The notes under the pieces were generated by a model that saw only the letters and a program-made list of their open reading frames with translations, was not told the origin of the DNA and did not search any database. Both the position numbers and the translations under genes were made by a program. Below, piece by piece: positions 1 to 64,000 of a DNA stretch of 64,000 nt (position 1 is the stretch's first letter; each line of letters begins with the position of its first letter). This DNA is from Thermoplasmata archaeon (GTDB taxonomy: Archaea > Thermoplasmatota > Thermoplasmata > Thermoplasmatales > Thermoplasmataceae), in the NCBI GenBank assembly GCA_021794355.1, contig JAJYRA010000034.1, positions 1 to 64,000 on the forward strand. Direction: 5' to 3'.

Positions 1-1
1 T

Positions 2-937
2 GTAAAGCTGATCATAGAACCCATATTCGAAACCGACTTCAAGAACAGCAGCTACGGTTACAGACCTAACAGGAACGCAAAACAGGCATCCCTTGAGATA
101 AGGAAATATCTCAACTACGGATGCACACAGATTGTGGACATGGATATATCATCCTTTTATGACAACATTGATCACAAAATAATGATCTCACTGGTGAAGA
201 AGAGGATAAGGGATAGTTATGTTCTTCACCTAATCAGGGAATGGCTCAGAGCTGGTGTTGTATACGAGGGTGAAACAACATACCCAACCCTTGGCACACC
301 GCAAGGAGGTGTGATATCACCACTTCTTGCGAACATATACCTGAATGAGGTCGACAGATTCTGGGAGGAAGAAGGCAAGTACACGGCAAAGAAATACAAT
401 GCCCATCTTATAAGATGGGCAGATGATATGGTCATACTTGCCGGAAGCAACCCAGAAGCAATCATGGCAATCATGAGGAATCTGCTTAAGAAACTCAAGC
501 TGTCCCTGAACGAGGAGAAGAGCAGAATTACCACAGCAAAAGAAGGCTTTGATTTCATCGGTTTTCACTTCTTTCGAAGACACATAACAAGGAAGGGAAA
601 AGAGGTCACAATACTCCAGCCCTCAAGGAAAGCGGTAAAGAACTTCAGGGAAAAGGCAAAACAGGTACTCAACAGGAAGAATCTTGCCATAAACGAAGAG
701 GACGCTGTGAGGAGACTTAACTACCTGATCACCGGTTGGACTAATTACTTTAATCACACAAATGCAGGCAGAATATACAATATATTGCAGAAATTCATCG
801 ACTGGCTGTTCTACAAATTCATTGCATACAGGCACAAGAAGAGGCACCTCTCCATATCCGACAATATCTATAACCGAATTTACCACAATAAACTCCGTCC
901 CCTTAAAGGCATAATCCGGTATAGCGCCCGTGCGTGA
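2..937 (+). CDS. ltrA: Group II intron reverse transcriptase/maturase (5' end outside window)
   Basis: Reverse transcriptase and maturase that splices its host intron and drives retrohoming. The reading frame is open from base 2, so the N-terminus lies before the window. Visible parts are the RT entry segment (IIEPIFE, then SYGYRPNRNA), the first catalytic Asp block (DMDISSFYDNIDH), the TPQGGVISPLLANIYL block, the active-site box written here WADD, and a C-terminal maturase (GIIM) region with the GWTNYFNH core. No HNH endonuclease domain follows; the protein ends after the maturase part. It is followed directly by intron RNA domains V and VI, which fixes its identity. Trp at the first position of the usual YADD box is unusual. 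Group II introns are mainly known from methanogens among archaea, so acquisition by transfer is likely (inference). Confidence 0.93.
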   Translation, partial: VKLIIEPIFETDFKNSSYGYRPNRNAKQASLEIRKYLNYGCTQIVDMDISSFYDNIDHKIMISLVKKRIRDSYVLHLIREWLRAGVVYEGETTYPTLGTPQGGVISPLLANIYLNEVDRFWEEEGKYTAKKYNAHLIRWADDMVILAGSNPEAIMAIMRNLLKKLKLSLNEEKSRITTAKEGFDFIGFHFFRRHITRKGKEVTILQPSRKAVKNFREKAKQVLNRKNLAINEEDAVRRLNYLITGWTNYFNHTNAGRIYNILQKFIDWLFYKFIAYRHKKRHLSISDNIYNRIYHNKLRPLKGIIRYSARA

Positions 938-948
938 AGTCACAAGGA

Positions 949-1021
949 GAGCCGTGTGACCGAAAAGGTCAAGCACGGTTCGAAGCGGAAGGGTCTGGAG
1001 TAATCCAGACTTTTACCCTAC
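949..1021 (+). ncRNA. Group II intron RNA domains V and VI and 3' splice end
   Basis: Catalytic 3' part of the intron RNA. Domain V occupies about 949-981: GAGCCGTG pairs with CACGGTTC, an inner helix TGACC/GGTCA is capped by a GAAAA loop, and a two-base AG bulge interrupts the 3' strand. The AGC catalytic triad lies in the first GAGCC. Domain VI follows as a hairpin (GTCTGGA/TCCAGAC, loop GTAA) with an unpaired TTTTA on its 3' side that could supply the branch-point A. The sequence then reads ACCCTAC, so the intron probably ends at the AC near 1020-1021. Domains I-IV lie upstream of the window or around the coding region. Confidence 0.88.
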
Positions 1022-1305
1022 ACTGTCAATGCCATGTTAATTTTCCTCAAGAAAGGCAATAAAATTACCCAAGAATGCTAATTGAAATTTCCTCATTTCT
1101 TTACAGAGATGAGGAAAACAGGATGTTGAGTTTGACGAGGGGTTGCGGGGTAATGCCATAAATCAACTCTATTTATGATCTTCCTCACATTATTACAATC
1201 ATCAATTCAAACCATCCACACTTTCCTACCTATTTGGAGAACACCTTTACAGGAAGATGCTCAGCATTTAAATAGGAATCAACTCATTCTTACCTGAGGA
1301 GTAGC

Positions 1306-1953
1306 CTACAGATATGCCTTAATAGTAACAAACTCTTTCTCTATTTGGGTTCTTCTTTTACTTTTTCTAATCTTAAGGGCTCTGCTTTTGTTAAAATTCT
1401 CTATGTTAGCAATTCTTGCAGCAGAAATAACGTTGTCATGTGTTCTATGTGGCATGCTTGTCCCATTTTCATCCACTATGTCCACGGGCACATCCAGTGA
1501 GACCAGTTGTTTTTTAATCCTTTCCCTGTTTGGTTTATCTCCATTTCCCAACCTGACAGAAATAAATGAACTATTATAATCATTCATGATCTCAAATACT
1601 ATATTCCCAACAGACAGAACATCACTCAGTTCGAATGCCTCAACCAGTATTCGGTCTGCAAGGATAGCCACTCCAGGTTTTGGTCCAGGATCTATTCCTA
1701 TAAATACCTCCTTAAAATTCTTTTTTTCCATCAAGTATGGAATTGCCTTTCTGATTGCACTGATTCCTCTATCCTCTCTTATTTGATAATATTCAATCTC
1801 CTCATCAGAATTTGCACTTAAAATTACAGGAACATCTTGTGGAATTTCTTCGAGAGAATCAATGGATACAAAGGGCACATCCCAATTTTTCAATGCGTTC
1901 AGAACGTTGTAATAAAATCTGAAGTCCCGGGTGTAAATACCCAACCTTGCCAT
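1306..1953 (-). CDS. RNase H/RuvC-like fold protein of unknown role
   Basis: A 215-residue soluble protein. The core GIDPGPKPGVAIL (residues about 86-98, with Asp88) and a later acidic segment (VDENG, then HDNVISAARIA) are what is expected of the RuvC/RNase H-like fold, where carboxylates bind metal for nucleic-acid cleavage. I cannot assign a substrate. The C-terminus is basic (RKSKRRTQ), compatible with nucleic-acid binding. The start is ATG at 1953. It stands alone, with no partner in the same direction. The family appears to be archaeal, but a nuclease activity is inference. Confidence 0.6.
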   Translation of the reverse strand: MARLGIYTRDFRFYYNVLNALKNWDVPFVSIDSLEEIPQDVPVILSANSDEEIEYYQIREDRGISAIRKAIPYLMEKKNFKEVFIGIDPGPKPGVAILADRILVEAFELSDVLSVGNIVFEIMNDYNSSFISVRLGNGDKPNRERIKKQLVSLDVPVDIVDENGTSMPHRTHDNVISAARIANIENFNKSRALKIRKSKRRTQIEKEFVTIKAYL

Positions 1954-2384
1954 TCAAATAATAAATCATTTATTGCATTAAAACGTTTCTATGAATACTA
2001 TGGCGGAAATTGTCCGGTAGATTTATTGACATATACCATCACATGGCGATTGAATTTCACAAAGCATTGGTTTTGTCCATCAATTCATCATTGAAAACAC
2101 TGAGGCGATATCCTGTTTTCCAAAAAAGATCTCAACATATTTTAAATTCACCATGTTCTGGAACTTTGCCATGGTTACCCCACTATTTGCAAATATCCTC
2201 CTTGTAGTACCCATATGGATACTACACTATTAAATCTTCCAGGACACCGTATTTTTTTCAAGAAATGATACACAAATTGATAGTTTTCACAACGTTAGAT
2301 TACCGACATAGTATGAATATTCTCGTTTCCCTGACATTTTGCATGATTAATCAACAACTATATGCACTATCCATTAAAAACATT
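1954..2384. other. Intergenic region with one MITE-type end and decayed reading frames
   Basis: No convincing gene in this 431-bp stretch. At 1998-2012 the 15 bases CTATGGCGGAAATTG are identical to the left terminus of the miniature element at 38348, but the internal sequence and the opposite end are missing. On the minus strand a short frame beginning MAKFQNMVNL runs about 30 codons before a stop, and looks like debris rather than a gene. Probably the scar of an old insertion. Confidence 0.45.
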
Positions 2385-3728
2385 TTAAACATTTAAGTTT
2401 TGTAATTGTTTTCCGATCATTTCATCGGCAATTTCGATGAACTGTCTTTCCATTCCTTTGGGGATAGAGCCACCTGCTGCTATATCATGTCCCCCTCCGG
2501 AACCTCCAACTTTGGCAGTACATTCTTTCATTATTATGGAAAGGTTCAATCCCTTTTCTACCATTCTTCGATTACCCCTTGAAGAGATTAGGGTGGCCGT
2601 TTCACCTGCGTTGAAACCTATAAGGGGTTTGTCCTGGTTCACGAGGAAAAGCATCAACTCTCCGGATATGGCTCCTGTCATTTCGGAACCTGGAGCATAA
2701 AAGAATTGCAAATTTTTTTCAATTGTTATGGATTTAAACGATCTTGAAATATAATCAATCAACCTCGTTTCATATTTTCTTCTATTTGCTATCATCTCCT
2801 GTTTCAGTGACGTATTTCCTAGGAAGAATTCAACAGGGATGTTGTTATTACCATCCTCGGAATTTGCAACTATGGTTTTTGCAAGAGCAGATGCCGAAAA
2901 ACCATTTTCCAGAAAAAGTTCATCCTTTTCTATATAGGACAATGCTTCCGATTGGCAACCTTGAATGGAAAGCATATACCCAATGTATCTTGCAAGTTTA
3001 ATACAGTTTTCTCTGCTTAAATCATCAACTCTTGTATTGATGTCTATGGATAGACTTTCAAGCACTTTCTTCGTGTTTTCAAGGGACCCAGATATATTCT
3101 TGATAAAAGGATCTAATGAATAAACTAAAGCATCCAGAACCGTCTCTCCTTCTATGTTAAGAATATGCCTTTGTTCTATACCTTTGCCGTATTTCTCTAT
3201 TAGTGTTTTATTTATCCCCCTGAATCCGGAGATATCCTGTTTATCCGCAATTGCTCCTGATATCATAAAAGGCAAAAGATCGGAGTTAGACTCCTCTATA
3301 AAAACGGCAAAAATAAAAGCCATGGTGGCTCCGCATGCTTCTCTAGTTCCATCAATTCCATAATCTCGGGCATTTATATTCATTTCATCTTTCTTACTGT
3401 TATCGTAAAAATGATGATCTAGAACCAGTATCTCTTCATGGCCTTCCGGGACACGTTTAACCTGATCCGAGCCAGCATCGACTATAATTGTTGGAAGTTC
3501 AGGCTCTTCCATTATTCTCTTGGAAAAGCCGTCAGGTGAAAGGTCCCTTACAAATCCCAAATGGAACTTCTTACCATTTCTCACAAGCAAATTGCTTAAG
3601 ATTATAGCAGCGCTTGTACCATCACCGTCATAGTGGGCAAGTATTCTAATATAATCATACTTCTGGAAAAATTTCTTCCCCCTTTCGAGGGCCCCTCTAA
3701 AGTCATTATTTAATAAATCTGAAATCAT
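2385..3728 (-). CDS. DHH/DHHA1 phosphoesterase (archaeal RecJ-like nuclease)
   Basis: A 447-residue member of the DHH superfamily, whose archaeal RecJ-like members are single-strand exonucleases or GINS-associated nucleases in replication and repair. The metal-binding motifs are complete: HYDGDG (residues about 32-37), DAGSD (about 84-88) and LDHH (about 103-106). The C-terminal DHHA1 substrate-binding motif GGSGGGHDIAAGG is present near residue 415. It starts two bases after the uS15 stop, so the two are co-transcribed, an arrangement that fits housekeeping. Whether it acts on DNA, RNA or oligonucleotides cannot be read from the sequence. Confidence 0.88.
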   Translation of the reverse strand: MISDLLNNDFRGALERGKKFFQKYDYIRILAHYDGDGTSAAIILSNLLVRNGKKFHLGFVRDLSPDGFSKRIMEEPELPTIIVDAGSDQVKRVPEGHEEILVLDHHFYDNSKKDEMNINARDYGIDGTREACGATMAFIFAVFIEESNSDLLPFMISGAIADKQDISGFRGINKTLIEKYGKGIEQRHILNIEGETVLDALVYSLDPFIKNISGSLENTKKVLESLSIDINTRVDDLSRENCIKLARYIGYMLSIQGCQSEALSYIEKDELFLENGFSASALAKTIVANSEDGNNNIPVEFFLGNTSLKQEMIANRRKYETRLIDYISRSFKSITIEKNLQFFYAPGSEMTGAISGELMLFLVNQDKPLIGFNAGETATLISSRGNRRMVEKGLNLSIIMKECTAKVGGSGGGHDIAAGGSIPKGMERQFIEIADEMIGKQLQNLNV

Positions 3729-3730
3729 AA

Positions 3731-4171
3731 TTATTGTAGAACTTTGTTAAGTTCCCATTCATGTTTGAGATGTCCAGTTTCCTTATAATATCTTACCAAC
3801 CTAAGCATCTTTGACATTATGAGCGCTCTTTTTCTTCCATTACTCAGATCTTTCTTATTTAAGAGCATATGGGCTGAAACTTTCTTATACCTGTTTATGA
3901 GGCTCATCAGATCTTCAGGAACTTCACTGGAAAGATTATTCTTGGAAAGTATATCGCCCATTTTAGAATGCATTACTGACTTCACCCTTGGAATGCCATA
4001 TGAATCTCTTAATTTGATACCTATCTGGGAACCTGTTAATCCATCTTTTCGCATTTGAATAATAATCTCTTCCAATTCCTTTGGGCTTTGCTGTACCCAG
4101 TTGTGATCAACTCCATAGAATGAATTTTTTGATCCTGATTTTCCCTTTTTCCTTGTATGCATTCGTGCCAT
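3731..4171 (-). CDS. rps15: 30S ribosomal protein uS15
   Basis: Small-subunit ribosomal protein that binds 16S rRNA in the platform region. The 146-residue length and the archaeal N-terminus MARMHTRKKGKSGS are typical; the RNA-binding core around YKKVSAHMLLNKKDLSNGRKRALIMSK is preserved. The archaeal form carries an N-terminal extension relative to bacterial S15, seen here. ATG start at 4171. It heads an operon with the DHH phosphoesterase. Confidence 0.95.
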   Translation of the reverse strand: MARMHTRKKGKSGSKNSFYGVDHNWVQQSPKELEEIIIQMRKDGLTGSQIGIKLRDSYGIPRVKSVMHSKMGDILSKNNLSSEVPEDLMSLINRYKKVSAHMLLNKKDLSNGRKRALIMSKMLRLVRYYKETGHLKHEWELNKVLQ

Positions 4172-4708
4172 ATGCTTTACCTTTCTTTCCTTATGGTTTT
4201 CTTATTTATTAACCTTACATCATTTGTTTTCAGTAATAGGGGCGTATACATTGTAACTGGTTCATTTTTATGCTTTAACTTTCAGCGTCATTTTGCATTT
4301 TAATAAGGGCACTTTACCTAGTAACCTCATTCCATCTTTAGCATGTAATCCCTCAGTTAGAAGAATGATGGGCATATCTCCCATGGTTTTAATTCCTTCT
4401 TGCCAGAAGTCGCTCTGCTATTAATGCTAAACCATCTAACCAGTGAATGCATGTTAACGTTAGGAAATACACTCTCTGTCTACTTTCCATTCATCCACCA
4501 GTGGGGTGTTTAGTGCCTTTGTGGGGATAATTCACCAATCTCACCATACAAATTCTTGATTTTTTAAAAGAGAATTCCTGCTCAGAATTTTAAATTTGTT
4601 ATTTATAGAACTGGTAAAACTCCACTTTTAAGAGCTTTATAAAATCAAGGGCGTCTCCCTCAATTAATTTTGTGGTAAGGAAATTATATTAATTCAACAT
4701 GCAAGGTT
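4172..4708. other. Intergenic region with decayed coding remnants
   Basis: No intact gene in 537 bp. The minus strand carries two overlapping short frames at about 4260-4470, one containing SLVRWFSINSR and the other MGDMPIILLTEGLHAKDG, in different frames and each ended by a stop. They look like pieces of one frameshifted gene, perhaps a transposase, but I do not recognise the family. The right part (4560-4700) is AT-rich and holds the promoter region of the next gene. Confidence 0.35.
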
Positions 4709-5236
4709 ATGGAAAATTATTGTGTGGGGAATGAAAGTTATGTTTCAGATCTATGCTCCTTGAGAGGTAATGTAAAAATAGGAAGCAATTGTTCCATATT
4801 TGACTTTGCTTCTCTGAGGGCTGACATGGGAAAAATTGTGGTGGGAGATTTTTCAAACGTTCAGGATAATGTATCAATACATTCTGATCCAGGTTTCGAC
4901 ACGGTAATTGGAAAATATGTGTCCATTGGTCACAATGCTGTGGTTCACGGGTGTACTATAGAGGATGAATGCTTGATCGGAATGGGAGCAATAGTAATGA
5001 ATGGTGCAAAAATAGGACGAGGAACAGTTATTGCATCCGGCGCTGTGATTCTGGAGAACACGATTATCTCGGAAAACAGTATGGTAGCAGGAGTGCCGGG
5101 AAAAGTCAGATCCGCTTCCACGAAGTACAGAGAAATGGCTCACACAAATGCTGAGGAGTATGTTTCTCTTAAAAATCATTATCTAAATGGTGAATTTAGA
5201 AATTTCGTAAAAGATATGGACGGAAAAGGTCTTTAA
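4709..5236 (+). CDS. Gamma-class carbonic anhydrase-like hexapeptide-repeat protein
   Basis: A 175-residue left-handed beta-helix protein: imperfect hexapeptide repeats (such as VKIGSN, LIGMGA, AKIGRG) run through the first 130 residues, followed by a C-terminal helix. His58, His75 and His80 fall in the spacing used by Cam-type gamma carbonic anhydrases to bind metal in a trimer, so zinc or iron binding is likely. Members of this YrdA/PaaY-like branch often show little measured CO2 hydration activity, so the function stays open. The start is ATG at 4709; an ATG ten bases upstream is out of frame. A second copy of the family lies at 34531. Confidence 0.85.
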   Translation: MENYCVGNESYVSDLCSLRGNVKIGSNCSIFDFASLRADMGKIVVGDFSNVQDNVSIHSDPGFDTVIGKYVSIGHNAVVHGCTIEDECLIGMGAIVMNGAKIGRGTVIASGAVILENTIISENSMVAGVPGKVRSASTKYREMAHTNAEEYVSLKNHYLNGEFRNFVKDMDGKGL

Positions 5237-5273
5237 GTTCCCAAATCTCACAAAGTTCATCCTAAACTCATTA

Positions 5274-5284
5274 AATTATTATAC
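5274..5284 (+). promoter_or_regulatory. TATA box upstream of the TPR protein gene
   Basis: An AT-rich box (AATTATTATAC) centred about 28 bp before the ATG at 5308. This is the archaeal TBP-site spacing and suggests a leaderless or nearly leaderless transcript. Confidence 0.45.
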
Positions 5285-5307
5285 ACTTAAGGTATAATAG
5301 TAAAGGC

Positions 5308-8300
5308 ATGTTCAGTACTGACGATCCTAAAACGAATCTCAACAAATTTATTGAAAGATTTTTAGATTCAAACGACAAAAAAGATAAGGTTGAATTAGTG
5401 AACAAAATCGTTAAATTGCTGCAATCACCAGAATACATATTACTCATTCAGAACGATCTGGAAATAAGGGCCAAACTGGATACAATAGTTAGAGATATGT
5501 GGACTTCACTGAAAATATTCGATCCTGTAATGTTAAGAGCATTCTACATGGCAAACAGGGAAAGTGAAATCTGTCAATCCATTTACGCAAAGGCGCTGAT
5601 AAATGAGAAGGATGCAACTAAATGTAATGAATTTTTAAAATCCAATGTAAAAATTTTCAACACACCGGATATACTGGACAGTATCTATGAAATGGCAAAA
5701 TTAACCGGTCTCTGGGATTATGCTGCTCTCCTTCTCTCATTCAGTGGCATATTCGAAGAAAACATATTCAGGAACTATCTGACCAATAGCTCGTACGTGA
5801 TTAGCAAGGAAATAATTAAAAATTTCAAGTCCAGAAAATCGGGAAGGGAATTGCTAAAATTTCTTAAAATGATTACAACAGCGGATCCTGAAAATGCCGA
5901 ATATACCATAGATTATCTTGAAGCATTAAACGCAAATCTCGAAACGCCTTCACTGGTTTCTCTTCTTAAGGTAGTGGATCCGGCCATATTTACAAATGAA
6001 AATCTTCTATTACGTCTTTCCAGGTTGTATGTGGAAATAGGTGAATATAATAAGGCCAGGGACAACCTTCAAAAAATCATCTCCCTATCTCCGGATAATC
6101 AGGAGGCACTGGAACTCTATGTAGAATCGCTTGCAAAGACTATGGAATGGGAATTGATCATTGCATTGATATCCAAGAGAAGAAGCCTATTGCAGAGATC
6201 TGAAGAGATTGTAAACTTCTATTTACAGTCCTGTGTTGAAACAAAAAACTACCGGGAAGCAATTGATTTCCTTAACCAATCCGACTCAATCCTGAAACAG
6301 CCTGGAAAATCCCTTATTTATGCCATTCAGTTGTATGTTATGAGCAGGGATGTTGCTAAGGCCAAGAGCCTGTTTACAAAACTTTCCTCAGATTTAGCCA
6401 ATTCTAGGGAGGGCTTAAAGCTGTATTCCGAGATTTCAAGATTGGAAGGAAACACTAAAGAATATCTTTCGGGCGCAAAAAGATATATAAACTCTGCACC
6501 AGAGGACTCAAAATTCTTGATAAATTTTTTAAAGGAAATGGAGTCCCAGGGAAAATGGAAACAAATTCTGGAGTTAAAGGAAAAAACAAATCAGGTAATT
6601 TCAAAACAGGAGAGCATTCCGTTCTTCATATTGGCCAATCTAAATGAGAATAGAATAGAGGATGCTCTATCCCTCCTTACAGATCTTGATTTTCAATATA
6701 TTGATGATCGATTCCATAAAACTATGTTGAAAAACATGAGGACCAATAATGCATGGTTGGATTTCCAAAAAAATTCAGAAAAGATGCCTATCCAAATACG
6801 TTCCTACTTATCAATCCTGAAAGATTTTATTTATGGAAATTCTTTAAAAGAAAGTGATTTAAGCAATGTTAAGGGGTATATAGAAGGAAAGGTAATGGAT
6901 GCCCTGATTGAAATTACTGAAATCTGGAATCATCTGGACATGATGGAAATGGCAGATGTAGAAAGCAAATTGGGTCAAATATCATCTGCATACCTTGAAG
7001 ATCCTTCAGGCAATTCTGTCATTCTAAATTATCAAATGATAAATCTGTACATTCACACGGGGGAATACGAAAAAGCTGGAGAAATAATAAAACAGATACG
7101 CAACCAGGAGGATCCATATCTTACATATTACTCTGCTTTAATACAATCTTACACTAAATTCAACAAGTCCATTATAAATGGAATGGAAAAGGTTATTGAA
7201 ATCCTTTCCGCATCACCTTTCAAGGCACTTTTACTAGGAATGAAATTGGAAGATATGACTCCAGAGACCATCATTTCCGAGACAGAAAAATTGGTTAACG
7301 ATGGTGCATCACTTCATGTCCCCTGGAAAAAAATATATGAAAAACTTGAAACAGTGGATGGATCAAAATTGCTCAATTTTGTGGATCTTATGGAATTTTC
7401 TGGTACAGTGAGTCTGGAAACACTACGCATCCTACGTTCCTATAAGTTGAAGGAAAACCAGAGCGGTGATATTATCAAACTGGATAATCAAATATGTCAG
7501 ATGAAAAGGAAAACCGAGAGTGACATATTAAACTATATAATGGATGTAAAGGAGTATGGAACCAAGGAACAGCTAAACGCCCTTATAAGTGAATATACCT
7601 CTCTTGAACTCCCTCCTGAATTAAACAGCGTACTGGGAGATTATTATCTTACCAACAAGGATCCATTTTCTGCGGAATATTACTACAGGAAGAGCCTCGC
7701 AAAGATTAATAAAGAGGAAACAAGGGTCGGGCTCATAGAATCACTTATAAACCAGAGAAAATTTGAAGAAGCCCAGCAGATAATGGCTGAAATAAAGGAT
7801 AAAGATCTGTTTAGATTAAAAATATACGAAGCTTCTGGAAATATTGAACAACTATCACGGTCAATCAAAGGCATCGAAAAAATAAGCGCGGACATGGAAC
7901 CGGTCCTCGAGACCATAGTGGATAGATACTGGGAAAACAAAATATTGAGGAACAATTTATTATCTCTTCTCAAGCGAACCAATAATACAAGCCTTGGTCT
8001 TGATATATCATCCAGACTTATTTCAGATCAAAAATCTGGTGAAAGTCTTGAAATATTGAAATTGTTATATCGTAATAACCCCTCTGAGATCAGGATTATA
8101 TCTGTTCTCATTGAAAAATTAGCAGAATCAGGAAAGTTCGAAGAGGCCAATGTAGACTGCACGGCTTACTTAAAATCCAGTGCAAAGAGGGAGGATAAAA
8201 GAGAAATTCTATCACGGATGGAACGCATTAATTTTAACAACGGGCTCTATAAGGAAGTGCTGAAGTTATATCAGGCGTTCCCTGACCTTTTGAATGCCGA

Positions 8301-8949
8301 TTCCATTGAAGTAATAGTTCTGACGTTGATTAAAGCACAGGAGTATGAGGCGGCAGAAAATCTCCTATCAAAGCATCATCAGAAAGCTCTCAGTCATGAG
8401 AAATTTACAAGTCTCATGGGGGTGTTGAAAAAAAGTGAAAATCAATCAGAGATTACCATTCTTTCCGAAAGGCTAATGAAAGCATGCATCAGGCACAACA
8501 AATTTCTGGACAAAAGGGAGGCAGTTGTTTATACCAAAATTAAAGTTTCGAAAATAGACGAGATTTACGATTTTCTAACCTCGCCATCAAATTTTGAGGG
8601 TCTTGATCCAGAGTATCTGGAACAACAATCGTGCAGAATTCTGAAAAATATCTATAAGAAAACGGGAATCGCCAGCATTGAGGAACTCACACTTCCCATA
8701 TTTTTTCTAGGAAATGGCTCCAAAGATATTCAGACCGCCAAGATCATAAAGGATTATGTGGACGATTCCTATTACAATTACAGGGTAAAGCAGGTCCCAA
8801 AGGATCCCGTAACAATCAAGCTCTTACACGAAGCGGCAAAATTAAGCAACTTAAATCCGTTCATTTACAGTGTGATGTTCAATATTGGAATAAGGGGCTC
8901 CTTAAGATTGAAGGCTGCAGTTCAGAGCCTGGATGGCGGGATGTTTTAA
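5308..8949 (+). CDS. Giant tetratricopeptide-repeat (TPR) protein
   Basis: A 1213-residue soluble protein built almost entirely of helical repeats. Clear TPR units include the one around residues 235-270 (LYVEIGEYNKARDNLQKII, then LSPDNQEA) and later ones around YYRKSLAKI and KFEEAQQI. No signal peptide, membrane segment or catalytic motif is seen, so it is probably a cytoplasmic scaffold. Its stop overlaps the start of the next gene by one base (TAATG), so translation of the two is coupled and the proteins may act together at the membrane. I know no function for this family. Confidence 0.75.
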   Translation: MFSTDDPKTNLNKFIERFLDSNDKKDKVELVNKIVKLLQSPEYILLIQNDLEIRAKLDTIVRDMWTSLKIFDPVMLRAFYMANRESEICQSIYAKALINEKDATKCNEFLKSNVKIFNTPDILDSIYEMAKLTGLWDYAALLLSFSGIFEENIFRNYLTNSSYVISKEIIKNFKSRKSGRELLKFLKMITTADPENAEYTIDYLEALNANLETPSLVSLLKVVDPAIFTNENLLLRLSRLYVEIGEYNKARDNLQKIISLSPDNQEALELYVESLAKTMEWELIIALISKRRSLLQRSEEIVNFYLQSCVETKNYREAIDFLNQSDSILKQPGKSLIYAIQLYVMSRDVAKAKSLFTKLSSDLANSREGLKLYSEISRLEGNTKEYLSGAKRYINSAPEDSKFLINFLKEMESQGKWKQILELKEKTNQVISKQESIPFFILANLNENRIEDALSLLTDLDFQYIDDRFHKTMLKNMRTNNAWLDFQKNSEKMPIQIRSYLSILKDFIYGNSLKESDLSNVKGYIEGKVMDALIEITEIWNHLDMMEMADVESKLGQISSAYLEDPSGNSVILNYQMINLYIHTGEYEKAGEIIKQIRNQEDPYLTYYSALIQSYTKFNKSIINGMEKVIEILSASPFKALLLGMKLEDMTPETIISETEKLVNDGASLHVPWKKIYEKLETVDGSKLLNFVDLMEFSGTVSLETLRILRSYKLKENQSGDIIKLDNQICQMKRKTESDILNYIMDVKEYGTKEQLNALISEYTSLELPPELNSVLGDYYLTNKDPFSAEYYYRKSLAKINKEETRVGLIESLINQRKFEEAQQIMAEIKDKDLFRLKIYEASGNIEQLSRSIKGIEKISADMEPVLETIVDRYWENKILRNNLLSLLKRTNNTSLGLDISSRLISDQKSGESLEILKLLYRNNPSEIRIISVLIEKLAESGKFEEANVDCTAYLKSSAKREDKREILSRMERINFNNGLYKEVLKLYQAFPDLLNADSIEVIVLTLIKAQEYEAAENLLSKHHQKALSHEKFTSLMGVLKKSENQSEITILSERLMKACIRHNKFLDKREAVVYTKIKVSKIDEIYDFLTSPSNFEGLDPEYLEQQSCRILKNIYKKTGIASIEELTLPIFFLGNGSKDIQTAKIIKDYVDDSYYNYRVKQVPKDPVTIKLLHEAAKLSNLNPFIYSVMFNIGIRGSLRLKAAVQSLDGGMF

Positions 8950-9563
8950 TGGATTTTTTCAACTTGAATCTTCAGAGGTACCACTCGCAGAGGGAAGAAT
9001 TTATAGTTTCAATTTTGGTATTCGGACTTGCCCTGTCTGTAGCTTACAGCAGAATATTTGCCGGAATAACCTCTGAAAGATTTCTGCTCATATTACTTCC
9101 TGTGGGTTTGCTTTCATCCCTAATCTCCATTGGTTCCAGCTTTGCCGTTAAGAAATACGTTTCCCAGAGGTATGGATATAAAGTTCACTTCACGATATAT
9201 ACCATTGGTCTCATATTGACTCTTTTAACCTCTATTTTCGGTTTCATAATTTCATTGCCTGGCAGTGCGAGATTGAGGAATATTAATAATAGAGAGATAG
9301 AAGGAAAGATATCCCTATCTTCTCCAGTAACCAATATGATCCTAGGTTTAATTTTCATATCTACCAGTTTTTTCACATCAGGAATGATAAAAGAGTCTCT
9401 TGATATATTCAGTGGGTCTAATCTGGTGGTGGCCTTTTTCAGTCTCTTTCCATTTCCTCCCTTGGATGGTTACAGTATTCTCAAATGGAACTTTTATTTA
9501 TATCTTGTTTCGTTGGCATTTTCAATCACTTTTATCGTAATTATAGGTCATGGATTTATTTAA
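8949..9563 (+). CDS. Site-2 protease (M50) homologue lacking the HExxH motif
   Basis: A 204-residue polytopic membrane protein. It retains the M50 landmarks SPVTNMILG (about 125-133) and FPFPPLDGYSIL (about 168-178, with the Asp of the third metal ligand). At the place of the zinc motif, however, it reads SSFAVKKYVSQRYGY where an active archaeal S2P has a HEFAH-type motif followed by RYGY. Both His residues and the catalytic Glu are gone, so it is predicted to be proteolytically dead. Coupled by TAATG to the TPR protein upstream, it may work as a membrane anchor or substrate-binding pseudoprotease (inference). Confidence 0.75.
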   Translation: MDFFNLNLQRYHSQREEFIVSILVFGLALSVAYSRIFAGITSERFLLILLPVGLLSSLISIGSSFAVKKYVSQRYGYKVHFTIYTIGLILTLLTSIFGFIISLPGSARLRNINNREIEGKISLSSPVTNMILGLIFISTSFFTSGMIKESLDIFSGSNLVVAFFSLFPFPPLDGYSILKWNFYLYLVSLAFSITFIVIIGHGFI

Positions 9564-9644
9564 ACTTGAAAATGATGAACAAAGAACCCTAGAAATCGAA
9601 AAGGTAAATAAGGATCATAAAAATCCTTGGTAGGAAGGGATAAA

Positions 9645-10085
9645 ATGGAATGCGAATTATGCGGTAAAAAAACAGATCATTTAAAGAAAGTAAAAATTGA
9701 TGGAGCTGTGATGGCGGTATGTTCAGATTGTGAAAAATTCGGAACACCCCTGGAAAACTACAGGAATAGCCCCATTGCCAAAAAGGTGCAATCTGCGCCA
9801 ACAGTCCAGGTGAATATCAGGCAGCCCCCAATGCATCCTAGAACTCCAGTAAAAAGGACAAAAAAAGACGTTAATATCGAGGAACTGGAAATCGTACCAG
9901 ATTTTGCAGAGATTATAAGGCTATCACGTGAAGGAATAGGCTTATCACAGGAGGAGTTTGCAGCCAAAATAAAGGAAAAAAGAACTTCAATTGCCGCAAT
10001 AGAGAGAGGAAGCCTTAAACCAGATATTAAAACTGCCAGAAAAATAGAGTTATTTCTCAAGGTAAAATTGGTGGAGAAATTCTAA
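9645..10085 (+). CDS. mbf1: Archaeal multiprotein bridging factor 1 (MBF1)
   Basis: Transcription co-activator homologue that in eukaryotes bridges TBP and activators, and in archaea associates with ribosomes or the basal machinery. The N-terminus is a zinc ribbon (CELCGKK and CSDCEKF), followed by a flexible proline-rich linker and a C-terminal XRE-type helix-turn-helix (LSQEEFAAKI, TSIAAIERGSLKPD). The ATG at 9645 is preferred over a TTG 18 bases upstream because the first Cys lies three residues after it and a purine-rich GGAAGGG precedes it. Confidence 0.93.
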   Translation: MECELCGKKTDHLKKVKIDGAVMAVCSDCEKFGTPLENYRNSPIAKKVQSAPTVQVNIRQPPMHPRTPVKRTKKDVNIEELEIVPDFAEIIRLSREGIGLSQEEFAAKIKEKRTSIAAIERGSLKPDIKTARKIELFLKVKLVEKF

Positions 10086-10128
10086 CTCGAAACATAAACT
10101 ATTAATAAAAATTAACAATTGGTCATTT

Positions 10129-10377
10129 ATGAGCGAGGGTGCCAGAATAGTATCGATCTTCCTTATTATTTCTATTATTGTTGGAATAGTAAGTGGAATA
10201 TTGTTAACATGGTTTTTAGCGGGATACGAGGCAACAACTCAGGGGCAGATCGAAGCAGTTTATGGATCACCATTTTACGCTGCTGGTATAGCATCAGGAG
10301 TGTTTACCAGTTTGTTGTTATTTTATCCTGTGTATAAGAAGGGAGACAGAAGCCATCAGTGGGAGGATTTTAGATGA
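10129..10377 (+). CDS. Small two-helix membrane protein of the oxidase operon
   Basis: An 82-residue protein with two hydrophobic segments (residues about 8-30 and 46-68) and a charged C-terminus. It overlaps the start of the CuA subunit gene by four bases (ATGA), so it is the first gene of the oxidase operon and probably an accessory or structural subunit. No motif allows a more exact name. A TATA-like TATTAATAAA lies about 25 bp upstream. Confidence 0.7.
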   Translation: MSEGARIVSIFLIISIIVGIVSGILLTWFLAGYEATTQGQIEAVYGSPFYAAGIASGVFTSLLLFYPVYKKGDRSHQWEDFR

Positions 10378-10853
10378 ATAAAAAAATGAAAATTGAAGCA
10401 ATGTGGATTATAGGTGTTCTTGTGGTGCTGGCAGCGGCAGCAGGATTAAACGTTTATACAACTGGATTACCTGCATTTTCAATAGCCACAAAGGAAACGT
10501 CAGGTACACATATAAACCCAAGTAACCATGTAATAGAAGTACAGGGAGAACAGTGGGCATGGGTATTTACAAAGGAAAATTCTACGGGCATTCATACATG
10601 TACAGATTCATTGACCATTCATGTCAATACAACTTATACATTGGTGGTCAGTTCAACTAAAGGTTCCCATAAATTAGCAGTGATTCATGATCTTTATATT
10701 GCCCAGTTCGACATTCAGGTATATGCCGTTCCAGGTCAGAATAATACGGTCACATTTACACCAATTCACACTGGAACTTTCATATTCGAATGCGTTGAGT
10801 ACTGCGGCTATGATCATTACATAATGAGAGGGTATCTGACGGTGGTGAAGTAA
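10374..10853 (+). CDS. coxB: Heme-copper oxidase subunit II with CuA site
   Basis: Electron-entry subunit of the terminal oxidase. A single N-terminal membrane anchor (about residues 8-27) is followed by an extracytoplasmic cupredoxin domain. The binuclear CuA site is complete: His105, then Cys140-x-Glu142-x-Cys144-x3-His148-x2-Met151; the 35-residue gap between His and the first Cys is the canonical one. At 159 residues it is short, like type-B and archaeal subunits with one transmembrane helix. Its partner donor is probably the blue copper protein two genes downstream, since no cytochrome c gene is nearby. Confidence 0.94.
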   Translation: MNKKMKIEAMWIIGVLVVLAAAAGLNVYTTGLPAFSIATKETSGTHINPSNHVIEVQGEQWAWVFTKENSTGIHTCTDSLTIHVNTTYTLVVSSTKGSHKLAVIHDLYIAQFDIQVYAVPGQNNTVTFTPIHTGTFIFECVEYCGYDHYIMRGYLTVVK

Positions 10854-12577
10854 TGTCGGTAACGACCACGTTGATTGAGATATCAGTTATAATGTCCATA
10901 ATGTTCGCCATACTGTTTTTCATGTATTACAAATACCTTACAGGAAAAACTGAAGCAGATGTACTGGCGGATGAAAACAACTATTACGATTATGGTTCAT
11001 ATTTAAGAGAGAATAAAAGAAAGGGAGGATTTCTTTCAACAAACAATTTCATATTGAACGACTCCAAAAGTATAGGAATGAGATATATAATGACCGCACT
11101 CACCTTTTTCTTTATTGCAGGTTCCTTTGGCCTTTTAATGAGGGTGAGTTTAATTCAGCCAAATCCAACCCTATTTTCCGGGAGGGAAGTTCTCTACGAT
11201 GTGTTAACAACAGAACACGCTACCTTAATGATATACATGTGGGCACTTGGAGGTGCAATGGGAATAGCATATTACCTCCTTCCATCGTTCCTGAAGGTGA
11301 AGGCAGATAAATACGGTTCCATATCTTCCACCGCTTACTGGATCTATCTTCTTGGAGGGGTTTTCATTCTTCTATCCAGAACCTCAACAAGGTGGTATTT
11401 CTATCCACCACTGGCTCTTCAGCTTAACCCCTATGGGGCAGGTGCCTACAACTGGCTTGCAGTTATAGGGCTTGAAATGATATTCATCGGAATAACCATA
11501 GCTGCCATAGTTGTTGTTAGAATGATCATTCTGGACAGGGGAGAGAATGTACCACTCACAAAAATGCCACTGTTTGCATGGAGTGTATTATTTACATTAT
11601 TGATGTTTTTAGCATCTGCACCATTCCTCATGTCAGCTCTTGTCATGTTGTTCTATGACTTCTTTAATCCCATATTCTTCACCGGAGTTGCAGGAGCTAG
11701 TTCACCCCTATCATTTACTGAACTGTTCTGGATATGGGGGCATCCCATAGTTTATATAGCCATCCTGCCAGAATTTGGCCTAATTTATGAAATCATACCC
11801 AAGTTTACAGGAAAGAAGATATTTAGTTATACATCAGGAGTAATAGGCTTGGCTCTTTTAATGCCTCTATCAGAGTTGGTATGGGGGCATCATCTCCTTA
11901 ACTCCGGGTTCGGATTACAATGGGGATTATTCTTCTCTACGGCCTCATTCCTGGTGGTAATACCATCAGCCATTACCATATTTAACTATATAGCTTCCCT
12001 GTGGTCCGCTGATAAGATCAGACTGTCCACACCCATGTTGTTTGTGGTCAACGGCATATTTGATTTTATTATTGGAGGAATAACAGGAGTAATGCAAGCC
12101 ATGCTTGTGGTAAACATTCAGGTGCATGGCACGTACTGGGTAACCGGGCATTTCCATTTCATATTCATGGGAATCACGACTGGAATCATATTTGCCAGTG
12201 TTTATATGCTTTGGCCTACAATTACCAGGGGAAGGAAATATGACCAGCATCTCGCTACCTGGCATTTCACACTCACCGCCATAGGTTCGTTCGTCATGTC
12301 AATGGGGTGGACAGTTGGAGGATTTCTCGGAATGCCAAGGTTTGTTTCTGGATATTTTGCAAGATTTCAGGTTTATCAGGATATTGCCATAGCAGGAGGC
12401 GTTATTATCGGAATTGGACAGCTGTTTTTCCTCGCGAACCTCATAAAGTCATTGCTTGACGAGCCTAGTACAACTACCAATAATGCATTCGAGGATGAAT
12501 ACACAGGAGACGAGAATGAGGTCGGGTCCAATGAGCCGGAACCCTTAAAAAATCCAACAGCAGTGGGAGGTGAATAA
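10853..12577 (+). CDS. coxA: Heme-copper terminal oxidase subunit I
   Basis: Catalytic subunit that reduces O2 at a heme/CuB centre and pumps protons. About 14 membrane helices in 574 residues. The metal ligands are all visible: His122 (TEHATL, low-spin heme), His297 and Tyr301 (GHPIVY, CuB ligand and cross-linked Tyr), His346-His347 (WGHH, CuB), His433 and His435 (GHFHF, high-spin and low-spin heme). The GHPIVY form without the Glu of A-type enzymes places it with the B-like oxidases. It starts within the TAATG overlap with subunit II and ends in a Glu/Asp-rich cytoplasmic tail. Confidence 0.95.
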   Translation: MSVTTTLIEISVIMSIMFAILFFMYYKYLTGKTEADVLADENNYYDYGSYLRENKRKGGFLSTNNFILNDSKSIGMRYIMTALTFFFIAGSFGLLMRVSLIQPNPTLFSGREVLYDVLTTEHATLMIYMWALGGAMGIAYYLLPSFLKVKADKYGSISSTAYWIYLLGGVFILLSRTSTRWYFYPPLALQLNPYGAGAYNWLAVIGLEMIFIGITIAAIVVVRMIILDRGENVPLTKMPLFAWSVLFTLLMFLASAPFLMSALVMLFYDFFNPIFFTGVAGASSPLSFTELFWIWGHPIVYIAILPEFGLIYEIIPKFTGKKIFSYTSGVIGLALLMPLSELVWGHHLLNSGFGLQWGLFFSTASFLVVIPSAITIFNYIASLWSADKIRLSTPMLFVVNGIFDFIIGGITGVMQAMLVVNIQVHGTYWVTGHFHFIFMGITTGIIFASVYMLWPTITRGRKYDQHLATWHFTLTAIGSFVMSMGWTVGGFLGMPRFVSGYFARFQVYQDIAIAGGVIIGIGQLFFLANLIKSLLDEPSTTTNNAFEDEYTGDENEVGSNEPEPLKNPTAVGGE

Positions 12578-12578
12578 G

Positions 12579-13250
12579 ATGAATAAAGGAAAATTAGGAG
12601 CAGTATACGGAATAGTAATAGTTTTATTGATAGGCATGTCTTTAACCTTTGTGTTATCAGCGCCTACATCTTCTGGGGGTGGATTGTTAGATCCAGCCGG
12701 ATTAAAAACTAAGGGCACTATTGATCAGACAATTTACGCTGATGCAGGTGGATGGAATTATTCCCACGGAGCAATCAACCCCACTCTGTATTTCCCATTG
12801 GACTACAAGATATGTTTCACTGTTATAGAGGAGGACAATTTGCCTCACACATTAACCCTGAATAAAGATTCTAAATATGCCCCAGGAACAGCTCTGACTA
12901 CATATGAAAATGGAGCCACTGCTCTTACCCTAATAACCACAGGGCAATTAACACAAATACCAGGTCATTCAGCAAAAGCGTCTTATATATTCTTCCAACC
13001 GGGAAATTATACCTACTGGTGCACCGTACACCCAACAACCATGCTTGCTAGGATTCAGGTGAACGGAACTGCCAGTGGTTCAGCTGCCACATCCATTGTT
13101 TCGCAACCAATCAACCAAAACAGTGGAAACCACCATTCATCACAATCAAATCCACTCATATCAGCACTCAATCATTTCGATAGTTCAAGTCTGTCTATCC
13201 TGATTAAAACGGACCAAAATATCCTGGCAAGAGATCTTCCGGTGTTCTAG
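12579..13250 (+). CDS. Membrane-anchored blue (type 1) copper protein
   Basis: Cupredoxin likely to donate electrons to the CuA subunit. An N-terminal hydrophobic segment (about residues 8-28) anchors it outside the membrane; the copper ligands are His90 (NLPHTL), Cys148, His151 and Met155 (C-x2-H-x3-M), as in plastocyanin/halocyanin-type proteins. A low-complexity Ser/Asn tail follows. The ATG at 12579 is chosen because GGAGGTGA sits seven bases before it; a GTG nine bases upstream lies inside that ribosome-binding site. Placement in the oxidase operon supports the role. Confidence 0.85.
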   Translation: MNKGKLGAVYGIVIVLLIGMSLTFVLSAPTSSGGGLLDPAGLKTKGTIDQTIYADAGGWNYSHGAINPTLYFPLDYKICFTVIEEDNLPHTLTLNKDSKYAPGTALTTYENGATALTLITTGQLTQIPGHSAKASYIFFQPGNYTYWCTVHPTTMLARIQVNGTASGSAATSIVSQPINQNSGNHHSSQSNPLISALNHFDSSSLSILIKTDQNILARDLPVF

Positions 13251-14132
13251 TTGGATGAAAAACTAAATTTTTCCTTTTTTAACAACATTTTTAAATTGGA
13301 GATTACATTTTTAATTGATCTGGTAGCCGTCGCCGGTTTTTTTACCTATACTGGTTCATTCAGGAATATTGGCTATATCCTGCCGCTCCTTATTTCCGGA
13401 TCTCTTGCATCCATGGCTTCAGGAGTATTCAACAACATATATGATACGGATATTGATGCCAAGATGCCCAGGGTCTCCAATAGAAGACAGGTTGTATCTG
13501 CTAATAGAGGTAAAATGATTGCCTTGTTGATTATTCTATTCACATCGTCGATGATAGTCGGGTTCAGATTTTTAAACTATCTCTCGGTAGTCTTCATAAT
13601 ACTTGGGTTCATAAGTTACGCATTTTTATATACTGTCGTACTGAAAAGGCGAACAGATCTCAATATAGTTTTTGGAGGCATTGCCGGTAGTTTTCCCGCA
13701 CTGGCTGGATCTGCGGCAATAAACGGTACCATTACACCAGCTGCCATATTCATAGCCATACTGGTATTTGTCTGGACTCCAACCCATTTCTGGTCCCTGG
13801 CAATAAAATATAAGGATGACTACAAGGAGGCAAATATACCCATGTTGCCAGCAGTAAAAGGCATATCCGTAACCAGATCGTATATTCTTCTCAACTCCGT
13901 TTTCCTTGCCATAATCACCATATTTCCTTTTGTATATCCAAAAATAGGTTTAAATCTCATATATGGAATAGCTTCCATTCCGCTGGCCCTATGGATCCTG
14001 ATCCCGTCATATTATTATTTCAGGAAAAAGGGGGAGGCCAGGGAATACCGAAAGTTATTCTCGTATACCAATGGTTACCTGACACTGGCTTTAATCCTAA
14101 TTATAATATCTTCTTTTTCCATTACATTCTGA
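13251..14132 (+). CDS. ctaB: Protoheme IX farnesyltransferase (heme O synthase)
   Basis: UbiA-family prenyltransferase that attaches a farnesyl-type chain to heme b to make heme O for the oxidase. The prenyl-diphosphate-binding motif NNIYDTDIDAKMPR (residues about 62-75) and the second Asp-rich loop near KYKDDYKEANIPML are intact, with about nine membrane helices. The frame begins with TTG directly after the stop of the copper protein gene (TAGTTG); no in-frame ATG exists until far into the first helices, so TTG is the best start. Confidence 0.92.
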   Translation: MDEKLNFSFFNNIFKLEITFLIDLVAVAGFFTYTGSFRNIGYILPLLISGSLASMASGVFNNIYDTDIDAKMPRVSNRRQVVSANRGKMIALLIILFTSSMIVGFRFLNYLSVVFIILGFISYAFLYTVVLKRRTDLNIVFGGIAGSFPALAGSAAINGTITPAAIFIAILVFVWTPTHFWSLAIKYKDDYKEANIPMLPAVKGISVTRSYILLNSVFLAIITIFPFVYPKIGLNLIYGIASIPLALWILIPSYYYFRKKGEAREYRKLFSYTNGYLTLALILIIISSFSITF

Positions 14133-14136
14133 GATC

Positions 14137-14772
14137 ATGAATAAACGTGGAACATTTGTTTTTGGAATCGGGGTAATACTCCTTTCCATCGTTATCAATT
14201 TTTCCATATACAGATTCAGTAATCTGGGTTCATATCTTTTTTATATGATACTGATTGAGCCAATTTTTGCATTAATAATTCTTGCAATATACGGAGCAAA
14301 TGGGAAGAGAATACTTCAAGGAGTTATATCTGTTAAATGGGGCCTTTTCCTCGTTACAGTAATTTTCATCTGGACTTATATTGTACTTGTCATGAAACTG
14401 GGTCTTACAGAAGTTAAGTATCTTTTTGAAAGTCTTTATTATCCGGCTTTTTTTGAGCAGGTTATCTTTGCAATGATCGGTATCGAAACCTTTTCCCTTT
14501 ATCTGAGGAGAGGTACTTCAATCATCCTTTCCGCCATATTTTATGAGGCATATTACTTCGTTGTTTTGATCAATGCTCTACCCGGATTCCCCGGGATTTA
14601 CGCCCCACTCTTTGTGCTGGATTCATTCGCAATAGGTCTTATCTACATAGGGATATATGCACTGAGCAAATCTGTCTATGCTGCCATGGCACTGGAGATC
14701 AGCCTCATAATGATGATCGTTTTCATTCCACCAATTCCTGCGGCATTTTTCTACTCATTGGTTCCATCTTAA
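14137..14772 (+). CDS. Polytopic membrane protein, possibly a degenerate CPBP-family member
   Basis: A 211-residue protein with about six to seven membrane helices, four bases after ctaB and so probably in the oxidase operon. The segment FFEQVIFAMIGIETF followed by SIILSAIFYEAYYF is placed like motifs 1 and 2 of CPBP (Abi) intramembrane proteases, but the second Glu, the Arg and the His are not conserved, so peptidase activity is unlikely. The family assignment is weak. It ends before a hairpin between the convergent genes. Confidence 0.6.
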   Translation: MNKRGTFVFGIGVILLSIVINFSIYRFSNLGSYLFYMILIEPIFALIILAIYGANGKRILQGVISVKWGLFLVTVIFIWTYIVLVMKLGLTEVKYLFESLYYPAFFEQVIFAMIGIETFSLYLRRGTSIILSAIFYEAYYFVVLINALPGFPGIYAPLFVLDSFAIGLIYIGIYALSKSVYAAMALEISLIMMIVFIPPIPAAFFYSLVPS

Positions 14773-14778
14773 ATATTA

Positions 14779-14796
14779 TGGGTCGTCGCTGACCCA
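14779..14796. terminator. Hairpin between convergent genes
   Basis: A perfect 6-bp stem TGGGTC/GACCCA with a six-base loop, midway between the stop codons at 14772 and 14817. Its position suggests a terminator or transcript-end structure serving both strands, though archaeal termination mostly depends on T-runs. Confidence 0.4.
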
Positions 14797-14816
14797 TCAA
14801 ATGTCATTGAAATTAT

Positions 14817-16637
14817 TCATATTACTGGGGTCAATTTTTTACCCTTTGTTATTCTCCACTCAAGAACGAAATCCACTGTGCTCAGGATTATAAGAAGAAA
14901 TATAAAAATTGAGAATATCTGAAAGGATAGATTCTTACCAATGGTGAGATAAAATATTTTCAGGCCCTCTGTCGCTTTCAATTCAATGTTGATAAACGCA
15001 TCTGATAGAAAAATTATGGCCAGCATGGAAGACATGAAAAGTTTCAATGCGGCAGATTCCATATTGATCAGATTATGTATGAGGTAAGCCACCGATATGA
15101 TCAGAACTGAGAATAACACCACTTCAGGTTCCACAAAATAATTGAATGCACCAAAGGTAAAGGTCAAGAATCCGACTAAAACTGGGAAAAAAATACCATT
15201 TTTCTTACCCAGTTCTTTCCTGTAACGTGTGCCGGAGATTGAAATTATTCCAAGGCTGATCAGTACCATGAAGTCCGTTATACTCAAAAGGAAATTTTCC
15301 CCGGATGCTGCAAGAATGATGATAAAAAATAGGGTAAATAACCAGGAATATTTAGTAAGGCTGTAAGGGAAAATTCTATCCTCACCCAGAGACCTGAGAT
15401 GGCGGGATGCGGCAAGAAAGGCAGGTACAAAGGTTGTGAGTGTTGCTATTATAAATGCAATGATCATCAAAAATAACCATATGGTTCCTCCGGTTCTCTG
15501 TGCTATGAGAAAGGCTGGAATAGAACTGCTGTCAATTCCGGTCCCTCTCGATTGGGTAAGGAGAACGACCACAGAATAAATAATATTGATGGATGATGAT
15601 ATGATAACTGTGAATATCATCGTCCATTTTATGGTCTGGTCCTTTCCAATGGTGAGTGTCTTTTTTATGCCTCTTATTTTTATCACACTTTGTTCCTTAA
15701 CATTTCTCTGAAAAGCCATTATTTCTTGAAACCCAAAAAATAGAATGAAAAGGTAACCTGTATCGATGAGTATATCCTGTAGCCAATTTCCGGAAAAGGA
15801 GAAGAAAAGATGTGTGGACAGATGGGGTGAAGAATGAAAAATAGATCCTTCCTCTGCAATAAGGACAACTGCCATTATGACAATCATTACCAGCTGTACC
15901 CTTCCTATAAGTCTCTCATATCGTTCCTCGAAGAAGGCATTTACAATAAACCAGACAACAAACATGGCAAGGATTATATAAACAATCATTGAGGAGATCG
16001 TTGATTTTCCGATGGCGCTATCAGGAATGATAATTAACAGAAGATCAAAGAAGATTATTACACAATAGGCTGATAGGGCTGAATTTGCTACCCACATGGA
16101 AATCCTGCTTATGAAATACCTGACCGAAGAAACACCGTATGCTTCCCTAACAAAGGCGGGTCCACCAACAATATCCCTGCCATTACTTTTGTGATGCTCG
16201 TAAACATCAAAGTAAACCTTAGCCATCAGTAGGGATGTAAAAGATGCAACAATGAGAGATACTGTGGAAATTATACCATATTGAAGGGCATTTTCTGGAA
16301 TGAGTATGAACAGGGGTGATCCGAGGGTCGAACCCACACCAATGGACAATATTACGAAGAACCCGTAAACAGGGTTCGGTTTACCCCTTATTCTTGGTCG
16401 GGAAAATTTTATCCTCAGGGACTTGGGGAAGGAAACTGTAAGATATAGGCTGAAAAAGGTCATAGCCATTACTGAAACAAGAAATAGTGACTTATTTATT
16501 GTAAGGTTTGTAAAATCTAACAATACTGACCTATTGCTATATATGAAAACAAGGGAAAAGATAAAAGCAATTAGACTTAAAATGGAAATTAAAAATCTTC
16601 CTACGTATACGTTTCTTATATCCTTCCTGCTGATCAT
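14817..16637 (-). CDS. APC-superfamily amino acid transporter
   Basis: A 606-residue permease with about 14 membrane helices. The N-terminal half has the amino acid/polyamine/organocation pattern: GVGSTLGSPLFILIPENAL in the first unwound helix, and GGPAFVREAYG after it. The first two helices (residues 10-65) precede the APC core as an extension. The substrate cannot be read. It begins four bases after the small membrane protein gene upstream, so the two form an operon and may function together. Confidence 0.82.
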   Translation of the reverse strand: MISRKDIRNVYVGRFLISILSLIAFIFSLVFIYSNRSVLLDFTNLTINKSLFLVSVMAMTFFSLYLTVSFPKSLRIKFSRPRIRGKPNPVYGFFVILSIGVGSTLGSPLFILIPENALQYGIISTVSLIVASFTSLLMAKVYFDVYEHHKSNGRDIVGGPAFVREAYGVSSVRYFISRISMWVANSALSAYCVIIFFDLLLIIIPDSAIGKSTISSMIVYIILAMFVVWFIVNAFFEERYERLIGRVQLVMIVIMAVVLIAEEGSIFHSSPHLSTHLFFSFSGNWLQDILIDTGYLFILFFGFQEIMAFQRNVKEQSVIKIRGIKKTLTIGKDQTIKWTMIFTVIISSSINIIYSVVVLLTQSRGTGIDSSSIPAFLIAQRTGGTIWLFLMIIAFIIATLTTFVPAFLAASRHLRSLGEDRIFPYSLTKYSWLFTLFFIIILAASGENFLLSITDFMVLISLGIISISGTRYRKELGKKNGIFFPVLVGFLTFTFGAFNYFVEPEVVLFSVLIISVAYLIHNLINMESAALKLFMSSMLAIIFLSDAFINIELKATEGLKIFYLTIGKNLSFQIFSIFIFLLIILSTVDFVLEWRITKGKKLTPVI

Positions 16638-16641
16638 CTTT

Positions 16642-17112
16642 CTACCTGAAAAGAAATCTTATGTTCATACGTGCAGTTCTTAAAGTATAAAAAGAGGAAA
16701 GTAAAAGGAGGACAGCTACTATAAAATTTAATGCAATTGTTATTGCAGTTATGCCAGTTAATTGGGACACGCTGTGCAACGCATTCCCATAGTATGAAAG
16801 TAAATACCCTGATGCGTTTGCTCCAAAAAAAGTGGGTACCACAAACAGTATTCCAACCACGAAAAGGAAAGAGGAAAGAAGAAACTCTCCCATGGTTATT
16901 ATAAGTATATTTAAATCTGAGCCTTTCTTCTGTTCCTTGATAAGTTCTATAAATTCCCTCACCTCTTCATTTGTGGAGTTCTCCAGCTTCCTGATAATAT
17001 CAGATCTGGATATCTCAGCTTCCTTATCGCTGAGAATCATCAGCCCCTTGATGTTGACCTCAAGGGAGTCGATTAAAGGATCAAGCAAATCGGTCTTCTT
17101 ATCAGATTCCAT
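16642..17112 (-). CDS. Membrane protein with cytoplasmic helical N-terminus
   Basis: A 156-residue protein. Residues 1-65 are charged and helical (DSLEVNIKGLMIL, STNEEVREFIELIKEQ); the remainder has two to three membrane segments around 72-95 and 122-145 and a basic C-terminal end. I do not recognise a family. It is the first gene of a two-gene operon with the APC transporter and could be an accessory or regulatory subunit. Confidence 0.7.
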   Translation of the reverse strand: MESDKKTDLLDPLIDSLEVNIKGLMILSDKEAEISRSDIIRKLENSTNEEVREFIELIKEQKKGSDLNILIITMGEFLLSSFLFVVGILFVVPTFFGANASGYLLSYYGNALHSVSQLTGITAITIALNFIVAVLLLLSSFYTLRTARMNIRFLFR

Positions 17113-17563
17113 GACCTGACCTCATGATACCAACATTTATAACTTTGTATAACTGGCAATAATATTTGAAATTAGTTAAAAAATTCTCTTTAACGTTTAG
17201 AGGTGGAATTATGCTTTCGGAAATTAAGAATTTAAAGCGGGAGGAGGGTATTTGATCAATTTAAATACAGATGAAATGTTCGGATAGAATACTGTTTCCT
17301 GTTCTTGCGGCACTTGAAGAATCTGATGCTTTTGCATGTACGACTCGGCACCTTCCGGTAGAACGGGAATAAAGCATATGGGAATCTCTTCGGTAATCTT
17401 CGAATCAGGAACTTTCGTGCTAAAACCGGGACAGGGAAATTGAAACCATGTTTGTCAGACAAACATTAACATTATACAGTTTCCGTAAAGTCTTAAAGCT
17501 TTGAAGTAATTACTTAAGTGAGGGATTAGGATAGATACAAACCAACAACATGATGTTGATATA
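17113..17563. other. Intergenic region between divergent genes, with a dyad near 17546
   Basis: 451 bp containing two divergent promoter regions and, in the middle, a somewhat GC-richer stretch (about 17270-17460) with short plus-strand frames of 34 and 23 codons that I cannot support as genes. The only clear signal is the inverted repeat at 17546-17558. Confidence 0.4.
17546..17558. promoter_or_regulatory. Perfect dyad, possible operator
   Basis: CAACAT-G-ATGTTG is a perfect palindrome six bases before the ATG of the coiled-coil protein gene at 17564. If the transcript is leaderless, the dyad lies over the start site, where a repressor would block initiation. No regulator is known. Confidence 0.35.
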
Positions 17564-18652
17564 ATGTTCAAGGCTTTCTATCAATACCTGCTTGACGCTG
17601 TAATAAGCAAAAATGAATGTGAAAATTTAAAGAATTCTCAGGACGGATTAAAGGGAAAGGTGCCGCAGATTACAGCAGAAGTGGACAACTTGCAGGTTGA
17701 ACTTGAAAAAAACTTGGCGAACTTTAAAGCTAAAACCGTATCCGGTCTATTTGAAGAAACTGAAAAGGAGTTGAAGAGTCTAATCAGCATATCTCTTGAA
17801 AAATATAAGAAGAAGCTTACAGAAGATTACAAAAATAGGATCGGGGATCTGGAAGTAACAATTAATGCCGCAAAAACAAATTCAATGAAAAATATACAAG
17901 CATTTCTTTCCATGGACTTTTTGAAAATAATTGATTCAAACATATTTGTTAAATGGATAGACGGTGTTTACGATTCTACCGTAAGATACACAGCAGAAAG
18001 TGGTATAGAATATGATTTTTCCTTAAATTCAAGAAGCGTCGACCTATTCAGGGAATCCTTAAAGTTTGGATCTCTTGAGAAAGGTGTTAAAATACCCATA
18101 AACTCTGCCAGCAATTGGGCGGGGAAGGAAGCTCAGGTGGATTATGAAAAAATTGATAAGTTTTTCATGTCATCAGCCAGCATCAACAAGGGAAATCTGT
18201 TCGTAGAGTTTACCGATACAGAAAGCAATTCCAAGGTTACGTTTGTTATGTCTAGGGGAAACGAGAACTCATTTCTTTCCATTGAATATAAGGATGACGA
18301 CCAGACTGTGGATGTAACCAGTGTTCCAGCCCTGCACAATGTTCTTGAGGTGGATAAGATACAGACGCCTCTTGATAGAATCTATGGAACTTTGAAGGAA
18401 TTGGAAACCAGTAAGACAAAACTCATTCGCCTTGTGGTGGATGGAAACGATATTCTTTCCTCCGGATCCTTCAGGAAATTGGCTCTTAAAATAATAGAGC
18501 TTAAGAAGGATATTCTCAAAGACTACCTTGAAAACATAAAGTCAAACCAGAAAAATGACAAGATTACAGTGGAAAACCTGAAGGAGAAATTGAAACTTGC
18601 AGGGGACACTGGCAAGAATATAGCATTAGTACTTGATCTGGGAGATCTTTAG
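17564..18652 (+). CDS. Coiled-coil protein of unknown function
   Basis: A 362-residue soluble protein. Residues about 18-115 are a long heptad-rich coiled coil (EVDNLQVELEKNL, EKELKSLISISLEKYKKKL); the middle 130-260 is a beta-rich domain (WIDGVYDSTVRYTAESGIEYDF), and a second helical region (275-350) leads to a hydrophobic tail. There is no signal peptide or membrane helix. It resembles structural or tethering proteins in layout only; I know no homologue with a function. Confidence 0.7.
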   Translation: MFKAFYQYLLDAVISKNECENLKNSQDGLKGKVPQITAEVDNLQVELEKNLANFKAKTVSGLFEETEKELKSLISISLEKYKKKLTEDYKNRIGDLEVTINAAKTNSMKNIQAFLSMDFLKIIDSNIFVKWIDGVYDSTVRYTAESGIEYDFSLNSRSVDLFRESLKFGSLEKGVKIPINSASNWAGKEAQVDYEKIDKFFMSSASINKGNLFVEFTDTESNSKVTFVMSRGNENSFLSIEYKDDDQTVDVTSVPALHNVLEVDKIQTPLDRIYGTLKELETSKTKLIRLVVDGNDILSSGSFRKLALKIIELKKDILKDYLENIKSNQKNDKITVENLKEKLKLAGDTGKNIALVLDLGDL

Positions 18653-18653
18653 G

Positions 18654-18845
18654 TCAATCGGGAAATTTTTCCCGGCTCTTACTTCTTTCCAATTGCCTCT
18701 TAAACAATTCATAGTCTTTATCATCAAATTCATAAATTAACGACCCTACATATCCACACTCATTACACTTATATTTCCCTGTTATCATGCCAGAATCAGC
18801 AAATATATTTTCTGATCCACACATGGGGCAAACAACATGATTCAT
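18654..18845 (-). CDS. Small zinc-ribbon protein
   Basis: A 63-residue protein with CPMCGSEN and CNECGYVG, a four-Cys zinc ribbon like those of TFIIB or RPC10-type proteins, and a charged helical tail. Its stop lies immediately after the stop of the coiled-coil gene on the other strand. The function is unknown; nucleic-acid binding or a structural role is plausible. Confidence 0.75.
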   Translation of the reverse strand: MNHVVCPMCGSENIFADSGMITGKYKCNECGYVGSLIYEFDDKDYELFKRQLERSKSREKFPD

Positions 18846-19083
18846 GCAAGCATATCTATTTCACTGATTATAAGTATATTCTTATTTTTGCGAGTAAAAC
18901 TATTTCATTAACCTGAACACTTCCAGCTTAACACATATTTTTTATCCCACTGACCTCGCATTATAGCTACATTTCGAAACTCCCTCACCTCTACATTGAA
19001 TTTGACTGTTTCTTCACAAATCTTCTGTTCCAGCCATTTTCAGTGGAAACATGTAAATAGTATTAACCCATATATTAACACAT

Positions 19084-20511
19084 ATGACTAAGTTCGATGA
19101 AGCCCCAGATGCCGTTAAGGAGACGTACCTGAAAATGAAAAATGAACAGGGAAAGAAGCTTGAACTCAAGATCATAGGGGGAAACTACTATCTATACATC
19201 GCTAAGGGTGTGTGGGATAAGAAGAGAAAGAAGCCTGTCAAGAAAACCGTCCTTTTTGGTTCAATAGATGAGAATGGAACATTCACGAAGAAGAAAGCAA
19301 AGAGGATATTCTCCTCTTCCATGGTATATGAATATGGGAATTCACAGCTTGTATGGAATCTATGCCAGGACATGTACAAGATCGTTGAAAAGCATCCATA
19401 CAGAGATCAAATCATCGCAATGGCCATGGTGAAAGCCATTGATCCCATGCCCTTGAGGTTAGTTGCATCAAGATTCCAGAAGCTGTACATATCCAAGACA
19501 TTGAAAACGAATCTGGATCCGGATGATCTTTCCCATATACTGGGATACATTGGCAATCATTTCCCGGATATGTATGAGATGTTCAGGAAGATCATGGAAC
19601 CCGGCGGTTTGCTGTTTTACGACATGACATCCATAATATCATACTCAAAGAACCTGAAGCTTGCTGAGAAAGGTTATAATCCCAGTCATGAACATGAGAA
19701 TCAGGTCACAGTAATAACAGCATTCTCCGTGAAGTCATGGATACCTGTGGCAGTGGATGTGTTCTACGGTTCAATAAAGGATATCAAATCCCTCGGTTAT
19801 TTCATAGACCGTTTCAGGGATCAGGATATTGGATTCATCATGGATCGTGGCCTCTTCTCAGAATCCACAATCAAGAATCTGAGAAAGCTGAATATGCATT
19901 ACATCGTACCATTGAGGAGGAATTCCACAATGGTTCCGGAAAATGTGAAGTTTGATTCTGCCTTCATTTACAATGAAAGACCGATACAGGCAGCAAGAAA
20001 ATCTTCCAGGATGGGATTCATCTACATGTTCATGGATCCGTTGATGAGGGCAGAGGAGGAATCATCAATACTCAGGGATGTTGCATCCTCAAAAAAAGAT
20101 ATGGAATATTTCCAGGACAGGAAGAAACATCTGGGAATATTTGCAATCATATCTGATCTGGATCGGAATCCGTCGGAAATATATGAACAGTACAAGTCAC
20201 GTGAAGAGGTTGAACAGGTATTCGATACAATGAAAGGCGATCTGGAATCTGACAAAACGTATCTGAGGGAAAATGAAAAGGTGAAGGGATTCTTCTTCAT
20301 TGTCTTTCTTGCGTTGAGGATAAGATTCAAGATCCTGAAGGTATTGAAGGAACACAACGTGCTGGGAAAGATGTCCGTCAATGAGATAATCTTTGAACTG
20401 TCAAAGATGGAAAGGATAGTTGAAAAGAGCGGCGTGGAATACTTTGCAGCAATTCCAAAAAAGGTTGAGAAGATTGTTGATCTCTTCAAGGACATGATAC
20501 CTATGGGTTAA
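19084..20511 (+). CDS. DDE transposase, IS1634/IS4-type
   Basis: A 475-residue transposase, apparently full length. The catalytic triad can be placed: Asp in FYDMTSI (about 182), Asp in FIMDRGLFSE (about 258), and Glu in the YKSREEVEQVFDTMK block (about 378), the Y-x2-R/K-x3-E signature of the IS4 superfamily. A mostly beta N-terminal region precedes the catalytic core. A TATA-like CATATATTAA lies just before the ATG. Candidate terminal repeats share only AACTCCC (about 18978 and the complement near 20520), without a target duplication, so the element's ends are not fixed. Confidence 0.88.
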   Translation: MTKFDEAPDAVKETYLKMKNEQGKKLELKIIGGNYYLYIAKGVWDKKRKKPVKKTVLFGSIDENGTFTKKKAKRIFSSSMVYEYGNSQLVWNLCQDMYKIVEKHPYRDQIIAMAMVKAIDPMPLRLVASRFQKLYISKTLKTNLDPDDLSHILGYIGNHFPDMYEMFRKIMEPGGLLFYDMTSIISYSKNLKLAEKGYNPSHEHENQVTVITAFSVKSWIPVAVDVFYGSIKDIKSLGYFIDRFRDQDIGFIMDRGLFSESTIKNLRKLNMHYIVPLRRNSTMVPENVKFDSAFIYNERPIQAARKSSRMGFIYMFMDPLMRAEEESSILRDVASSKKDMEYFQDRKKHLGIFAIISDLDRNPSEIYEQYKSREEVEQVFDTMKGDLESDKTYLRENEKVKGFFFIVFLALRIRFKILKVLKEHNVLGKMSVNEIIFELSKMERIVEKSGVEYFAAIPKKVEKIVDLFKDMIPMG

Positions 20512-20603
20512 ATTGGGGGGAGTTCAGGTCATTAACTATCTTGGTTAACCATTGTCGGAAGAGGCAATTTTTTGTGTACGGATTAATAGCAAATACCAAA
20601 GAC

Positions 20604-20730
20604 GATTTCTAAAAAACATGGTTTCCAGAAGAACCCTAACTTGATAGGTTTTCCCCAACACAGACGGAACGCCTTTTTCAATCAAGAATCAATGAATTGA
20701 TGAGTCCCATTTTTGTGGTTCTTAGGAATC
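20604..20730. repeat. Dispersed repeat, copy 1 (second copy at 39889)
   Basis: About 127 bp shared with 39889-40015 at roughly three-quarters identity by eye, including the stretch AACTTGATAGGTTT. The ends are weakly inverted: GATTTCTAA on the left and the complement GATTCCTAA on the right. No target duplication is visible. It could be an old miniature element or the end of a decayed insertion sequence. Confidence 0.6.
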
Positions 20731-20759
20731 CTTGATACTAGGTTGTAGTTAAAATAAAT

Positions 20760-20801
<42 letters not shown>

Positions 20802-20818
20802 AAAGTATTTTGATTCAT

Positions 20819-22039
20819 ATGAACGAGAAAGCAAAGCTTTTAGATATAGTGGTGATCGTTAGCGTGATGATATTGCTAACCTTCTCTGGAATAGCCAGTC
20901 ATTCCGATTTAAAAGGTAATCAAACCACGTCATCTTCTGCTTTCATTCTATCTTCAAATTCAACGCCTGAGAAAGTCCCTCTGCAAAGGGGGCAATCCAA
21001 TTACAAACAAACTTCCGCTGAAATAAGAGTATCTAATCTTTCCACAACGAATAACATGAAAATTGCCAATAAAAGGCTTTATGGGAGTAAATTTGAGTTG
21101 GAGAACATAATAGGTTCAATGTTTGGAAAGTGGTATAATCAAACTTATGGTCAAAATAATAGAGTGACGAACCCTACACGCTATGAATCGCTGTTCAAAG
21201 AATTTCTAAGCTCAAGTGTTACTGCCTCACTATATCTGCATGATCTCTCATCTCTGGAAACACAATCGCACTCATTCCCTGTTCAAGTAACGTCTAAGGC
21301 TTCAATTGTTCATCAAATTGTAAGGATGGGGCACATAGTAAAACAGATTAATACTACCACTAACACCACCAGTGGAGTCTATTATGATCATAGCGTTGAG
21401 TATGTAGCGAATATTAACGGGACTATTTTTAAGGCCTGGAAGGTCAATGTCACAACGCTCAATGGTAACATAATCGATCCATGGGTGTGGGTAAATATAA
21501 ATCACTTCGTTTATACGGCTCCCTGGTGGCTTGGTGGATGGTCTGTAACATATGGGGAACAGGATCACTATAATGTGGGATTCACCGGTTCTGCTGCCGT
21601 GTCGTATTACAACAGATGGACTAGTGTCACCTCCGATCTCGGATATGGGCTGGCGGTCGCAGGAATTTTTGCACTTTTCATCCCAGTTCCTGTATTGGCT
21701 CAGACTATTGGTGCTGCCTTAATATTGGCTGGCATTGGCTTGATCTATGAAGGTCAAACAATGCAAAATTATTTTGAGAGCACCGGTTTTTCCTATATTC
21801 ACATGGAATATGTAAATAATTATTACTATCCGTGGGTGGTCACGCCCCTTGGCTCTCTTGACTCTTCGATGGGACTTTACGGACTGGATAACAATGGAAA
21901 TTCGTACACATTCTGGTACAATGTTCCCTATGTTGCCTACGCTGGTTTTCCTGGAATTTTCTTTAGCCAATATATTTCAAATGAATGCAATCAGTTTGTT
22001 AATGAATATGGCAGCGGAAACTGGATATGGTTCTCATGA
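20819..22039 (+). CDS. Secreted protein with internal glycine-rich hydrophobic hairpin
   Basis: A 406-residue protein with a signal peptide or anchor (residues about 8-27) and a Ser/Thr/Asn-rich, glycosylation-prone ectodomain. Residues about 274-312 form a long Gly/Ala-rich hydrophobic stretch broken by a Pro pair (FALFIPVPVLAQ), which looks like a membrane-inserting helical hairpin. Aromatic-rich sequence follows to the C-terminus (SGNWIWFS). The ATG at 20819 is preferred to a TTG nine bases upstream. It is followed 17 bases later by a small membrane protein gene. The layout, secreted hydrophobic protein plus small membrane partner, is compatible with an archaeocin and its immunity protein, but I recognise no family. 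Confidence 0.7.
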   Translation: MNEKAKLLDIVVIVSVMILLTFSGIASHSDLKGNQTTSSSAFILSSNSTPEKVPLQRGQSNYKQTSAEIRVSNLSTTNNMKIANKRLYGSKFELENIIGSMFGKWYNQTYGQNNRVTNPTRYESLFKEFLSSSVTASLYLHDLSSLETQSHSFPVQVTSKASIVHQIVRMGHIVKQINTTTNTTSGVYYDHSVEYVANINGTIFKAWKVNVTTLNGNIIDPWVWVNINHFVYTAPWWLGGWSVTYGEQDHYNVGFTGSAAVSYYNRWTSVTSDLGYGLAVAGIFALFIPVPVLAQTIGAALILAGIGLIYEGQTMQNYFESTGFSYIHMEYVNNYYYPWVVTPLGSLDSSMGLYGLDNNGNSYTFWYNVPYVAYAGFPGIFFSQYISNECNQFVNEYGSGNWIWFS

Positions 22040-22056
22040 CGGTGGAGGTGTAGCAA

Positions 22057-22404
22057 GTGATTCCTATTTTCTATTTTTGGATTGCACTCTTCGCAGCTGA
22101 GTTTTTTGGGATGATCCGCATAGTAATATTTACAATTGGTGGCAAAAGAAATATGTCTGTAAACAGGATCTTATTCATTATTCCCTTATTGCTTATTGTA
22201 TTTTCTGTCACCATAACTGGAGTGGAGATTTACTTATTTTATCCGCTTTTAATTAGAGCTCAAACACCATACGACGCAAGTTACTTTAATGCACAATGGG
22301 TTTTGATCATCTCAAGCTGGCCTACGGCCTGTTCTGCAGCGTTAATTTGGGGTCATTATTATCGGCGGAGGAGACGAGAAGCAAGTCAATCATCAAGTGG
22401 TTAA
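22057..22404 (+). CDS. Small membrane protein paired with the secreted protein
   Basis: A 115-residue protein with three predicted membrane segments (about 3-24, 34-58 and 79-98) and an Arg-rich cytoplasmic tail (YYRRRRREASQ). The GTG start at 22057 is supported by GGAGGTG six bases before it. It is translated from the same transcript as the secreted protein upstream. Size and topology would suit an immunity or assembly factor, but this is inference from position only. Confidence 0.68.
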   Translation: MIPIFYFWIALFAAEFFGMIRIVIFTIGGKRNMSVNRILFIIPLLLIVFSVTITGVEIYLFYPLLIRAQTPYDASYFNAQWVLIISSWPTACSAALIWGHYYRRRRREASQSSSG

Positions 22405-23032
22405 AATAGGAGTCTTAAGCTTTCCAAGTGTCCTGTCTATAATTTAATATAATTTTATAAGAATAATATCTGGTAAGGTACGATGTTAGTTGATCATCGC
22501 TCGACACACCGATTTTTAATGGTCGAGGTATTCTATGTAGAAATGTCCCTATTTCATTTCTATTTACTACAACACTTCTATAGCCATGGAAGTTTAAGAA
22601 GTATTACCTCTCTCAATTTATTAGTGCGATATGGATGACTTTTTGGGTGTTTTGAAAGGTCAAGATAACACTATCACAGGAAAGTACATGTGAGCGCCGT
22701 CATTTTGATATCACAAATATCTTAATCTTAAATTCATTGGATAATCTGCAAAAAGACCAAAAGAGTACTGTGGGCGATTATTGCAAGACCAAGAGAGCCT
22801 GAATCGAGATTAAAGCACTGTTACATTTACGTTAATAGACACATTCAAATCTTCGTTGATAATTTGAAAATTGAAAATACTTCGGAATAGTTACCATGAG
22901 AAAAAACTGCACTATTTTCTAGTTCAAATCAATGCTCATAAGGTTGCAGAAATTCGCAAGGAGAAAAGTCAATTAAAATCAGCCAATGTTTTTTTGGAAA
23001 AAGTCTAAATTCTTTCTTGTACATGTCTGATC
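22405..23032. other. 628-bp intergenic region without a recognisable gene
   Basis: AT-rich sequence with frequent stops in all frames. I see no RNA gene, repeat end or long frame. A plus-strand stretch around 22735-22800 keeps a short frame, possibly a relic of a lost gene. The final 50 bp should hold the promoter of the aldehyde dehydrogenase gene. Confidence 0.4.
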
Positions 23033-24499
23033 ATGAAAAATTTAATAGATGGAAAATGGGTAGATTCATCAAATGGAAATACTCTGGACGATTTAAACCC
23101 CTCAACGGGGATGAAAATAGATACATTTCCTGCCTCCACAAAAGAAGATGTTAATGCGGCCATAGATGCAGCCGAGAGAACGTACGGAAAGTGGTATGAT
23201 CTTGGGTCCAAGGAAAGAGGAAGAATAGTTAGGAAGGCAGGAGACCTAATACAGCTAAAAAGAAAAGAACTTGAAGATCTTCTTGTAAGGGAATGCGGAA
23301 AGATAAGGCCACAGGCACAGGAAGAGGTAAATGGGGTTCTTGACCAGATTTACTACTATGCAGAATTTGAAAGAAAGATCACGGGTGATCTGGTGGAGGG
23401 GGATACGAGTACAAGGAAAATATTACAATATAAGTTGCCTAGGGGAGTGGTGGTTGCATTGACACCATGGAATTTCCCGGCTGCAATGGTTGCCAGAAAG
23501 CTTGCTCCAGCACTTATGACCGGAAATTCTGTGGTCCTGAAGCCAAGCAGTGATACTCCATTAATAGCAGAATGGATTGTAAGAAAATTCCAGGAAGCCG
23601 GCGTTCCTTCAGGAGTCCTGAACTTTGTTACAGGTAAGGGATCAGAAATTGGAGATTATATTGTTTCGCATAAAAAAGTTGCTCTGGTCACGCTCACAGG
23701 TTCCACGGGAACTGGGCAGAGAATAATAGAAAAGTCATCTGCAAACATGGCAAAGTTGATGCTTGAGCTTGGAGGCAAAGCCCCGTTTATTGTATGGAAG
23801 GATGCTGATATGGAAAGGGCACTTAAAACACTCGTTTGGGCAAAGTTCTGGAATGCAGGGCAATCATGCATAGCTGCAGAAAGACTGTATCTCCATGAAG
23901 ATATAGCTGACAAGTTTAAGGAAAAATACGTAAGCATGATAAAGGGAATTACCGTTGGTGATCCAGAAAAGTCCCAGATGGGACCGCTGATAAATAAAGA
24001 CGCCCAAAAAAGCATGGAGAATGTAATGAAAGTTTCTTCCGATGAAAACTTGAAAGTACTCTCTGGGGGAAAGGTTCCAGAACTCAGTGGAGATTTTAAG
24101 AACGGGTTCTTCTTTGAACCAACACTCATAGACAATGTGCCACAAAAATCATCCCTGTTCCAGGATGAAATTTTTGGCCCGATCCTAGGCATTCATAGAG
24201 TAAACGACTGGGATGAGACACTGAAACTGGCTAATGATTCGCAGTTTGGTCTTGCATCATACCTATTCACTGAAGACAGCAGGAGAATTTTCCAGGCAGC
24301 AGAAGCCATAAGATTTGGGGAGACTTACATAAATATGCCAGGACCCGAATCATCACAGGGCTATCACACAGGATTCAGAATGACAGGACTCGCAGGCGAA
24401 GGAAGCAAATATGGCATAGAGGAATATCTGCAGATAAAGAATCTTTATGTGGATTACTCAAGAAACAAATTAGAAATCGGTGGAATGCCCGGATTTTAA
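23033..24499 (+). CDS. NAD(P)-dependent aldehyde dehydrogenase
   Basis: Oxidises an aldehyde to its acid. The 488-residue ALDH fold has TPWNFP (about 144-149, coenzyme and oxyanion region), the general base Glu245 in LELGGK, and the nucleophile Cys279 in NAGQSCIAAE. Thermoplasmatales use a family member as glyceraldehyde dehydrogenase in the non-phosphorylative Entner-Doudoroff pathway, and the nearby glucosidase and epimerase genes fit that; succinate-semialdehyde or lactaldehyde oxidation cannot be excluded. Confidence 0.92.
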   Translation: MKNLIDGKWVDSSNGNTLDDLNPSTGMKIDTFPASTKEDVNAAIDAAERTYGKWYDLGSKERGRIVRKAGDLIQLKRKELEDLLVRECGKIRPQAQEEVNGVLDQIYYYAEFERKITGDLVEGDTSTRKILQYKLPRGVVVALTPWNFPAAMVARKLAPALMTGNSVVLKPSSDTPLIAEWIVRKFQEAGVPSGVLNFVTGKGSEIGDYIVSHKKVALVTLTGSTGTGQRIIEKSSANMAKLMLELGGKAPFIVWKDADMERALKTLVWAKFWNAGQSCIAAERLYLHEDIADKFKEKYVSMIKGITVGDPEKSQMGPLINKDAQKSMENVMKVSSDENLKVLSGGKVPELSGDFKNGFFFEPTLIDNVPQKSSLFQDEIFGPILGIHRVNDWDETLKLANDSQFGLASYLFTEDSRRIFQAAEAIRFGETYINMPGPESSQGYHTGFRMTGLAGEGSKYGIEEYLQIKNLYVDYSRNKLEIGGMPGF

Positions 24500-24517
24500 A
24501 AAAATTTCCTTTTTTCC

Positions 24518-24682
24518 TTAAAAACTCGATGATACCCTAAAAATTTTTGGTTTCCTTGTCAGAAGCAGTGGTAGGCTTATGGTTCTTTTAAATTCTTCAT
24601 AATGAGTGTTTATCGATTCCATCTCCATGAACTCTCTTGAAAACACGATTATTCCACCATTCATCAACATTTGTATTTCCAT
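24518..24682 (-). CDS. Possible small hypothetical protein
   Basis: A 54-residue frame starting MEIQMLMNGGIIVFSREF and ending in a basic segment, taken from an internal ATG; a TTG 24 bases upstream would give 62 residues. Its amino acid composition looks protein-like, and it faces the glucosidase gene across a shared promoter region (24707-24767). No family is recognised and it may be non-coding. Confidence 0.35.
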   Translation of the reverse strand: MEIQMLMNGGIIVFSREFMEMESINTHYEEFKRTISLPLLLTRKPKIFRVSSSF

Positions 24683-24767
24683 TAGGAATGAAAACCTTCC
24701 CTGCAATAACAGGAAAAATAAAGTTTTATCATAATGTTATTATGCGCAAATCCTATGAAGAGGGTCA

Positions 24768-26684
24768 ATGAATAAGGTAATTGAAAGGATGGAAAATGTA
24801 ACCCGATTTCTGATTGGTTCAGGTACAGAATTCATGAATACAAACTTTAAGGGGAAAGAGGTGAAGGATAAGGGATCTGATATTTCACTCGTGGAAACTA
24901 CAGGAGGAATGGAGATAAGAATTCCCTTAAAGGAGGAGGATCACATACTTGGCCTGGGTGAGAAGGCGCTCCCGGTGGAAAGGAAGAGAACAAGGAGTAT
25001 TATGTGGAATTACGATAGTTACAATTATGAACTGGGCACGGATCCAATGTATGCATCCATCCCATTTTTTATGAAGATTAGGGACGGAAAACCGGAAGGA
25101 TTCCTTATCAATTATACCGGAAAAATAGTATTTGATTTTGGAGTTGAGGATTATACTCATATCCTGATCACGGTCAATTCAAAGGATTTTGCATTTTATA
25201 TTATGGAGGGAGATAAACCCGATCAGATCCTCAGGATATACAGCGAAATTACAGGATTTCCATTTCATCTACCTCAGTGGTCGCTGGAGCACCAGATCTC
25301 AAAGTATTCATACTATCCTCAGGAAAGGGTTGAAGAGGTTGTTAGTAAATACATAACAACCTTCGGAACCAATTCTGTCGGAGCTGTGTACCTTGATATA
25401 GACTACATGGAAGATTACAAGATTTTCACCCACGATAAGGGTAAATTCCCTGATATGCGAGGAATGATAAACAATTTCCATGCCAGAAATGTAAGGGTTG
25501 TTCCTATCCTTGACCCTGGAATAAAGCTCGATCAGAATAATGAAATTTTCAAGAAAGGGATTGGCAAGTATGTTGAAACCCCCACGGGAGAAATATTCAC
25601 CGGGGACGTCTGGCCTGGAAAATGTGTATTTCCTGATTTTTTCAACAGTGAAGGGAGGGATTTCTGGTCCGAATCCGTATCTGAATTTATGAAGGAGGGA
25701 TACGATGGTATCTGGCTTGATATGAATGATCCATCAGTTCACCATGTGGACTCCAGGACAATTGCAGAGAATTCCATTCATCATAGGGATGGCGTAAAAG
25801 TGAGACACTCAGATGTTCACAATGCCTATTGTCTGGAAGAAGCAAAGGCAACCTTTGAATCCTTAAGGGAGGGGGATAAATTTATCCTGTCAAGATCGGG
25901 ATATGCAGGAATACAGAAATACGCTGCCATATGGAGCGGAGACGGTTTATCCACATTCGAGAACATGGGGTTGCAGATCCCTCTTCTAACATCCCTCAGT
26001 ATATCCGGTATACCCTATGTTGGATGTGATCTTGGAGGGTTTTCTGGATATTCCAGTCCTGAACTTATATTGAGATTCTATCAGATGGGCCTCTTCTTCC
26101 CTATATATAGAAATCACAAGGTGAAAGAGGGAAATGACCAGGAACTTTATGTCTTTGATCTCTACTATAAGGGGCGATTCAAGCAGATACTGAATCTCAG
26201 GCATAACCTCGTCCCATACCTCAAATGGAAGGCAGAGGAGGCTGCGATGTATGGAAAACCTATCATAAGGCCACTGGCTTATAATTTCCCTCGTGAAGAT
26301 GGAATATTTACTATTGATGATGAATACATGGTGGGGATGGAGTTTCTTTTAGCACCCATAGTTACAAGATCAAGCAATAGGAGGGAACTGTATCTCCCTG
26401 ATGGAATATGGTATGAATTCAACTCAACAAATATCTACAGCGGAAAAAAAAGGGTGAGTTCGGAGGGTGATCTCCCACTTTTCCTGAGAAACAACTCTGT
26501 TGTGATTATCGGCAGAAAATTGTTATTCTTTGGAGATGTGGAAAAAGAATTATACCTTGATGGAGAATGGCATCTCTTTAAATCTCAAAAGGGAAAAGCA
26601 ACACTTGATGGTAAAAATCTTAAAGCTGGTGAATTCATTGATGTGGAGAAGGAAAAACCAACTCTCAGCACACTTCAATTTTAA
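24768..26684 (+). CDS. Glycoside hydrolase family 31 alpha-glucosidase/xylosidase
   Basis: Hydrolyses terminal alpha-glucosidic (or alpha-xylosidic) bonds with retention. The 638-residue protein has the GH31 nucleophile Asp318 in WLDMNDPS and the acid/base Asp392 in WSGDG, with the flanking RSGYAGIQKYAAIW block typical of the family, an N-terminal beta-sandwich (1-150) and C-terminal beta domains. No signal peptide, so it is cytoplasmic and probably acts on imported oligosaccharides. It lies between an aldehyde dehydrogenase and an aldose epimerase. Confidence 0.93.
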   Translation: MNKVIERMENVTRFLIGSGTEFMNTNFKGKEVKDKGSDISLVETTGGMEIRIPLKEEDHILGLGEKALPVERKRTRSIMWNYDSYNYELGTDPMYASIPFFMKIRDGKPEGFLINYTGKIVFDFGVEDYTHILITVNSKDFAFYIMEGDKPDQILRIYSEITGFPFHLPQWSLEHQISKYSYYPQERVEEVVSKYITTFGTNSVGAVYLDIDYMEDYKIFTHDKGKFPDMRGMINNFHARNVRVVPILDPGIKLDQNNEIFKKGIGKYVETPTGEIFTGDVWPGKCVFPDFFNSEGRDFWSESVSEFMKEGYDGIWLDMNDPSVHHVDSRTIAENSIHHRDGVKVRHSDVHNAYCLEEAKATFESLREGDKFILSRSGYAGIQKYAAIWSGDGLSTFENMGLQIPLLTSLSISGIPYVGCDLGGFSGYSSPELILRFYQMGLFFPIYRNHKVKEGNDQELYVFDLYYKGRFKQILNLRHNLVPYLKWKAEEAAMYGKPIIRPLAYNFPREDGIFTIDDEYMVGMEFLLAPIVTRSSNRRELYLPDGIWYEFNSTNIYSGKKRVSSEGDLPLFLRNNSVVIIGRKLLFFGDVEKELYLDGEWHLFKSQKGKATLDGKNLKAGEFIDVEKEKPTLSTLQF

Positions 26685-26875
26685 TTTGCCCTTTCCTTTT
26701 TATCTTCTATCTTTGCACCATAGAGAAGCCCAACAATCAAACCAACTTCAGAGAAAGTTAAAAGAAACATTACCCTATAATTGTTACCCGTGACCAATAA
26801 AGCAGCGAGAACTCCGAGAATAGCACCTAGTATAGTCCCAAGAAGTGCCATTTTTAACACATTTCTCAATTCCAT
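26681..26875 (-). CDS. Small two-helix membrane protein
   Basis: A 64-residue protein with two hydrophobic helices (LLGTILGAILGVLAALLV and a second around VMFLLTFSEVGLIVGLLYG) and a charged tail. Gly-x3-Gly patterns suggest helix packing. It overlaps the last four bases of the convergent GH31 gene. The ATG at 26875 is preferred over a TTG 15 bases upstream. Function unknown. Confidence 0.6.
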   Translation of the reverse strand: MELRNVLKMALLGTILGAILGVLAALLVTGNNYRVMFLLTFSEVGLIVGLLYGAKIEDKKERAN

Positions 26876-27018
26876 GGTCAGTAATTGCAACAGCGTATTA
26901 ATCAGTTGGGATGATAAATACCAGAGGAATATGCAAATATTTGTCTAAGGTGAATAATTTTAAATCAACCTTCTCCCTATCCCTCTATATTAATAAAGTT
27001 AAGAGGTTGTAATTTGGA

Positions 27019-27513
27019 ATGTCGGTTTTAAGCGCAAGCAATATCATAGAAATAATAAGGTCCTTTAAGATCCAGTTTTATATCTTCCTGATTTTTACCC
27101 TACTGTTGATGGGGATCCGTGCAGTTAGGGCCAAATATGGCAAGACCTACTCAAGAAAAATTGTTATCTACCCACTCATATATCTCCTGCTTACGCTGTA
27201 TTCATCCATCACACTGACGTTCTTTGAATTTGAAATATCCATGTCCATTTATTTAGTGGGAACGATCATGGGCTTCATAATAGGGGACCTTTCACAGATT
27301 ACACGCCGTAAAGGAAATGAAATTTATCAATCTTCAGCAGGGGTTGCAATTACATGGTCCTTTCTCTTCCTTGTTAAATGGTATTCCTATCTCTATCAGC
27401 CAAATTTTCCTGATTTCGTTGATCCCATAATAACGGTGACCTTTACTTTTCTTGCGGGTATTATACTCGGGGAAGCACTGGGGATAATGTTCAAGCATTA
27501 TCGCACAAGATAG
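27019..27513 (+). CDS. Polytopic membrane protein of unknown function
   Basis: A 164-residue protein with about five membrane segments. The loop RRKGNEIYQSSAG between helices three and four resembles CcdC-like membrane proteins loosely, but I would not name it. It is convergent with the aldose epimerase gene, with only eight bases between the stops. Confidence 0.6.
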   Translation: MSVLSASNIIEIIRSFKIQFYIFLIFTLLLMGIRAVRAKYGKTYSRKIVIYPLIYLLLTLYSSITLTFFEFEISMSIYLVGTIMGFIIGDLSQITRRKGNEIYQSSAGVAITWSFLFLVKWYSYLYQPNFPDFVDPIITVTFTFLAGIILGEALGIMFKHYRTR

Positions 27514-27521
27514 GGTCTCTC

Positions 27522-28340
27522 TTAGAGGGAATTGACCGTAAAGGAATATCCAAAGGGCCACACCTCATTGGGAAGTAATTCCTTCAATCCTGTTCCAGTC
27601 CTGAAGGCATTCACTTCTGATTTCATGGGTTCTACAGCCACGGACCTTCCATCACTGTATTTTCCATCATAAACCATGAAATATCCAGAATTCGTGGTTT
27701 CTAAAACATAGGTGAAATAATCTCCCTTAATCTGAATATTGCCTTCATACTTGAAACAGTCATCATAGGTATGCACATCGCTTTTTCCAAAATGCCTGTA
27801 ATATTCTGAGTAATTCCCAGAGGGAAAGTATTTATCTTTCTTCAGGGATTTTAGAGGTCTCCTATGAAGATATACCTCCCAGTTTGACCCCGTCAGGAAG
27901 TAGGGATGAAACCCAGGGCTTAAGGGAGCTGAAACTTCTCCCCTATTGGTGAAGGTTGCCAGTTCACAGAATCTATTTTCATCCACACATATATGGATCT
28001 GTACGTCCACATCAAATGGATAAGACTCGTTTGACAGGTTTTGTGTCATTGTAACCGAATCTGTGTCACGCTCCTCCACATTCCATATAAGTTCCTTAGC
28101 ATATCCATGGATGGAGTTTCCATCCCTATCCTTAGGGAAATTGTATTCTTTTCCATTCCATTCATAGGTTCCATATTCTATCCTGTTTGCGTAGGGTATG
28201 AGAGGAGCACACCCACCATGGGTCATATGGCCATCACCCGTAGGCTTAATGACATCATTCCCTTTGAATTGCACCCTATTTACATGGCATCCGCGGGAAT
28301 CTATTTGGGCCATCATGGAACCGTGTTCAATAGTTATCAT
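27522..28340 (-). CDS. Aldose 1-epimerase (mutarotase) family protein
   Basis: Interconverts alpha and beta anomers of sugars. The 272-residue galactose-mutarotase fold shows HGGCAPLIPYANRI (about 41-54), SIHGYAKELIW (about 76-86, active-site His) and SPGFHPYFL (about 141-149, second His). It would act on the sugar released by the nearby GH31 enzyme. It overlaps the small gene upstream by four bases (ATGA), the last member of a co-directional group of genes running from 29.2 kb. Confidence 0.88.
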   Translation of the reverse strand: MITIEHGSMMAQIDSRGCHVNRVQFKGNDVIKPTGDGHMTHGGCAPLIPYANRIEYGTYEWNGKEYNFPKDRDGNSIHGYAKELIWNVEERDTDSVTMTQNLSNESYPFDVDVQIHICVDENRFCELATFTNRGEVSAPLSPGFHPYFLTGSNWEVYLHRRPLKSLKKDKYFPSGNYSEYYRHFGKSDVHTYDDCFKYEGNIQIKGDYFTYVLETTNSGYFMVYDGKYSDGRSVAVEPMKSEVNAFRTGTGLKELLPNEVWPFGYSFTVNSL

Positions 28341-28534
28341 TCCTGGTCCCCATCAGGAACAAATCTTATAACTTTTAGTTCCGGTTCACTTTTTTTAAGT
28401 ATTTCGTGGAAGGCCTTCCCTGTTTCCATGGATTCTTTACATAACTCAATTGTTTCCAGCAGTGATAGAAGCCTTCGAGATCCATCCCTCCTGATAATGA
28501 GAGCCCTCCCCAGATCAGAGCAATCAATTCCCAT
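28337..28534 (-). CDS. Small hypothetical protein
   Basis: A 65-residue soluble protein (RALIIRRDGSRRLLSLLETIELC) with an acidic C-terminus. It overlaps the NfeD-like gene upstream by 11 bases and the epimerase downstream by four, which supports translation as part of the operon. No family recognised. Confidence 0.6.
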   Translation of the reverse strand: MGIDCSDLGRALIIRRDGSRRLLSLLETIELCKESMETGKAFHEILKKSEPELKVIRFVPDGDQE

Positions 28535-28838
28535 CTTTTATCTCCTCAACAAGTAAATTAAGACCCATCACGTCCTTTATAATTACATTTTCTCCCACAT
28601 CTGGTCTATCATTTCCTGTATATTTTGCATTCCAGTTCTGTCCGTCCACCCTGACAACCATGTTCGTTCCATTATCACGAACAATCTGTCCTACCTTTCC
28701 TATGAGGCTCTTTGTTCCGGTAACAGACTTTCCACCCCTTGGATACCACAATATTAACCTGTAAAACCATGCCCCCAGGAAGAAGAAGCCTATGGCTACT
28801 AATATTATTGATAGGTAAAAAACACTACTTGAAATCAT
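28524..28838 (-). CDS. NfeD-like membrane protein, copy A
   Basis: A 104-residue protein: one N-terminal membrane helix (FYLSIILVAIGFFFLGAWFYRL) and a C-terminal OB-fold domain of the NfeD type (SLIGKVGQIV, RVDGQNWNAK, VMGLNLLVEE). NfeD proteins partner with stomatins and serine proteases at membranes; no stomatin gene is nearby. ATG at 28838, with a TTAAATAATT box about 21 bp upstream. It has a tandem paralogue next to it with a nearly identical central segment. Confidence 0.82.
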   Translation of the reverse strand: MISSSVFYLSIILVAIGFFFLGAWFYRLILWYPRGGKSVTGTKSLIGKVGQIVRDNGTNMVVRVDGQNWNAKYTGNDRPDVGENVIIKDVMGLNLLVEEIKDGN

Positions 28839-28869
28839 GGCATAGTATGGAGGCGTAATTATTTAACAT

Positions 28870-29208
28870 TTAGGAAACAAAACTCTCTTTAATCTTTTTA
28901 TCAGAATGATAAAGCTCTACCATAAGATTTAGACCCTTTATGGCCACCACTCTAACTCTTTCTCCCACTTCCGGTCTTTTGGACCCGTTAAATTTGGCAT
29001 TCCAGTTCTGTCCGTCCACTCTGACAACCATGTTCGTTCCATTATCACGAACAATCTGTCCTACCTTTCCTATGAGGCTCTTTGTTCCGGTAACAGGTTT
29101 ACCTCCCCTCGGATACCATGAGACCACCTGGTAAAACCATGCTCCTAGGAAAAAGAAACCTATGGCTGCAAGCAAAAGGGACAGGTAATATACACTATCT
29201 TGAATCGT
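28870..29208 (-). CDS. NfeD-like membrane protein, copy B, with altered start codon
   Basis: Tandem paralogue of copy A with the same helix-plus-OB layout. Aligned codon by codon, the ATG of copy A corresponds to ACG at 29208 here, followed by ATT (29205). The first canonical start is TTG at 29175, which would remove ten residues of the membrane helix. The TTAAATAATT promoter box is kept about 22 bp before the ACG. Either a non-canonical start is used, the shorter protein is made, or the copy is dying. The coordinates include the full homologous frame. Confidence 0.65.
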   Translation of the reverse strand, partial: TIQDSVYYLSLLLAAIGFFFLGAWFYQVVSWYPRGGKPVTGTKSLIGKVGQIVRDNGTNMVVRVDGQNWNAKFNGSKRPEVGERVRVVAIKGLNLMVELYHSDKKIKESFVS

Positions 29209-29944
29209 GGCTCTTTATCACCAGGCAATTATTTAAGTTTCATGTTTTTAAGCATGAATATTTCACATCTTCGTTCATCTGTTTCCACTATTTCTGTTGA
29301 TCTTTCCGACATGAGAACCATGGATCAACAGTCGATAGTGCGCAGGGATCTCAGAGAATCACTCGATTCATTCTGGAATAATTGAATTCAGTTAAAAGAT
29401 AGGGTGGTCCCCCCATTCTAACACGAAATAATGGGAAAAGTGTTTTTTTGAACAAGGCTTTCAATTTTCAAAAAAAAACATTTTACTACGGTGGAAATAG
29501 ATGGTTGATATTACTATAACCTTCTAATCACATTACTCAAATTATTCAATAGATAGTTTTTATCTCTCATTTCATTATTGTATGTATTCTCGGTCAATGA
29601 ATTACTGATCTTTATTTTTATTGCTTTATCAACCAGATTCAAAGCATTCTTTCCCACTTTTGCTCTTATGTTTTCTTGCAGTTGTTAGCATAACTGGTAA
29701 TTACGTAACACGTTTTGATTGCTTCTTAATCCGGTATTTTCTGTAAGAAACGATGCAAAATATGATTATAATATCAACTATATATAAACGTCATAAACAT
29801 TTTAACAAAGTTTATTAGTAGTAGTATAATTATAATAATAATCATAGACAGGATTAGTACTTTAAGCATAATAGAAATATATTAGCATTGGTGATTAAAA
29901 TTGGGAGTAAGTAAAAGTGTATTTAACTAAATAAGGGAGAAATA
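29209..29944. other. AT-rich intergenic region carrying a MITE copy
   Basis: Holds the 311-bp miniature element at 29486-29796 plus AT-rich flanks. Short plus-strand frames at 29200-29385 have no support. The last 148 bp contain repeated TAATAATA-type sequence and the possible promoter of the broken YwgA-like gene. Confidence 0.55.
29486..29796. mobile_element. Miniature inverted-repeat element (MITE), copy 2
   Basis: 311 bp, about 80 % identical by eye to the element at 38348-38659 along its whole length. The termini are degenerate inverted repeats (CTACGGTGG on the left, ACGTCATAA on the right). It is flanked by an exact 8-bp direct repeat ACATTTTA at 29478-29485 and 29797-29804, the duplicated target site. 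No coding capacity. A non-autonomous transposon needing a transposase in trans. Confidence 0.82.
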
Positions 29945-30459
29945 ATGAGAGGCAACAACAAAAGAGTAATTGAATATTTGCAATATTTGGGTTTAGAGTA
30001 CGATATAGATGATTATGAATCTCGATTCGTAATCCAAAAGACTGTCTTTATATTGGTCTGCCCTTGTCGTATGAATTTGCTTTCTGGAAAGAGGGAACTT
30101 ATTCAAAAGAACTAGCGACCGACTACTATGGCAACAAAGAGAAATTCATTAGTAAAGATACCCAATTTACCCTTGATAACTATGAAAAAGAGATTCTTGA
30201 CAGGTATAGAAGTGTTATGGACTATGACAGAACTCTACTGGAGGCGGTTTCTACGGTATTATTTTTTGAATTGCAATATGAAAACTTGAATAATGTAATT
30301 GCAAAATTCAAAGAAGTAAAACCACACATTTCAGTGAGAGAGATCATGGTTGCACAAAACAAATCCAAAACGCTAAAATTTAAAAAGGAGTTCTTAACAC
30401 CGGAAATGAAGAGGGAAATCACCCTCTGGGAGTCTATAAATGACGGCTCAGTTCAATGA
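29945..30459 (+). pseudogene. YwgA-like protein gene broken by a frameshift
   Basis: From ATG 29945 the frame encodes MRGNNKRVIEYLQYLGLEY, then SRFVIQKTVFIL, and then runs to an early stop. The continuation GLPLSYEFAFWKEGTYSKELATDYY lies in the next frame up to 30459. Joined, they give the R-x2-QK-x-V-x-L and G-x-Y-S-x-EL pattern of YwgA-type proteins, whose exact role is unknown but which often sit near mobile genes. The join near 30050-30062 also lacks a few residues, so a small deletion is likely. Sequencing error is the alternative. Confidence 0.55.
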
Positions 30460-30464
30460 AGTTA

Positions 30465-30935
30465 AGTCAGGCGCCATAGTGCAGTCTATATCTCTATAAG
30501 ACCAGTTAGAGATAGGACTAACCTATGAAAGAACCTGAAATCATAGTAGCAAATCGGACATATCGGTTTAGTAATCATCGATGTGAAAGCTCCGAGGACA
30601 AAGCACCCGTGGGCGAAAGCTCAGGCCGTACAGGGGTGCGAGCAAGCAACCTGGCCACAACATTAAGTCAATTCTGCATCACCGTGATGGCCACCACACG
30701 AGCACGGTTCAAGTGGAGAATTAAGTGCGACGAGCCTTTTATTCCGTGGCGAACTCAGTACATTCAGGCAAGACGGGTATGTGCACCTGAATGGCACTTC
30801 TATGTAGGGGAAGTAGCAAGGTTGCAAGGTCTTATAGGCAAAGCATGGAGTATCCCGATTCCATCCAGAGCCAAGAAGGGAAAGGTATGTTTATCGCTTC
30901 TATGGACCATATTTTTAATCTTATGTAATGAAAGA
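30465..30935 (+). ncRNA. GC-rich candidate structured RNA
   Basis: A GC-rich island (63 % in 30601-30660 by count, against an AT-rich surround) with several hairpins: TATCTCTA/TAGAGATA near 30487-30512; CATATCG/CGATGTG near 30558-30584 (with G-T pairs); GCACCC/GGGGTGC enclosing GGGC-GAAA-GCTC with a tetraloop near 30604-30641; and a perfect CATTCAGG/CCTGAATG near 30762-30794. A frame of 154 codons runs through it (30525-30989), but its Trp/Cys-rich product is unlike a protein. I could not match it to RNase P RNA, SRP RNA, 5S rRNA or a complete group II intron domain V. Strand and ends are uncertain. Confidence 0.5.
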
Positions 30936-30944
30936 GCTATTAGA

Positions 30945-31364
30945 CTACATTTTTCTGGACTTCTGCTCCACATAAGGTGGTTTATATAAAATACTCATTG
31001 CACCACCAATGAGTACAAGAATAAATCCTATCAGGAGACCCCCCTCGCTTCCTGGAAGAGATAAAAGTGCCATGAGGACGCCCAATCCCCCCATGGATTT
31101 ACTCATACTCTCTTTAAAAAACATGACAAGAGAAGCTGAAATTTCTATTAAAGGGGGAATTATGCCGGTTCCAATTTCAATTAAAAGATTATTGGACTTG
31201 TTTATATTTCCGGTTATTACGGATAAATAAACAATAACAATCGATACGATCATTGTTACAATGGAACCAGCAAGCATTACCGTGGCAGCATCCCTATTCT
31301 GCCTGAAATATGAAAAAAATCTTGATAAAAATCTGCCTATCTTCCTGTTCCTTTCGCTGACCAT
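30945..31364 (-). CDS. Membrane protein of unknown function
   Basis: A 139-residue protein with a basic N-terminus (RFLSRFFSYFRQNR) and three to four membrane helices, the last ending in KPPYVEQKSRKM. It starts one base after the CobY-like gene stop (TAATATG), so it closes a three-gene operon with the PEBP and nucleotidyltransferase genes. No family recognised. Confidence 0.65.
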   Translation of the reverse strand: MVSERNRKIGRFLSRFFSYFRQNRDAATVMLAGSIVTMIVSIVIVYLSVITGNINKSNNLLIEIGTGIIPPLIEISASLVMFFKESMSKSMGGLGVLMALLSLPGSEGGLLIGFILVLIGGAMSILYKPPYVEQKSRKM

Positions 31365-31365
31365 A

Positions 31366-31917
31366 TTAGATCTTTTGGGTTTTAAGTCTGTTCAAAATGA
31401 GGAAAAAATCCTCCACTGTATTTATATTGTATGCATCTTTCTCCGACACATTATACGAAAAGAAATCTTCATTTTTTATGGACTCCGGACTGGAAAAAAA
31501 TACACTGACGCCACAAAATGTGCCTTCTATGAGAAGAGACGTAATACCCTTACCATTTTTCTTTGCTTCATTCAGGAAATTTTCAATCACTTCCTGCGAT
31601 CTGAAATATACATCTCCTGGAATAACCAGTATGGGAAAACTGTTAACCACCTTCAATACCTTTCCTAAATCTTGGGAATATCCCTCACCCTCACTCCATA
31701 GAATCTTCATTTTTTCCGCAAAATATTTTTCAGTTATATCATTATTTGGTGCAACAATCAGGTAAACAGGTTTAACCAACGGTTCAAGAAGTTTAGCATT
31801 TCTCCCTATGAGGGTTTCCCCTCTTATCATCAGGAGTCCCTTGTCAGGCATGTTCATTCTTGTTCCTATTCCTCCTGCCATAATGAGCAGTGGAATCTTA
31901 CCATCATTCGTTTCCAT
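31366..31917 (-). CDS. cobY: CobY-like GTP:adenosylcobinamide-phosphate guanylyltransferase
   Basis: A 183-residue nucleotidyltransferase with the Rossmann-like signature LLIMAGGIGTRM-x3-DKGLL (residues about 10-29). The details fit archaeal CobY, which transfers GMP to adenosylcobinamide phosphate in B12 nucleotide-loop assembly, rather than MobA: the GEGYSQDLGKVL segment and the C-terminal YNINTVEDFFLIL. No other cobalamin genes are visible, so a role in salvage or in another NMP transfer remains possible. It overlaps the PEBP gene by 14 bases. Confidence 0.7.
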   Translation of the reverse strand: METNDGKIPLLIMAGGIGTRMNMPDKGLLMIRGETLIGRNAKLLEPLVKPVYLIVAPNNDITEKYFAEKMKILWSEGEGYSQDLGKVLKVVNSFPILVIPGDVYFRSQEVIENFLNEAKKNGKGITSLLIEGTFCGVSVFFSSPESIKNEDFFSYNVSEKDAYNINTVEDFFLILNRLKTQKI

Positions 31918-32368
31918 AGGTAAACATCCAGGTAACCTTCTTCACCATCAGAACCTCACACAGTTTCCTCATTGCTTCTCTATCCACAGTTTCTGAGTCG
32001 TTAAGAGGTCTTACCAATGCATATAACGTGAAAGTATATTTATGCGTTTTCCTTCCATGGGGACAGGGACCTCCATATCCGTTATTACCAAAATCGTTCT
32101 TAAGCTGAATCCAGCCTTCGTCTGTCTTTTCGCCATTAGGAACATTCTCATGAATGGTTCCAACTGAAGATTGGATGTTCCTCAAGCACCAGTGGTTGAA
32201 TGTCTTTTTTGGAGCATCCGGGTCATCCATGAAAAGGACGATTTCCTTGGTTGATGAAGGGGCGTCTTTCCATTTCACCTCAGGTGAAATATTCTGGCCT
32301 TTGCACGTGTACTTATCCGGAATCCTCTCACCATATTTGATTCCACCAACCAGCATTTCAAATGACAT
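31904..32368 (-). CDS. PEBP/YbhB-family protein
   Basis: A 154-residue phosphatidylethanolamine-binding-protein (Raf kinase inhibitor-like) fold. The ligand-binding motifs are clear: FMDDPDAPKKTFNHWCLRNI (about 45-64) and GPCPHGRKTHKYTFTLYAL (about 99-117). Prokaryotic members bind small anionic ligands; their physiological role is mostly unknown. First gene of a three-gene operon with the CobY-like enzyme and a membrane protein. Confidence 0.9.
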   Translation of the reverse strand: MSFEMLVGGIKYGERIPDKYTCKGQNISPEVKWKDAPSSTKEIVLFMDDPDAPKKTFNHWCLRNIQSSVGTIHENVPNGEKTDEGWIQLKNDFGNNGYGGPCPHGRKTHKYTFTLYALVRPLNDSETVDREAMRKLCEVLMVKKVTWMFTYGNE

Positions 32369-32487
32369 AGAACTGTATGTTTCTGATGTTTAATATTTTT
32401 TAGTTTTATTCGAACAATGTTCAGGACCGGTTATTTCTTTATTCTCCCTGAAATAGTTATTAAACGTGCCAAACCAAACTAAATTTA

Positions 32488-33300
32488 TCAAATCGTAGAA
32501 TCCAAAATTCTTGCATAATCAAAATTCAGGAATAATTCCATGTTCTTAAGATTTAGGGCAGCCATATTCTCGATTTCATTGGAGTCTGGCATAAAGGGCA
32601 TAACCATACAGTATGGCGAATTCATTTGCAGTTCCGAAAAATCAACCAATCTTGAACAAAAAACCTCTTCATCGTTCCATCCAATCCTCTCCAGCAATAT
32701 GACCGGGATCTCAAAAACCAGATCCATCTGGGGATCGTCAGACATCTTCCTGAAAATCTGTTGAACCCTTTCCGCGTCAAGATTTTTACTATCTATCAGA
32801 TCGATCAATATGGTCGTATGCAACCTGTTTTTCAGGTTTGAGAAAATTTTTTGCAGAGGACTCCTGGGTACGAAGTTGTCCTGTATGTCAGGTATTGAAA
32901 CTATATTTCCAGTTCTGTATGAAGATAGACCCGTTCTTCCTGGGATGGCACTTAAGATGGACGAATTCTCAAATATTTTGTAAGAAATTCCATTTTCTCT
33001 GCAGTATCGAAGAATGGAGAAGTGAGTTGTTGATACCATGGCATCTCCCGACACGATCAGAGCAACCTGACCCGCTGATTTATCGATAAACGAGAAATCT
33101 TCAACATCTTGACGTCCCAGAAAAGTAACAGTCTTTCCGACGGAAGAAGTTAATTCATCCTTAAAGTCAGAAGGAAAAATTGCCGTATATCCATCCACGA
33201 AGATGAAATCGCATTTTTTTAGGGTACCCATCTCATCAGAGCTCAGGCTTTTAACACCCCTGAGTCCAGCACCCATAAGATAAAACGCCTTAGTATTCAA
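32488..33300 (-). CDS. dphB: Diphthine synthase
   Basis: S-adenosylmethionine-dependent methyltransferase that methylates the modified histidine of elongation factor 2 on the way to diphthamide. The tetrapyrrole-methylase-like fold shows YLMGAGLRG at the N-terminus, [13 protein letters not shown] (about 84-96, SAM site) and [11 protein letters not shown]. The start is TTG at 33300, within the last codons of enolase (11-base overlap) and preceded by GGAAG. The 270-residue length is normal. Confidence 0.92.
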
Positions 33301-34507
33301 TTTCTTCCTGTATCCTTACCAGTTCGTTTAGCTTTGCCAACCTTTCACCACCTATAGTTCCGCTCTTTATGAATGTGGACGAAAATGCAAGTGAAAGATG
33401 AGCTATGAAATCGTCAGTGGTCTCCCCGCTTCTGTGTGAAATGACATTCTTCATGGATGCCTCGGTGGCAGTCCTTACAGCATCCCATGTATCTGTAAGT
33501 GTGCCAATTTGATTCACCTTGATGAGGACACCGTTGGTAGCCTTGAGCTCAATTCCTCTTCTTATTCTGGCTGAATTTGTGGTGTAAAGATCATCTCCAA
33601 CGATCAGCGCATTATTTCCAAGGGACTTGGTTATGGCGGCATGGCCTTCAAAATCGGTCTCATCCATAGGATCCTCAATAAAATAAAAGCCGTAATTCTT
33701 GTGTGCATCAAGGATGTACTGTATCTGTTCTCCCTGGTCCCTCTTCTTCTCCCTGTATACATATTTCCCTTTTTCATAGAAACTTGAAGCCGCTGCGTCA
33801 AAGCCCAGAATTGTTTTCACCTTTCTTTCCTCTGACACCTCATCTGCTGCATCTTTCAGTAGTTGCATTGCTTCCTCATCGCTGATGGATAGGACCCACG
33901 CCCTTTCGTCACCAACACCAATGCTCACATTTTTCATAATTTCCTTTGCCTTCTGGCCTATTCTCTTATGAATGAGGGAATTTATTTCTATGGCCTCCAG
34001 GAATGAGGAAGAGTCATTGGAAACAAGAAATTCCTGAAAGGTCGTCCCATTTATGGCATGTTTACCACCACCAATCACATTACCTATGGGTTTTGGTGCT
34101 TTCATCCTGAAGTTTCCCCCCACGTACCTGTACAGTGGAATACCTATTTCTCTGGATACAGCCTTCGCAAGGGCAATGGAAAGAGCGGTGGATACATTAC
34201 CACCCATTGCAGCGAAATTTTCTGTTCCGTCTATACTTTTGAGTAATTTATCAAATCCAACCTGATTTAACCCATTAAAATTCTTTAATGATTCACGCAC
34301 ATTTCTGTTAAAGTAACTGAGACTCTCTTCTGCATTTCCATCCCTGAATGGTATAACTTCAGTTGCCCCCGTGCTGGCTCCTGACGGTGCAGAGCAGACT
34401 CCGGTTGATCCAGATTTTAAGACCACTGTGGCTTCAACGGTCTTGTTGCCCCTTGAATCCAGTATAATTCTCAAACTCGTATTTGAAATGTTCAATTTAT
34501 CTTCCAT
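33290..34507 (-). CDS. eno: Enolase
   Basis: Dehydrates 2-phosphoglycerate to phosphoenolpyruvate in the lower glycolytic or Entner-Doudoroff pathway. The 405-residue protein has the N-terminal [10 protein letters not shown] loop, metal ligands in [22 protein letters not shown] and [10 protein letters not shown], the catalytic Lys in [13 protein letters not shown], and the C-terminal [15 protein letters not shown] signature. ATG at 34507. Fifth gene of the lonB operon; it overlaps dphB. Confidence 0.96.
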
Positions 34508-34530
34508 GACATGAAAGAAATTGAGAGGTA

Positions 34531-35055
34531 TTATAATTTTTCCTTCAATCCATCCTTATATCTTTTGCAGAATGAGGTATAATTATACTTGTAATCTTCC
34601 CACAGTTTCTTGTATTCATCGGTTACATCCTTTATGATTTTTGCAGGGACTCCTCCTGCTATCTTTTCAGTCTCTATTACCTGTTTAGTCTTTACCAGTG
34701 CATGTTCAGCTATAACAGCCCATCTTCCCACAACTGCATAATCAGTGACCGTAGAATGCATTCCTATAACCGCAAAATCATGTATGGTTGCGGTGTGAAT
34801 GACGCAGGAATGACCAAGAGTAACGTGTTTGCCAATGGTTGTTACCTCCCCGGGTCTTGCGTGTATTACCACGTTGTCCTCGACGGCGGTACCGGTACCA
34901 ATTTTTATTGTACCATAATCCCCTCTTATGACAGCTCCAGGCCCAACCCATACCTCTCCTTCAAGTGTTACATCACCGATTATCGTTGCGTCGGGTGAAA
35001 CATAGGAGCCATCTGATATTTTTGGTATCCTACCCTCAAATGTATATACAGTCAT
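34531..35055 (-). CDS. Gamma-class carbonic anhydrase-like hexapeptide-repeat protein, second copy
   Basis: A 174-residue left-handed beta-helix protein closer to the YrdA/PaaY/CaiE group than the copy at 4709. His65, His82 and His87 keep the 17/5-residue spacing of the gamma-CA metal site. The C-terminal helix ([21 protein letters not shown]) is longer and basic. It sits between PfkB kinase and enolase in a central-metabolism operon, one base after the kinase stop. Carbonic anhydrase activity is possible but not shown by sequence. Confidence 0.86.
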
Positions 35056-35056
35056 C

Positions 35057-35959
35057 TTAGGCTATAAATTCAGTCTTTAATTTTTTTGCCATGCTTAATA
35101 CATCTTCAGCGGAAATTTTGAACTCATCAACCCCTGTTTTAACCACATCATAGGAGACAACATTTCCACATTTAACCGCATCCTCTGCACTCATTCCATT
35201 CCTTAGACCAAGGTAGAATCCTGCCCTGAAGGAATCCCCTGCTCCCAGGGTATCTCCACCCTCGTTGATTTCCGCAAAGGGAAACACATGAACATGTTTT
35301 TTTGCGTAAACATCTGCTCCCTGTGAACCTCTTGTTTTTATAACCATATGTTTTTCCCCAACGTAGCTGTTTATTTCCACATTGGTATTTTTGAAGATAA
35401 AATCAATCTCATCCTCGTTGCCCATTATATAATTACAGTTTTCCAGAAAATAGGATAGATCTTCTTTACTATATTTAAAGAATACCTCCTGGGAGGGATC
35501 AAATGCTGACTTCGAATAGTTCGCTTTTTCAATCATTTCAACGTTGAGGTATGGATTTCCCGTTCCTAAATGAAGATAGGAATAATGTTCATCAAGAATT
35601 GCGTAATGATCTGTCTTCATTGGACCTTCAGCAAGGAAATACTTTTGTCTCCTTCCATCGTTTACGGCATAACAAACTGGTCCATATCCACTCTTCACGA
35701 TCCTTACTCCAGCCAGATCTACATTTAATTGACGGAGTCTGTCAATATAACTCCCGTGGCTATTGGACGATACGATGGAATATAACCTGAAGTCAAGTCC
35801 CAGTTCCTGTGCCACTGTTACGAAATTTCCAGCCGTACCTCCAAAGGATTCTGTTACTTCACTGACTGGAAGGGTGACATTATCATTTATCTCATTAACA
35901 CGCAATACAACATCCAGATTTAGATGACCCGTATATGCAAGAAATCTGTTCGAAGTCAT
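35057..35959 (-). CDS. PfkB-family carbohydrate kinase
   Basis: ATP-dependent sugar or nucleoside kinase of the ribokinase fold. The 300-residue protein has the substrate-side GGTAGNFVTVAQELG motif (about 39-53) and the catalytic anion-hole signature GDTLGAGDSFRAGFY (about 242-256). The substrate is not fixed; ribose, adenosine, fructose-6-phosphate and 2-keto-3-deoxygluconate kinases all belong here. It overlaps the upstream unknown gene by four bases (ATGA). Confidence 0.88.
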   Translation of the reverse strand: MTSNRFLAYTGHLNLDVVLRVNEINDNVTLPVSEVTESFGGTAGNFVTVAQELGLDFRLYSIVSSNSHGSYIDRLRQLNVDLAGVRIVKSGYGPVCYAVNDGRRQKYFLAEGPMKTDHYAILDEHYSYLHLGTGNPYLNVEMIEKANYSKSAFDPSQEVFFKYSKEDLSYFLENCNYIMGNEDEIDFIFKNTNVEINSYVGEKHMVIKTRGSQGADVYAKKHVHVFPFAEINEGGDTLGAGDSFRAGFYLGLRNGMSAEDAVKCGNVVSYDVVKTGVDEFKISAEDVLSMAKKLKTEFIA

Positions 35960-36357
35960 TTTTTAATCAACTCAAGTTCGACCATAATCATATCGAAATA
36001 AAATCTCTTTCCCTGATCTCTGAAGTTGTTTATTTTTACAATTCTCACTCCTTGCATTCTTTCCAGCAGTTCGAGGCTCCCCCCATCTCCCACGAAAAAG
36101 CATTCTTTTTGGTCTTTTTCATAACCACCCCTCTCTTTGGCAATGTCGAGTTTCACCTGTCCCGTGATGAGGCATAGAAAATATAAACTCCTGTCTCTTA
36201 TTCTGGTTTTTCTAAAATTTAATGAGCGTGTCCATCCATCACTTATGGCTAAATTTCCTAAGTCCTTTATAAAAAAAGAATGATCAATGGATATTTTTTT
36301 GTCAAGATCTCCTATGGAAACATTTTCAGAGTACACTTTAGCAATTTCAGGCTGCAC
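35956..36357 (-). CDS. Hypothetical protein of the lonB operon
   Basis: A 133-residue soluble protein of mixed alpha/beta appearance ([48 protein letters not shown]). It overlaps lonB by 11 bases and the PfkB kinase by four, so its synthesis is coupled to both. I do not recognise a family. Confidence 0.7.
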
Positions 36358-38305
36358 TGGTGCCAGCCCTTCCTTTCTTTATTGCAGTAATAGTTGGTCC
36401 GGTTTTAAGAAGTTCAGCGATTCTGTCGAACAGTGCTTTCTTCTCTTCGGTTTTAACAAGGGCCTCTTCAAGGACCTCCTCTATGGTGGAAACTGGAACA
36501 ATTTTGATCTTATCTGTGTATTTCTGATCAAGGATGATATCTCCATAATTCGATGCTGGGACAATTACCATTTCTAAACCTGCATCTATGGCTGCTTCAA
36601 CTTTTGCAGTTACGCCTCCAACAGGAAGCACATTCCCCCTTACACTTAAGGATCCGGTCATTGCAATATTCTGGTTTATGGGTATTTCCTCAATAGCAGA
36701 GATCACTGCAGTTGCTATGGACACACTGGCACTGTCTCCTTCAACACCTTCATAGGTACCGATAAATTGTATGTAAATATCAAGGTCAGAAAGGTCTTTT
36801 CCGCTTATTTTCTTGAACACAGCTGATACATTTTGAACAGCTTCCTTTGCAATCTCACCCAATTTTCCGGTAGCAATCACGCTTCCGTGACCTTTTGTTT
36901 GAGTTGGTGTAACCTCTGCAACTATGGGCATGACAATACCTGTGTATTCCGCCATTCCAGAATTTGCCCCCATAACTGCCAGGCCATTTACCGTTCCGAT
37001 TTCAGCACCTGAATTGTGAAAAGTATTATAGAGCCTCTTCACTTCCAGTGATCTGTCTGCGATCTGTTGCTCAACGGGCTTGCTGAACGTTTTAGCTTTT
37101 GTAACATGATCAGCAGTTACAACCGATGCTTTTTCAGATATGGCCACATCTCCGGAAGCCCTTATTAACCCTCCCAGTTCCCTCAATCTCAGGGTCAATT
37201 TTCCTCTCCTTCCAGATCTCTTCTGCGCTTCTTTCATAATTTCCAGAACTGCCCCCTTGTCGAAATGCGGTATTTTTTTGTCCTTAACAACCTCCTGGGC
37301 TATGAATTGCAGGAGTTTTCTCCTATTCTCCTCGCTATCTTCCATTGAATCTCGAACATAGACTTCATACCCATATCCCCTGATCCTTGATCTGAGTGCG
37401 GGATGCATTCCCTGTATGGCGTCAAGATTTCCGGCTGCAACAAGCACAAAATCGCACGGTACGGGCTCAGTCTGCACAAGTGCACCTGTACTTCTTTCAC
37501 TCTGTCCCGAAATGGGGAATTTTTTCTCTTGCATTGCAGTAAGTAGTGCCTGCTGACTCTCCGGCCTAAGGAGGTTAATCTCATCTATAAAGAGAACACC
37601 CTTGTCTGCCTTGTGTATATTCCCTGCTTCAACCCTGTCATGGGATGGTGTTTCCAGTCCACCAGATTGGAATGGATCATGTCTAACATCTCCCAGCAGG
37701 GCGCCAGAATGTACGCCTGTTGAATCTATAAAGGGGGGTTTATCGTTGGTCGTATGAGAGACAAGGACCTTTGGAACCATTGCCCTCTCCACCCTCATTG
37801 CAGGGTTCATTGAGGCAAAAAAGTAAATCATGACGGCAACCAGAAGGGCGAGAAATACTATGTAATAGTTGAACGTAATAATTGATAGGATTAAACCAAC
37901 AATGAAAATGGAAAAAACTATTGTAAGAAACATTCTTGATTTGTCCTTTTTTTCCTGTTCTGCCCTTATCTGATATTGCCTGACTATCTCCTTGCCCTTA
38001 CCCGCTGGAAAGGTTTTTATTTTTGGTCTATTATTATCTTCAGGATTATGAAATACTACGATATCTTCCAGTTCTTCTTTCGGGAGAAAATCAACCATAG
38101 ACTGGGCAAGCATTGACTTTCCCGTTCCGGGCTCGCCCAGCAGTAATACGTGTCTCTTTTGTAGTGCGGCTTTTTTTACCACCTCGCCAGCTTCTTCTTG
38201 CCCTATAACTTGGTCAAAGAGGATTTTAGGCACTTCAACATCTTTTGTAGTTTGAAGGTTTTCTTTGTTTACCCAATCTTCCATTGATTCGATATTTGAA
38301 TCCAC
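36347..38305 (-). CDS. lonB: Membrane-anchored ATP-dependent protease LonB
   Basis: Archaeal Lon, the main membrane-bound AAA+ protease for quality control. The 652-residue protein has Walker A GEPGTGKS (57-64), two adjacent membrane helices inserted in the AAA+ module (about 122-165), Walker B ([10 protein letters not shown]), and the C-terminal serine-lysine protease domain with Ser525 ([10 protein letters not shown]) and Lys568 ([10 protein letters not shown]), separated by the usual 43 residues. It heads an operon continuing with an unknown gene, PfkB kinase, gamma-CA-like, enolase and dphB. Confidence 0.96.
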
Positions 38306-38764
38306 GGCACTTTATTGAAATTTCAGTATTAAGATTTTGCTTAATTTCTATGGCGGAAATTGATGGTTGATTCTTTCAGACCTTTCTAACTGACATTACT
38401 CAAATTTCGCAAAGCATAGGCTTTATCTATCATTTCGTTATTGTACGTATTCTCAGCCAATGAATTACTGAACTTTGTTTCTATTGCTTTATCAGCCAGA
38501 TTCAGAATATTCTTTCTCACTTTTACTCTTATGGTTTCTTGCAGTTGTTAGCGTAACTGGTAATTACGTAATACATTTTGATTGCTTCTGAATCCGGTAT
38601 TTTCCGTAAGAAATGAGACAAAATATAATTATAGTGTCAACTGCATATAACCGCCATAGCTTAATTTCTTTTAATTTCTCATCAAATAGAATTTAGTTGT
38701 AAATAGACTTACAAATTTGAATAAATATTCCGCAAAAAAAATTAAAGGACCTTTTCGAGGAGTT
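38306..38764. other. Upstream region of lonB containing a MITE
   Basis: 459 bp, of which 312 are the miniature element at 38348-38659. The element sits only 42 bp before the lonB start, so it may have displaced or replaced promoter elements. The remainder is AT-rich without genes. Confidence 0.6.
38348..38659. mobile_element. Miniature inverted-repeat element (MITE), copy 1
   Basis: 312 bp with exact 9-bp terminal inverted repeats CTATGGCGG/CCGCCATAG that extend imperfectly to about 23 bp (TGGTTGA near the left end, GTCAACTGC near the right end). It is flanked by an exact 8-bp direct repeat CTTAATTT at 38340-38347 and 38660-38667, a target-site duplication. No reading frame of note. An internal palindromic GTAATTACGTAA could be structural. 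No matching transposase is visible in the window. Confidence 0.88.
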
Positions 38765-39412
38765 CTAATTTTTTATCTTATAGCCGCATTCTGGGCAAAA
38801 TTTGCTTCCTTCGGGAACGTAACTACCGCATTCTGGGCAAATGTCCACTATTTCGGCCGGTTTGGGAAGATTACTTTTCCCAGATTTTTCAATATGGCTC
38901 TCCTGTTGTGTGTTGGATGGTTGGTTTCCGCCACGACCAAAACTTATCACATTGACATTACTTTTGCTTGCCTTGGCCTTAGCCATTTCAAGTTCTCTCC
39001 TGAATCTTTCCTGATCTTCCAGTTTTAATCTATCTTCATGTTCTCTTTTGGATGTGGTTGCCCAGTTTTTAATAATGTCCACAATACTTTCAGGTTTTTT
39101 TATTTCAAATTCTACCGTCTTCATATCTCCATCTTTTCTGTAATCTATGGCCAATCTTTTTTTGGTAAGAAGGCTCATTCTGGGAACTGCCGATGAAACA
39201 TTTAATATGTCGTACATAGGAATTTCAAGGAAAATTTTTGAAGCTTCCGCCCTTCTCAGCTTTCTTACTCCTAGTTTTTCATATATAATCCTCTTGTTTG
39301 TAACATGTAATTTACCGTCCTCAACTTTAGCGCCATTCTGTACCATGACACTCTTTTCTTCAAGGATTTCATTTTCATCTGGTTCAAGTACAATCATTGT
39401 ATGACTATACAT
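38765..39412 (-). CDS. PH/GRAM-like domain protein with C-terminal double zinc ribbon
   Basis: A 215-residue protein. Residues about 8-115 form a beta-rich bacterial-PH/GRAM-like domain (KLHVTNKRIIYEKL, then KRLAIDYRKDG); residues 118-150 are a charged helix; the C-terminus is a zinc ribbon CPECGSYVPEGSKFCPECG. The combination resembles archaeal adaptor or sensor proteins of unknown role. There is no membrane segment. ATG at 39412, with an alternative ATG five codons later. Confidence 0.72.
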   Translation of the reverse strand: MYSHTMIVLEPDENEILEEKSVMVQNGAKVEDGKLHVTNKRIIYEKLGVRKLRRAEASKIFLEIPMYDILNVSSAVPRMSLLTKKRLAIDYRKDGDMKTVEFEIKKPESIVDIIKNWATTSKREHEDRLKLEDQERFRRELEMAKAKASKSNVNVISFGRGGNQPSNTQQESHIEKSGKSNLPKPAEIVDICPECGSYVPEGSKFCPECGYKIKN

Positions 39413-40050
39413 TACACGTTTATATAATTATTATTCCAATCTTGTTCTCTCACGCTTTTAAAATGACCTTATCTATGCAGGGCTCGAAACTTATACATTT
39501 TATGGATCAAGCACTGGTTTTGGGAAGCCGGAAAACAGCATTCTTTTATCAATGCTGAATACACTGGCATCCTCTAACGGAGAGAATACAACTGAGACAG
39601 GTGATTTTGTGTAATATGATTCGCACTGAATCGCACCCTCCATGAAAAATGGCAATTAATGCTATGGGCAAAGATCATCTCCTCTTTCTTTTTGAGAAAA
39701 ATAGAAAAAAGTCGGCGTAGTGGTAGAAGTTGAAGGATACGATACTTTGGCCGACGAGGACAGTTCATAAGTTTTAAACACCCGCCGCAAGTGAAACAAA
39801 TCCATTTAAAACGGGGTCAAATTCTGGGGAAAAAAGGGAAAAAAAGATCTTAAGTTACCCAGTATAGATCAATATTTTCATCTAAGACGATTTCTAAAAA
39901 CATCGATTTCTTGGAGAACCTTAACTTGATAGGTTTCCTCCAACACAGACCGATACACCTTTTCCATCAAGAGCCAATGAATTGAAAGATTCCATTTTTG
40001 CGGTTATTAGAAACCCTCCTAAATTAAGTTTCTTCTACCAATAGGTATAT
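39413..40050. other. 638-bp intergenic region with one dispersed repeat
   Basis: Contains the repeat copy at 39889-40015. The rest shows no supported gene; a 64-codon minus-strand frame at 39574-39768 (Arg/Leu/Phe-rich) is not convincing. The first 60 bp hold the promoter of the PH-like gene, and the last 30 bp, with TAGGTATATATG, that of the DUF4129 gene. Confidence 0.5.
39889..40015. repeat. Dispersed repeat, copy 2 (first copy at 20604)
   Basis: Same orientation as copy 1, with GATTTCTAA at the left and the complement GGTTTCTAA at the right. Shared blocks include AACTTGATAGGTTT and CAATGAATTGA. No target duplication is visible, so mobility is unproven. Confidence 0.6.
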
Positions 40051-41241
40051 ATGCAGTCGTATCGATCTATGATTATGAGACATAAGAAAGCCATAATATC
40101 AATCGCTGCCATCATTATTGTTACATGGATACTTATATCATCTCTCTCTTCAGTGCCGGTAATCAACTCCTCAGGTTCAGGCTCTGGAGGTGGAAGTAAT
40201 GGTGGGTCTGGTCCCTCATCCGGTTTGGGTAGTGGATTTGGAAGTGGCTTCGGATTCAATTTTCCCACATTTAATTTTAAGTTTCCCAATCTAAATCTTA
40301 ATTTCGGGCTCATATTCAAAGCTACACATTTTCATATACAATGGCCAACATTTAATCTAACGCTTCCTCCATTAAATCTCAACACAGCTAAAACTAATTC
40401 TTCTGCTTCTAAGCTTGGTGGAGGTGGTGGTGGGAATTCAGGACATGGGTCATCAAGCAGTGTGCAGAACAAAATCAATGTAATCGATCAGATTCTTCTA
40501 AATCCTATATTCCTGATTATTATTGTTGGAATTGTGGGGGTAATCATGGCGGTCTATATAGTGAAAAACGCTGGTAAACATCCTCGAAAACCAAGGAATA
40601 AAAAGGGGGAAACAAAGCAGGAATACCGTGAAACTTTTGATTCAAGGAAGGAAAATATGGATGACTTACCATCCAATGTCATACAGGAGAACAGGGAAAG
40701 TATATCTAATTTGTCCAAAGTGATCAGTCTTAAGAATTTCAAAGGCTGGGGAGGGAATGGTTTTATCCAACCGGATATACCTGTGGATATGCCCTTAATC
40801 TGGCAGGAGCAGGATCCCTTGAATGTAAATGTATATAAGGCAATGGAAATCAATTCAACAGATCCTGAATTTCGAGGCAAGATAGGCGAGGGAAGGTTCA
40901 ATGTATCTATTGGAAGAGGAATAAATAAAATAATGGGGCAATGGAATGACGGTAAGGAAGAGAAGGACATCTACGGGATAAATATCTGGAACGATGCACA
41001 AAAGCAGATGATGGGGAATTTGGGCACGAAACTGATGAACGCATTAAAAAATAACACTCTGAGAGAGATAAGGGAATCTAGCGAATTTAAGAATGTTGTG
41101 GAGAATATTGATGATTCTGATAAACTGATAAAAATCTACGAAAGAATCTACTATGGAAAGAAAAGCATTAATATAAAGGAGTATTATGATTTTCTAAGAT
41201 ATATAAAAAATACGATGAAAGACCCAAAAATGTATATGTAG
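40051..41241 (+). CDS. Gly/Ser-rich membrane protein with C-terminal DUF4129-like domain
   Basis: A 396-residue protein. N-terminal anchor (about 12-30), then an extracytoplasmic Gly/Ser-rich and Asn/Phe-rich stretch (40-145), a second membrane helix (about 152-172), and a cytoplasmic part ending in a DUF4129-like helical domain (KLIKIYERIYYGKKSINIKEYYDFLRYI). DUF4129 proteins accompany transglutaminase, MoxR and DUF58 proteins, as here. The low-complexity region may be surface-exposed. First gene of a five-gene operon to 45224. Confidence 0.72.
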   Translation: MQSYRSMIMRHKKAIISIAAIIIVTWILISSLSSVPVINSSGSGSGGGSNGGSGPSSGLGSGFGSGFGFNFPTFNFKFPNLNLNFGLIFKATHFHIQWPTFNLTLPPLNLNTAKTNSSASKLGGGGGGNSGHGSSSSVQNKINVIDQILLNPIFLIIIVGIVGVIMAVYIVKNAGKHPRKPRNKKGETKQEYRETFDSRKENMDDLPSNVIQENRESISNLSKVISLKNFKGWGGNGFIQPDIPVDMPLIWQEQDPLNVNVYKAMEINSTDPEFRGKIGEGRFNVSIGRGINKIMGQWNDGKEEKDIYGINIWNDAQKQMMGNLGTKLMNALKNNTLREIRESSEFKNVVENIDDSDKLIKIYERIYYGKKSINIKEYYDFLRYIKNTMKDPKMYM

Positions 41242-41250
41242 GGATTTTAA

Positions 41251-42366
41251 GTGGTAGATTCTCATCCCCCAGTGAAGAAATTCAGATCAGGCATCATCTC
41301 CCTCTTGATCGGTGTCATTTTAATATTTCTATTTTATCTGCTGTTTCCTTCCCTTCTTGCTTCCATTCTACTGATTCTGGCCTTCATATTCATTATTTAT
41401 GGTATATGTGACTACCTGAGATTCAGGAGTTTAATGAGTTATTATTACCTGATCTGGTACACAATTTTTCCAGTGCTATTCATATTCATAGGATGGTTGT
41501 TCTTGATTTCCCCAATTTTCCTATCTCTTTCTCCAAAACAGTACTCGGAGGAATCAGCTCTTTTCCCAACTTTAATTGGAATTACACTGGCAATCACAGG
41601 AACAAGGATGGGTAAATTGGATCAGGTCAATCAAGCATGGCCACGGTTTTCCTATTTTATCTCACCGTTCTCAAGAAGCTTTTTAATATTGATTCCCTAT
41701 GCTTTCTTCACTGACATAGAAAAGTTCCTTCCCTTTTCCTATGGGATATTTTTCTTATTTGTAACTTATTTTACAATTTCATTTTTCTATTTTGGCCTCG
41801 ACTCTAAAAATGAGTCGTTGAGTAAATTTTCCGGTCAGATTATAAATGGAAAAGAATCTCTGGGTGTATACTTTTTCGTAATAGGATTTTTTCTAGGATT
41901 ATATCTATATACTCTGAATTTGTCATTTTCCATAGTCTTCCTCATCATAATCTTAGTTGCATTGATCGTCGGTATAATTTACGCTGTAAAGGGATTATAC
42001 CGAAATACTTCAGCAAGATTTGATGAATCTTCCATTACAACCTTTCATAGGTTCGCCAAAATATCCCCAGTTACGGAATATTCTGACATTTCTTATATGG
42101 GAAAAGCGCTGGAAGAGTTTGAACGAGAGGGAAAAAAGGATGAAATGATTGTGGCTGTTACTAAATTTCTAACCGAGAGAGGTATGGACATTGACTTCAT
42201 AAAAAGAATATTGAAGCGGACCATGGAATACACACCACCAAAATCCGTTTCAATGGGACTGGCAAGTGGGAGTAACAGGGTGTATGAAAAAGAGGTAGAA
42301 AGAAGGAAGAACATTTCAGACGAGATATTGCGGTATCTTGGAGGATTGGGTGAAAAAAATGAGTGA
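41251..42366 (+). CDS. Polytopic membrane protein of the MoxR/DUF58 operon
   Basis: A 371-residue protein with about seven to eight membrane helices (residues 15-250) and a cytoplasmic C-terminal region (260-371) of helical, charged character. The start is GTG at 41251, nine bases after the upstream stop. It overlaps the moxR gene by eight bases. No family name can be given; in related operons this position holds transglutaminase-like or integral membrane partners. Confidence 0.72.
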   Translation: MVDSHPPVKKFRSGIISLLIGVILIFLFYLLFPSLLASILLILAFIFIIYGICDYLRFRSLMSYYYLIWYTIFPVLFIFIGWLFLISPIFLSLSPKQYSEESALFPTLIGITLAITGTRMGKLDQVNQAWPRFSYFISPFSRSFLILIPYAFFTDIEKFLPFSYGIFFLFVTYFTISFFYFGLDSKNESLSKFSGQIINGKESLGVYFFVIGFFLGLYLYTLNLSFSIVFLIIILVALIVGIIYAVKGLYRNTSARFDESSITTFHRFAKISPVTEYSDISYMGKALEEFEREGKKDEMIVAVTKFLTERGMDIDFIKRILKRTMEYTPPKSVSMGLASGSNRVYEKEVERRKNISDEILRYLGGLGEKNE

Positions 42367-43327
42367 AGATGAGATTGAAACTGAAGTTAAGTTAAGTGTT
42401 GGAAATTCGAGTTCTGTGGTTGAGGAAATATCAAAATTTTTTGTTGGAGATAGTTTGCTTCTGAGAAAAATCACCGCATCAATTCTTGCCTCCGGACATG
42501 TTCTGTTGCAGGATAATCCTGGGATAGGAAAGACCTTTGTCGCAAAGCTTTTTGCAAGTGTTCTTGGTATAGGTTTCAAGAGAATTCAATTCACCCCCGA
42601 CCTTCTTCCAAGTGACATAACGGGGACAAAGATATGGAGGGCTTCCACCAGTAATTTTGAACTGGTAAAAGGTCCGGTATTCTCCAATCTGGTGCTAGCA
42701 GATGAAATAAACAGAGCCCCTCCGAAGACTCAGGCTGCTTTGCTTGAGTCAATGGAAGAAAAACAGGTTACCATTGAGGGAGAAACCATACATCTGCCTT
42801 CCCCATTTATTGTAATAGCCACACAAAACCCCATAGAGTTCGAAGGGACATACCCATTACCGGAGGCGCAGATGGATAGATTCATGATAAGGTTATCCTT
42901 CGGTTATCCAAAGGATGATTTGGAAATTCTCAGAAGAAGGAAGCTATGGGGAACAAATGATCCTAGTTCTACGGCCAGAAAAATGCTTGATTCTGAAAAG
43001 ATCATGGAATTGCAGAGAACATCAGAGAAGATCACGGTAAGCGATGAAATCACACATTATATTTCGGAATTCAGAAATATAAGGGATGACAAGAGGGTAA
43101 TGGCTGGTCCAAGTCCCCGGGGGATAATCTCTCTTATGCGTCTTTCACAGGCAATGGCCATGATCGACGGAAGGGATTTTGTAATTCCTGATGATGTAAA
43201 AGGCGTAGCCGTTGAATGCCTTGCCCATAGAATTATATTGAAACCCGAGCAGGTAATGGAAGAAGTGAGTCCAGAATCCATTGTGAAAGAATATATGGAC
43301 AAAATAGAAGTTCCAAAAGGTAATTGA
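42359..43327 (+). CDS. moxR: MoxR-family AAA+ ATPase
   Basis: AAA+ chaperone-like ATPase that, with DUF58/VWA partners, helps mature or regulate protein complexes. Walker A NPGIGKTF (about 53-60), Walker B and MoxR signature LVLADEINRAPPKTQAALLESMEE, and sensor 1 FIVIATQNPIEFEGTYPLPEAQMDRF are all intact. The start is the ATG at 42359, inside the end of the previous gene; a TTG 21 bases earlier is less likely. Its stop overlaps the ATG of the DUF58 gene (TGATG). Confidence 0.94.
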   Translation: MSEDEIETEVKLSVGNSSSVVEEISKFFVGDSLLLRKITASILASGHVLLQDNPGIGKTFVAKLFASVLGIGFKRIQFTPDLLPSDITGTKIWRASTSNFELVKGPVFSNLVLADEINRAPPKTQAALLESMEEKQVTIEGETIHLPSPFIVIATQNPIEFEGTYPLPEAQMDRFMIRLSFGYPKDDLEILRRRKLWGTNDPSSTARKMLDSEKIMELQRTSEKITVSDEITHYISEFRNIRDDKRVMAGPSPRGIISLMRLSQAMAMIDGRDFVIPDDVKGVAVECLAHRIILKPEQVMEEVSPESIVKEYMDKIEVPKGN

Positions 43328-44628
43328 TGAACAGCTCTTGGAATAAGCAGATAATTATTCTTTCCCTCATATCCGCGTTCATCGCCGTAGTGGGTATAAT
43401 TTCAACCCAGAAGGCCATATTTGGTTCACTCTTCATGCCAATTATATTCCTGTTCCTTCTAACCTATATGGAAAAAGATCTAAAATTGAGTCTTGACTAT
43501 TCCATTCCATCGTTCCTCAAGGTTGGAGATCATGTGATACTGTCCGTTACAATAAAAGCAACAAAGGGCTTTGGTCTCCTGAACATGGAATTACCTTTTT
43601 ACCAGGAAATGAACATTGTTGAGGGAACAAATGTGCATGTTCTTTTTAAAGGAATAAGGGAGCGTGAAGTTACCATGACCTATACCATTTCATCTCTCAG
43701 GAGGGGTATTTTTAAGTGGTCAGATATACAGATTGAATATCTTCCAGTAATAGGACTCAAAAGGAGGAAGGTTATCAAATTTCCAGTGGATCACACTCTG
43801 GAGGTTGATCCAGAAATAAAAACATTAAAAAAGAGCCAATTCCAACTAAAAAGTAATAGAATAAAGCCGAGGAATTCCATTACAAGAATGGGGCCACCCA
43901 CCCATGAATTTGAATCCATAAGGGAATATGTTCCAGGAGATCCCTTTAAGAGCATTAATTGGAAGAGTTCAGCTAAGACATCCTATAAGGATAATTTAAT
44001 GGTTAACGTATACGAAAGGGAAGGGTTAAAGAATTTTATTTTCTACGTGGATATTTCACCCTATATGTCCAGGGGTTCCACGGTGGAGAATCCTCTGGAA
44101 TACGCTATAGTACTGGTTTTATCAGGTTCCAGATACCTCCTTTCCAAGAGTTATAATGTTGGACTATGGCCCATAAAACTCTTTAATCTCAATCGTAAAG
44201 AATTTGTGGTACCATCTTCAGGCATGGACACATTTAATCAGATAAAGCGAAGCCTTCTCCTTATGGAATCAAAGTGGGTAACTGAACCATTTAGAGGCTT
44301 TGATCCCTCACTTACCAGAATGATGCTTGAAACGAGGCCAAGTGTCATGATCATGACAAGCCTTGAAAGGGGAAATGCATCCAGAATTGAGGCGATCTCT
44401 TCTTCAATGGCACGGTTCAAGATTAAACCAACAATTGTGGATATAAGGGCTGAAAGCATATCTGCCAAATACACAGATCCCAGATTGGGAAAGGTTTTTT
44501 CATCAAGAAATTACAACCTCAGTAAATATGGTACGGACCACACATCAGGAAGAGTAATTCAGTGGGATCCAATCAATGAAGGAATGGGAAAGGCAGCATA
44601 CAGGCTTGCCATGGAGGCGGGATGGTAA
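43327..44628 (+). CDS. DUF58 protein (MoxR partner)
   Basis: A 433-residue protein with two N-terminal membrane helices (about 8-50) and a DUF58 domain marked by IREYVPGDPFKSINWKSSAKT (about 197-217), followed by a von Willebrand A-like fold (FYVDISPYMSRGS). Members work with MoxR ATPases, but their substrate is mostly unknown. The ATG at 43327 overlaps the moxR stop by one base. Confidence 0.9.
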   Translation: MNSSWNKQIIILSLISAFIAVVGIISTQKAIFGSLFMPIIFLFLLTYMEKDLKLSLDYSIPSFLKVGDHVILSVTIKATKGFGLLNMELPFYQEMNIVEGTNVHVLFKGIREREVTMTYTISSLRRGIFKWSDIQIEYLPVIGLKRRKVIKFPVDHTLEVDPEIKTLKKSQFQLKSNRIKPRNSITRMGPPTHEFESIREYVPGDPFKSINWKSSAKTSYKDNLMVNVYEREGLKNFIFYVDISPYMSRGSTVENPLEYAIVLVLSGSRYLLSKSYNVGLWPIKLFNLNRKEFVVPSSGMDTFNQIKRSLLLMESKWVTEPFRGFDPSLTRMMLETRPSVMIMTSLERGNASRIEAISSSMARFKIKPTIVDIRAESISAKYTDPRLGKVFSSRNYNLSKYGTDHTSGRVIQWDPINEGMGKAAYRLAMEAGW

Positions 44629-45224
44629 TGCGGCCTAATTTGACTTTGATTTTGTCAGTAATTTTAGGATTCCTTTTCATTCTTATATTTTATTCAGGCG
44701 TGACAGGATTACTTGGAGATTCTTTCCTTATAGTCCTGGTCATAATTTTTTCCCTATCCTTATTACCAATATTCCAGGAGAAAAAGATTGAGGAAAAAAG
44801 AATATCTCCCATGAAGTTTCTTCCTGTAATCCTTATTGGTCTGAGTATTATATTCTCCTCCGGGTACCTATATTCACACTTTCCTTATTTTCGAATGCTA
44901 TCCGGAAGTGGATCTGGCAATACCTCATTCTTCCTTGTTTTGATGTTATTCTCTGTCATAGGCATAATGGCACTGGAAACTCATAAAAACATTCAAACTC
45001 CCCTCATAATCAGCGGATACGACAGGGATGAAATAGAAAGGGAAATGAGTTTATTTACGAAAAGTGTTACAATGATTGGACTTCTCTCTCTCCTTGCAGG
45101 ACTGGGGATCGTTATCCTTCTGGAAGGAGGACCGGATCTGGATATAGGACTGGTTCCAGCCATAATAATATTCTTCGTGGTTTACGCAGTTGTAATTACA
45201 TCAGCTGTCAGGAAGGAATCATAA
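44628..45224 (+). CDS. Membrane protein at the end of the MoxR/DUF58 operon
   Basis: A 198-residue protein with five to six hydrophobic helices and a charged loop (GYDRDEIEREMSLFTKS). The ATG at 44628 overlaps the DUF58 stop by one base (TAATG), matching the coupling pattern of the operon; an in-frame ATG six bases earlier is the alternative. Function unknown. Confidence 0.7.
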   Translation: MRPNLTLILSVILGFLFILIFYSGVTGLLGDSFLIVLVIIFSLSLLPIFQEKKIEEKRISPMKFLPVILIGLSIIFSSGYLYSHFPYFRMLSGSGSGNTSFFLVLMLFSVIGIMALETHKNIQTPLIISGYDRDEIEREMSLFTKSVTMIGLLSLLAGLGIVILLEGGPDLDIGLVPAIIIFFVVYAVVITSAVRKES

Positions 45225-45798
45225 TTCTGTTGAAATGGAATCACACGAAAATGTATGTAGACTCTTCCCAGTATGGTTTTCTATTTCTGATCCCTACCCC
45301 CTTCCGCTTTTAAAATTATTACGTAGACTCTTTTTCCCGAGTACCTTCTGGACGCATCTGCCTTGGATGAAGTTCCCTGTTTGGTAACGGTTCTTTCCAG
45401 TATCCCCTCTAGTGCGTCGTGCGTATTGGTTATGTTTCTTCCGAGGGCATAAACCTTATCGCTCGTGCACGTCTGTAAACATGCGTATATTCTTTACATC
45501 ATTCAACATCGAAATGGAAAAGCTCACCGTTAATGACACAAAGTGAAAGTTAGTGGAGATCGAGAATATTCTGGGAAAGAAATATGCTCCCACACATCAC
45601 AAAAAGGGAAGTGAGTGGAGAACCTACTAGAAGGCGTTTGAGCAAAAGATCAGGATTGCACCGAAGAATCTTTGATCAAGAATCTTGTGGGCAAAAATCA
45701 GGTAAGAGTTTTGCAAGTATGCTTTCCATATTTTCATGTTATTAGGTATAGATGTATCATACAACATCACTCACAGCTGAAGGTCTACCCTCTCTTTT
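45225..45798. other. Intergenic region with decayed coding sequence
   Basis: 574 bp without an intact gene. On the minus strand (45281 to about 45465) an open stretch encodes a coherent peptide (VYALGRNITNTHDALEGIL, GKRVYVIILKAEGG) without a start codon. On the plus strand, 45510-45680 keeps interrupted frames (KLVEIENILGKKYAP, HHKKGSEWRTY). Both look like remnants of one or two inactivated genes, perhaps of a mobile element; the family is not recognised. Confidence 0.4.
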
Positions 45799-46377
45799 TC
45801 AAGACGCTTTAACAACTACAATTTGATTTGTATACACTGTATTTACTACATCTCTATGTTTTCCCGTTGCAGATATGTTATTCAATAAAAGTCCGTAAAT
45901 TCCCGGGTCAGGTGAATTTGTTTTTAGTATATTGACGACAAATTTTGTGGAGTTGTTGGAGAGAGTAATTGTGGGCATATAATAGAACGATGCACAGATT
46001 CCTTTTTGATTGTATTTTTTTTCGAAGTAAGCTGTGTAACTTGAAATTGATTTAAATTGTGAAAAACATGCTGAAGCATTATGAAGGCTTTCGTTGCCGG
46101 TATAATTCGATATGAAAAATAATCCTAAGGAGAGCGTATTAAAACCATGATTAGAAATGTTGAGTTGAAATGGATAGTCGTTTCCTGTAGTGCAGATATC
46201 TATGCTAACATTTATATTCTTACTTCCGTTATTTAAAAAATAGGATGAATTATTCTGTTTTACCTCAATTGTAATGTAGTTGAAGTTGGGATTATAAGGA
46301 TACGATATCTGGATTAACACACCTAAAGATATTATAATCAGAACTATAGCAACCACGCCAATAGTTTTGGTTTTCAG
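45799..46377 (-). CDS. Secreted cysteine-containing protein, probably using a CTG start
   Basis: A 192-residue extracytoplasmic protein anchored by an N-terminal signal (KTKTIGVVAIVLIIISLGVLI). The ectodomain is Asn/Ser-rich with three Cys (DICTTG, ASACFS, KGICAS). The only canonical start, GTG at 46356, would cut off the basic N-terminus of the signal. CTG at 46377 stands five bases after a strong GGAGGTG site and restores it, so I prefer CTG. Last gene of the six-gene ABC/secreted-protein cluster. Confidence 0.65.
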   Translation of the reverse strand: MKTKTIGVVAIVLIIISLGVLIQISYPYNPNFNYITIEVKQNNSSYFLNNGSKNINVSIDICTTGNDYPFQLNISNHGFNTLSLGLFFISNYTGNESLHNASACFSQFKSISSYTAYFEKKYNQKGICASFYYMPTITLSNNSTKFVVNILKTNSPDPGIYGLLLNNISATGKHRDVVNTVYTNQIVVVKAS

Positions 46378-46841
46378 GCACTCACCTCCTTATAATAGGC
46401 TAAAAAATGATAATTTGCATTTTCCTGGGACGTGGCAAAATTAACTTTAATACTCCACCTCCCTGGATAAAATTTCGATATGTTGAACAACTCCCCGTAC
46501 CTAACATGCTCCTGAGGTTGGAGTTGAAAATTGGCAACACAGCATTTTGTACTATTATACACTGTTATGCTGCTGCCTGAACTAGTAATATTGATGAAAG
46601 CAATAAATAGGAGAGATGATATGTGCACATTCGGCATAGTAAAATGAAAACAGTTAGATCCGTGAATATTGTCTACCTGATATAAGAAGGTGAATCCTGT
46701 TGTGTTTGGTTCGTTTATTGTGATTGGGGAGGGTGTGGTATTGCTGTTGCTGCTCTGCATTTTTTGATAAACCGGTACTAATGCTGCTATTATTACAATT
46801 ATAATTATTCCTAATATTATATAGTTTCTATTATTTTTCAT
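46374..46841 (-). CDS. Secreted or anchored cysteine-containing protein
   Basis: A 155-residue protein with an N-terminal membrane segment (NYIILGIIIIVIIAALVPVY) and a beta-rich ectodomain containing SNCFHF and TKCCVANF. The ATG at 46841 follows AAAGGGAGG and lies within the end of the permease gene (11-base overlap). The ectodomain resembles a small beta-sandwich of the pre-peptidase type by appearance only. Member of the six-gene cluster. Confidence 0.68.
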   Translation of the reverse strand: MKNNRNYIILGIIIIVIIAALVPVYQKMQSSNSNTTPSPITINEPNTTGFTFLYQVDNIHGSNCFHFTMPNVHISSLLFIAFINITSSGSSITVYNSTKCCVANFQLQPQEHVRYGELFNISKFYPGRWSIKVNFATSQENANYHFLAYYKEVSA

Positions 46842-47727
46842 TGAAAAACCTCCCTTTAACCGAGTGAACGTGAGATAGAATTGTGTTCCTGATGGCGATT
46901 GAATTCTTCCTAAAGAATATGGAAACACACGTAAGGATGAACATAAATATTGATACAAATTCTATAATGAAAATGCTGTTTCCCAGTTGTAGATAATTAC
47001 CTGAAGCGTGTAGTTCAGAATGCATTAGGTAGAGTGGAAGGTTTGCTGAGTATCCAGAGATTGAAAATAAAAACATATTCGGAATGGACAGACCAGTGGT
47101 ACCGTAAACAGAAGAAATCCTAGATGAAACTTCAAATGCGATTGGATACATTAAAAAAATAGATATTATCGAAAATACCTTGTTTGGCAAAATTGATGAC
47201 AAGAATAACGCGAAGGTAACTGGCATCACAAAAATCACCATAAGAGCAAGAGATACAATAAGGGGATCAATTATTAATCCAGGGGTTATGATATACCCAT
47301 TGTAAAAAATGTAAATTTCTCCAATAACTGAAAAAGAAATAACTATTGCAAAAATGAGAGCCATTGATGAAATGAACTTTCCAAGAACGTATCCCACGGT
47401 GTTAAAATTCAATAGCTTGAGGATTGTGAAATTTTTATTTTCTATATCGTCTGTTATGATAATTGCCGGAATTATAACTAATATTGGATTTAGATAACTA
47501 GCTATGTTACTATTATATATAGTTGACATAATATTGCTTTTGAGACCAAGATTGTATGAAACCAAGTTTATAATTTCCGACTTTTTGTTTATACTATTCG
47601 TATACAATAAGTCAAGAATTATCAAGATGACTGCACAGAGTATTATAATGAAATACCACGACTTTACCATCATAGTAATATCTTTTACGAACTGATACTT
47701 CAGTGTTTTTGGTACCTTTTTAGTCAT
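46831..47727 (-). CDS. ABC-2 type transporter permease
   Basis: A 298-residue permease with six membrane helices and the ABC-2 layout: first helix at about 24-45, a large outside loop, then a cluster of helices from about 75 to 200 and the last near 255-275. The ATG at 47727 overlaps the end of the ATPase gene by eight bases, so subunits are made in coupled fashion. It forms an exporter with the ATPase; the likely cargo or target of protection is encoded by the flanking secreted-protein genes. Confidence 0.82.
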   Translation of the reverse strand: MTKKVPKTLKYQFVKDITMMVKSWYFIIILCAVILIILDLLYTNSINKKSEIINLVSYNLGLKSNIMSTIYNSNIASYLNPILVIIPAIIITDDIENKNFTILKLLNFNTVGYVLGKFISSMALIFAIVISFSVIGEIYIFYNGYIITPGLIIDPLIVSLALMVIFVMPVTFALFLSSILPNKVFSIISIFLMYPIAFEVSSRISSVYGTTGLSIPNMFLFSISGYSANLPLYLMHSELHASGNYLQLGNSIFIIEFVSIFMFILTCVSIFFRKNSIAIRNTILSHVHSVKGRFFNEK

Positions 47728-48634
47728 TTCTTTGAACCTTTTCAAGATATTCTTCCTCCAAACTTTGGTACTGCTGCTTGACAATCCTTGCACCACAATC
47801 AATAAGATCCTTAATTACCTCGTTTTTTATTGATTCGTTGTCAATTGAAACGTGATATTTGCCCTGGAAACTCACTGCCTCCAATCCAAGTTCCTTGATT
47901 TTCTTTGAAATTGGATCTATGTCTTCGCACTCAAATGTTATTCGAAATATCATCTCATTCCCTGATAGTCGCGTCAATTGGCCATTTTTTAAAAGAAATA
48001 CCTTATCTGCTATCCTTTCGACATATGTCATATCATGGCTGCTCATGATTATTCCCTTGCCAGATTCTTTCATCCGTTTGAGAATTTCTATAATATCGGA
48101 ACAAGTTTTTGGGTCAAGCCCTTCAAATGGCTCGTCCAGAATTATGAGTGCAGGATTATTGTTCAACGCCCTGATGATGTCAACCTTTCTAGACATTCCC
48201 TTTGAAAAATATTTCATCTTTCTATTTTTAACTTCGCTAATACCCATTTGATTAAGCAATGCAACATAATTAGAAGACTGAGCAGACATATTATCATAAT
48301 ACGATAGATTCTCCTCAGCGCTCAATGGCTGGAAATTTATACTTGTCTCAGGGACATATCCAAAACTTCCGTTGATGTGAATTTCGCCACCATTCTTAGC
48401 AACCAATCCTAGGACAATTTTCAAGAGTGTAGACTTTCCTGCCCCATTTTCCCCGACAATACAAAAACACTCCCCCTTTTTGAGTTCCAAATCAACAGCA
48501 TTCAATATCACTTTTCTAGATTTCCTTTTGAGAAATCCATACGATTTCCTTAAGTTTCTAATTTGCAGGATAATTCCATCCTCAAAATTATTCTTATTAT
48601 TTTTTATTCTTAAACTTAACATATTCTTCACCAC
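47720..48634 (-). CDS. ABC transporter ATPase
   Basis: A 304-residue nucleotide-binding subunit: Walker A VGENGAGKST (about 57-66), signature region YFSKGMSRKVDIIRAL, Walker B ALIILDEPFEGLDP and the switch His in SSHDMTYV. The signature reads FSKGM rather than LSGGQ, as in several ABC-2 drug or peptide exporters. A C-terminal domain of about 70 residues follows. Start GTG 48634 or ATG 48622, the latter having GGTGA five bases before it. Third gene of the cluster. Confidence 0.9.
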   Translation of the reverse strand: MVKNMLSLRIKNNKNNFEDGIILQIRNLRKSYGFLKRKSRKVILNAVDLELKKGECFCIVGENGAGKSTLLKIVLGLVAKNGGEIHINGSFGYVPETSINFQPLSAEENLSYYDNMSAQSSNYVALLNQMGISEVKNRKMKYFSKGMSRKVDIIRALNNNPALIILDEPFEGLDPKTCSDIIEILKRMKESGKGIIMSSHDMTYVERIADKVFLLKNGQLTRLSGNEMIFRITFECEDIDPISKKIKELGLEAVSFQGKYHVSIDNESIKNEVIKDLIDCGARIVKQQYQSLEEEYLEKVQRND

Positions 48635-48640
48635 TCATCT

Positions 48641-49183
48641 TTAAATGTATATGTATTTATAATTAATCGTCACACTCTGCGATGAAAAATGCTTGGTTCC
48701 AAACTCCGAAAAAATGTAATATGCATAATAACCGGAAGGGATTTTATCTGATGAATTTGTCCCCAGAGACCATACAATTTTATCTTTTGGGTGTGAATTA
48801 GAAATATTGAACGGTAAAGGATAGACTAAATTATTTAGTGGACGCCGTATAAGATAAGGATTCTCAATGCAAGAGAGAGGATGAAGTTTTGAATCGGATA
48901 TGTTCTTGTTTAAGCTCACTTTATTGTTTCCTAAAAAGGCAATACAAAAACCGTTTGAGGGAGAATCATTTATGTAATGAAAGTAAACATTTCCTGTCCA
49001 TGTGGCGTTGAGAAAAACAGTGACGTTGTTGCTATTACTATAGTTTTCTTTGTTGAAATCCACAGAAAATGTTATATCTCCATAAACCGGCTTTTCCGAT
49101 TCTAAAATCGCATAATACTGAGAAAAAACCAATATTAGAAAAATAGAAAAAATGAAGACTATTACTTTAAAAACTTGCTTCAT
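48641..49183 (-). CDS. Membrane-anchored extracytoplasmic protein with two cysteines
   Basis: A 180-residue protein: N-terminal helix (KVIVFIFSIFLILVFSQYY) and an Asn-rich, probably glycosylated ectodomain with GFCIAFLG and LSCIENP, ending near YKYIYI. The ATG at 49183 lies five bases after the stop of the first cluster gene. It resembles the two downstream secreted proteins in size, composition and paired Cys, suggesting a diverged set. Function unknown. Confidence 0.65.
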   Translation of the reverse strand: MKQVFKVIVFIFSIFLILVFSQYYAILESEKPVYGDITFSVDFNKENYSNSNNVTVFLNATWTGNVYFHYINDSPSNGFCIAFLGNNKVSLNKNISDSKLHPLSCIENPYLIRRPLNNLVYPLPFNISNSHPKDKIVWSLGTNSSDKIPSGYYAYYIFSEFGTKHFSSQSVTINYKYIYI

Positions 49184-49188
49184 TTCAA

Positions 49189-50046
49189 TCAATCGAGGAT
49201 GGGGCTTTTGTAGCAGTTCACCAATTGCAGGCTTGAATGTTCCAAAGTTGCCCCAAACCAACCAGAGGACAGGTAAGTTGTATTTCCAATTGAACTGAAA
49301 TCTATAGACTGTTTATACCCTGGGTTGAAGGATACTGTTGTTGCAGTGACAAACCGAGCATATGTTTTCCCTCCGACGTGACTTTCAAATTGCCACTGAT
49401 CGTTATTGATATACCCATGATTTTCTTGCATACAGAAGTCATAAAGATCGTATGTATAAGATATTCCAACCTTTCCTGTAACACCATGACAACCTGCACT
49501 AAGCGATGCAGAGACAGTTATCTGCGCACTTTGATCATATTTAATCATCCCACTAGGAGATTCGTATTGCAAATGACCGTATGAAACTGGAACATAATAC
49601 TCACGCCCACGGTAATTTATCGGTGAAAGATAACTAGGGCAAGAAATTGAATTATAAATAGTACTTTTTGCACCCAAAGCATTGTTTGAATTTATATTGG
49701 CACCGTTCTGAGCGTTCACTTTACTATCTAAGATATAAAAGAGCAAATGATATGTTTTGTTATAATATTCATTGAAATATTGAATCACATTCGTGTGACC
49801 ATTTGCTGAGGTGCCCTGATACGCACAACTTGCAACCTGTTGAACACTATAAGTACAAACTCCGTTTGAAATGCTTCCAGTTTCAGGTAAATAATTTATC
49901 TCCATAGGGACCGGACTAGTATTCGAGCTGTTCAGGATCGAAGAGGATAATCCGATCGTGGGTGCTATAAACATCACAATCATAGCAGATACTATTAACC
50001 ACGCATTTTTTTTTCTGTTATTAAATGTCACACAGCAATCGATCAT
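49189..50046 (-). CDS. Secreted cysteine-rich protein heading the ABC cluster
   Basis: A 285-residue exported protein with a signal (AWLIVSAMIVMFIAPTIGLSSS). The mature part has six Cys (VCTYS, ASCAYQG, ISCPSYL, AGCHGV, DFCMQE, NCYKSP), enough for three disulfides, and a beta-rich pattern ending ATLEHSSLQLV. A TATATATATT box lies immediately upstream in the 126-bp divergent promoter shared with thermopsin. As first gene before an ABC-2 exporter it could be the effector or substrate of the system (inference). Confidence 0.65.
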   Translation of the reverse strand: MIDCCVTFNNRKKNAWLIVSAMIVMFIAPTIGLSSSILNSSNTSPVPMEINYLPETGSISNGVCTYSVQQVASCAYQGTSANGHTNVIQYFNEYYNKTYHLLFYILDSKVNAQNGANINSNNALGAKSTIYNSISCPSYLSPINYRGREYYVPVSYGHLQYESPSGMIKYDQSAQITVSASLSAGCHGVTGKVGISYTYDLYDFCMQENHGYINNDQWQFESHVGGKTYARFVTATTVSFNPGYKQSIDFSSIGNTTYLSSGWFGATLEHSSLQLVNCYKSPILD

Positions 50047-50144
50047 GTTAATATATATACATATTTTGTAGCGTATTATGCGACATGTAGATATGGAACG
50101 CCATGCTAAGATCTATCACTTTTGAATGAATTGAGTCACAATGA

Positions 50145-50153
50145 TTTAATAAT
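50145..50153 (+). promoter_or_regulatory. TATA box of the thermopsin gene
   Basis: TTTAATAAT centred 24 bp before the ATG at 50173, the spacing for a leaderless archaeal transcript. The 126-bp interval 50047-50172 is shared with the divergent cluster. Confidence 0.45.
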
Positions 50154-50172
50154 TTGGTTCTGATCCCATTCC

Positions 50173-53100
50173 ATGCGTAGGAGATCTCTCGTTATATGCC
50201 TTGTATTATTTGTAACCTTATTCATGGTTTTATCATACGTACAGGGAAGTATTGAGGTGAGTGGACCAACAAGTTCAACTAACAATGGTATAGATTCCCT
50301 GGGGGCCAAAGGACAAAATGCCAGTGGATTAGTGAACGGGCTTCACTACCTGAAGCCAAATTTTAATACATCCTCACCTGCAAAGGATTCCAGTACTAAT
50401 TGGAGTTCAACCGGTACCAAATTGGTGAGCGATCTAAACTCTCTTCATATACCTCAAATCGCAAAATTACCTCCAAACTTTAACGTTAAACCTGAAACAA
50501 AGGGCAGTACCGTATTACCATCCTATACAAGTTCTCCTGCGCCAATGGGTATAGGTAGTTATGGCCTGGTGAACAACAGTGGAACAATCAGTTCATTTAC
50601 TTACTCAACCAACAGTTTTGATGGAAATTTTTCCTTAAATTCCGTGAAGGAACTGTATATGGATGGAGATTCAGGACACTCATTTTCCATTCAGTTAAAC
50701 GCAGTTCTGAACAATGTCACGCTTTCCGGAGCTACAGGTTATCAATTCTGGACTCAGAATGTGGTTGACTATTCATCATCCTCTCACCAGTTGACGTTTA
50801 TCGACAATGTATGGAATTTCAGTTCACCATCAGCAGTTATGGAAAAAAATACTATTCATTCGGGAAATGGTACCGTTGTCCCTGGATTGTTATATTATGA
50901 CATCGGTCCCACACTGAACGTTTCAACCCCTTTTACCCTTAATTTATTTTTAAACACTGCAAATATAAACCAAAGAAACACAGTGTTTTTCAATTATTCC
51001 CTATCTTATATCTCTAAACAGGGAAAACATATATTCACGGTGGGTTCCTTTGATGAGCTGCAGTTTAATTCCACCGTTTCAGGGAGCAATGCAAAAATAC
51101 CCATTCCAGAGTATGTTGTCAGTGGAAGTACCCTAACAAAAACAGGATTTATTCCGATGGATGCCGAGATGATACTTGGTGGTGAGGGCGGAGGATCAAA
51201 CGCACAGTTCTTGAATATTAATGGGTCCATGGGCCTCAAATATAAAAATGATAATGGAACATACGAGAATATCAAGAGTGCCTATGATGTTGGCTCCCAA
51301 ACAGGTGAAACATCAACAGGAATAAGTGAATACTTCTCAGGAAGCACCGCATACCTTAATTCAGGTCCATCATTCATCAATCCACTGTGGAATCTCTCAT
51401 CAAACTCCGGACACTCAACCTTAGAAGGAAAGCTTGCACCCTCGAACGCTTTCATGTTCATATCTCAGGGGGGGAAGAGTAACAATCAATCTGCCCAGTG
51501 GTCGCCAGTAAATTTGAATGGTAATTTCAAAATGAGACTATATCCCGGCATTTACTCAATGGAAGCATTGATGAGTTATCATACTCCACAATTTAAAAAT
51601 GCTATTTCCCTGCTCTCAGGAAACACAGTGAATTTAGGTACGATAACGGTTTCAAGAAATAATTCTACAGGATTATACACCCCATTTTACGCATTTAACA
51701 ATGAACAGCTTGCCAACCTGAGTATTAGTGGGTCTGGTACCATAAACAATCCGTTCATTGTTCCAGGTACGTCATATTTCAATGCACAGGCAAAGAATAT
51801 GCCTGATAGGATTAACGGGTTGTTTTCGGAGATAAATGATTATCTATACCCTATATTCAGTGGGGTCTTAATAACCAACACAACAGATCATACCATAATT
51901 GAGGATATGTCAGGAAAGGGAAATAATCCCGCCTTTCAGGTAGTTTACCAATCTTCATTACTGCCAATACTCATAGAATTCTTTGGTGTTACATCAACCA
52001 ATTACCTTCAAATGATCTTTTATGAGTCGCAAAATATCATCATTTTAAACAATACACTATCAGGATGGTTCTCATCTGTAACCTTTAATAATTACACTCC
52101 ATACAATATCCCACCGGTGGCGGCCTTGATGCTGTGGAACGTAACAGGAAGCCTTGTGGAAAGGAATTCCATTGAGAGCCAGGGTTCAGGATTACTTGTA
52201 TACAACAATAATCACACGGATTCAGGGAACTATATCTGGAACAACACATTTACAGACTATTCACTTATTTCACCCGGTTCTCTTTATGGAGGTGCTCCCA
52301 TAGGTTTAATCGTTGCCAGTTCAGGAAATACCATATACAATAACGAATTCAAAACCATAATACCAGTTGTGAGTCTTGAAGGGAAAGCAGGAAATTTATA
52401 CACGGGTGGAATGGTAACATACAAAAATAGATTTAACATTTCAAGGGAACAGCCATCTTACGCTATTTCTGTTCTGGGGCAAAAACTCAGTGGTACCATA
52501 ATACAATCGCCCTATGAGGGAGGAAATTACTATTACAATTACTTCGGAAATGGAAATGAATCATATAATGGTACAGGAGTGGGATTTGCATTTAACGGAC
52601 AGGGATTATTGAACGGAAGCATTAACTACGCCTATGATCAGCTCCCACTTACCTTGAATGGTTACGCTGTTAACGTTAATGCACAGGGATTGCCAAAGAC
52701 AGTAAACGGACAAATAACCACATATTTCGACATAAACAATGATATTGTAATTTTGCCTGAACTGGGATCAACCATATATCTGCCCAATGGAACTTATTCC
52801 ACCAGTGGCATTGAACTTCAATCCAGGCAGATACTACTGAAACCGGTACTCTATGAAGGGAAAGTTGCAAATCCCGTGGGTGCATTCATAGTCAATGGAC
52901 CTATGATAAACCTTACCTTCCAATATTCAGAGCTACTGAATTTTACGGTGTCAGAAACAGGGCTGCCCATAGGGACTCTCTGGGGATTTTCCATACCTTC
53001 CCAGGGAGAAGGATTTCTATCCACAGAAAATAACGTTTCATTTTATATTCTTTCTGGAACCTATGAGTTACTTCCACAGGATGCCTATGGTTATGAAGCA

Positions 53101-53517
53101 TCAAATATCCCCATAGTCAATATAAGTGAACCAAACGAAGTCGTCAATATAAATTACGTTTACAGCAATAAATTGGTGAGCCTCTATTCCATAACATTCT
53201 CAGAATCCGGACTTCCCAGTGGAAAGGAGTGGTCTGTGACACTCAATGGCACAGCGCATAACTCAACAAAATCTTCAATAACCGTTCAAAATCTACCGGA
53301 AGGGAATTATTCATACTCGGTCAAACAGGTTGGGGGTTATAACAGTGTACAAGGAGGATTGATTTCCCTGAACTATTCAAGAGCCACTGTGGACATATCA
53401 TTCACAAGAAGCTCCTCCATACCCACTGTTGCTTATATATTCATTGCAGTATCACTCATAGCAGGTCTGTTCGCTGGATATGTTCTATTTTACCTGAGAT
53501 ATGCCAGGAAAAAATAG
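50173..53517 (+). CDS. Thermopsin-family (A5) acid protease with surface extension
   Basis: Large exported protein of 1114 residues. After the signal (about 1-25) and a linker, residues about 120-480 match thermopsin, the acid protease of thermoacidophilic archaea: PAPMGIGSYGL, IQLNAVL, YQFWTQNV, FIDNVWNFSSPSA and ILGGEGGGSNA. A C-terminal extension holds a right-handed beta-helix-like region with NNT/NIIILNN repeats (about 520-850) and two modules starting FTVSETGLPIG and FSESGLPSGKEW. A final helix and basic tail (YLRYARKK) anchor it to the membrane. It would digest peptides at the cell surface at low pH. Confidence 0.88.
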   Translation: MRRRSLVICLVLFVTLFMVLSYVQGSIEVSGPTSSTNNGIDSLGAKGQNASGLVNGLHYLKPNFNTSSPAKDSSTNWSSTGTKLVSDLNSLHIPQIAKLPPNFNVKPETKGSTVLPSYTSSPAPMGIGSYGLVNNSGTISSFTYSTNSFDGNFSLNSVKELYMDGDSGHSFSIQLNAVLNNVTLSGATGYQFWTQNVVDYSSSSHQLTFIDNVWNFSSPSAVMEKNTIHSGNGTVVPGLLYYDIGPTLNVSTPFTLNLFLNTANINQRNTVFFNYSLSYISKQGKHIFTVGSFDELQFNSTVSGSNAKIPIPEYVVSGSTLTKTGFIPMDAEMILGGEGGGSNAQFLNINGSMGLKYKNDNGTYENIKSAYDVGSQTGETSTGISEYFSGSTAYLNSGPSFINPLWNLSSNSGHSTLEGKLAPSNAFMFISQGGKSNNQSAQWSPVNLNGNFKMRLYPGIYSMEALMSYHTPQFKNAISLLSGNTVNLGTITVSRNNSTGLYTPFYAFNNEQLANLSISGSGTINNPFIVPGTSYFNAQAKNMPDRINGLFSEINDYLYPIFSGVLITNTTDHTIIEDMSGKGNNPAFQVVYQSSLLPILIEFFGVTSTNYLQMIFYESQNIIILNNTLSGWFSSVTFNNYTPYNIPPVAALMLWNVTGSLVERNSIESQGSGLLVYNNNHTDSGNYIWNNTFTDYSLISPGSLYGGAPIGLIVASSGNTIYNNEFKTIIPVVSLEGKAGNLYTGGMVTYKNRFNISREQPSYAISVLGQKLSGTIIQSPYEGGNYYYNYFGNGNESYNGTGVGFAFNGQGLLNGSINYAYDQLPLTLNGYAVNVNAQGLPKTVNGQITTYFDINNDIVILPELGSTIYLPNGTYSTSGIELQSRQILLKPVLYEGKVANPVGAFIVNGPMINLTFQYSELLNFTVSETGLPIGTLWGFSIPSQGEGFLSTENNVSFYILSGTYELLPQDAYGYEASNIPIVNISEPNEVVNINYVYSNKLVSLYSITFSESGLPSGKEWSVTLNGTAHNSTKSSITVQNLPEGNYSYSVKQVGGYNSVQGGLISLNYSRATVDISFTRSSSIPTVAYIFIAVSLIAGLFAGYVLFYLRYARKK

Positions 53518-53718
53518 GATCATTCCCAGGGATCGAGGTGGATAAATACAATAAACCTCATCTAAAAATTATTAATATTTAATATTCCTGATCACGAATA
53601 CAAAATGATCATAAAAGTGGGAAAAACCCATGTTTAACATACCCGTAAAAACAAAAAATATAGCAGACTTAAAGAAATGATTAAATAACGCTTAGTTTAT
53701 AGGGCATAAGGTGACTTA

Positions 53719-53877
53719 ATGCAGGAGCTAATTTGTAACATTGAATTCCTCCAAGAAGGGGACGAATTTCAGGCAAAACTGAGGACAGAGATAGGAGGAT
53801 TGATGGAGTACTCCGGCTTTACCTTCGAAGAGGTACTGAATCAGGTGATTATAGAACTGGAAGAGGAATTTTCGTAA
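53719..53877 (+). CDS. Small acidic protein (52 residues)
   Basis: A short gene below usual length cut-offs: MQELICNIEFLQEGDEF at the start and EEVLNQVIIELEEEFS at the end, codon use and acidity like a folded alpha/beta protein. AAGGTGA lies five bases before its ATG. It sits alone between thermopsin and a secreted protein gene, in the same direction as both. I do not recognise the family; a stand-alone HicB-like or antitoxin-size domain is conceivable but unsupported. Confidence 0.6.
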   Translation: MQELICNIEFLQEGDEFQAKLRTEIGGLMEYSGFTFEEVLNQVIIELEEEFS

Positions 53878-53924
53878 ACAATTGTACCAATAAAACTTTA
53901 ATATTGAAAGCATTGATAAAGTAA

Positions 53925-54953
53925 ATGAAGGCATTCTTTATAATAGTTCTTTCAGCCATCCTAATGGTTTCACCTATGGCCATTGGAAGCAATGGAAATC
54001 AACCCAACGGTGAAATACAGTTTGAGAGAACACCAGCCTTCAATTTTACACTAGGAAACCAGAATATAACACTAAATTTTTTCAACCCTCAATTTTTGAA
54101 TTTAAATGAAAAAAAGATTATGGGAAATATGGCATCATTCAACAGTTCTGGTTTTTCCAGCAATCCCCTAAACACTAAAAATTTAAGTTTTGGAAAGGCT
54201 GTGAAAGAGTCTTATCACGAAAATATAAGGGGGAAGCTTAACGTATCCTATGACTATTTTGTTCAGGAACAGGTATTAAAAATGAATATGAAAGGCATTC
54301 CTCTTTCAGATCAGATTAACAATTTTCCCCTCTCAACAGGGTATCTGTTCATAAATATGACAATCAACATATGTAGTGTAAAAAGCAACGCTACCATCCT
54401 GACAGACAATGGGAGCATTTCCATAGGGAGTAACAACACGCTGAAAATCATTTATTTTATGAACGTACACTCAACCATGGGGGGTTCTTCAGCCATAATC
54501 GTACCCATCATTTTTTCATCGGAATCTCGGAATATAGGGGTTCAGAACTTCACCCATGCGATTTATACAGATTCAAAAACAAATTCAAAAAAATTGTTCA
54601 ACGGAATTAATTTTAACATAGGGGACCATAAGAAAGTGAATTTCCTTTTCAATGACTCCTATATGGAAAACGGTGAACTGAGGAATGTGGATATAAAAAA
54701 TATGGGAAGAAACGGTTCTCAGCTGAGTGCCCTGGCACTGGTATTTAATGAAAAAGGGAAGTATTCCAACATCAGTTATGATCCATATTTTTCCATTCCT
54801 GTTAAGAACATATTTAAAAATGTCACCGTAAAATATATTGAAAATGGCGTTATCAGCCTTATTCTGGAAAATTCCCTTTTCCTATCCGCAGGAATTGTTA
54901 TGGGAGTCGCCATTATTGGAACAGGTTATGTATACAGGCGGAAGAAGGGATAA
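53925..54953 (+). CDS. Surface protein with N-terminal signal and C-terminal anchor
   Basis: A 342-residue exported protein: signal (KAFFIIVLSAILMVSPMAIG), an Asn/Ser/Thr-rich beta ectodomain with many N-x-S/T sites, and a C-terminal helix (AGIVMGVAIIGTGYVY) followed by RRKKG. This is the type I topology of the thermopsin gene upstream, with which it may be co-regulated. One Cys only. Function unknown. Confidence 0.68.
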   Translation: MKAFFIIVLSAILMVSPMAIGSNGNQPNGEIQFERTPAFNFTLGNQNITLNFFNPQFLNLNEKKIMGNMASFNSSGFSSNPLNTKNLSFGKAVKESYHENIRGKLNVSYDYFVQEQVLKMNMKGIPLSDQINNFPLSTGYLFINMTINICSVKSNATILTDNGSISIGSNNTLKIIYFMNVHSTMGGSSAIIVPIIFSSESRNIGVQNFTHAIYTDSKTNSKKLFNGINFNIGDHKKVNFLFNDSYMENGELRNVDIKNMGRNGSQLSALALVFNEKGKYSNISYDPYFSIPVKNIFKNVTVKYIENGVISLILENSLFLSAGIVMGVAIIGTGYVYRRKKG

Positions 54954-54954
54954 T

Positions 54955-55452
54955 CTACTCCTCATCAAGCAGATCAATGAAACTGTCGGTTAATTCTTCA
55001 AGGAATGACTTTCTGCTGTTTTTAATAAAATCTTTTACCGAATCTGGATTTCTCAAGGATATGGTATTTTGAGAATCTACAACTATCCTGTCAGATATCA
55101 ATGATCTTAAGGAATTTCCAATATCATCACCGGATCCCAGCTTCCTAAGAATGTTTTCCCTATCCATTGAACCCTTTCTAAGAAGCAGCATGATTATGGA
55201 CCTGCTGGTTTTGCTTCTCAGGTGAAAACCGAGCAATTTTCTTTCGGAATTAGCTGAGACTGAAAGAAAATATCTTTTAAACCTGCCGTCTTTCCTTTCA
55301 ACGATTTCTTCTTCCTTTACCAGCTTATAAAGATGATATTCCAGCTGGCCCAAGGCCATTCCTGACTTCCTCTGAATTGCCCTGAAATGCAGTCCAGGTT
55401 CTTCCTTCAGGATTTGCAGCAATCGGTCCCTGGGTTTGGAAGGCGGATTCAA
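54955..55452 (-). CDS. Winged-helix transcriptional regulator
   Basis: A 165-residue DNA-binding protein with an ArsR-like winged helix at residues 8-65 (LHFRAIQRKSGMALGQLEYHLYKL) and a second helical, possibly winged-helix, domain (RSIIMLLLRKGSMDRENILRKL). It overlaps the membrane protein gene upstream by four bases (ATGA) and its stop is two bases from that of the surface protein gene. Archaeal pairs of a membrane protein and a winged helix often act as one signal-response unit. Confidence 0.82.
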   Translation of the reverse strand: MNPPSKPRDRLLQILKEEPGLHFRAIQRKSGMALGQLEYHLYKLVKEEEIVERKDGRFKRYFLSVSANSERKLLGFHLRSKTSRSIIMLLLRKGSMDRENILRKLGSGDDIGNSLRSLISDRIVVDSQNTISLRNPDSVKDFIKNSRKSFLEELTDSFIDLLDEE

Positions 55453-55748
55453 TTCTTTTTTCCTCTTATTATTCCTTCATAAAACAGTAACATTACTATC
55501 ATTGCCGTGATCTCAAGGAGAAGTGGGTCGTACCGTGAAAGGTATGTGAGATCAAAGTACGTGAAAACTATGAATACCGAGTCCACAAATACCAGGGCAA
55601 AGAAGGAAACCAGGTATCTCATTATCCTCAATCCCTTCCTGACGGCCTTAAACGCTATGACAAAAAGGAAAATTGAAACTACTATATTTATTCCCGAAAT
55701 TACGAGTGAAATCTGATCCAGATCAGGGGTGATAATCATTGAAGTCAT
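55449..55748 (-). CDS. Small three-helix membrane protein, partner of the regulator
   Basis: A 99-residue protein with three membrane helices (about 12-32, 42-64 and 74-93) and a basic first loop (KAVRKGLRIMR). Its gene overlaps the winged-helix gene by ATGA and precedes it, so the two proteins are made together. It may sense a membrane signal for the regulator (inference). Confidence 0.68.
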   Translation of the reverse strand: MTSMIITPDLDQISLVISGINIVVSIFLFVIAFKAVRKGLRIMRYLVSFFALVFVDSVFIVFTYFDLTYLSRYDPLLLEITAMIVMLLFYEGIIRGKKN

Positions 55749-55778
55749 ATTATATTTGGAAAAATAAGTTTATTGGTT

Positions 55779-58700
55779 TTAAAACTTAATGGAATATCCA
55801 GAATTAGATAATTCCTTGATGAACTCCTTCCTGATTTCGTTATCTCCTTCAATGTCTTCAATCGACAGTTCATTTCTGTTTCTCTTGACCTTCGAATATG
55901 ACTTTATGGAAAGATTCTCAATGAGCAGGAAGCTCCTGCCTCCTCCTGCCTGGGTTTTGATGGTATTCTTGAACACGTAATAGAAGAGGTCCCTGGGGCT
56001 GAGAATGAACGCTTTGTTGTTCTTTTTTTGGTTTTCCATAAATTTTGATGATATAAGAACGGACCTTCTGCTATCCAGTATGATAGCTTCCTTCATGGAT
56101 GCATGCCTCTTCAAGTTATCAATGGCATAATTATAGAGCTTCAGATCCACACTTCCCGTTATTTCCGAAAAAAGCCTGAAATCTATAAATCCGAAGTACT
56201 CAACTATTTTTTTCACCATTGTTGTTGCTGCATCATTGACCTGATATTTTTCGATGACGTATCTGTATTTGGAATCAGAATCCTTACACACCACGGCGTT
56301 GATCCATAAATTTTTCAGGGACGCAACTGCACGATCATGGGATATTTTTGTATCTAATACAACATCCTCCTCCGTCTTGGGATAATCCATTACAATTTTC
56401 AATATCTCCATATCCTGTTTTTCAATCTTCTTCCCCCTGAGCGTTCTGTATAAAGAAATGGTCTCCATGGTGCCTTTGGAGTTCAGGTTCATGGGTCCAT
56501 TGAAATTGAACAGTATGTCTGAATAAAAGTAACTGTCCAGATCGGTTGATCTGACACCATTGGCATGGGCTTCAGTGGCATCCCTTATTCCAAGTTTTGC
56601 CTCCGAAATTGAATCCATAACTGTTCTTCTCCTATCCGCTATGTTTGAATAACAGTACAGTGATCTCCGGAAGAGTTCATCGCCGTAAAGGAGTTCGGTG
56701 TTTTCCTTACTTTTAATGGCAATGTCCCTTGTTCGTCCGTATCCGTTCTTTTCCAGTTCTTCCCATAAATTGTCCCTTATACCTGTAATTATTACTGAAA
56801 TACCTTTACTGAAATATTTCTCATCCACATAGTCAAAAAAGTCCTGTGCCATATCGTCCTTTTCAATTATGAGGTCATCGATCCATAGACTCTCCTGGGT
56901 CATTTCCATGGCCAGCACCGCAACCATGGTATTTCTGGAGAAGAACATGGTGTTCAACCCGCTGCTCTCCGTAACAAGTCTTCCGGTTATGATGGAAACT
57001 GGATCCCCAATGGGGAGCATCATGGTTTCACCCTCTGCCTTGGGTAATTCACCAAAATATGTGCCCCTTGGTCCTGAGTGTGTCTCAATACCATCAAGGT
57101 CACCCGCCTTAATATGGAACCAGAATGAATTCATTATTTCATTCTGTGTCAGTGGACCGAAATAATCAAGGACTATTTTCATGGCCATGTTTCTCTCCAT
57201 GGTCTCGTCCACCTTAATTCTTGAAAAGAGACCGTCTTCCTCTGCCACAAGGATCCGATGTTCAAGACCATTCAAGATCTGCCTCACGTCCTTCCAGTCC
57301 ATGGAGAGATGTTTTGACACGGCTTCCAAGGTGGCTCCACCGTATTTCAGAAAGTCATATGCCTCTGCTTCCTTTTCTTCCAGTGGTGATTCCCTGAGTT
57401 TCTGGAGGGCCATGGCCAGGTTCCTGTTCATTACCGTAAGTCTGTGTTTGAAGAACTTTCCCCTTAAAACCGGAATGGATATCTCATCAAGTTTACCTTT
57501 GCCACTGTCAATTCTTGCATCGAGGGACTCTTCCTTTGTGTAAAATCCCAGATTTTCCATATACTCATTTGTGTCAGTAAAATGGCGGAGATATTTCCCC
57601 AGCCTGACAACTGATGGTTCATAGGTTGCATGTTTCAGTATTTTTTCCAGATCACCCTTGATTATATATTGTCTGGCAAACACCGGAGTAACATATTCCT
57701 CACCTATAATCCCCTTCGAAACCATGAGATCCAGTGTTTTCTTCAGGTCCTCCTTTTTAACAGGGAATCTCACGGATATCTCATCCAGGGTCATGGGTCC
57801 CATGGAATTTAACTGATCGAAAAGGAGATCCTCCAGCGTGTAGGTGCATTCAGGAATATCTCCTATTATCTCATAGGATACGGTTTCCTTTTTAAATTTC
57901 CTTCTTATGAGGTACATGGATTCAAGACTTATGAGATCATTCCTGACCTGTGTTTCATCCAACCCCGTTATTTGCTGAATCTCCCTGGCTGTCTTGCCGC
58001 TGCATTCCTGAAGTACGATCTGCTCACTTTCATTGAGAATTCTATTTCTTGCAAAGAGTTCCTTGAATAGGGCAAATCTTTCGGGCAGAACCCAGTAGAT
58101 ACCCCTAAGATTTACACTCCACAGCATGTTTTCTTTCACAAGTTCCCTTCCCATTTCCATGGTATCAATGGATGAATAGGGAAAGGGTGAGTTGAACCTG
58201 CTTTTTGTAATATCCACCATGGGGAAGTGTCTGCACAGCTGTAAATATGTTTCCCTGTCTTCAATGTGGGGCACTCTGGACCTATAAAAGTTTTCCACGA
58301 CCCTTGGATCCTTAACACTGAAATCCATGTATTCTGTTCCATAGACCCTATCCACAATCCTGCTTTGCAACTCCTTCATGAGCTTGGATCTTTCCTCCAT
58401 AAGAACAACATCAGATACCCCTGCAAGGATCAGGGAGAGGGAAAATGGGCTTGCCTCATCACTGTAGTTCTTCACCTTAAACGAACCTGTGGAAATAACA
58501 TCTTCAACATACTTAAGGGCTGAAGGCACATCCATCATATCATTCATTATTTCACGATAGGTTTCCGTTACAACCGGGAAGTTTGGTATATTCTCTATGG
58601 CTTTCAGGACCTTATCACTGCGAAGCTGTTGAATGACCACTGAAACCTCGTGTCCCTTGTATCTTCTCAGGACCATGAGGGATCTTGTGGCACATTGCCT

Positions 58701-60871
58701 GAATCTCTCCTTGAATACGGTTGTGTTCATTATGGATCTTTTAACATAATCCATAAAATTTTGTGGATCTATGAGATTAATCACATTTTTAATGGGAATG
58801 GCTGATTCCACGGTCAGCATAAAGCCATCATCAGTAACCGTAACTCTTGTATTTGTTTCATAGGTGTTTGCAATGGCCTGTGCATAGGCTCTGGATAGTG
58901 CATCATTAACCCTCCTTCCCAGGGGCACAAGGAAAATTATACTGTACAGGCCATTTTCCCGGTATCCTTCAGTGTAGAGGAATTTTTCAGTGGGAACCTG
59001 AAATTTTGATTGTGCCCTGATGTATGAAATTATGCTCCTTGCACCGTTCTCATCAAGGTGGTAATTTAACATGAGCCATTTCCTGAGATCCTCCTTTTCA
59101 AGATTATTCACGATGTAATCACGGAATTTCCCGATGAGTGATCCAAGATCATAACTTCTGGGTAGCATTTCTCCTGTCCACGAGGGTATGGTGGGTTTCA
59201 ACCCCGTTGCATCCCTTACGATGACCCTGTTTCCTCTTGTTCTTATAAATGCATAGGTCCTGGCACCCAGAACGAAAATATCCCCAACTGTCATTCTCTC
59301 AACAAATTTATCACTCAGTTGTCCCAGATGCCTGCCACTTAGATCTATCACCCTGTAATCTGAATCATCGGGTATGGTACCAACATTCATGAAATAGATC
59401 ATTCTGGTGCTCCTCTTCTTGCCGAAAACTTTCTGTTCCTCGTCGAACCATATCTTGGAATATATGGTATTATTCTCTATTCTCCCTGCAAGGTAATTTA
59501 TCACCGACATGAAATCGTCCATTGCCAGATTTCTGTAAGGGTAGGATCTTCTTATTAAATTGTAGCTTTCCTCAATGGTCCATGTTTTTTCAAGGGACAT
59601 TCCCACAACGGCCTGTGACAGGACATCCAGGGCCCCTTCAGGTATGCTTACCCTGTCAATCTCCCTGTCATAGGCAGCCTTTGTCAGAACTGCACACTCC
59701 ACAAGATCATCCAGGTTGAAGACAACAAACCTTCCCTGGCTCAGTTTTGTTATGGAATGACCTGCCCTTCCTATCCTCTGCAACCCCTTGGACACAGATT
59801 TTGGGCTGCCTATCTGAACCACGAGATCAACACTTCCTATATCGATTCCCAGTTCAAGGGATGTGGACGATATGACGCATTTCAACTCTCCATTTTTCAG
59901 CTTTTCCTCAACACCCAGCCTTATCTCCTTTCCCAGGGACGAATGGTGTGCTTCAAGGCTATCTATACCCCTGGCCTTCAGCCTGATGGCCACATGCTCC
60001 GTTGCACTCCTGGTATTGGTAAATATGAGGGTTGTTTTATGACTTTCAATGAGTTCCACAAGAATATCATACATCCTTTCATTGGCAACCTCAAAGCCCG
60101 ATGTGGTGAGGTCATCCACTGGCGTTAGTGTCATAAGATCCAGCCCTCTTTTAAGGTCCACATCTATGATATGGCATTTCCTCGGCTCGCCGTTCTCATA
60201 TCCGCACAGAAAATTTGAAATTTTGTCCAGTGGAGCCTGTGTTGCAGAGAGTCCTATCCTGATAAATCCATGGGATAGTTCTTCAAGCCTTTCAAGGTTC
60301 AGGGAAAGAAGGGTGCCCCTTTTGGATGATGATACCTCGTGTATTTCATCCACGATGACATATTTCACATCCTTGAATTTCTCCTTGAATTTTGGGGCAG
60401 TTAACGAGAGAGCCAGGGATTCTGGTGTTGTTATGAGGATGTGGGGAGGTTTCTTGAGCATCTTCTGCCTGTCATTCTGGGTTGTATCACCACTCCTCAC
60501 TCCCACCCTGATTCTGGGAAGATCCATTTTATTCTCTTCAGCAAGTTTGTATATCTCCCCAAGGGGTTCATTTAGATTCCTGTTAATATCATTGGCCAGA
60601 GCCTTCAGGGGACTGATATAAACACATTCAATCTTGTCCTCAAGGTTCTCCTCCCTGGATCGGAGGAATAATTCATTAATAATTGCCAGGAAACCCGTGA
60701 GTGTTTTACCGGTTCCTGTTGGACTGGAAACAAGCACATTTTCACCCTTGTGTATAAGGGGTATAACTTTCTTCTGTGGAACAGTGAGCGAATCATATTT
60801 GGCATTAAACCATCTGGAAATTATGGGATCAAGAAAGGGTAGATACTCTTCAACACCTCTTCTATTTTCAT
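55779..60871 (-). CDS. lhr: Lhr-type superfamily 2 helicase, very large, with N-terminal frameshift
   Basis: ATP-dependent DNA/RNA helicase of about 1697 residues, longer than usual archaeal Lhr. Walker A SPTGTGKT, Walker B VDEIHE, SAT (LSATQAP) and motif VI QRIGRAGH are clear, followed by the winged-helix/Lhr core and a long C-terminal extension with repeated winged-helix-like units. The uninterrupted frame begins only at GTG 60737, next to Walker A, which cuts off the conserved Q-motif (FNAKYDSLTVPQKKVIPLI). The natural N-terminus, MKIEEVLKSIYPFLDP, starts at ATG 60871 but needs a one-base shift at about 60833-60840. Confidence 0.88.
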
Positions 60872-60912
60872 CTGTGCTTTCAAACGTGATAATCCTTAGC
60901 TCAACGTAAAAA

Positions 60913-60921
60913 GATATAAAA
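60913..60921 (-). promoter_or_regulatory. TATA box of the lhr gene
   Basis: TTTTATATC on the minus strand, about 45 bp before the ATG at 60871, giving a predicted leader of about 20 bases. It supports 60871 rather than 60737 as the gene start. Confidence 0.45.
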
Positions 60922-60948
60922 GGGTTTTTAAGTTTTTAAGGACACATT

Positions 60949-62046
60949 TCACCTGTGAATCATATAGTGCGATGTAGCTGTTGAACTCTCTTTGCTCAGC
61001 CTCTTGAGCAACTTTTCCCTTTCCATGGATTGTTTCCCTGTCTGCTTCAGGAGATCGTCAAAGAATTTAATGGCCATATCATAATCCTCGTGGCACACGG
61101 GCTTTGGAATTCCATCCTTTCCTCCAAGTGCATAGGAGTATCTCACCGGATCTTCGTAACTTGCCCTCACACCTGTTATGACCTCTGAAATGTAGCAGAG
61201 TGCTCTTATGGTACTCTTTCCGGCACCCGGAATTAAAAGGAGATCCTTCATATTTTTCGGTTCTAACTCATATATGGTCTCAATCTTCTTCCAAGGTATG
61301 TGTACAGCAAGATTTACCACTCTTTCACCACTGTAAAAATCCAGTGTCCTCTGTTTCTCCGAAGCAATTTTCGGTCTTTCCTTGATTGCCTCAATTATGG
61401 AATTCCTTGCATCCCTGCTTTCCGGACTGGATAGATCCAGGCACTGGTCGGAAAAGGAATCAGCCCCTATACCCATCCTGCTCTCTTCCCTTTCTTCCTT
61501 AATATTAAAGGAAGACCAGTGATACCTTCTGGCCATCTTTTCCTCCACATTGAGTCCCTGCTGGATCACGGCGTAATTTCCTGAATAATCCGCAATGATA
61601 CCGTGAATATAGAGATCGTAGGAATCCTGCAGCATGTTCTGGTCAATCTTGGCCACCAGATCCGTTTCCTCAATCACTCTCATGGGAATATGTTCATTCT
61701 GAAACGATGAAGATCTCTTTCCTATGTCATCCCTCTTCTCCCTCATGTGGTTTCCCTTTCCACCGCCCACAAAGAAATCTAAATCTTTCTTTTCAGTATA
61801 TTCCTTAAGAGCGTGAAGTGTGGTTGTTGTGGTTCCGCTTGAATTCCAGTCAAACCCCGTAACAAGACTGAGGGAATGGAACCAGACCGGATCGAACATC
61901 CTCCTTATCAATTCCTCCGTCCCGTAGGTATTGTTAATGAGTTCACATATTTGCCCCGTCAGCTTTACAATCTTCCTGTAAAGCAATTCAGGGGGTTTAC
62001 CATAATGAAGAGGAAGATAGGCTGTACCATCTCTTTGAACAGGCAT
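60949..62046 (-). CDS. DUF763 family protein
   Basis: A 365-residue archaeal/thermophile protein of unknown function. Family hallmarks are the N-terminal RDGTAYLPLHYGKPPELLY, FDPVWFHSLSLVTGFDWNSSGTTTT, the FFVGGGKG loop, and a C-terminal helix-hairpin-helix-like LLLIPGAGKSTIRALCYIS (about 275-293). The layout suggests a nucleic-acid enzyme. It lies upstream of lhr in the same direction, although lhr has its own TATA box. Confidence 0.9.
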   Translation of the reverse strand: MPVQRDGTAYLPLHYGKPPELLYRKIVKLTGQICELINNTYGTEELIRRMFDPVWFHSLSLVTGFDWNSSGTTTTTLHALKEYTEKKDLDFFVGGGKGNHMREKRDDIGKRSSSFQNEHIPMRVIEETDLVAKIDQNMLQDSYDLYIHGIIADYSGNYAVIQQGLNVEEKMARRYHWSSFNIKEEREESRMGIGADSFSDQCLDLSSPESRDARNSIIEAIKERPKIASEKQRTLDFYSGERVVNLAVHIPWKKIETIYELEPKNMKDLLLIPGAGKSTIRALCYISEVITGVRASYEDPVRYSYALGGKDGIPKPVCHEDYDMAIKFFDDLLKQTGKQSMEREKLLKRLSKESSTATSHYMIHR

Positions 62047-62144
62047 CTGATCATATAGTCAATACAAAGTTATGTTTTTTGTGTCCTCATATTAAACATG
62101 TTCATGACTATTAAGATATTAATAAACGATTGTTATATGGAAGA

Positions 62145-63350
62145 ATGAAGCAGATTCCTCTACTGGGTGCCATAAGGGCAATGAGGAGTTTCTACTTTGG
62201 ATACATTGCCTTCCTAATTCCTCTTTTTCTGGTACATATAGGTTTTTCCACCATTTACGTAGGTATTTATGCTCTGGTTGCCACAGTAGCAAGTTCTGTT
62301 CTTGTGTTACTCTCAGGGTTTCTCGGGGATCTTTACAGCAGGAAGAAAACACTCCTCATAATGTCAGCACTTCCAGCATTCATTTTTATCTCCTTTTTGG
62401 TCACAAGAAATTTTATAATTATTTTTGCAACGTCTCTTCTTGGAATCACATTCAGTGCCATAGGTGGTGGTGCTGGAGGCGGTCCCATTGCCCCCATCCT
62501 GACCGCCTTTGTGGCAGATAAGACTGTTCCTGGGAATAGAACAAGAATTTATTCACTTCTGATGATAGTATCCATAGTATCTGCCATTGGAGGGAGCAGC
62601 ACTTCTGCGGTCCTTGAGAAGTATATACCAAACTATTTTCAGGTTCTATTTATTCTGGCCCTTGTACTGAATATATCATCCATTGTCCTCACCATGTTTC
62701 TGGAGGATACCAAAATGGAGAAGAGGGAATCTAGGGCACCCATTATGCCAACGGAATCGAGCAGCAATATAATGAAGATAGCGTTATCCGGTGCCTTTGG
62801 CAGCGTTGGTCTTGGCATTATAACGCCAATCATTTCCCTATACTTCAAGGATATTGGCCTGGAAGCTTACATGATTTCGATCATTTTCACAGCATCCTAT
62901 ATTGCCGCCGGTGTGGCAGTGTTTTTTGCGTCCTACATGGAAAGGATTTTTGGTTCCATATACGCCATCGGTATTTTCAGAACCCTTGGAAGTGGTTTAT
63001 TCATCATCATACCCTTTGTGCCACCCATAACTGCCGGTATTATTTACGCCCTGCGTACAGGGTTCTATCAACTGGCACTTCCCATAAGACAGAGTTTTCA
63101 GATGGAACTACTGAAACCGGAAGAGAGGGCAAGGGGAAACAGTTTAACCGGTATAGCAAGGAGACTGCCCTACGGTGCATCCACAACGCTGGGCAGCGTT
63201 CTCCTCAGCACTGGATATATTGTCTTCATGTTTTCCTTTGCAGGCGTAGTTTCCATTCTTGATCCGGTTCTTTACGTATTTTTCTTCAGAAAATACAACA
63301 GGATGAGAAGCAGGGAAGAGGTAAATATGGTAGAAGAAGGGCATGAATAG
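62145..63350 (+). CDS. Major facilitator superfamily transporter
   Basis: A 401-residue permease with 12 membrane helices. The MFS motif A between helices 2 and 3 reads GFLGDLYSRKKTLL; a related loop follows helix 8. Gly-rich helix 4 (GGGAGGGPIAPIL) resembles sugar or drug efflux carriers. The ATG at 62145 is preferred over a TTG 15 bases upstream. The substrate is unknown; no partner gene is adjacent. Confidence 0.88.
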   Translation: MKQIPLLGAIRAMRSFYFGYIAFLIPLFLVHIGFSTIYVGIYALVATVASSVLVLLSGFLGDLYSRKKTLLIMSALPAFIFISFLVTRNFIIIFATSLLGITFSAIGGGAGGGPIAPILTAFVADKTVPGNRTRIYSLLMIVSIVSAIGGSSTSAVLEKYIPNYFQVLFILALVLNISSIVLTMFLEDTKMEKRESRAPIMPTESSSNIMKIALSGAFGSVGLGIITPIISLYFKDIGLEAYMISIIFTASYIAAGVAVFFASYMERIFGSIYAIGIFRTLGSGLFIIIPFVPPITAGIIYALRTGFYQLALPIRQSFQMELLKPEERARGNSLTGIARRLPYGASTTLGSVLLSTGYIVFMFSFAGVVSILDPVLYVFFFRKYNRMRSREEVNMVEEGHE

Positions 63351-63396
63351 AATAACTGGTTATTTTGTTTAAAACCAAGTAAATATTTAATATGTC

Positions 63397-63717
63397 ATGA
63401 GACAATTTCAGTTCATGGCACAGTTCAAATGCTATGTATGTAAGGAAGATGTGAGAACAGGGGAGAAATTCACTTTCACCAAGAAAGGTAGTGTGCACTT
63501 TGATTGCTTTGTATCCGCAAAGAGAAAGGGAATAGATTCAGAGAAAGCCGAAATGCTGAGAACTCTATCACTCATACTTGACTCGGAACTTTCACATCTG
63601 TTAAATCTGCTGAGAATAAACCCAGAGGATGATAAATCAAAGGAATACGAAAGAGCAAAATACAAAGATATTGAAAAAGCCTGTGGGGAAACAACCAAAA
63701 AAATTGAAGAACTCTAA
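63397..63717 (+). CDS. DUF2175 family protein
   Basis: A 106-residue archaeal protein with a Cys-x2-Cys...His-x2-Cys metal-binding module: [20 protein letters not shown] and VHFDCF (Cys18, Cys21, His40 and Cys43, counted approximately). The rest is a charged helix. The family's function is unknown; zinc binding is likely. A possible second ATG six codons in would still keep the module. Its stop overlaps the stop of eS31 on the other strand. Confidence 0.88.
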
Positions 63718-63875
63718 TTCTTTTTCTTATTTTTAAACTCTGTGTAACCGCATTTACCGCAGGTCATCCTGTTTTCGTGTTCAGCCAGGAAAACTCCGGT
63801 TCCACATCTGGGGCAGCTTCTCCTTCCCCTTACGATCTTACTGTTTTCAAGTTTATACAGTTCCCTTTTTTGCAT
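63714..63875 (-). CDS. rps27ae: 30S ribosomal protein eS31 (S27ae)
   Basis: A 53-residue zinc-ribbon ribosomal protein of archaea and eukaryotes. The signature [20 protein letters not shown] and CGYTEF is complete, with basic ends. Its ATG at 63875 overlaps the TAA of the eS24 gene by one base (TAATG), the usual archaeal gene pair. Its TAG lies opposite the TAA of DUF2175, so the convergent genes share three bases. Confidence 0.95.
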
Positions 63876-64000
63876 TATTGCTTCTCCTCCTTTACCTTTA
63901 GCCCATTCCTGAAAAGTTCATAATCCGGTTCGTACAGCATGGCATCTTCCTTCGTGGAATATATCTTCGAATATCCCCTTATTACATGGAGGCCAGTAAG
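63875..64000 (-). CDS. rps24e: 30S ribosomal protein eS24, C-terminal part (continues outside window)
   Basis: The last 41 codons of eS24: [19 protein letters not shown] followed by [14 protein letters not shown] and a Lys/Glu-rich tail. The C-terminal [11 protein letters not shown] segment is characteristic of archaeal eS24. The 5' end lies beyond base 64000. Confidence 0.9.

What the first reader, a model, noticed from the sequence alone, without database searches (positions are those of the whole stretch)
30465..30935. GC-rich island with nested hairpins: possible undescribed structured RNA
In an AT-rich genome, 30601-30660 reaches 63 % GC by count and the region contains several perfect or wobble-extended stems, one capped by a GAAA tetraloop. 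It fails to match RNase P, SRP, 5S or group II domain V patterns that I know. It lies between a broken YwgA-like gene and an operon end, in mobile-element territory.
Basis: partly seen in the sequence, partly recalled or inferred. Interest (0 to 1): 0.62.

Follow-up and report, generated by a model that had tools for sequence, protein, structure and literature searches.

The report
Broken-off front half of mobile intron
The GC-rich patch is the first domain of a protein-less group II intron (a mobile, self-splicing type of RNA) whose other half is missing here; intact relatives form an archaeal lineage in which the catalytic core carries an extra base that the standard search model does not recognise.

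Summary
The "undescribed structured RNA" is the 5' part of a group II intron: window 30479-30849 (+), starting GUGCAG, contains all of domain I and stops just after its closing helix. Rfam RF02003 (group-II-D1D4-4) matches at 30503-30665 (51.5 bits). Intact relatives in the same genome and about ten related Thermoplasmatota genomes are about 805-890 nt, encode no reverse transcriptase, and end in domain V and a long domain VI with a bulged A. In domain I, 60 of 78 pairs show two-sided compensatory changes; the window copy keeps 75 of 78. Each copy's EBS1 and EBS2 loops pair with its own 5' flank (permutation p about 3e-4 and 5e-5), the group II mode of target recognition. Copies sit in tnpB genes (one with uninterrupted counterparts in the same genome) and inside other group II introns. 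Domain V is unusual: all 19 copies examined carry two nucleotides (mostly AA) opposite the G of the catalytic AGC triad where canonical domain V has one U, and Rfam's domain V model misses them. The window copy is a dead fragment. The lineage looks like an overlooked variant of a known kind, presumably mobilised in trans by resident intron reverse transcriptases.

The parts
30479..30849 (+). 5' fragment of an ORF-less group II intron: 5' terminus GUGCAG through domain I and 16 nt beyond
   Evidence: DNA matches to full copies begin at 30479 and end at 30845-30849; 75 of 78 consensus domain I pairs kept
30503..30665 (+). match to Rfam RF02003 group-II-D1D4-4
   Evidence: 51.5 bits, gathering score 49, E 1.9e-8 in the window search
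30498..30503 (+). 5' strand of the helix that closes domain I (partner 30828-30833)
   Evidence: helix 1 of alignment A2: 5 of 6 pairs with two-sided changes
30828..30833 (+). 3' strand of the helix that closes domain I; homology to the intron stops 16 nt later
30603..30639 (+).
   Evidence: helices 6 and 7 of A2: 9 of 11 pairs with two-sided changes
30740..30746 (+). EBS1 (TATTCCG), in the loop of the GAGCC...GGCGAA hairpin
   Evidence: column 282 of the element alignment; 5 of 7 pairs with this copy's own flank, 7 of 7 in six other copies; permutation p 3e-4 over all copies
30472..30478 (+). IBS1 (CGCCATA), last 7 nt of the 5' flank
30685..30688 (+). candidate EBS2 (TGAT); weak, 4 pairs with GTCA at 30466-30469
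   Evidence: family-wide EBS2-IBS2 signal p 5e-5, weak in this copy
29946..30459 (+). frame-broken gene ending 20 nt upstream of the intron fragment
   Evidence: in-frame stop after the ATG at 29946, continuation in another frame as ORF 30064-30459; no family above cut-off
1..1021 (+). 3' part of a separate, canonical RT-encoding group II intron (RT ORF, then domain V at 947-1021); not part of the fragment, but a candidate source of a trans-acting maturase/RT
   Evidence: RF00029 at 947-1021, 47.1 bits; RVT_1 at C24:5-571

Best explanation
The feature is the 5' remnant, essentially a complete domain I, of an ORF-less group II intron of about 820 nt. Intact members probably splice through a group II core whose domain V carries an extra nucleotide at the catalytic triad and whose domain VI has a bulged branch A. 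They insert into DNA where the last 7 nt of the 5' exon (IBS1), and more weakly an upstream IBS2, pair with the intron loops EBS1 and EBS2. They encode no protein, so they must use a reverse transcriptase/maturase supplied in trans, probably by the RT-encoding group II introns of the same genomes. The window copy lost everything after domain I and cannot splice or move. Shown: homology, boundaries, covariation, EBS/IBS matches, precise interruption of a tnpB gene. Inferred: splicing activity, trans mobilisation, death of the window copy.
For: RF02003 match. Related copies in the own genome and in relatives, full length about 805-890 nt without an RT ORF. Domain I: 95.2% of cells paired, 60 of 78 pairs with two-sided changes, against 33-38% paired in slid registers; the window copy keeps 75 of 78 pairs, 14 of them by compensatory change relative to C26. 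Domains V and VI: 88.8% paired, 25 of 36 pairs with two-sided changes, bulged A seven nt from the 3' end. EBS1-IBS1: own flank 5.57 of 7 against 2.89 for the flanks of other copies, permutation p 3e-4 over all columns; EBS2-IBS2 p 5e-5. tnpB: the joined exons of G031 give TRDLNAAINVLKDGLIKIGRSTPE|FTPVESATAAELLKGGLRVATL, and uninterrupted copies exist in the same genome (TnpB identity of a homologue). No domain V or VI of this lineage in the window. Resident group II RT/maturase on contig C89, TIGR04416.
Against: No RNA data, so splicing is not shown. The window copy's own EBS1-IBS1 pairing is only 5 of 7 and its EBS2-IBS2 4 pairs, so its original insertion is less clear than in intact copies. 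The RT introns examined in the close relatives mostly match a different domain I model (RF02005), so a trans role of their protein is a guess. The genome is a draft in 89 contigs.
Confidence: 0.93

Rival explanations
1. A stand-alone structured non-coding RNA (riboregulator or similar) that only descends from or resembles group II domain I.
For: Only domain I is left and it keeps 75 of 78 pairs; another own copy, C70, and copies in other genomes are also 5' fragments that end some way after domain I.
Against: The fragments end at different places (371, 400, 424, 428, 622, 657 nt). Full copies with domains V and VI and exon pairing exist, so the kept structure is explained by recent descent from active introns. 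No conserved neighbourhood was found.
Confidence: 0.04
2. A protein-coding gene of 154 codons (30525-30989), or a reading frame shared by the family (204 aa in C26, 252 aa in G092).
For: The frame starting MKEPEIIVANRT is open in several copies.
Against: No Pfam hit; changes even over the codon positions; the frame is broken in C81, G086, G015b and G116, and the window frame runs past the end of the element into unrelated sequence.
Confidence: 0.01
3. One half of a split (trans-splicing) intron whose domains V and VI are transcribed elsewhere, for example from the own-genome 3' fragment on contig C10.
For: Domain I is nearly intact, and a 3' fragment exists in the same genome (C10). Trans-splicing group II introns are known from organelles (review PMC4424553).
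Against: C10 has many broken domain V and VI pairs. No downstream exon is known, the gene upstream of the fragment is itself broken, and EBS1-IBS1 is imperfect.
Confidence: 0.02

Closest known systems
RT-encoding group II introns with domain I of type RF02003 (group-II-D1D4-4) in the same phylum (G303, G275, G334, G299, G136)
   Same: Domain I architecture and overall order of domains
   Different: They encode an RT and have a domain V of standard length (GG-UU or GG-AUU); this lineage encodes nothing and has GG-AA-U (AG or GA in two copies)
ORF-less group II introns of Thermosynechococcus elongatus (PMC2882425)
   Same: No ORF, good EBS/IBS pairing, several copies, nesting inside other introns, probable mobilisation by a driver protein in trans
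   Different: Those derive from a local ORF-containing intron by one deletion; here no ORF-containing relative with the same domain V was found
Nested group II introns (twintrons) of Methanosarcina acetivorans, as cited in PMC2882425
   Same: Archaeal host, introns inserted in introns
   Different: Different phylum; here the inner intron is the ORF-less lineage with the altered domain V
IStrons (group I intron with a DNA transposon; PMC4227781)
   Same: A self-splicing type of intron together with a transposon gene
   Different: Group II, not group I; the intron sits inside tnpB near its C-terminal end and was not seen fused to transposon ends

Membership tests
Group II intron (window fragment) | Domain I fold with EBS1 | tested here: met
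   RF02003 hit; 75 of 78 pairs; EBS1 at 30740-30746, though only 5 of 7 pairs with its flank
Group II intron (window fragment) | Domains V and VI present | tested here: not met
   The R1 model and BLAST find none next to the fragment: it is a fragment of an intron, not an intron
Group II intron (full-length relatives) | 5' GUGYG-like start and 3' AY end | tested here: met
   GUGCAG...GAC in nearly all copies; a few copies differ (C81 ends GAG, G104 ends GGT, G048 starts GATGCAG)
Group II intron (full-length relatives) | Domain V hairpin with AGC triad, two-nt bulge and GNRA-type loop | tested here: met
   8 of 13 domain V pairs with two-sided changes; loop GAAAU, two-nt bulge. Deviation: two nucleotides in place of the single U opposite the triad G
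Group II intron (full-length relatives) | Recognised by the Rfam domain V model RF00029 | tested here: not met
   No match at E < 1 in the loci searched nor up to E 10 in two focused searches, while canonical introns nearby are found. The model is a detection tool, not the definition
Group II intron (full-length relatives) | Domain VI with bulged branch A 7-8 nt from the 3' end | tested here: met
   Column 152 of A1 is an invariant A between paired columns 58-67 and 145-155; GAG/CUC becomes GUG/CAC in G022
Group II intron (full-length relatives) | EBS-IBS pairing with the own flank | tested here: met
Group II intron (full-length relatives) | Precise interruption of a gene with uninterrupted counterparts | tested here: met
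   tnpB in G031, with uninterrupted copies in the same genome
Group II intron (full-length relatives) | Splicing in vivo or in vitro | not testable with these tools
   No RNA data
Autonomous retromobile group II intron | Encodes an RT/maturase in domain IV | tested here: not met
   No RT ORF in any full copy; RT introns with canonical domain V lie elsewhere in the genome

The most novel reading that the evidence does not exclude
An old lineage of protein-less group II introns, found in distant families of Thermoplasmatota, has fixed an extra nucleotide at the G.U pair of the domain V catalytic triad and is still active and spreading. That would mean that the group II (and by analogy spliceosomal) active site tolerates a change at a position regarded as invariant, perhaps with a compensating partner or a specialised trans-acting maturase.
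Probability: 0.5. Interest if true: 0.72.

Novelty: new variant of a known kind. Interest (0 to 1): 0.5.

Why it matters
Surveys of group II introns look for the RT protein or for a canonical domain V. [quoted passage not shown] This lineage falls in that blind spot. If active, it offers a natural variant of one of the most conserved catalytic motifs in RNA splicing, and an archaeal case of protein-less introns that spread with borrowed enzymes.

Tried and rejected
Rfam with a relaxed threshold found no other family in the window region. The coding hypothesis for the 154-codon frame was rejected. A viral-contig scan with a domain V pattern gave one chance match inside what reads as a protein-coding stretch, with no R1 match; the 3'-end pattern gave none in viral contigs and four Thermoplasmata MAG contigs in genome contigs. 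A first EBS2 scan at fixed columns found nothing; a scan of the variable loop that allows variable spacing did. A tree of the domain I segment does not settle whether the two ORF-less groups share one origin (support 78/79). Simon et al. 2008 on ORF-less introns (PMC2525955) is not held.

Full report
What is there. The window lies in a draft genome of 2.05 Mb in 89 contigs (G000, contig C24). Its relatives that can be named are Thermoplasmata MAGs. BLAST against the own genome finds three other related copies, and each match starts at the base that corresponds to window 30479, GUGCAG.

Full relatives. Alignment of the copies shows an element of about 805-890 nt with sharp ends: 5' GUGCAGCCUG and 3' CUACUCGAC. 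Full or nearly full copies: own C26 and C81 (C81 with an internal partial repeat), G022, G031, G086, G092, G090, G116, G104, G015 (contig C83) and, in another family of the order, G048. None encodes an RT. A covariance model of the 3' end (R1) finds more in a distant family, f35 (G249, G360, G275, G261), of which G249 and G360 are also about 875 nt. The window copy matches up to 30849 and no further; neither R1 nor BLAST finds its 3' half (the only R1 hit in the window, at 935-1021, is the canonical RT intron).

Structure. In domain I the consensus fold of 16 copies has 78 pairs; 95.2% of cells pair, 60 pairs show two-sided changes, and all slid registers fall to 33-38%. The window copy forms 75 of 78, with 14 two-sided compensations relative to C26. 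The fragment ends 16 nt after the closing helix of domain I. In the 3' part, domains V and VI are supported by 25 of 36 pairs with two-sided changes. Domain VI has an invariant bulged A seven nt from the 3' end. The structures used were predicted from, or drawn on, these same alignments, so the percentage paired leans towards them; the two-sided changes are the safer measure.

The odd domain V. The lower stem, the two-nt bulge, the GAAA-type loop and the AGC triad are those of a normal domain V, but the 3' strand reads GG-AA-UY where canonical domain V reads GG-U-UC (canonical form from general knowledge and from the neighbouring introns aligned). The register is fixed by columns 20 and 54, which covary (A-U in 11, G-C in 3, no exception). 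All 19 copies with a domain V that I examined have two nucleotides here: AA in 17, AG in G031, GA in G104. Neighbouring introns with ordinary domain V, including the RT-encoding ones with the same domain I type in G303, G275, G299 and G136, do not; G303 and G299 have a single A there. RF00029 does not see the ORF-less copies at E < 1, nor in focused searches of two of them. That the altered core is active is inferred only from signs of continued mobility and constraint.

Target recognition. Scanning every alignment column, one place stands out as pairing with the last 7 nt of each copy's own 5' flank: a hairpin loop at column 282 (5.57 of 7 pairs, 2.89 with the flanks of other copies; highest value in 3000 permutations 4.86, p 3e-4). 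This is EBS1-IBS1. It is 7 of 7 in C81, G022, G031, G086, G116 and G015, and 5 of 7 in the window copy (30740-30746 with 30472-30478). A second loop pairs with positions -18 to -8 of the flank (p 5e-5), for example GGACCTT/AAGGTCC in G015. The loop was chosen after seeing the data, and the signal is weak in the window copy.

Where the copies sit. In G031 the joined flanks give an open TnpB C-terminus, and uninterrupted TnpB C-termini with the same junction occur in the same genome (TnpB identity of a homologue). G086, and less clearly G090, are at nearly the same place of tnpB. C26 appears nested in domain I of a canonical intron (its joined flanks match G023 across the junction), C81 lies inside domain VI of an RT-type intron, and a G015 copy is inserted in another copy of its own family. 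The window copy is 20 nt downstream of a frame-broken gene.

How it most likely works. Intact copies are introns that sit in mobile genes and in each other, splice by the group II pathway, and invade new DNA sites through EBS1 and EBS2. Lacking a protein, they must borrow a maturase/RT; the own genome has at least one nearly complete one (435 aa, open at the contig start, TIGR04416). The window copy has lost domains II to VI and is a dead remnant whose stems still look fresh. Shown: anatomy, covariation, exon pairing, precise insertion. Inferred: splicing, trans mobilisation.

Known or new. Group II introns in Thermoplasmatota are known (15% of genomes in PMC8919778), as are ORF-less and nested ones (PMC2882425; PMC4424553). 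What appears new, as far as this library shows, is a lineage with an altered partner of the catalytic triad in domain V that spans distant families of the phylum. I therefore file the window feature as a degenerate member of a new variant of a known kind.

Noticed in passing
window 1-1021: The contig starts inside an RT-encoding group II intron (RT domain, then canonical domain V at 947-1021). Several other contigs of this genome (C68, C63, C89, C60, C74) also begin or end in group II introns, so these introns seem to break the assembly.
   Followed up: partly
L011 444-1385 and 1451-2389 (own contig C81): Two neighbouring segments of about 945 bp, 81.5% identical, upstream of the nested intron copy.
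   Followed up: no
L168 2021-2145, L171 1511-1635: RT-encoding introns of G303 and G299 have A in place of the U opposite the triad G in domain V, possibly a step towards the two-nucleotide state.
   Followed up: partly
L109 2454-3123, L116 2248-2923: What look like other ORF-less group II introns, with domain I of type D1D4-6 and canonical domain V only about 360 nt further on, in G023 and G056.
   Followed up: partly
window 30479-30849; L012, L082, L030, L174, L179: Many partial copies keep the exact 5' end and lose the 3' part; 3' fragments seem fewer. Incomplete reverse transcription would give the opposite. The searches were biased towards the 5' end, so this is only a hint.
   Followed up: no
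G000:C10:9699-9846 (-), L135 1501-1648 (-): A decayed 3' fragment of the same lineage in the own genome, with many broken pairs.
   Followed up: partly
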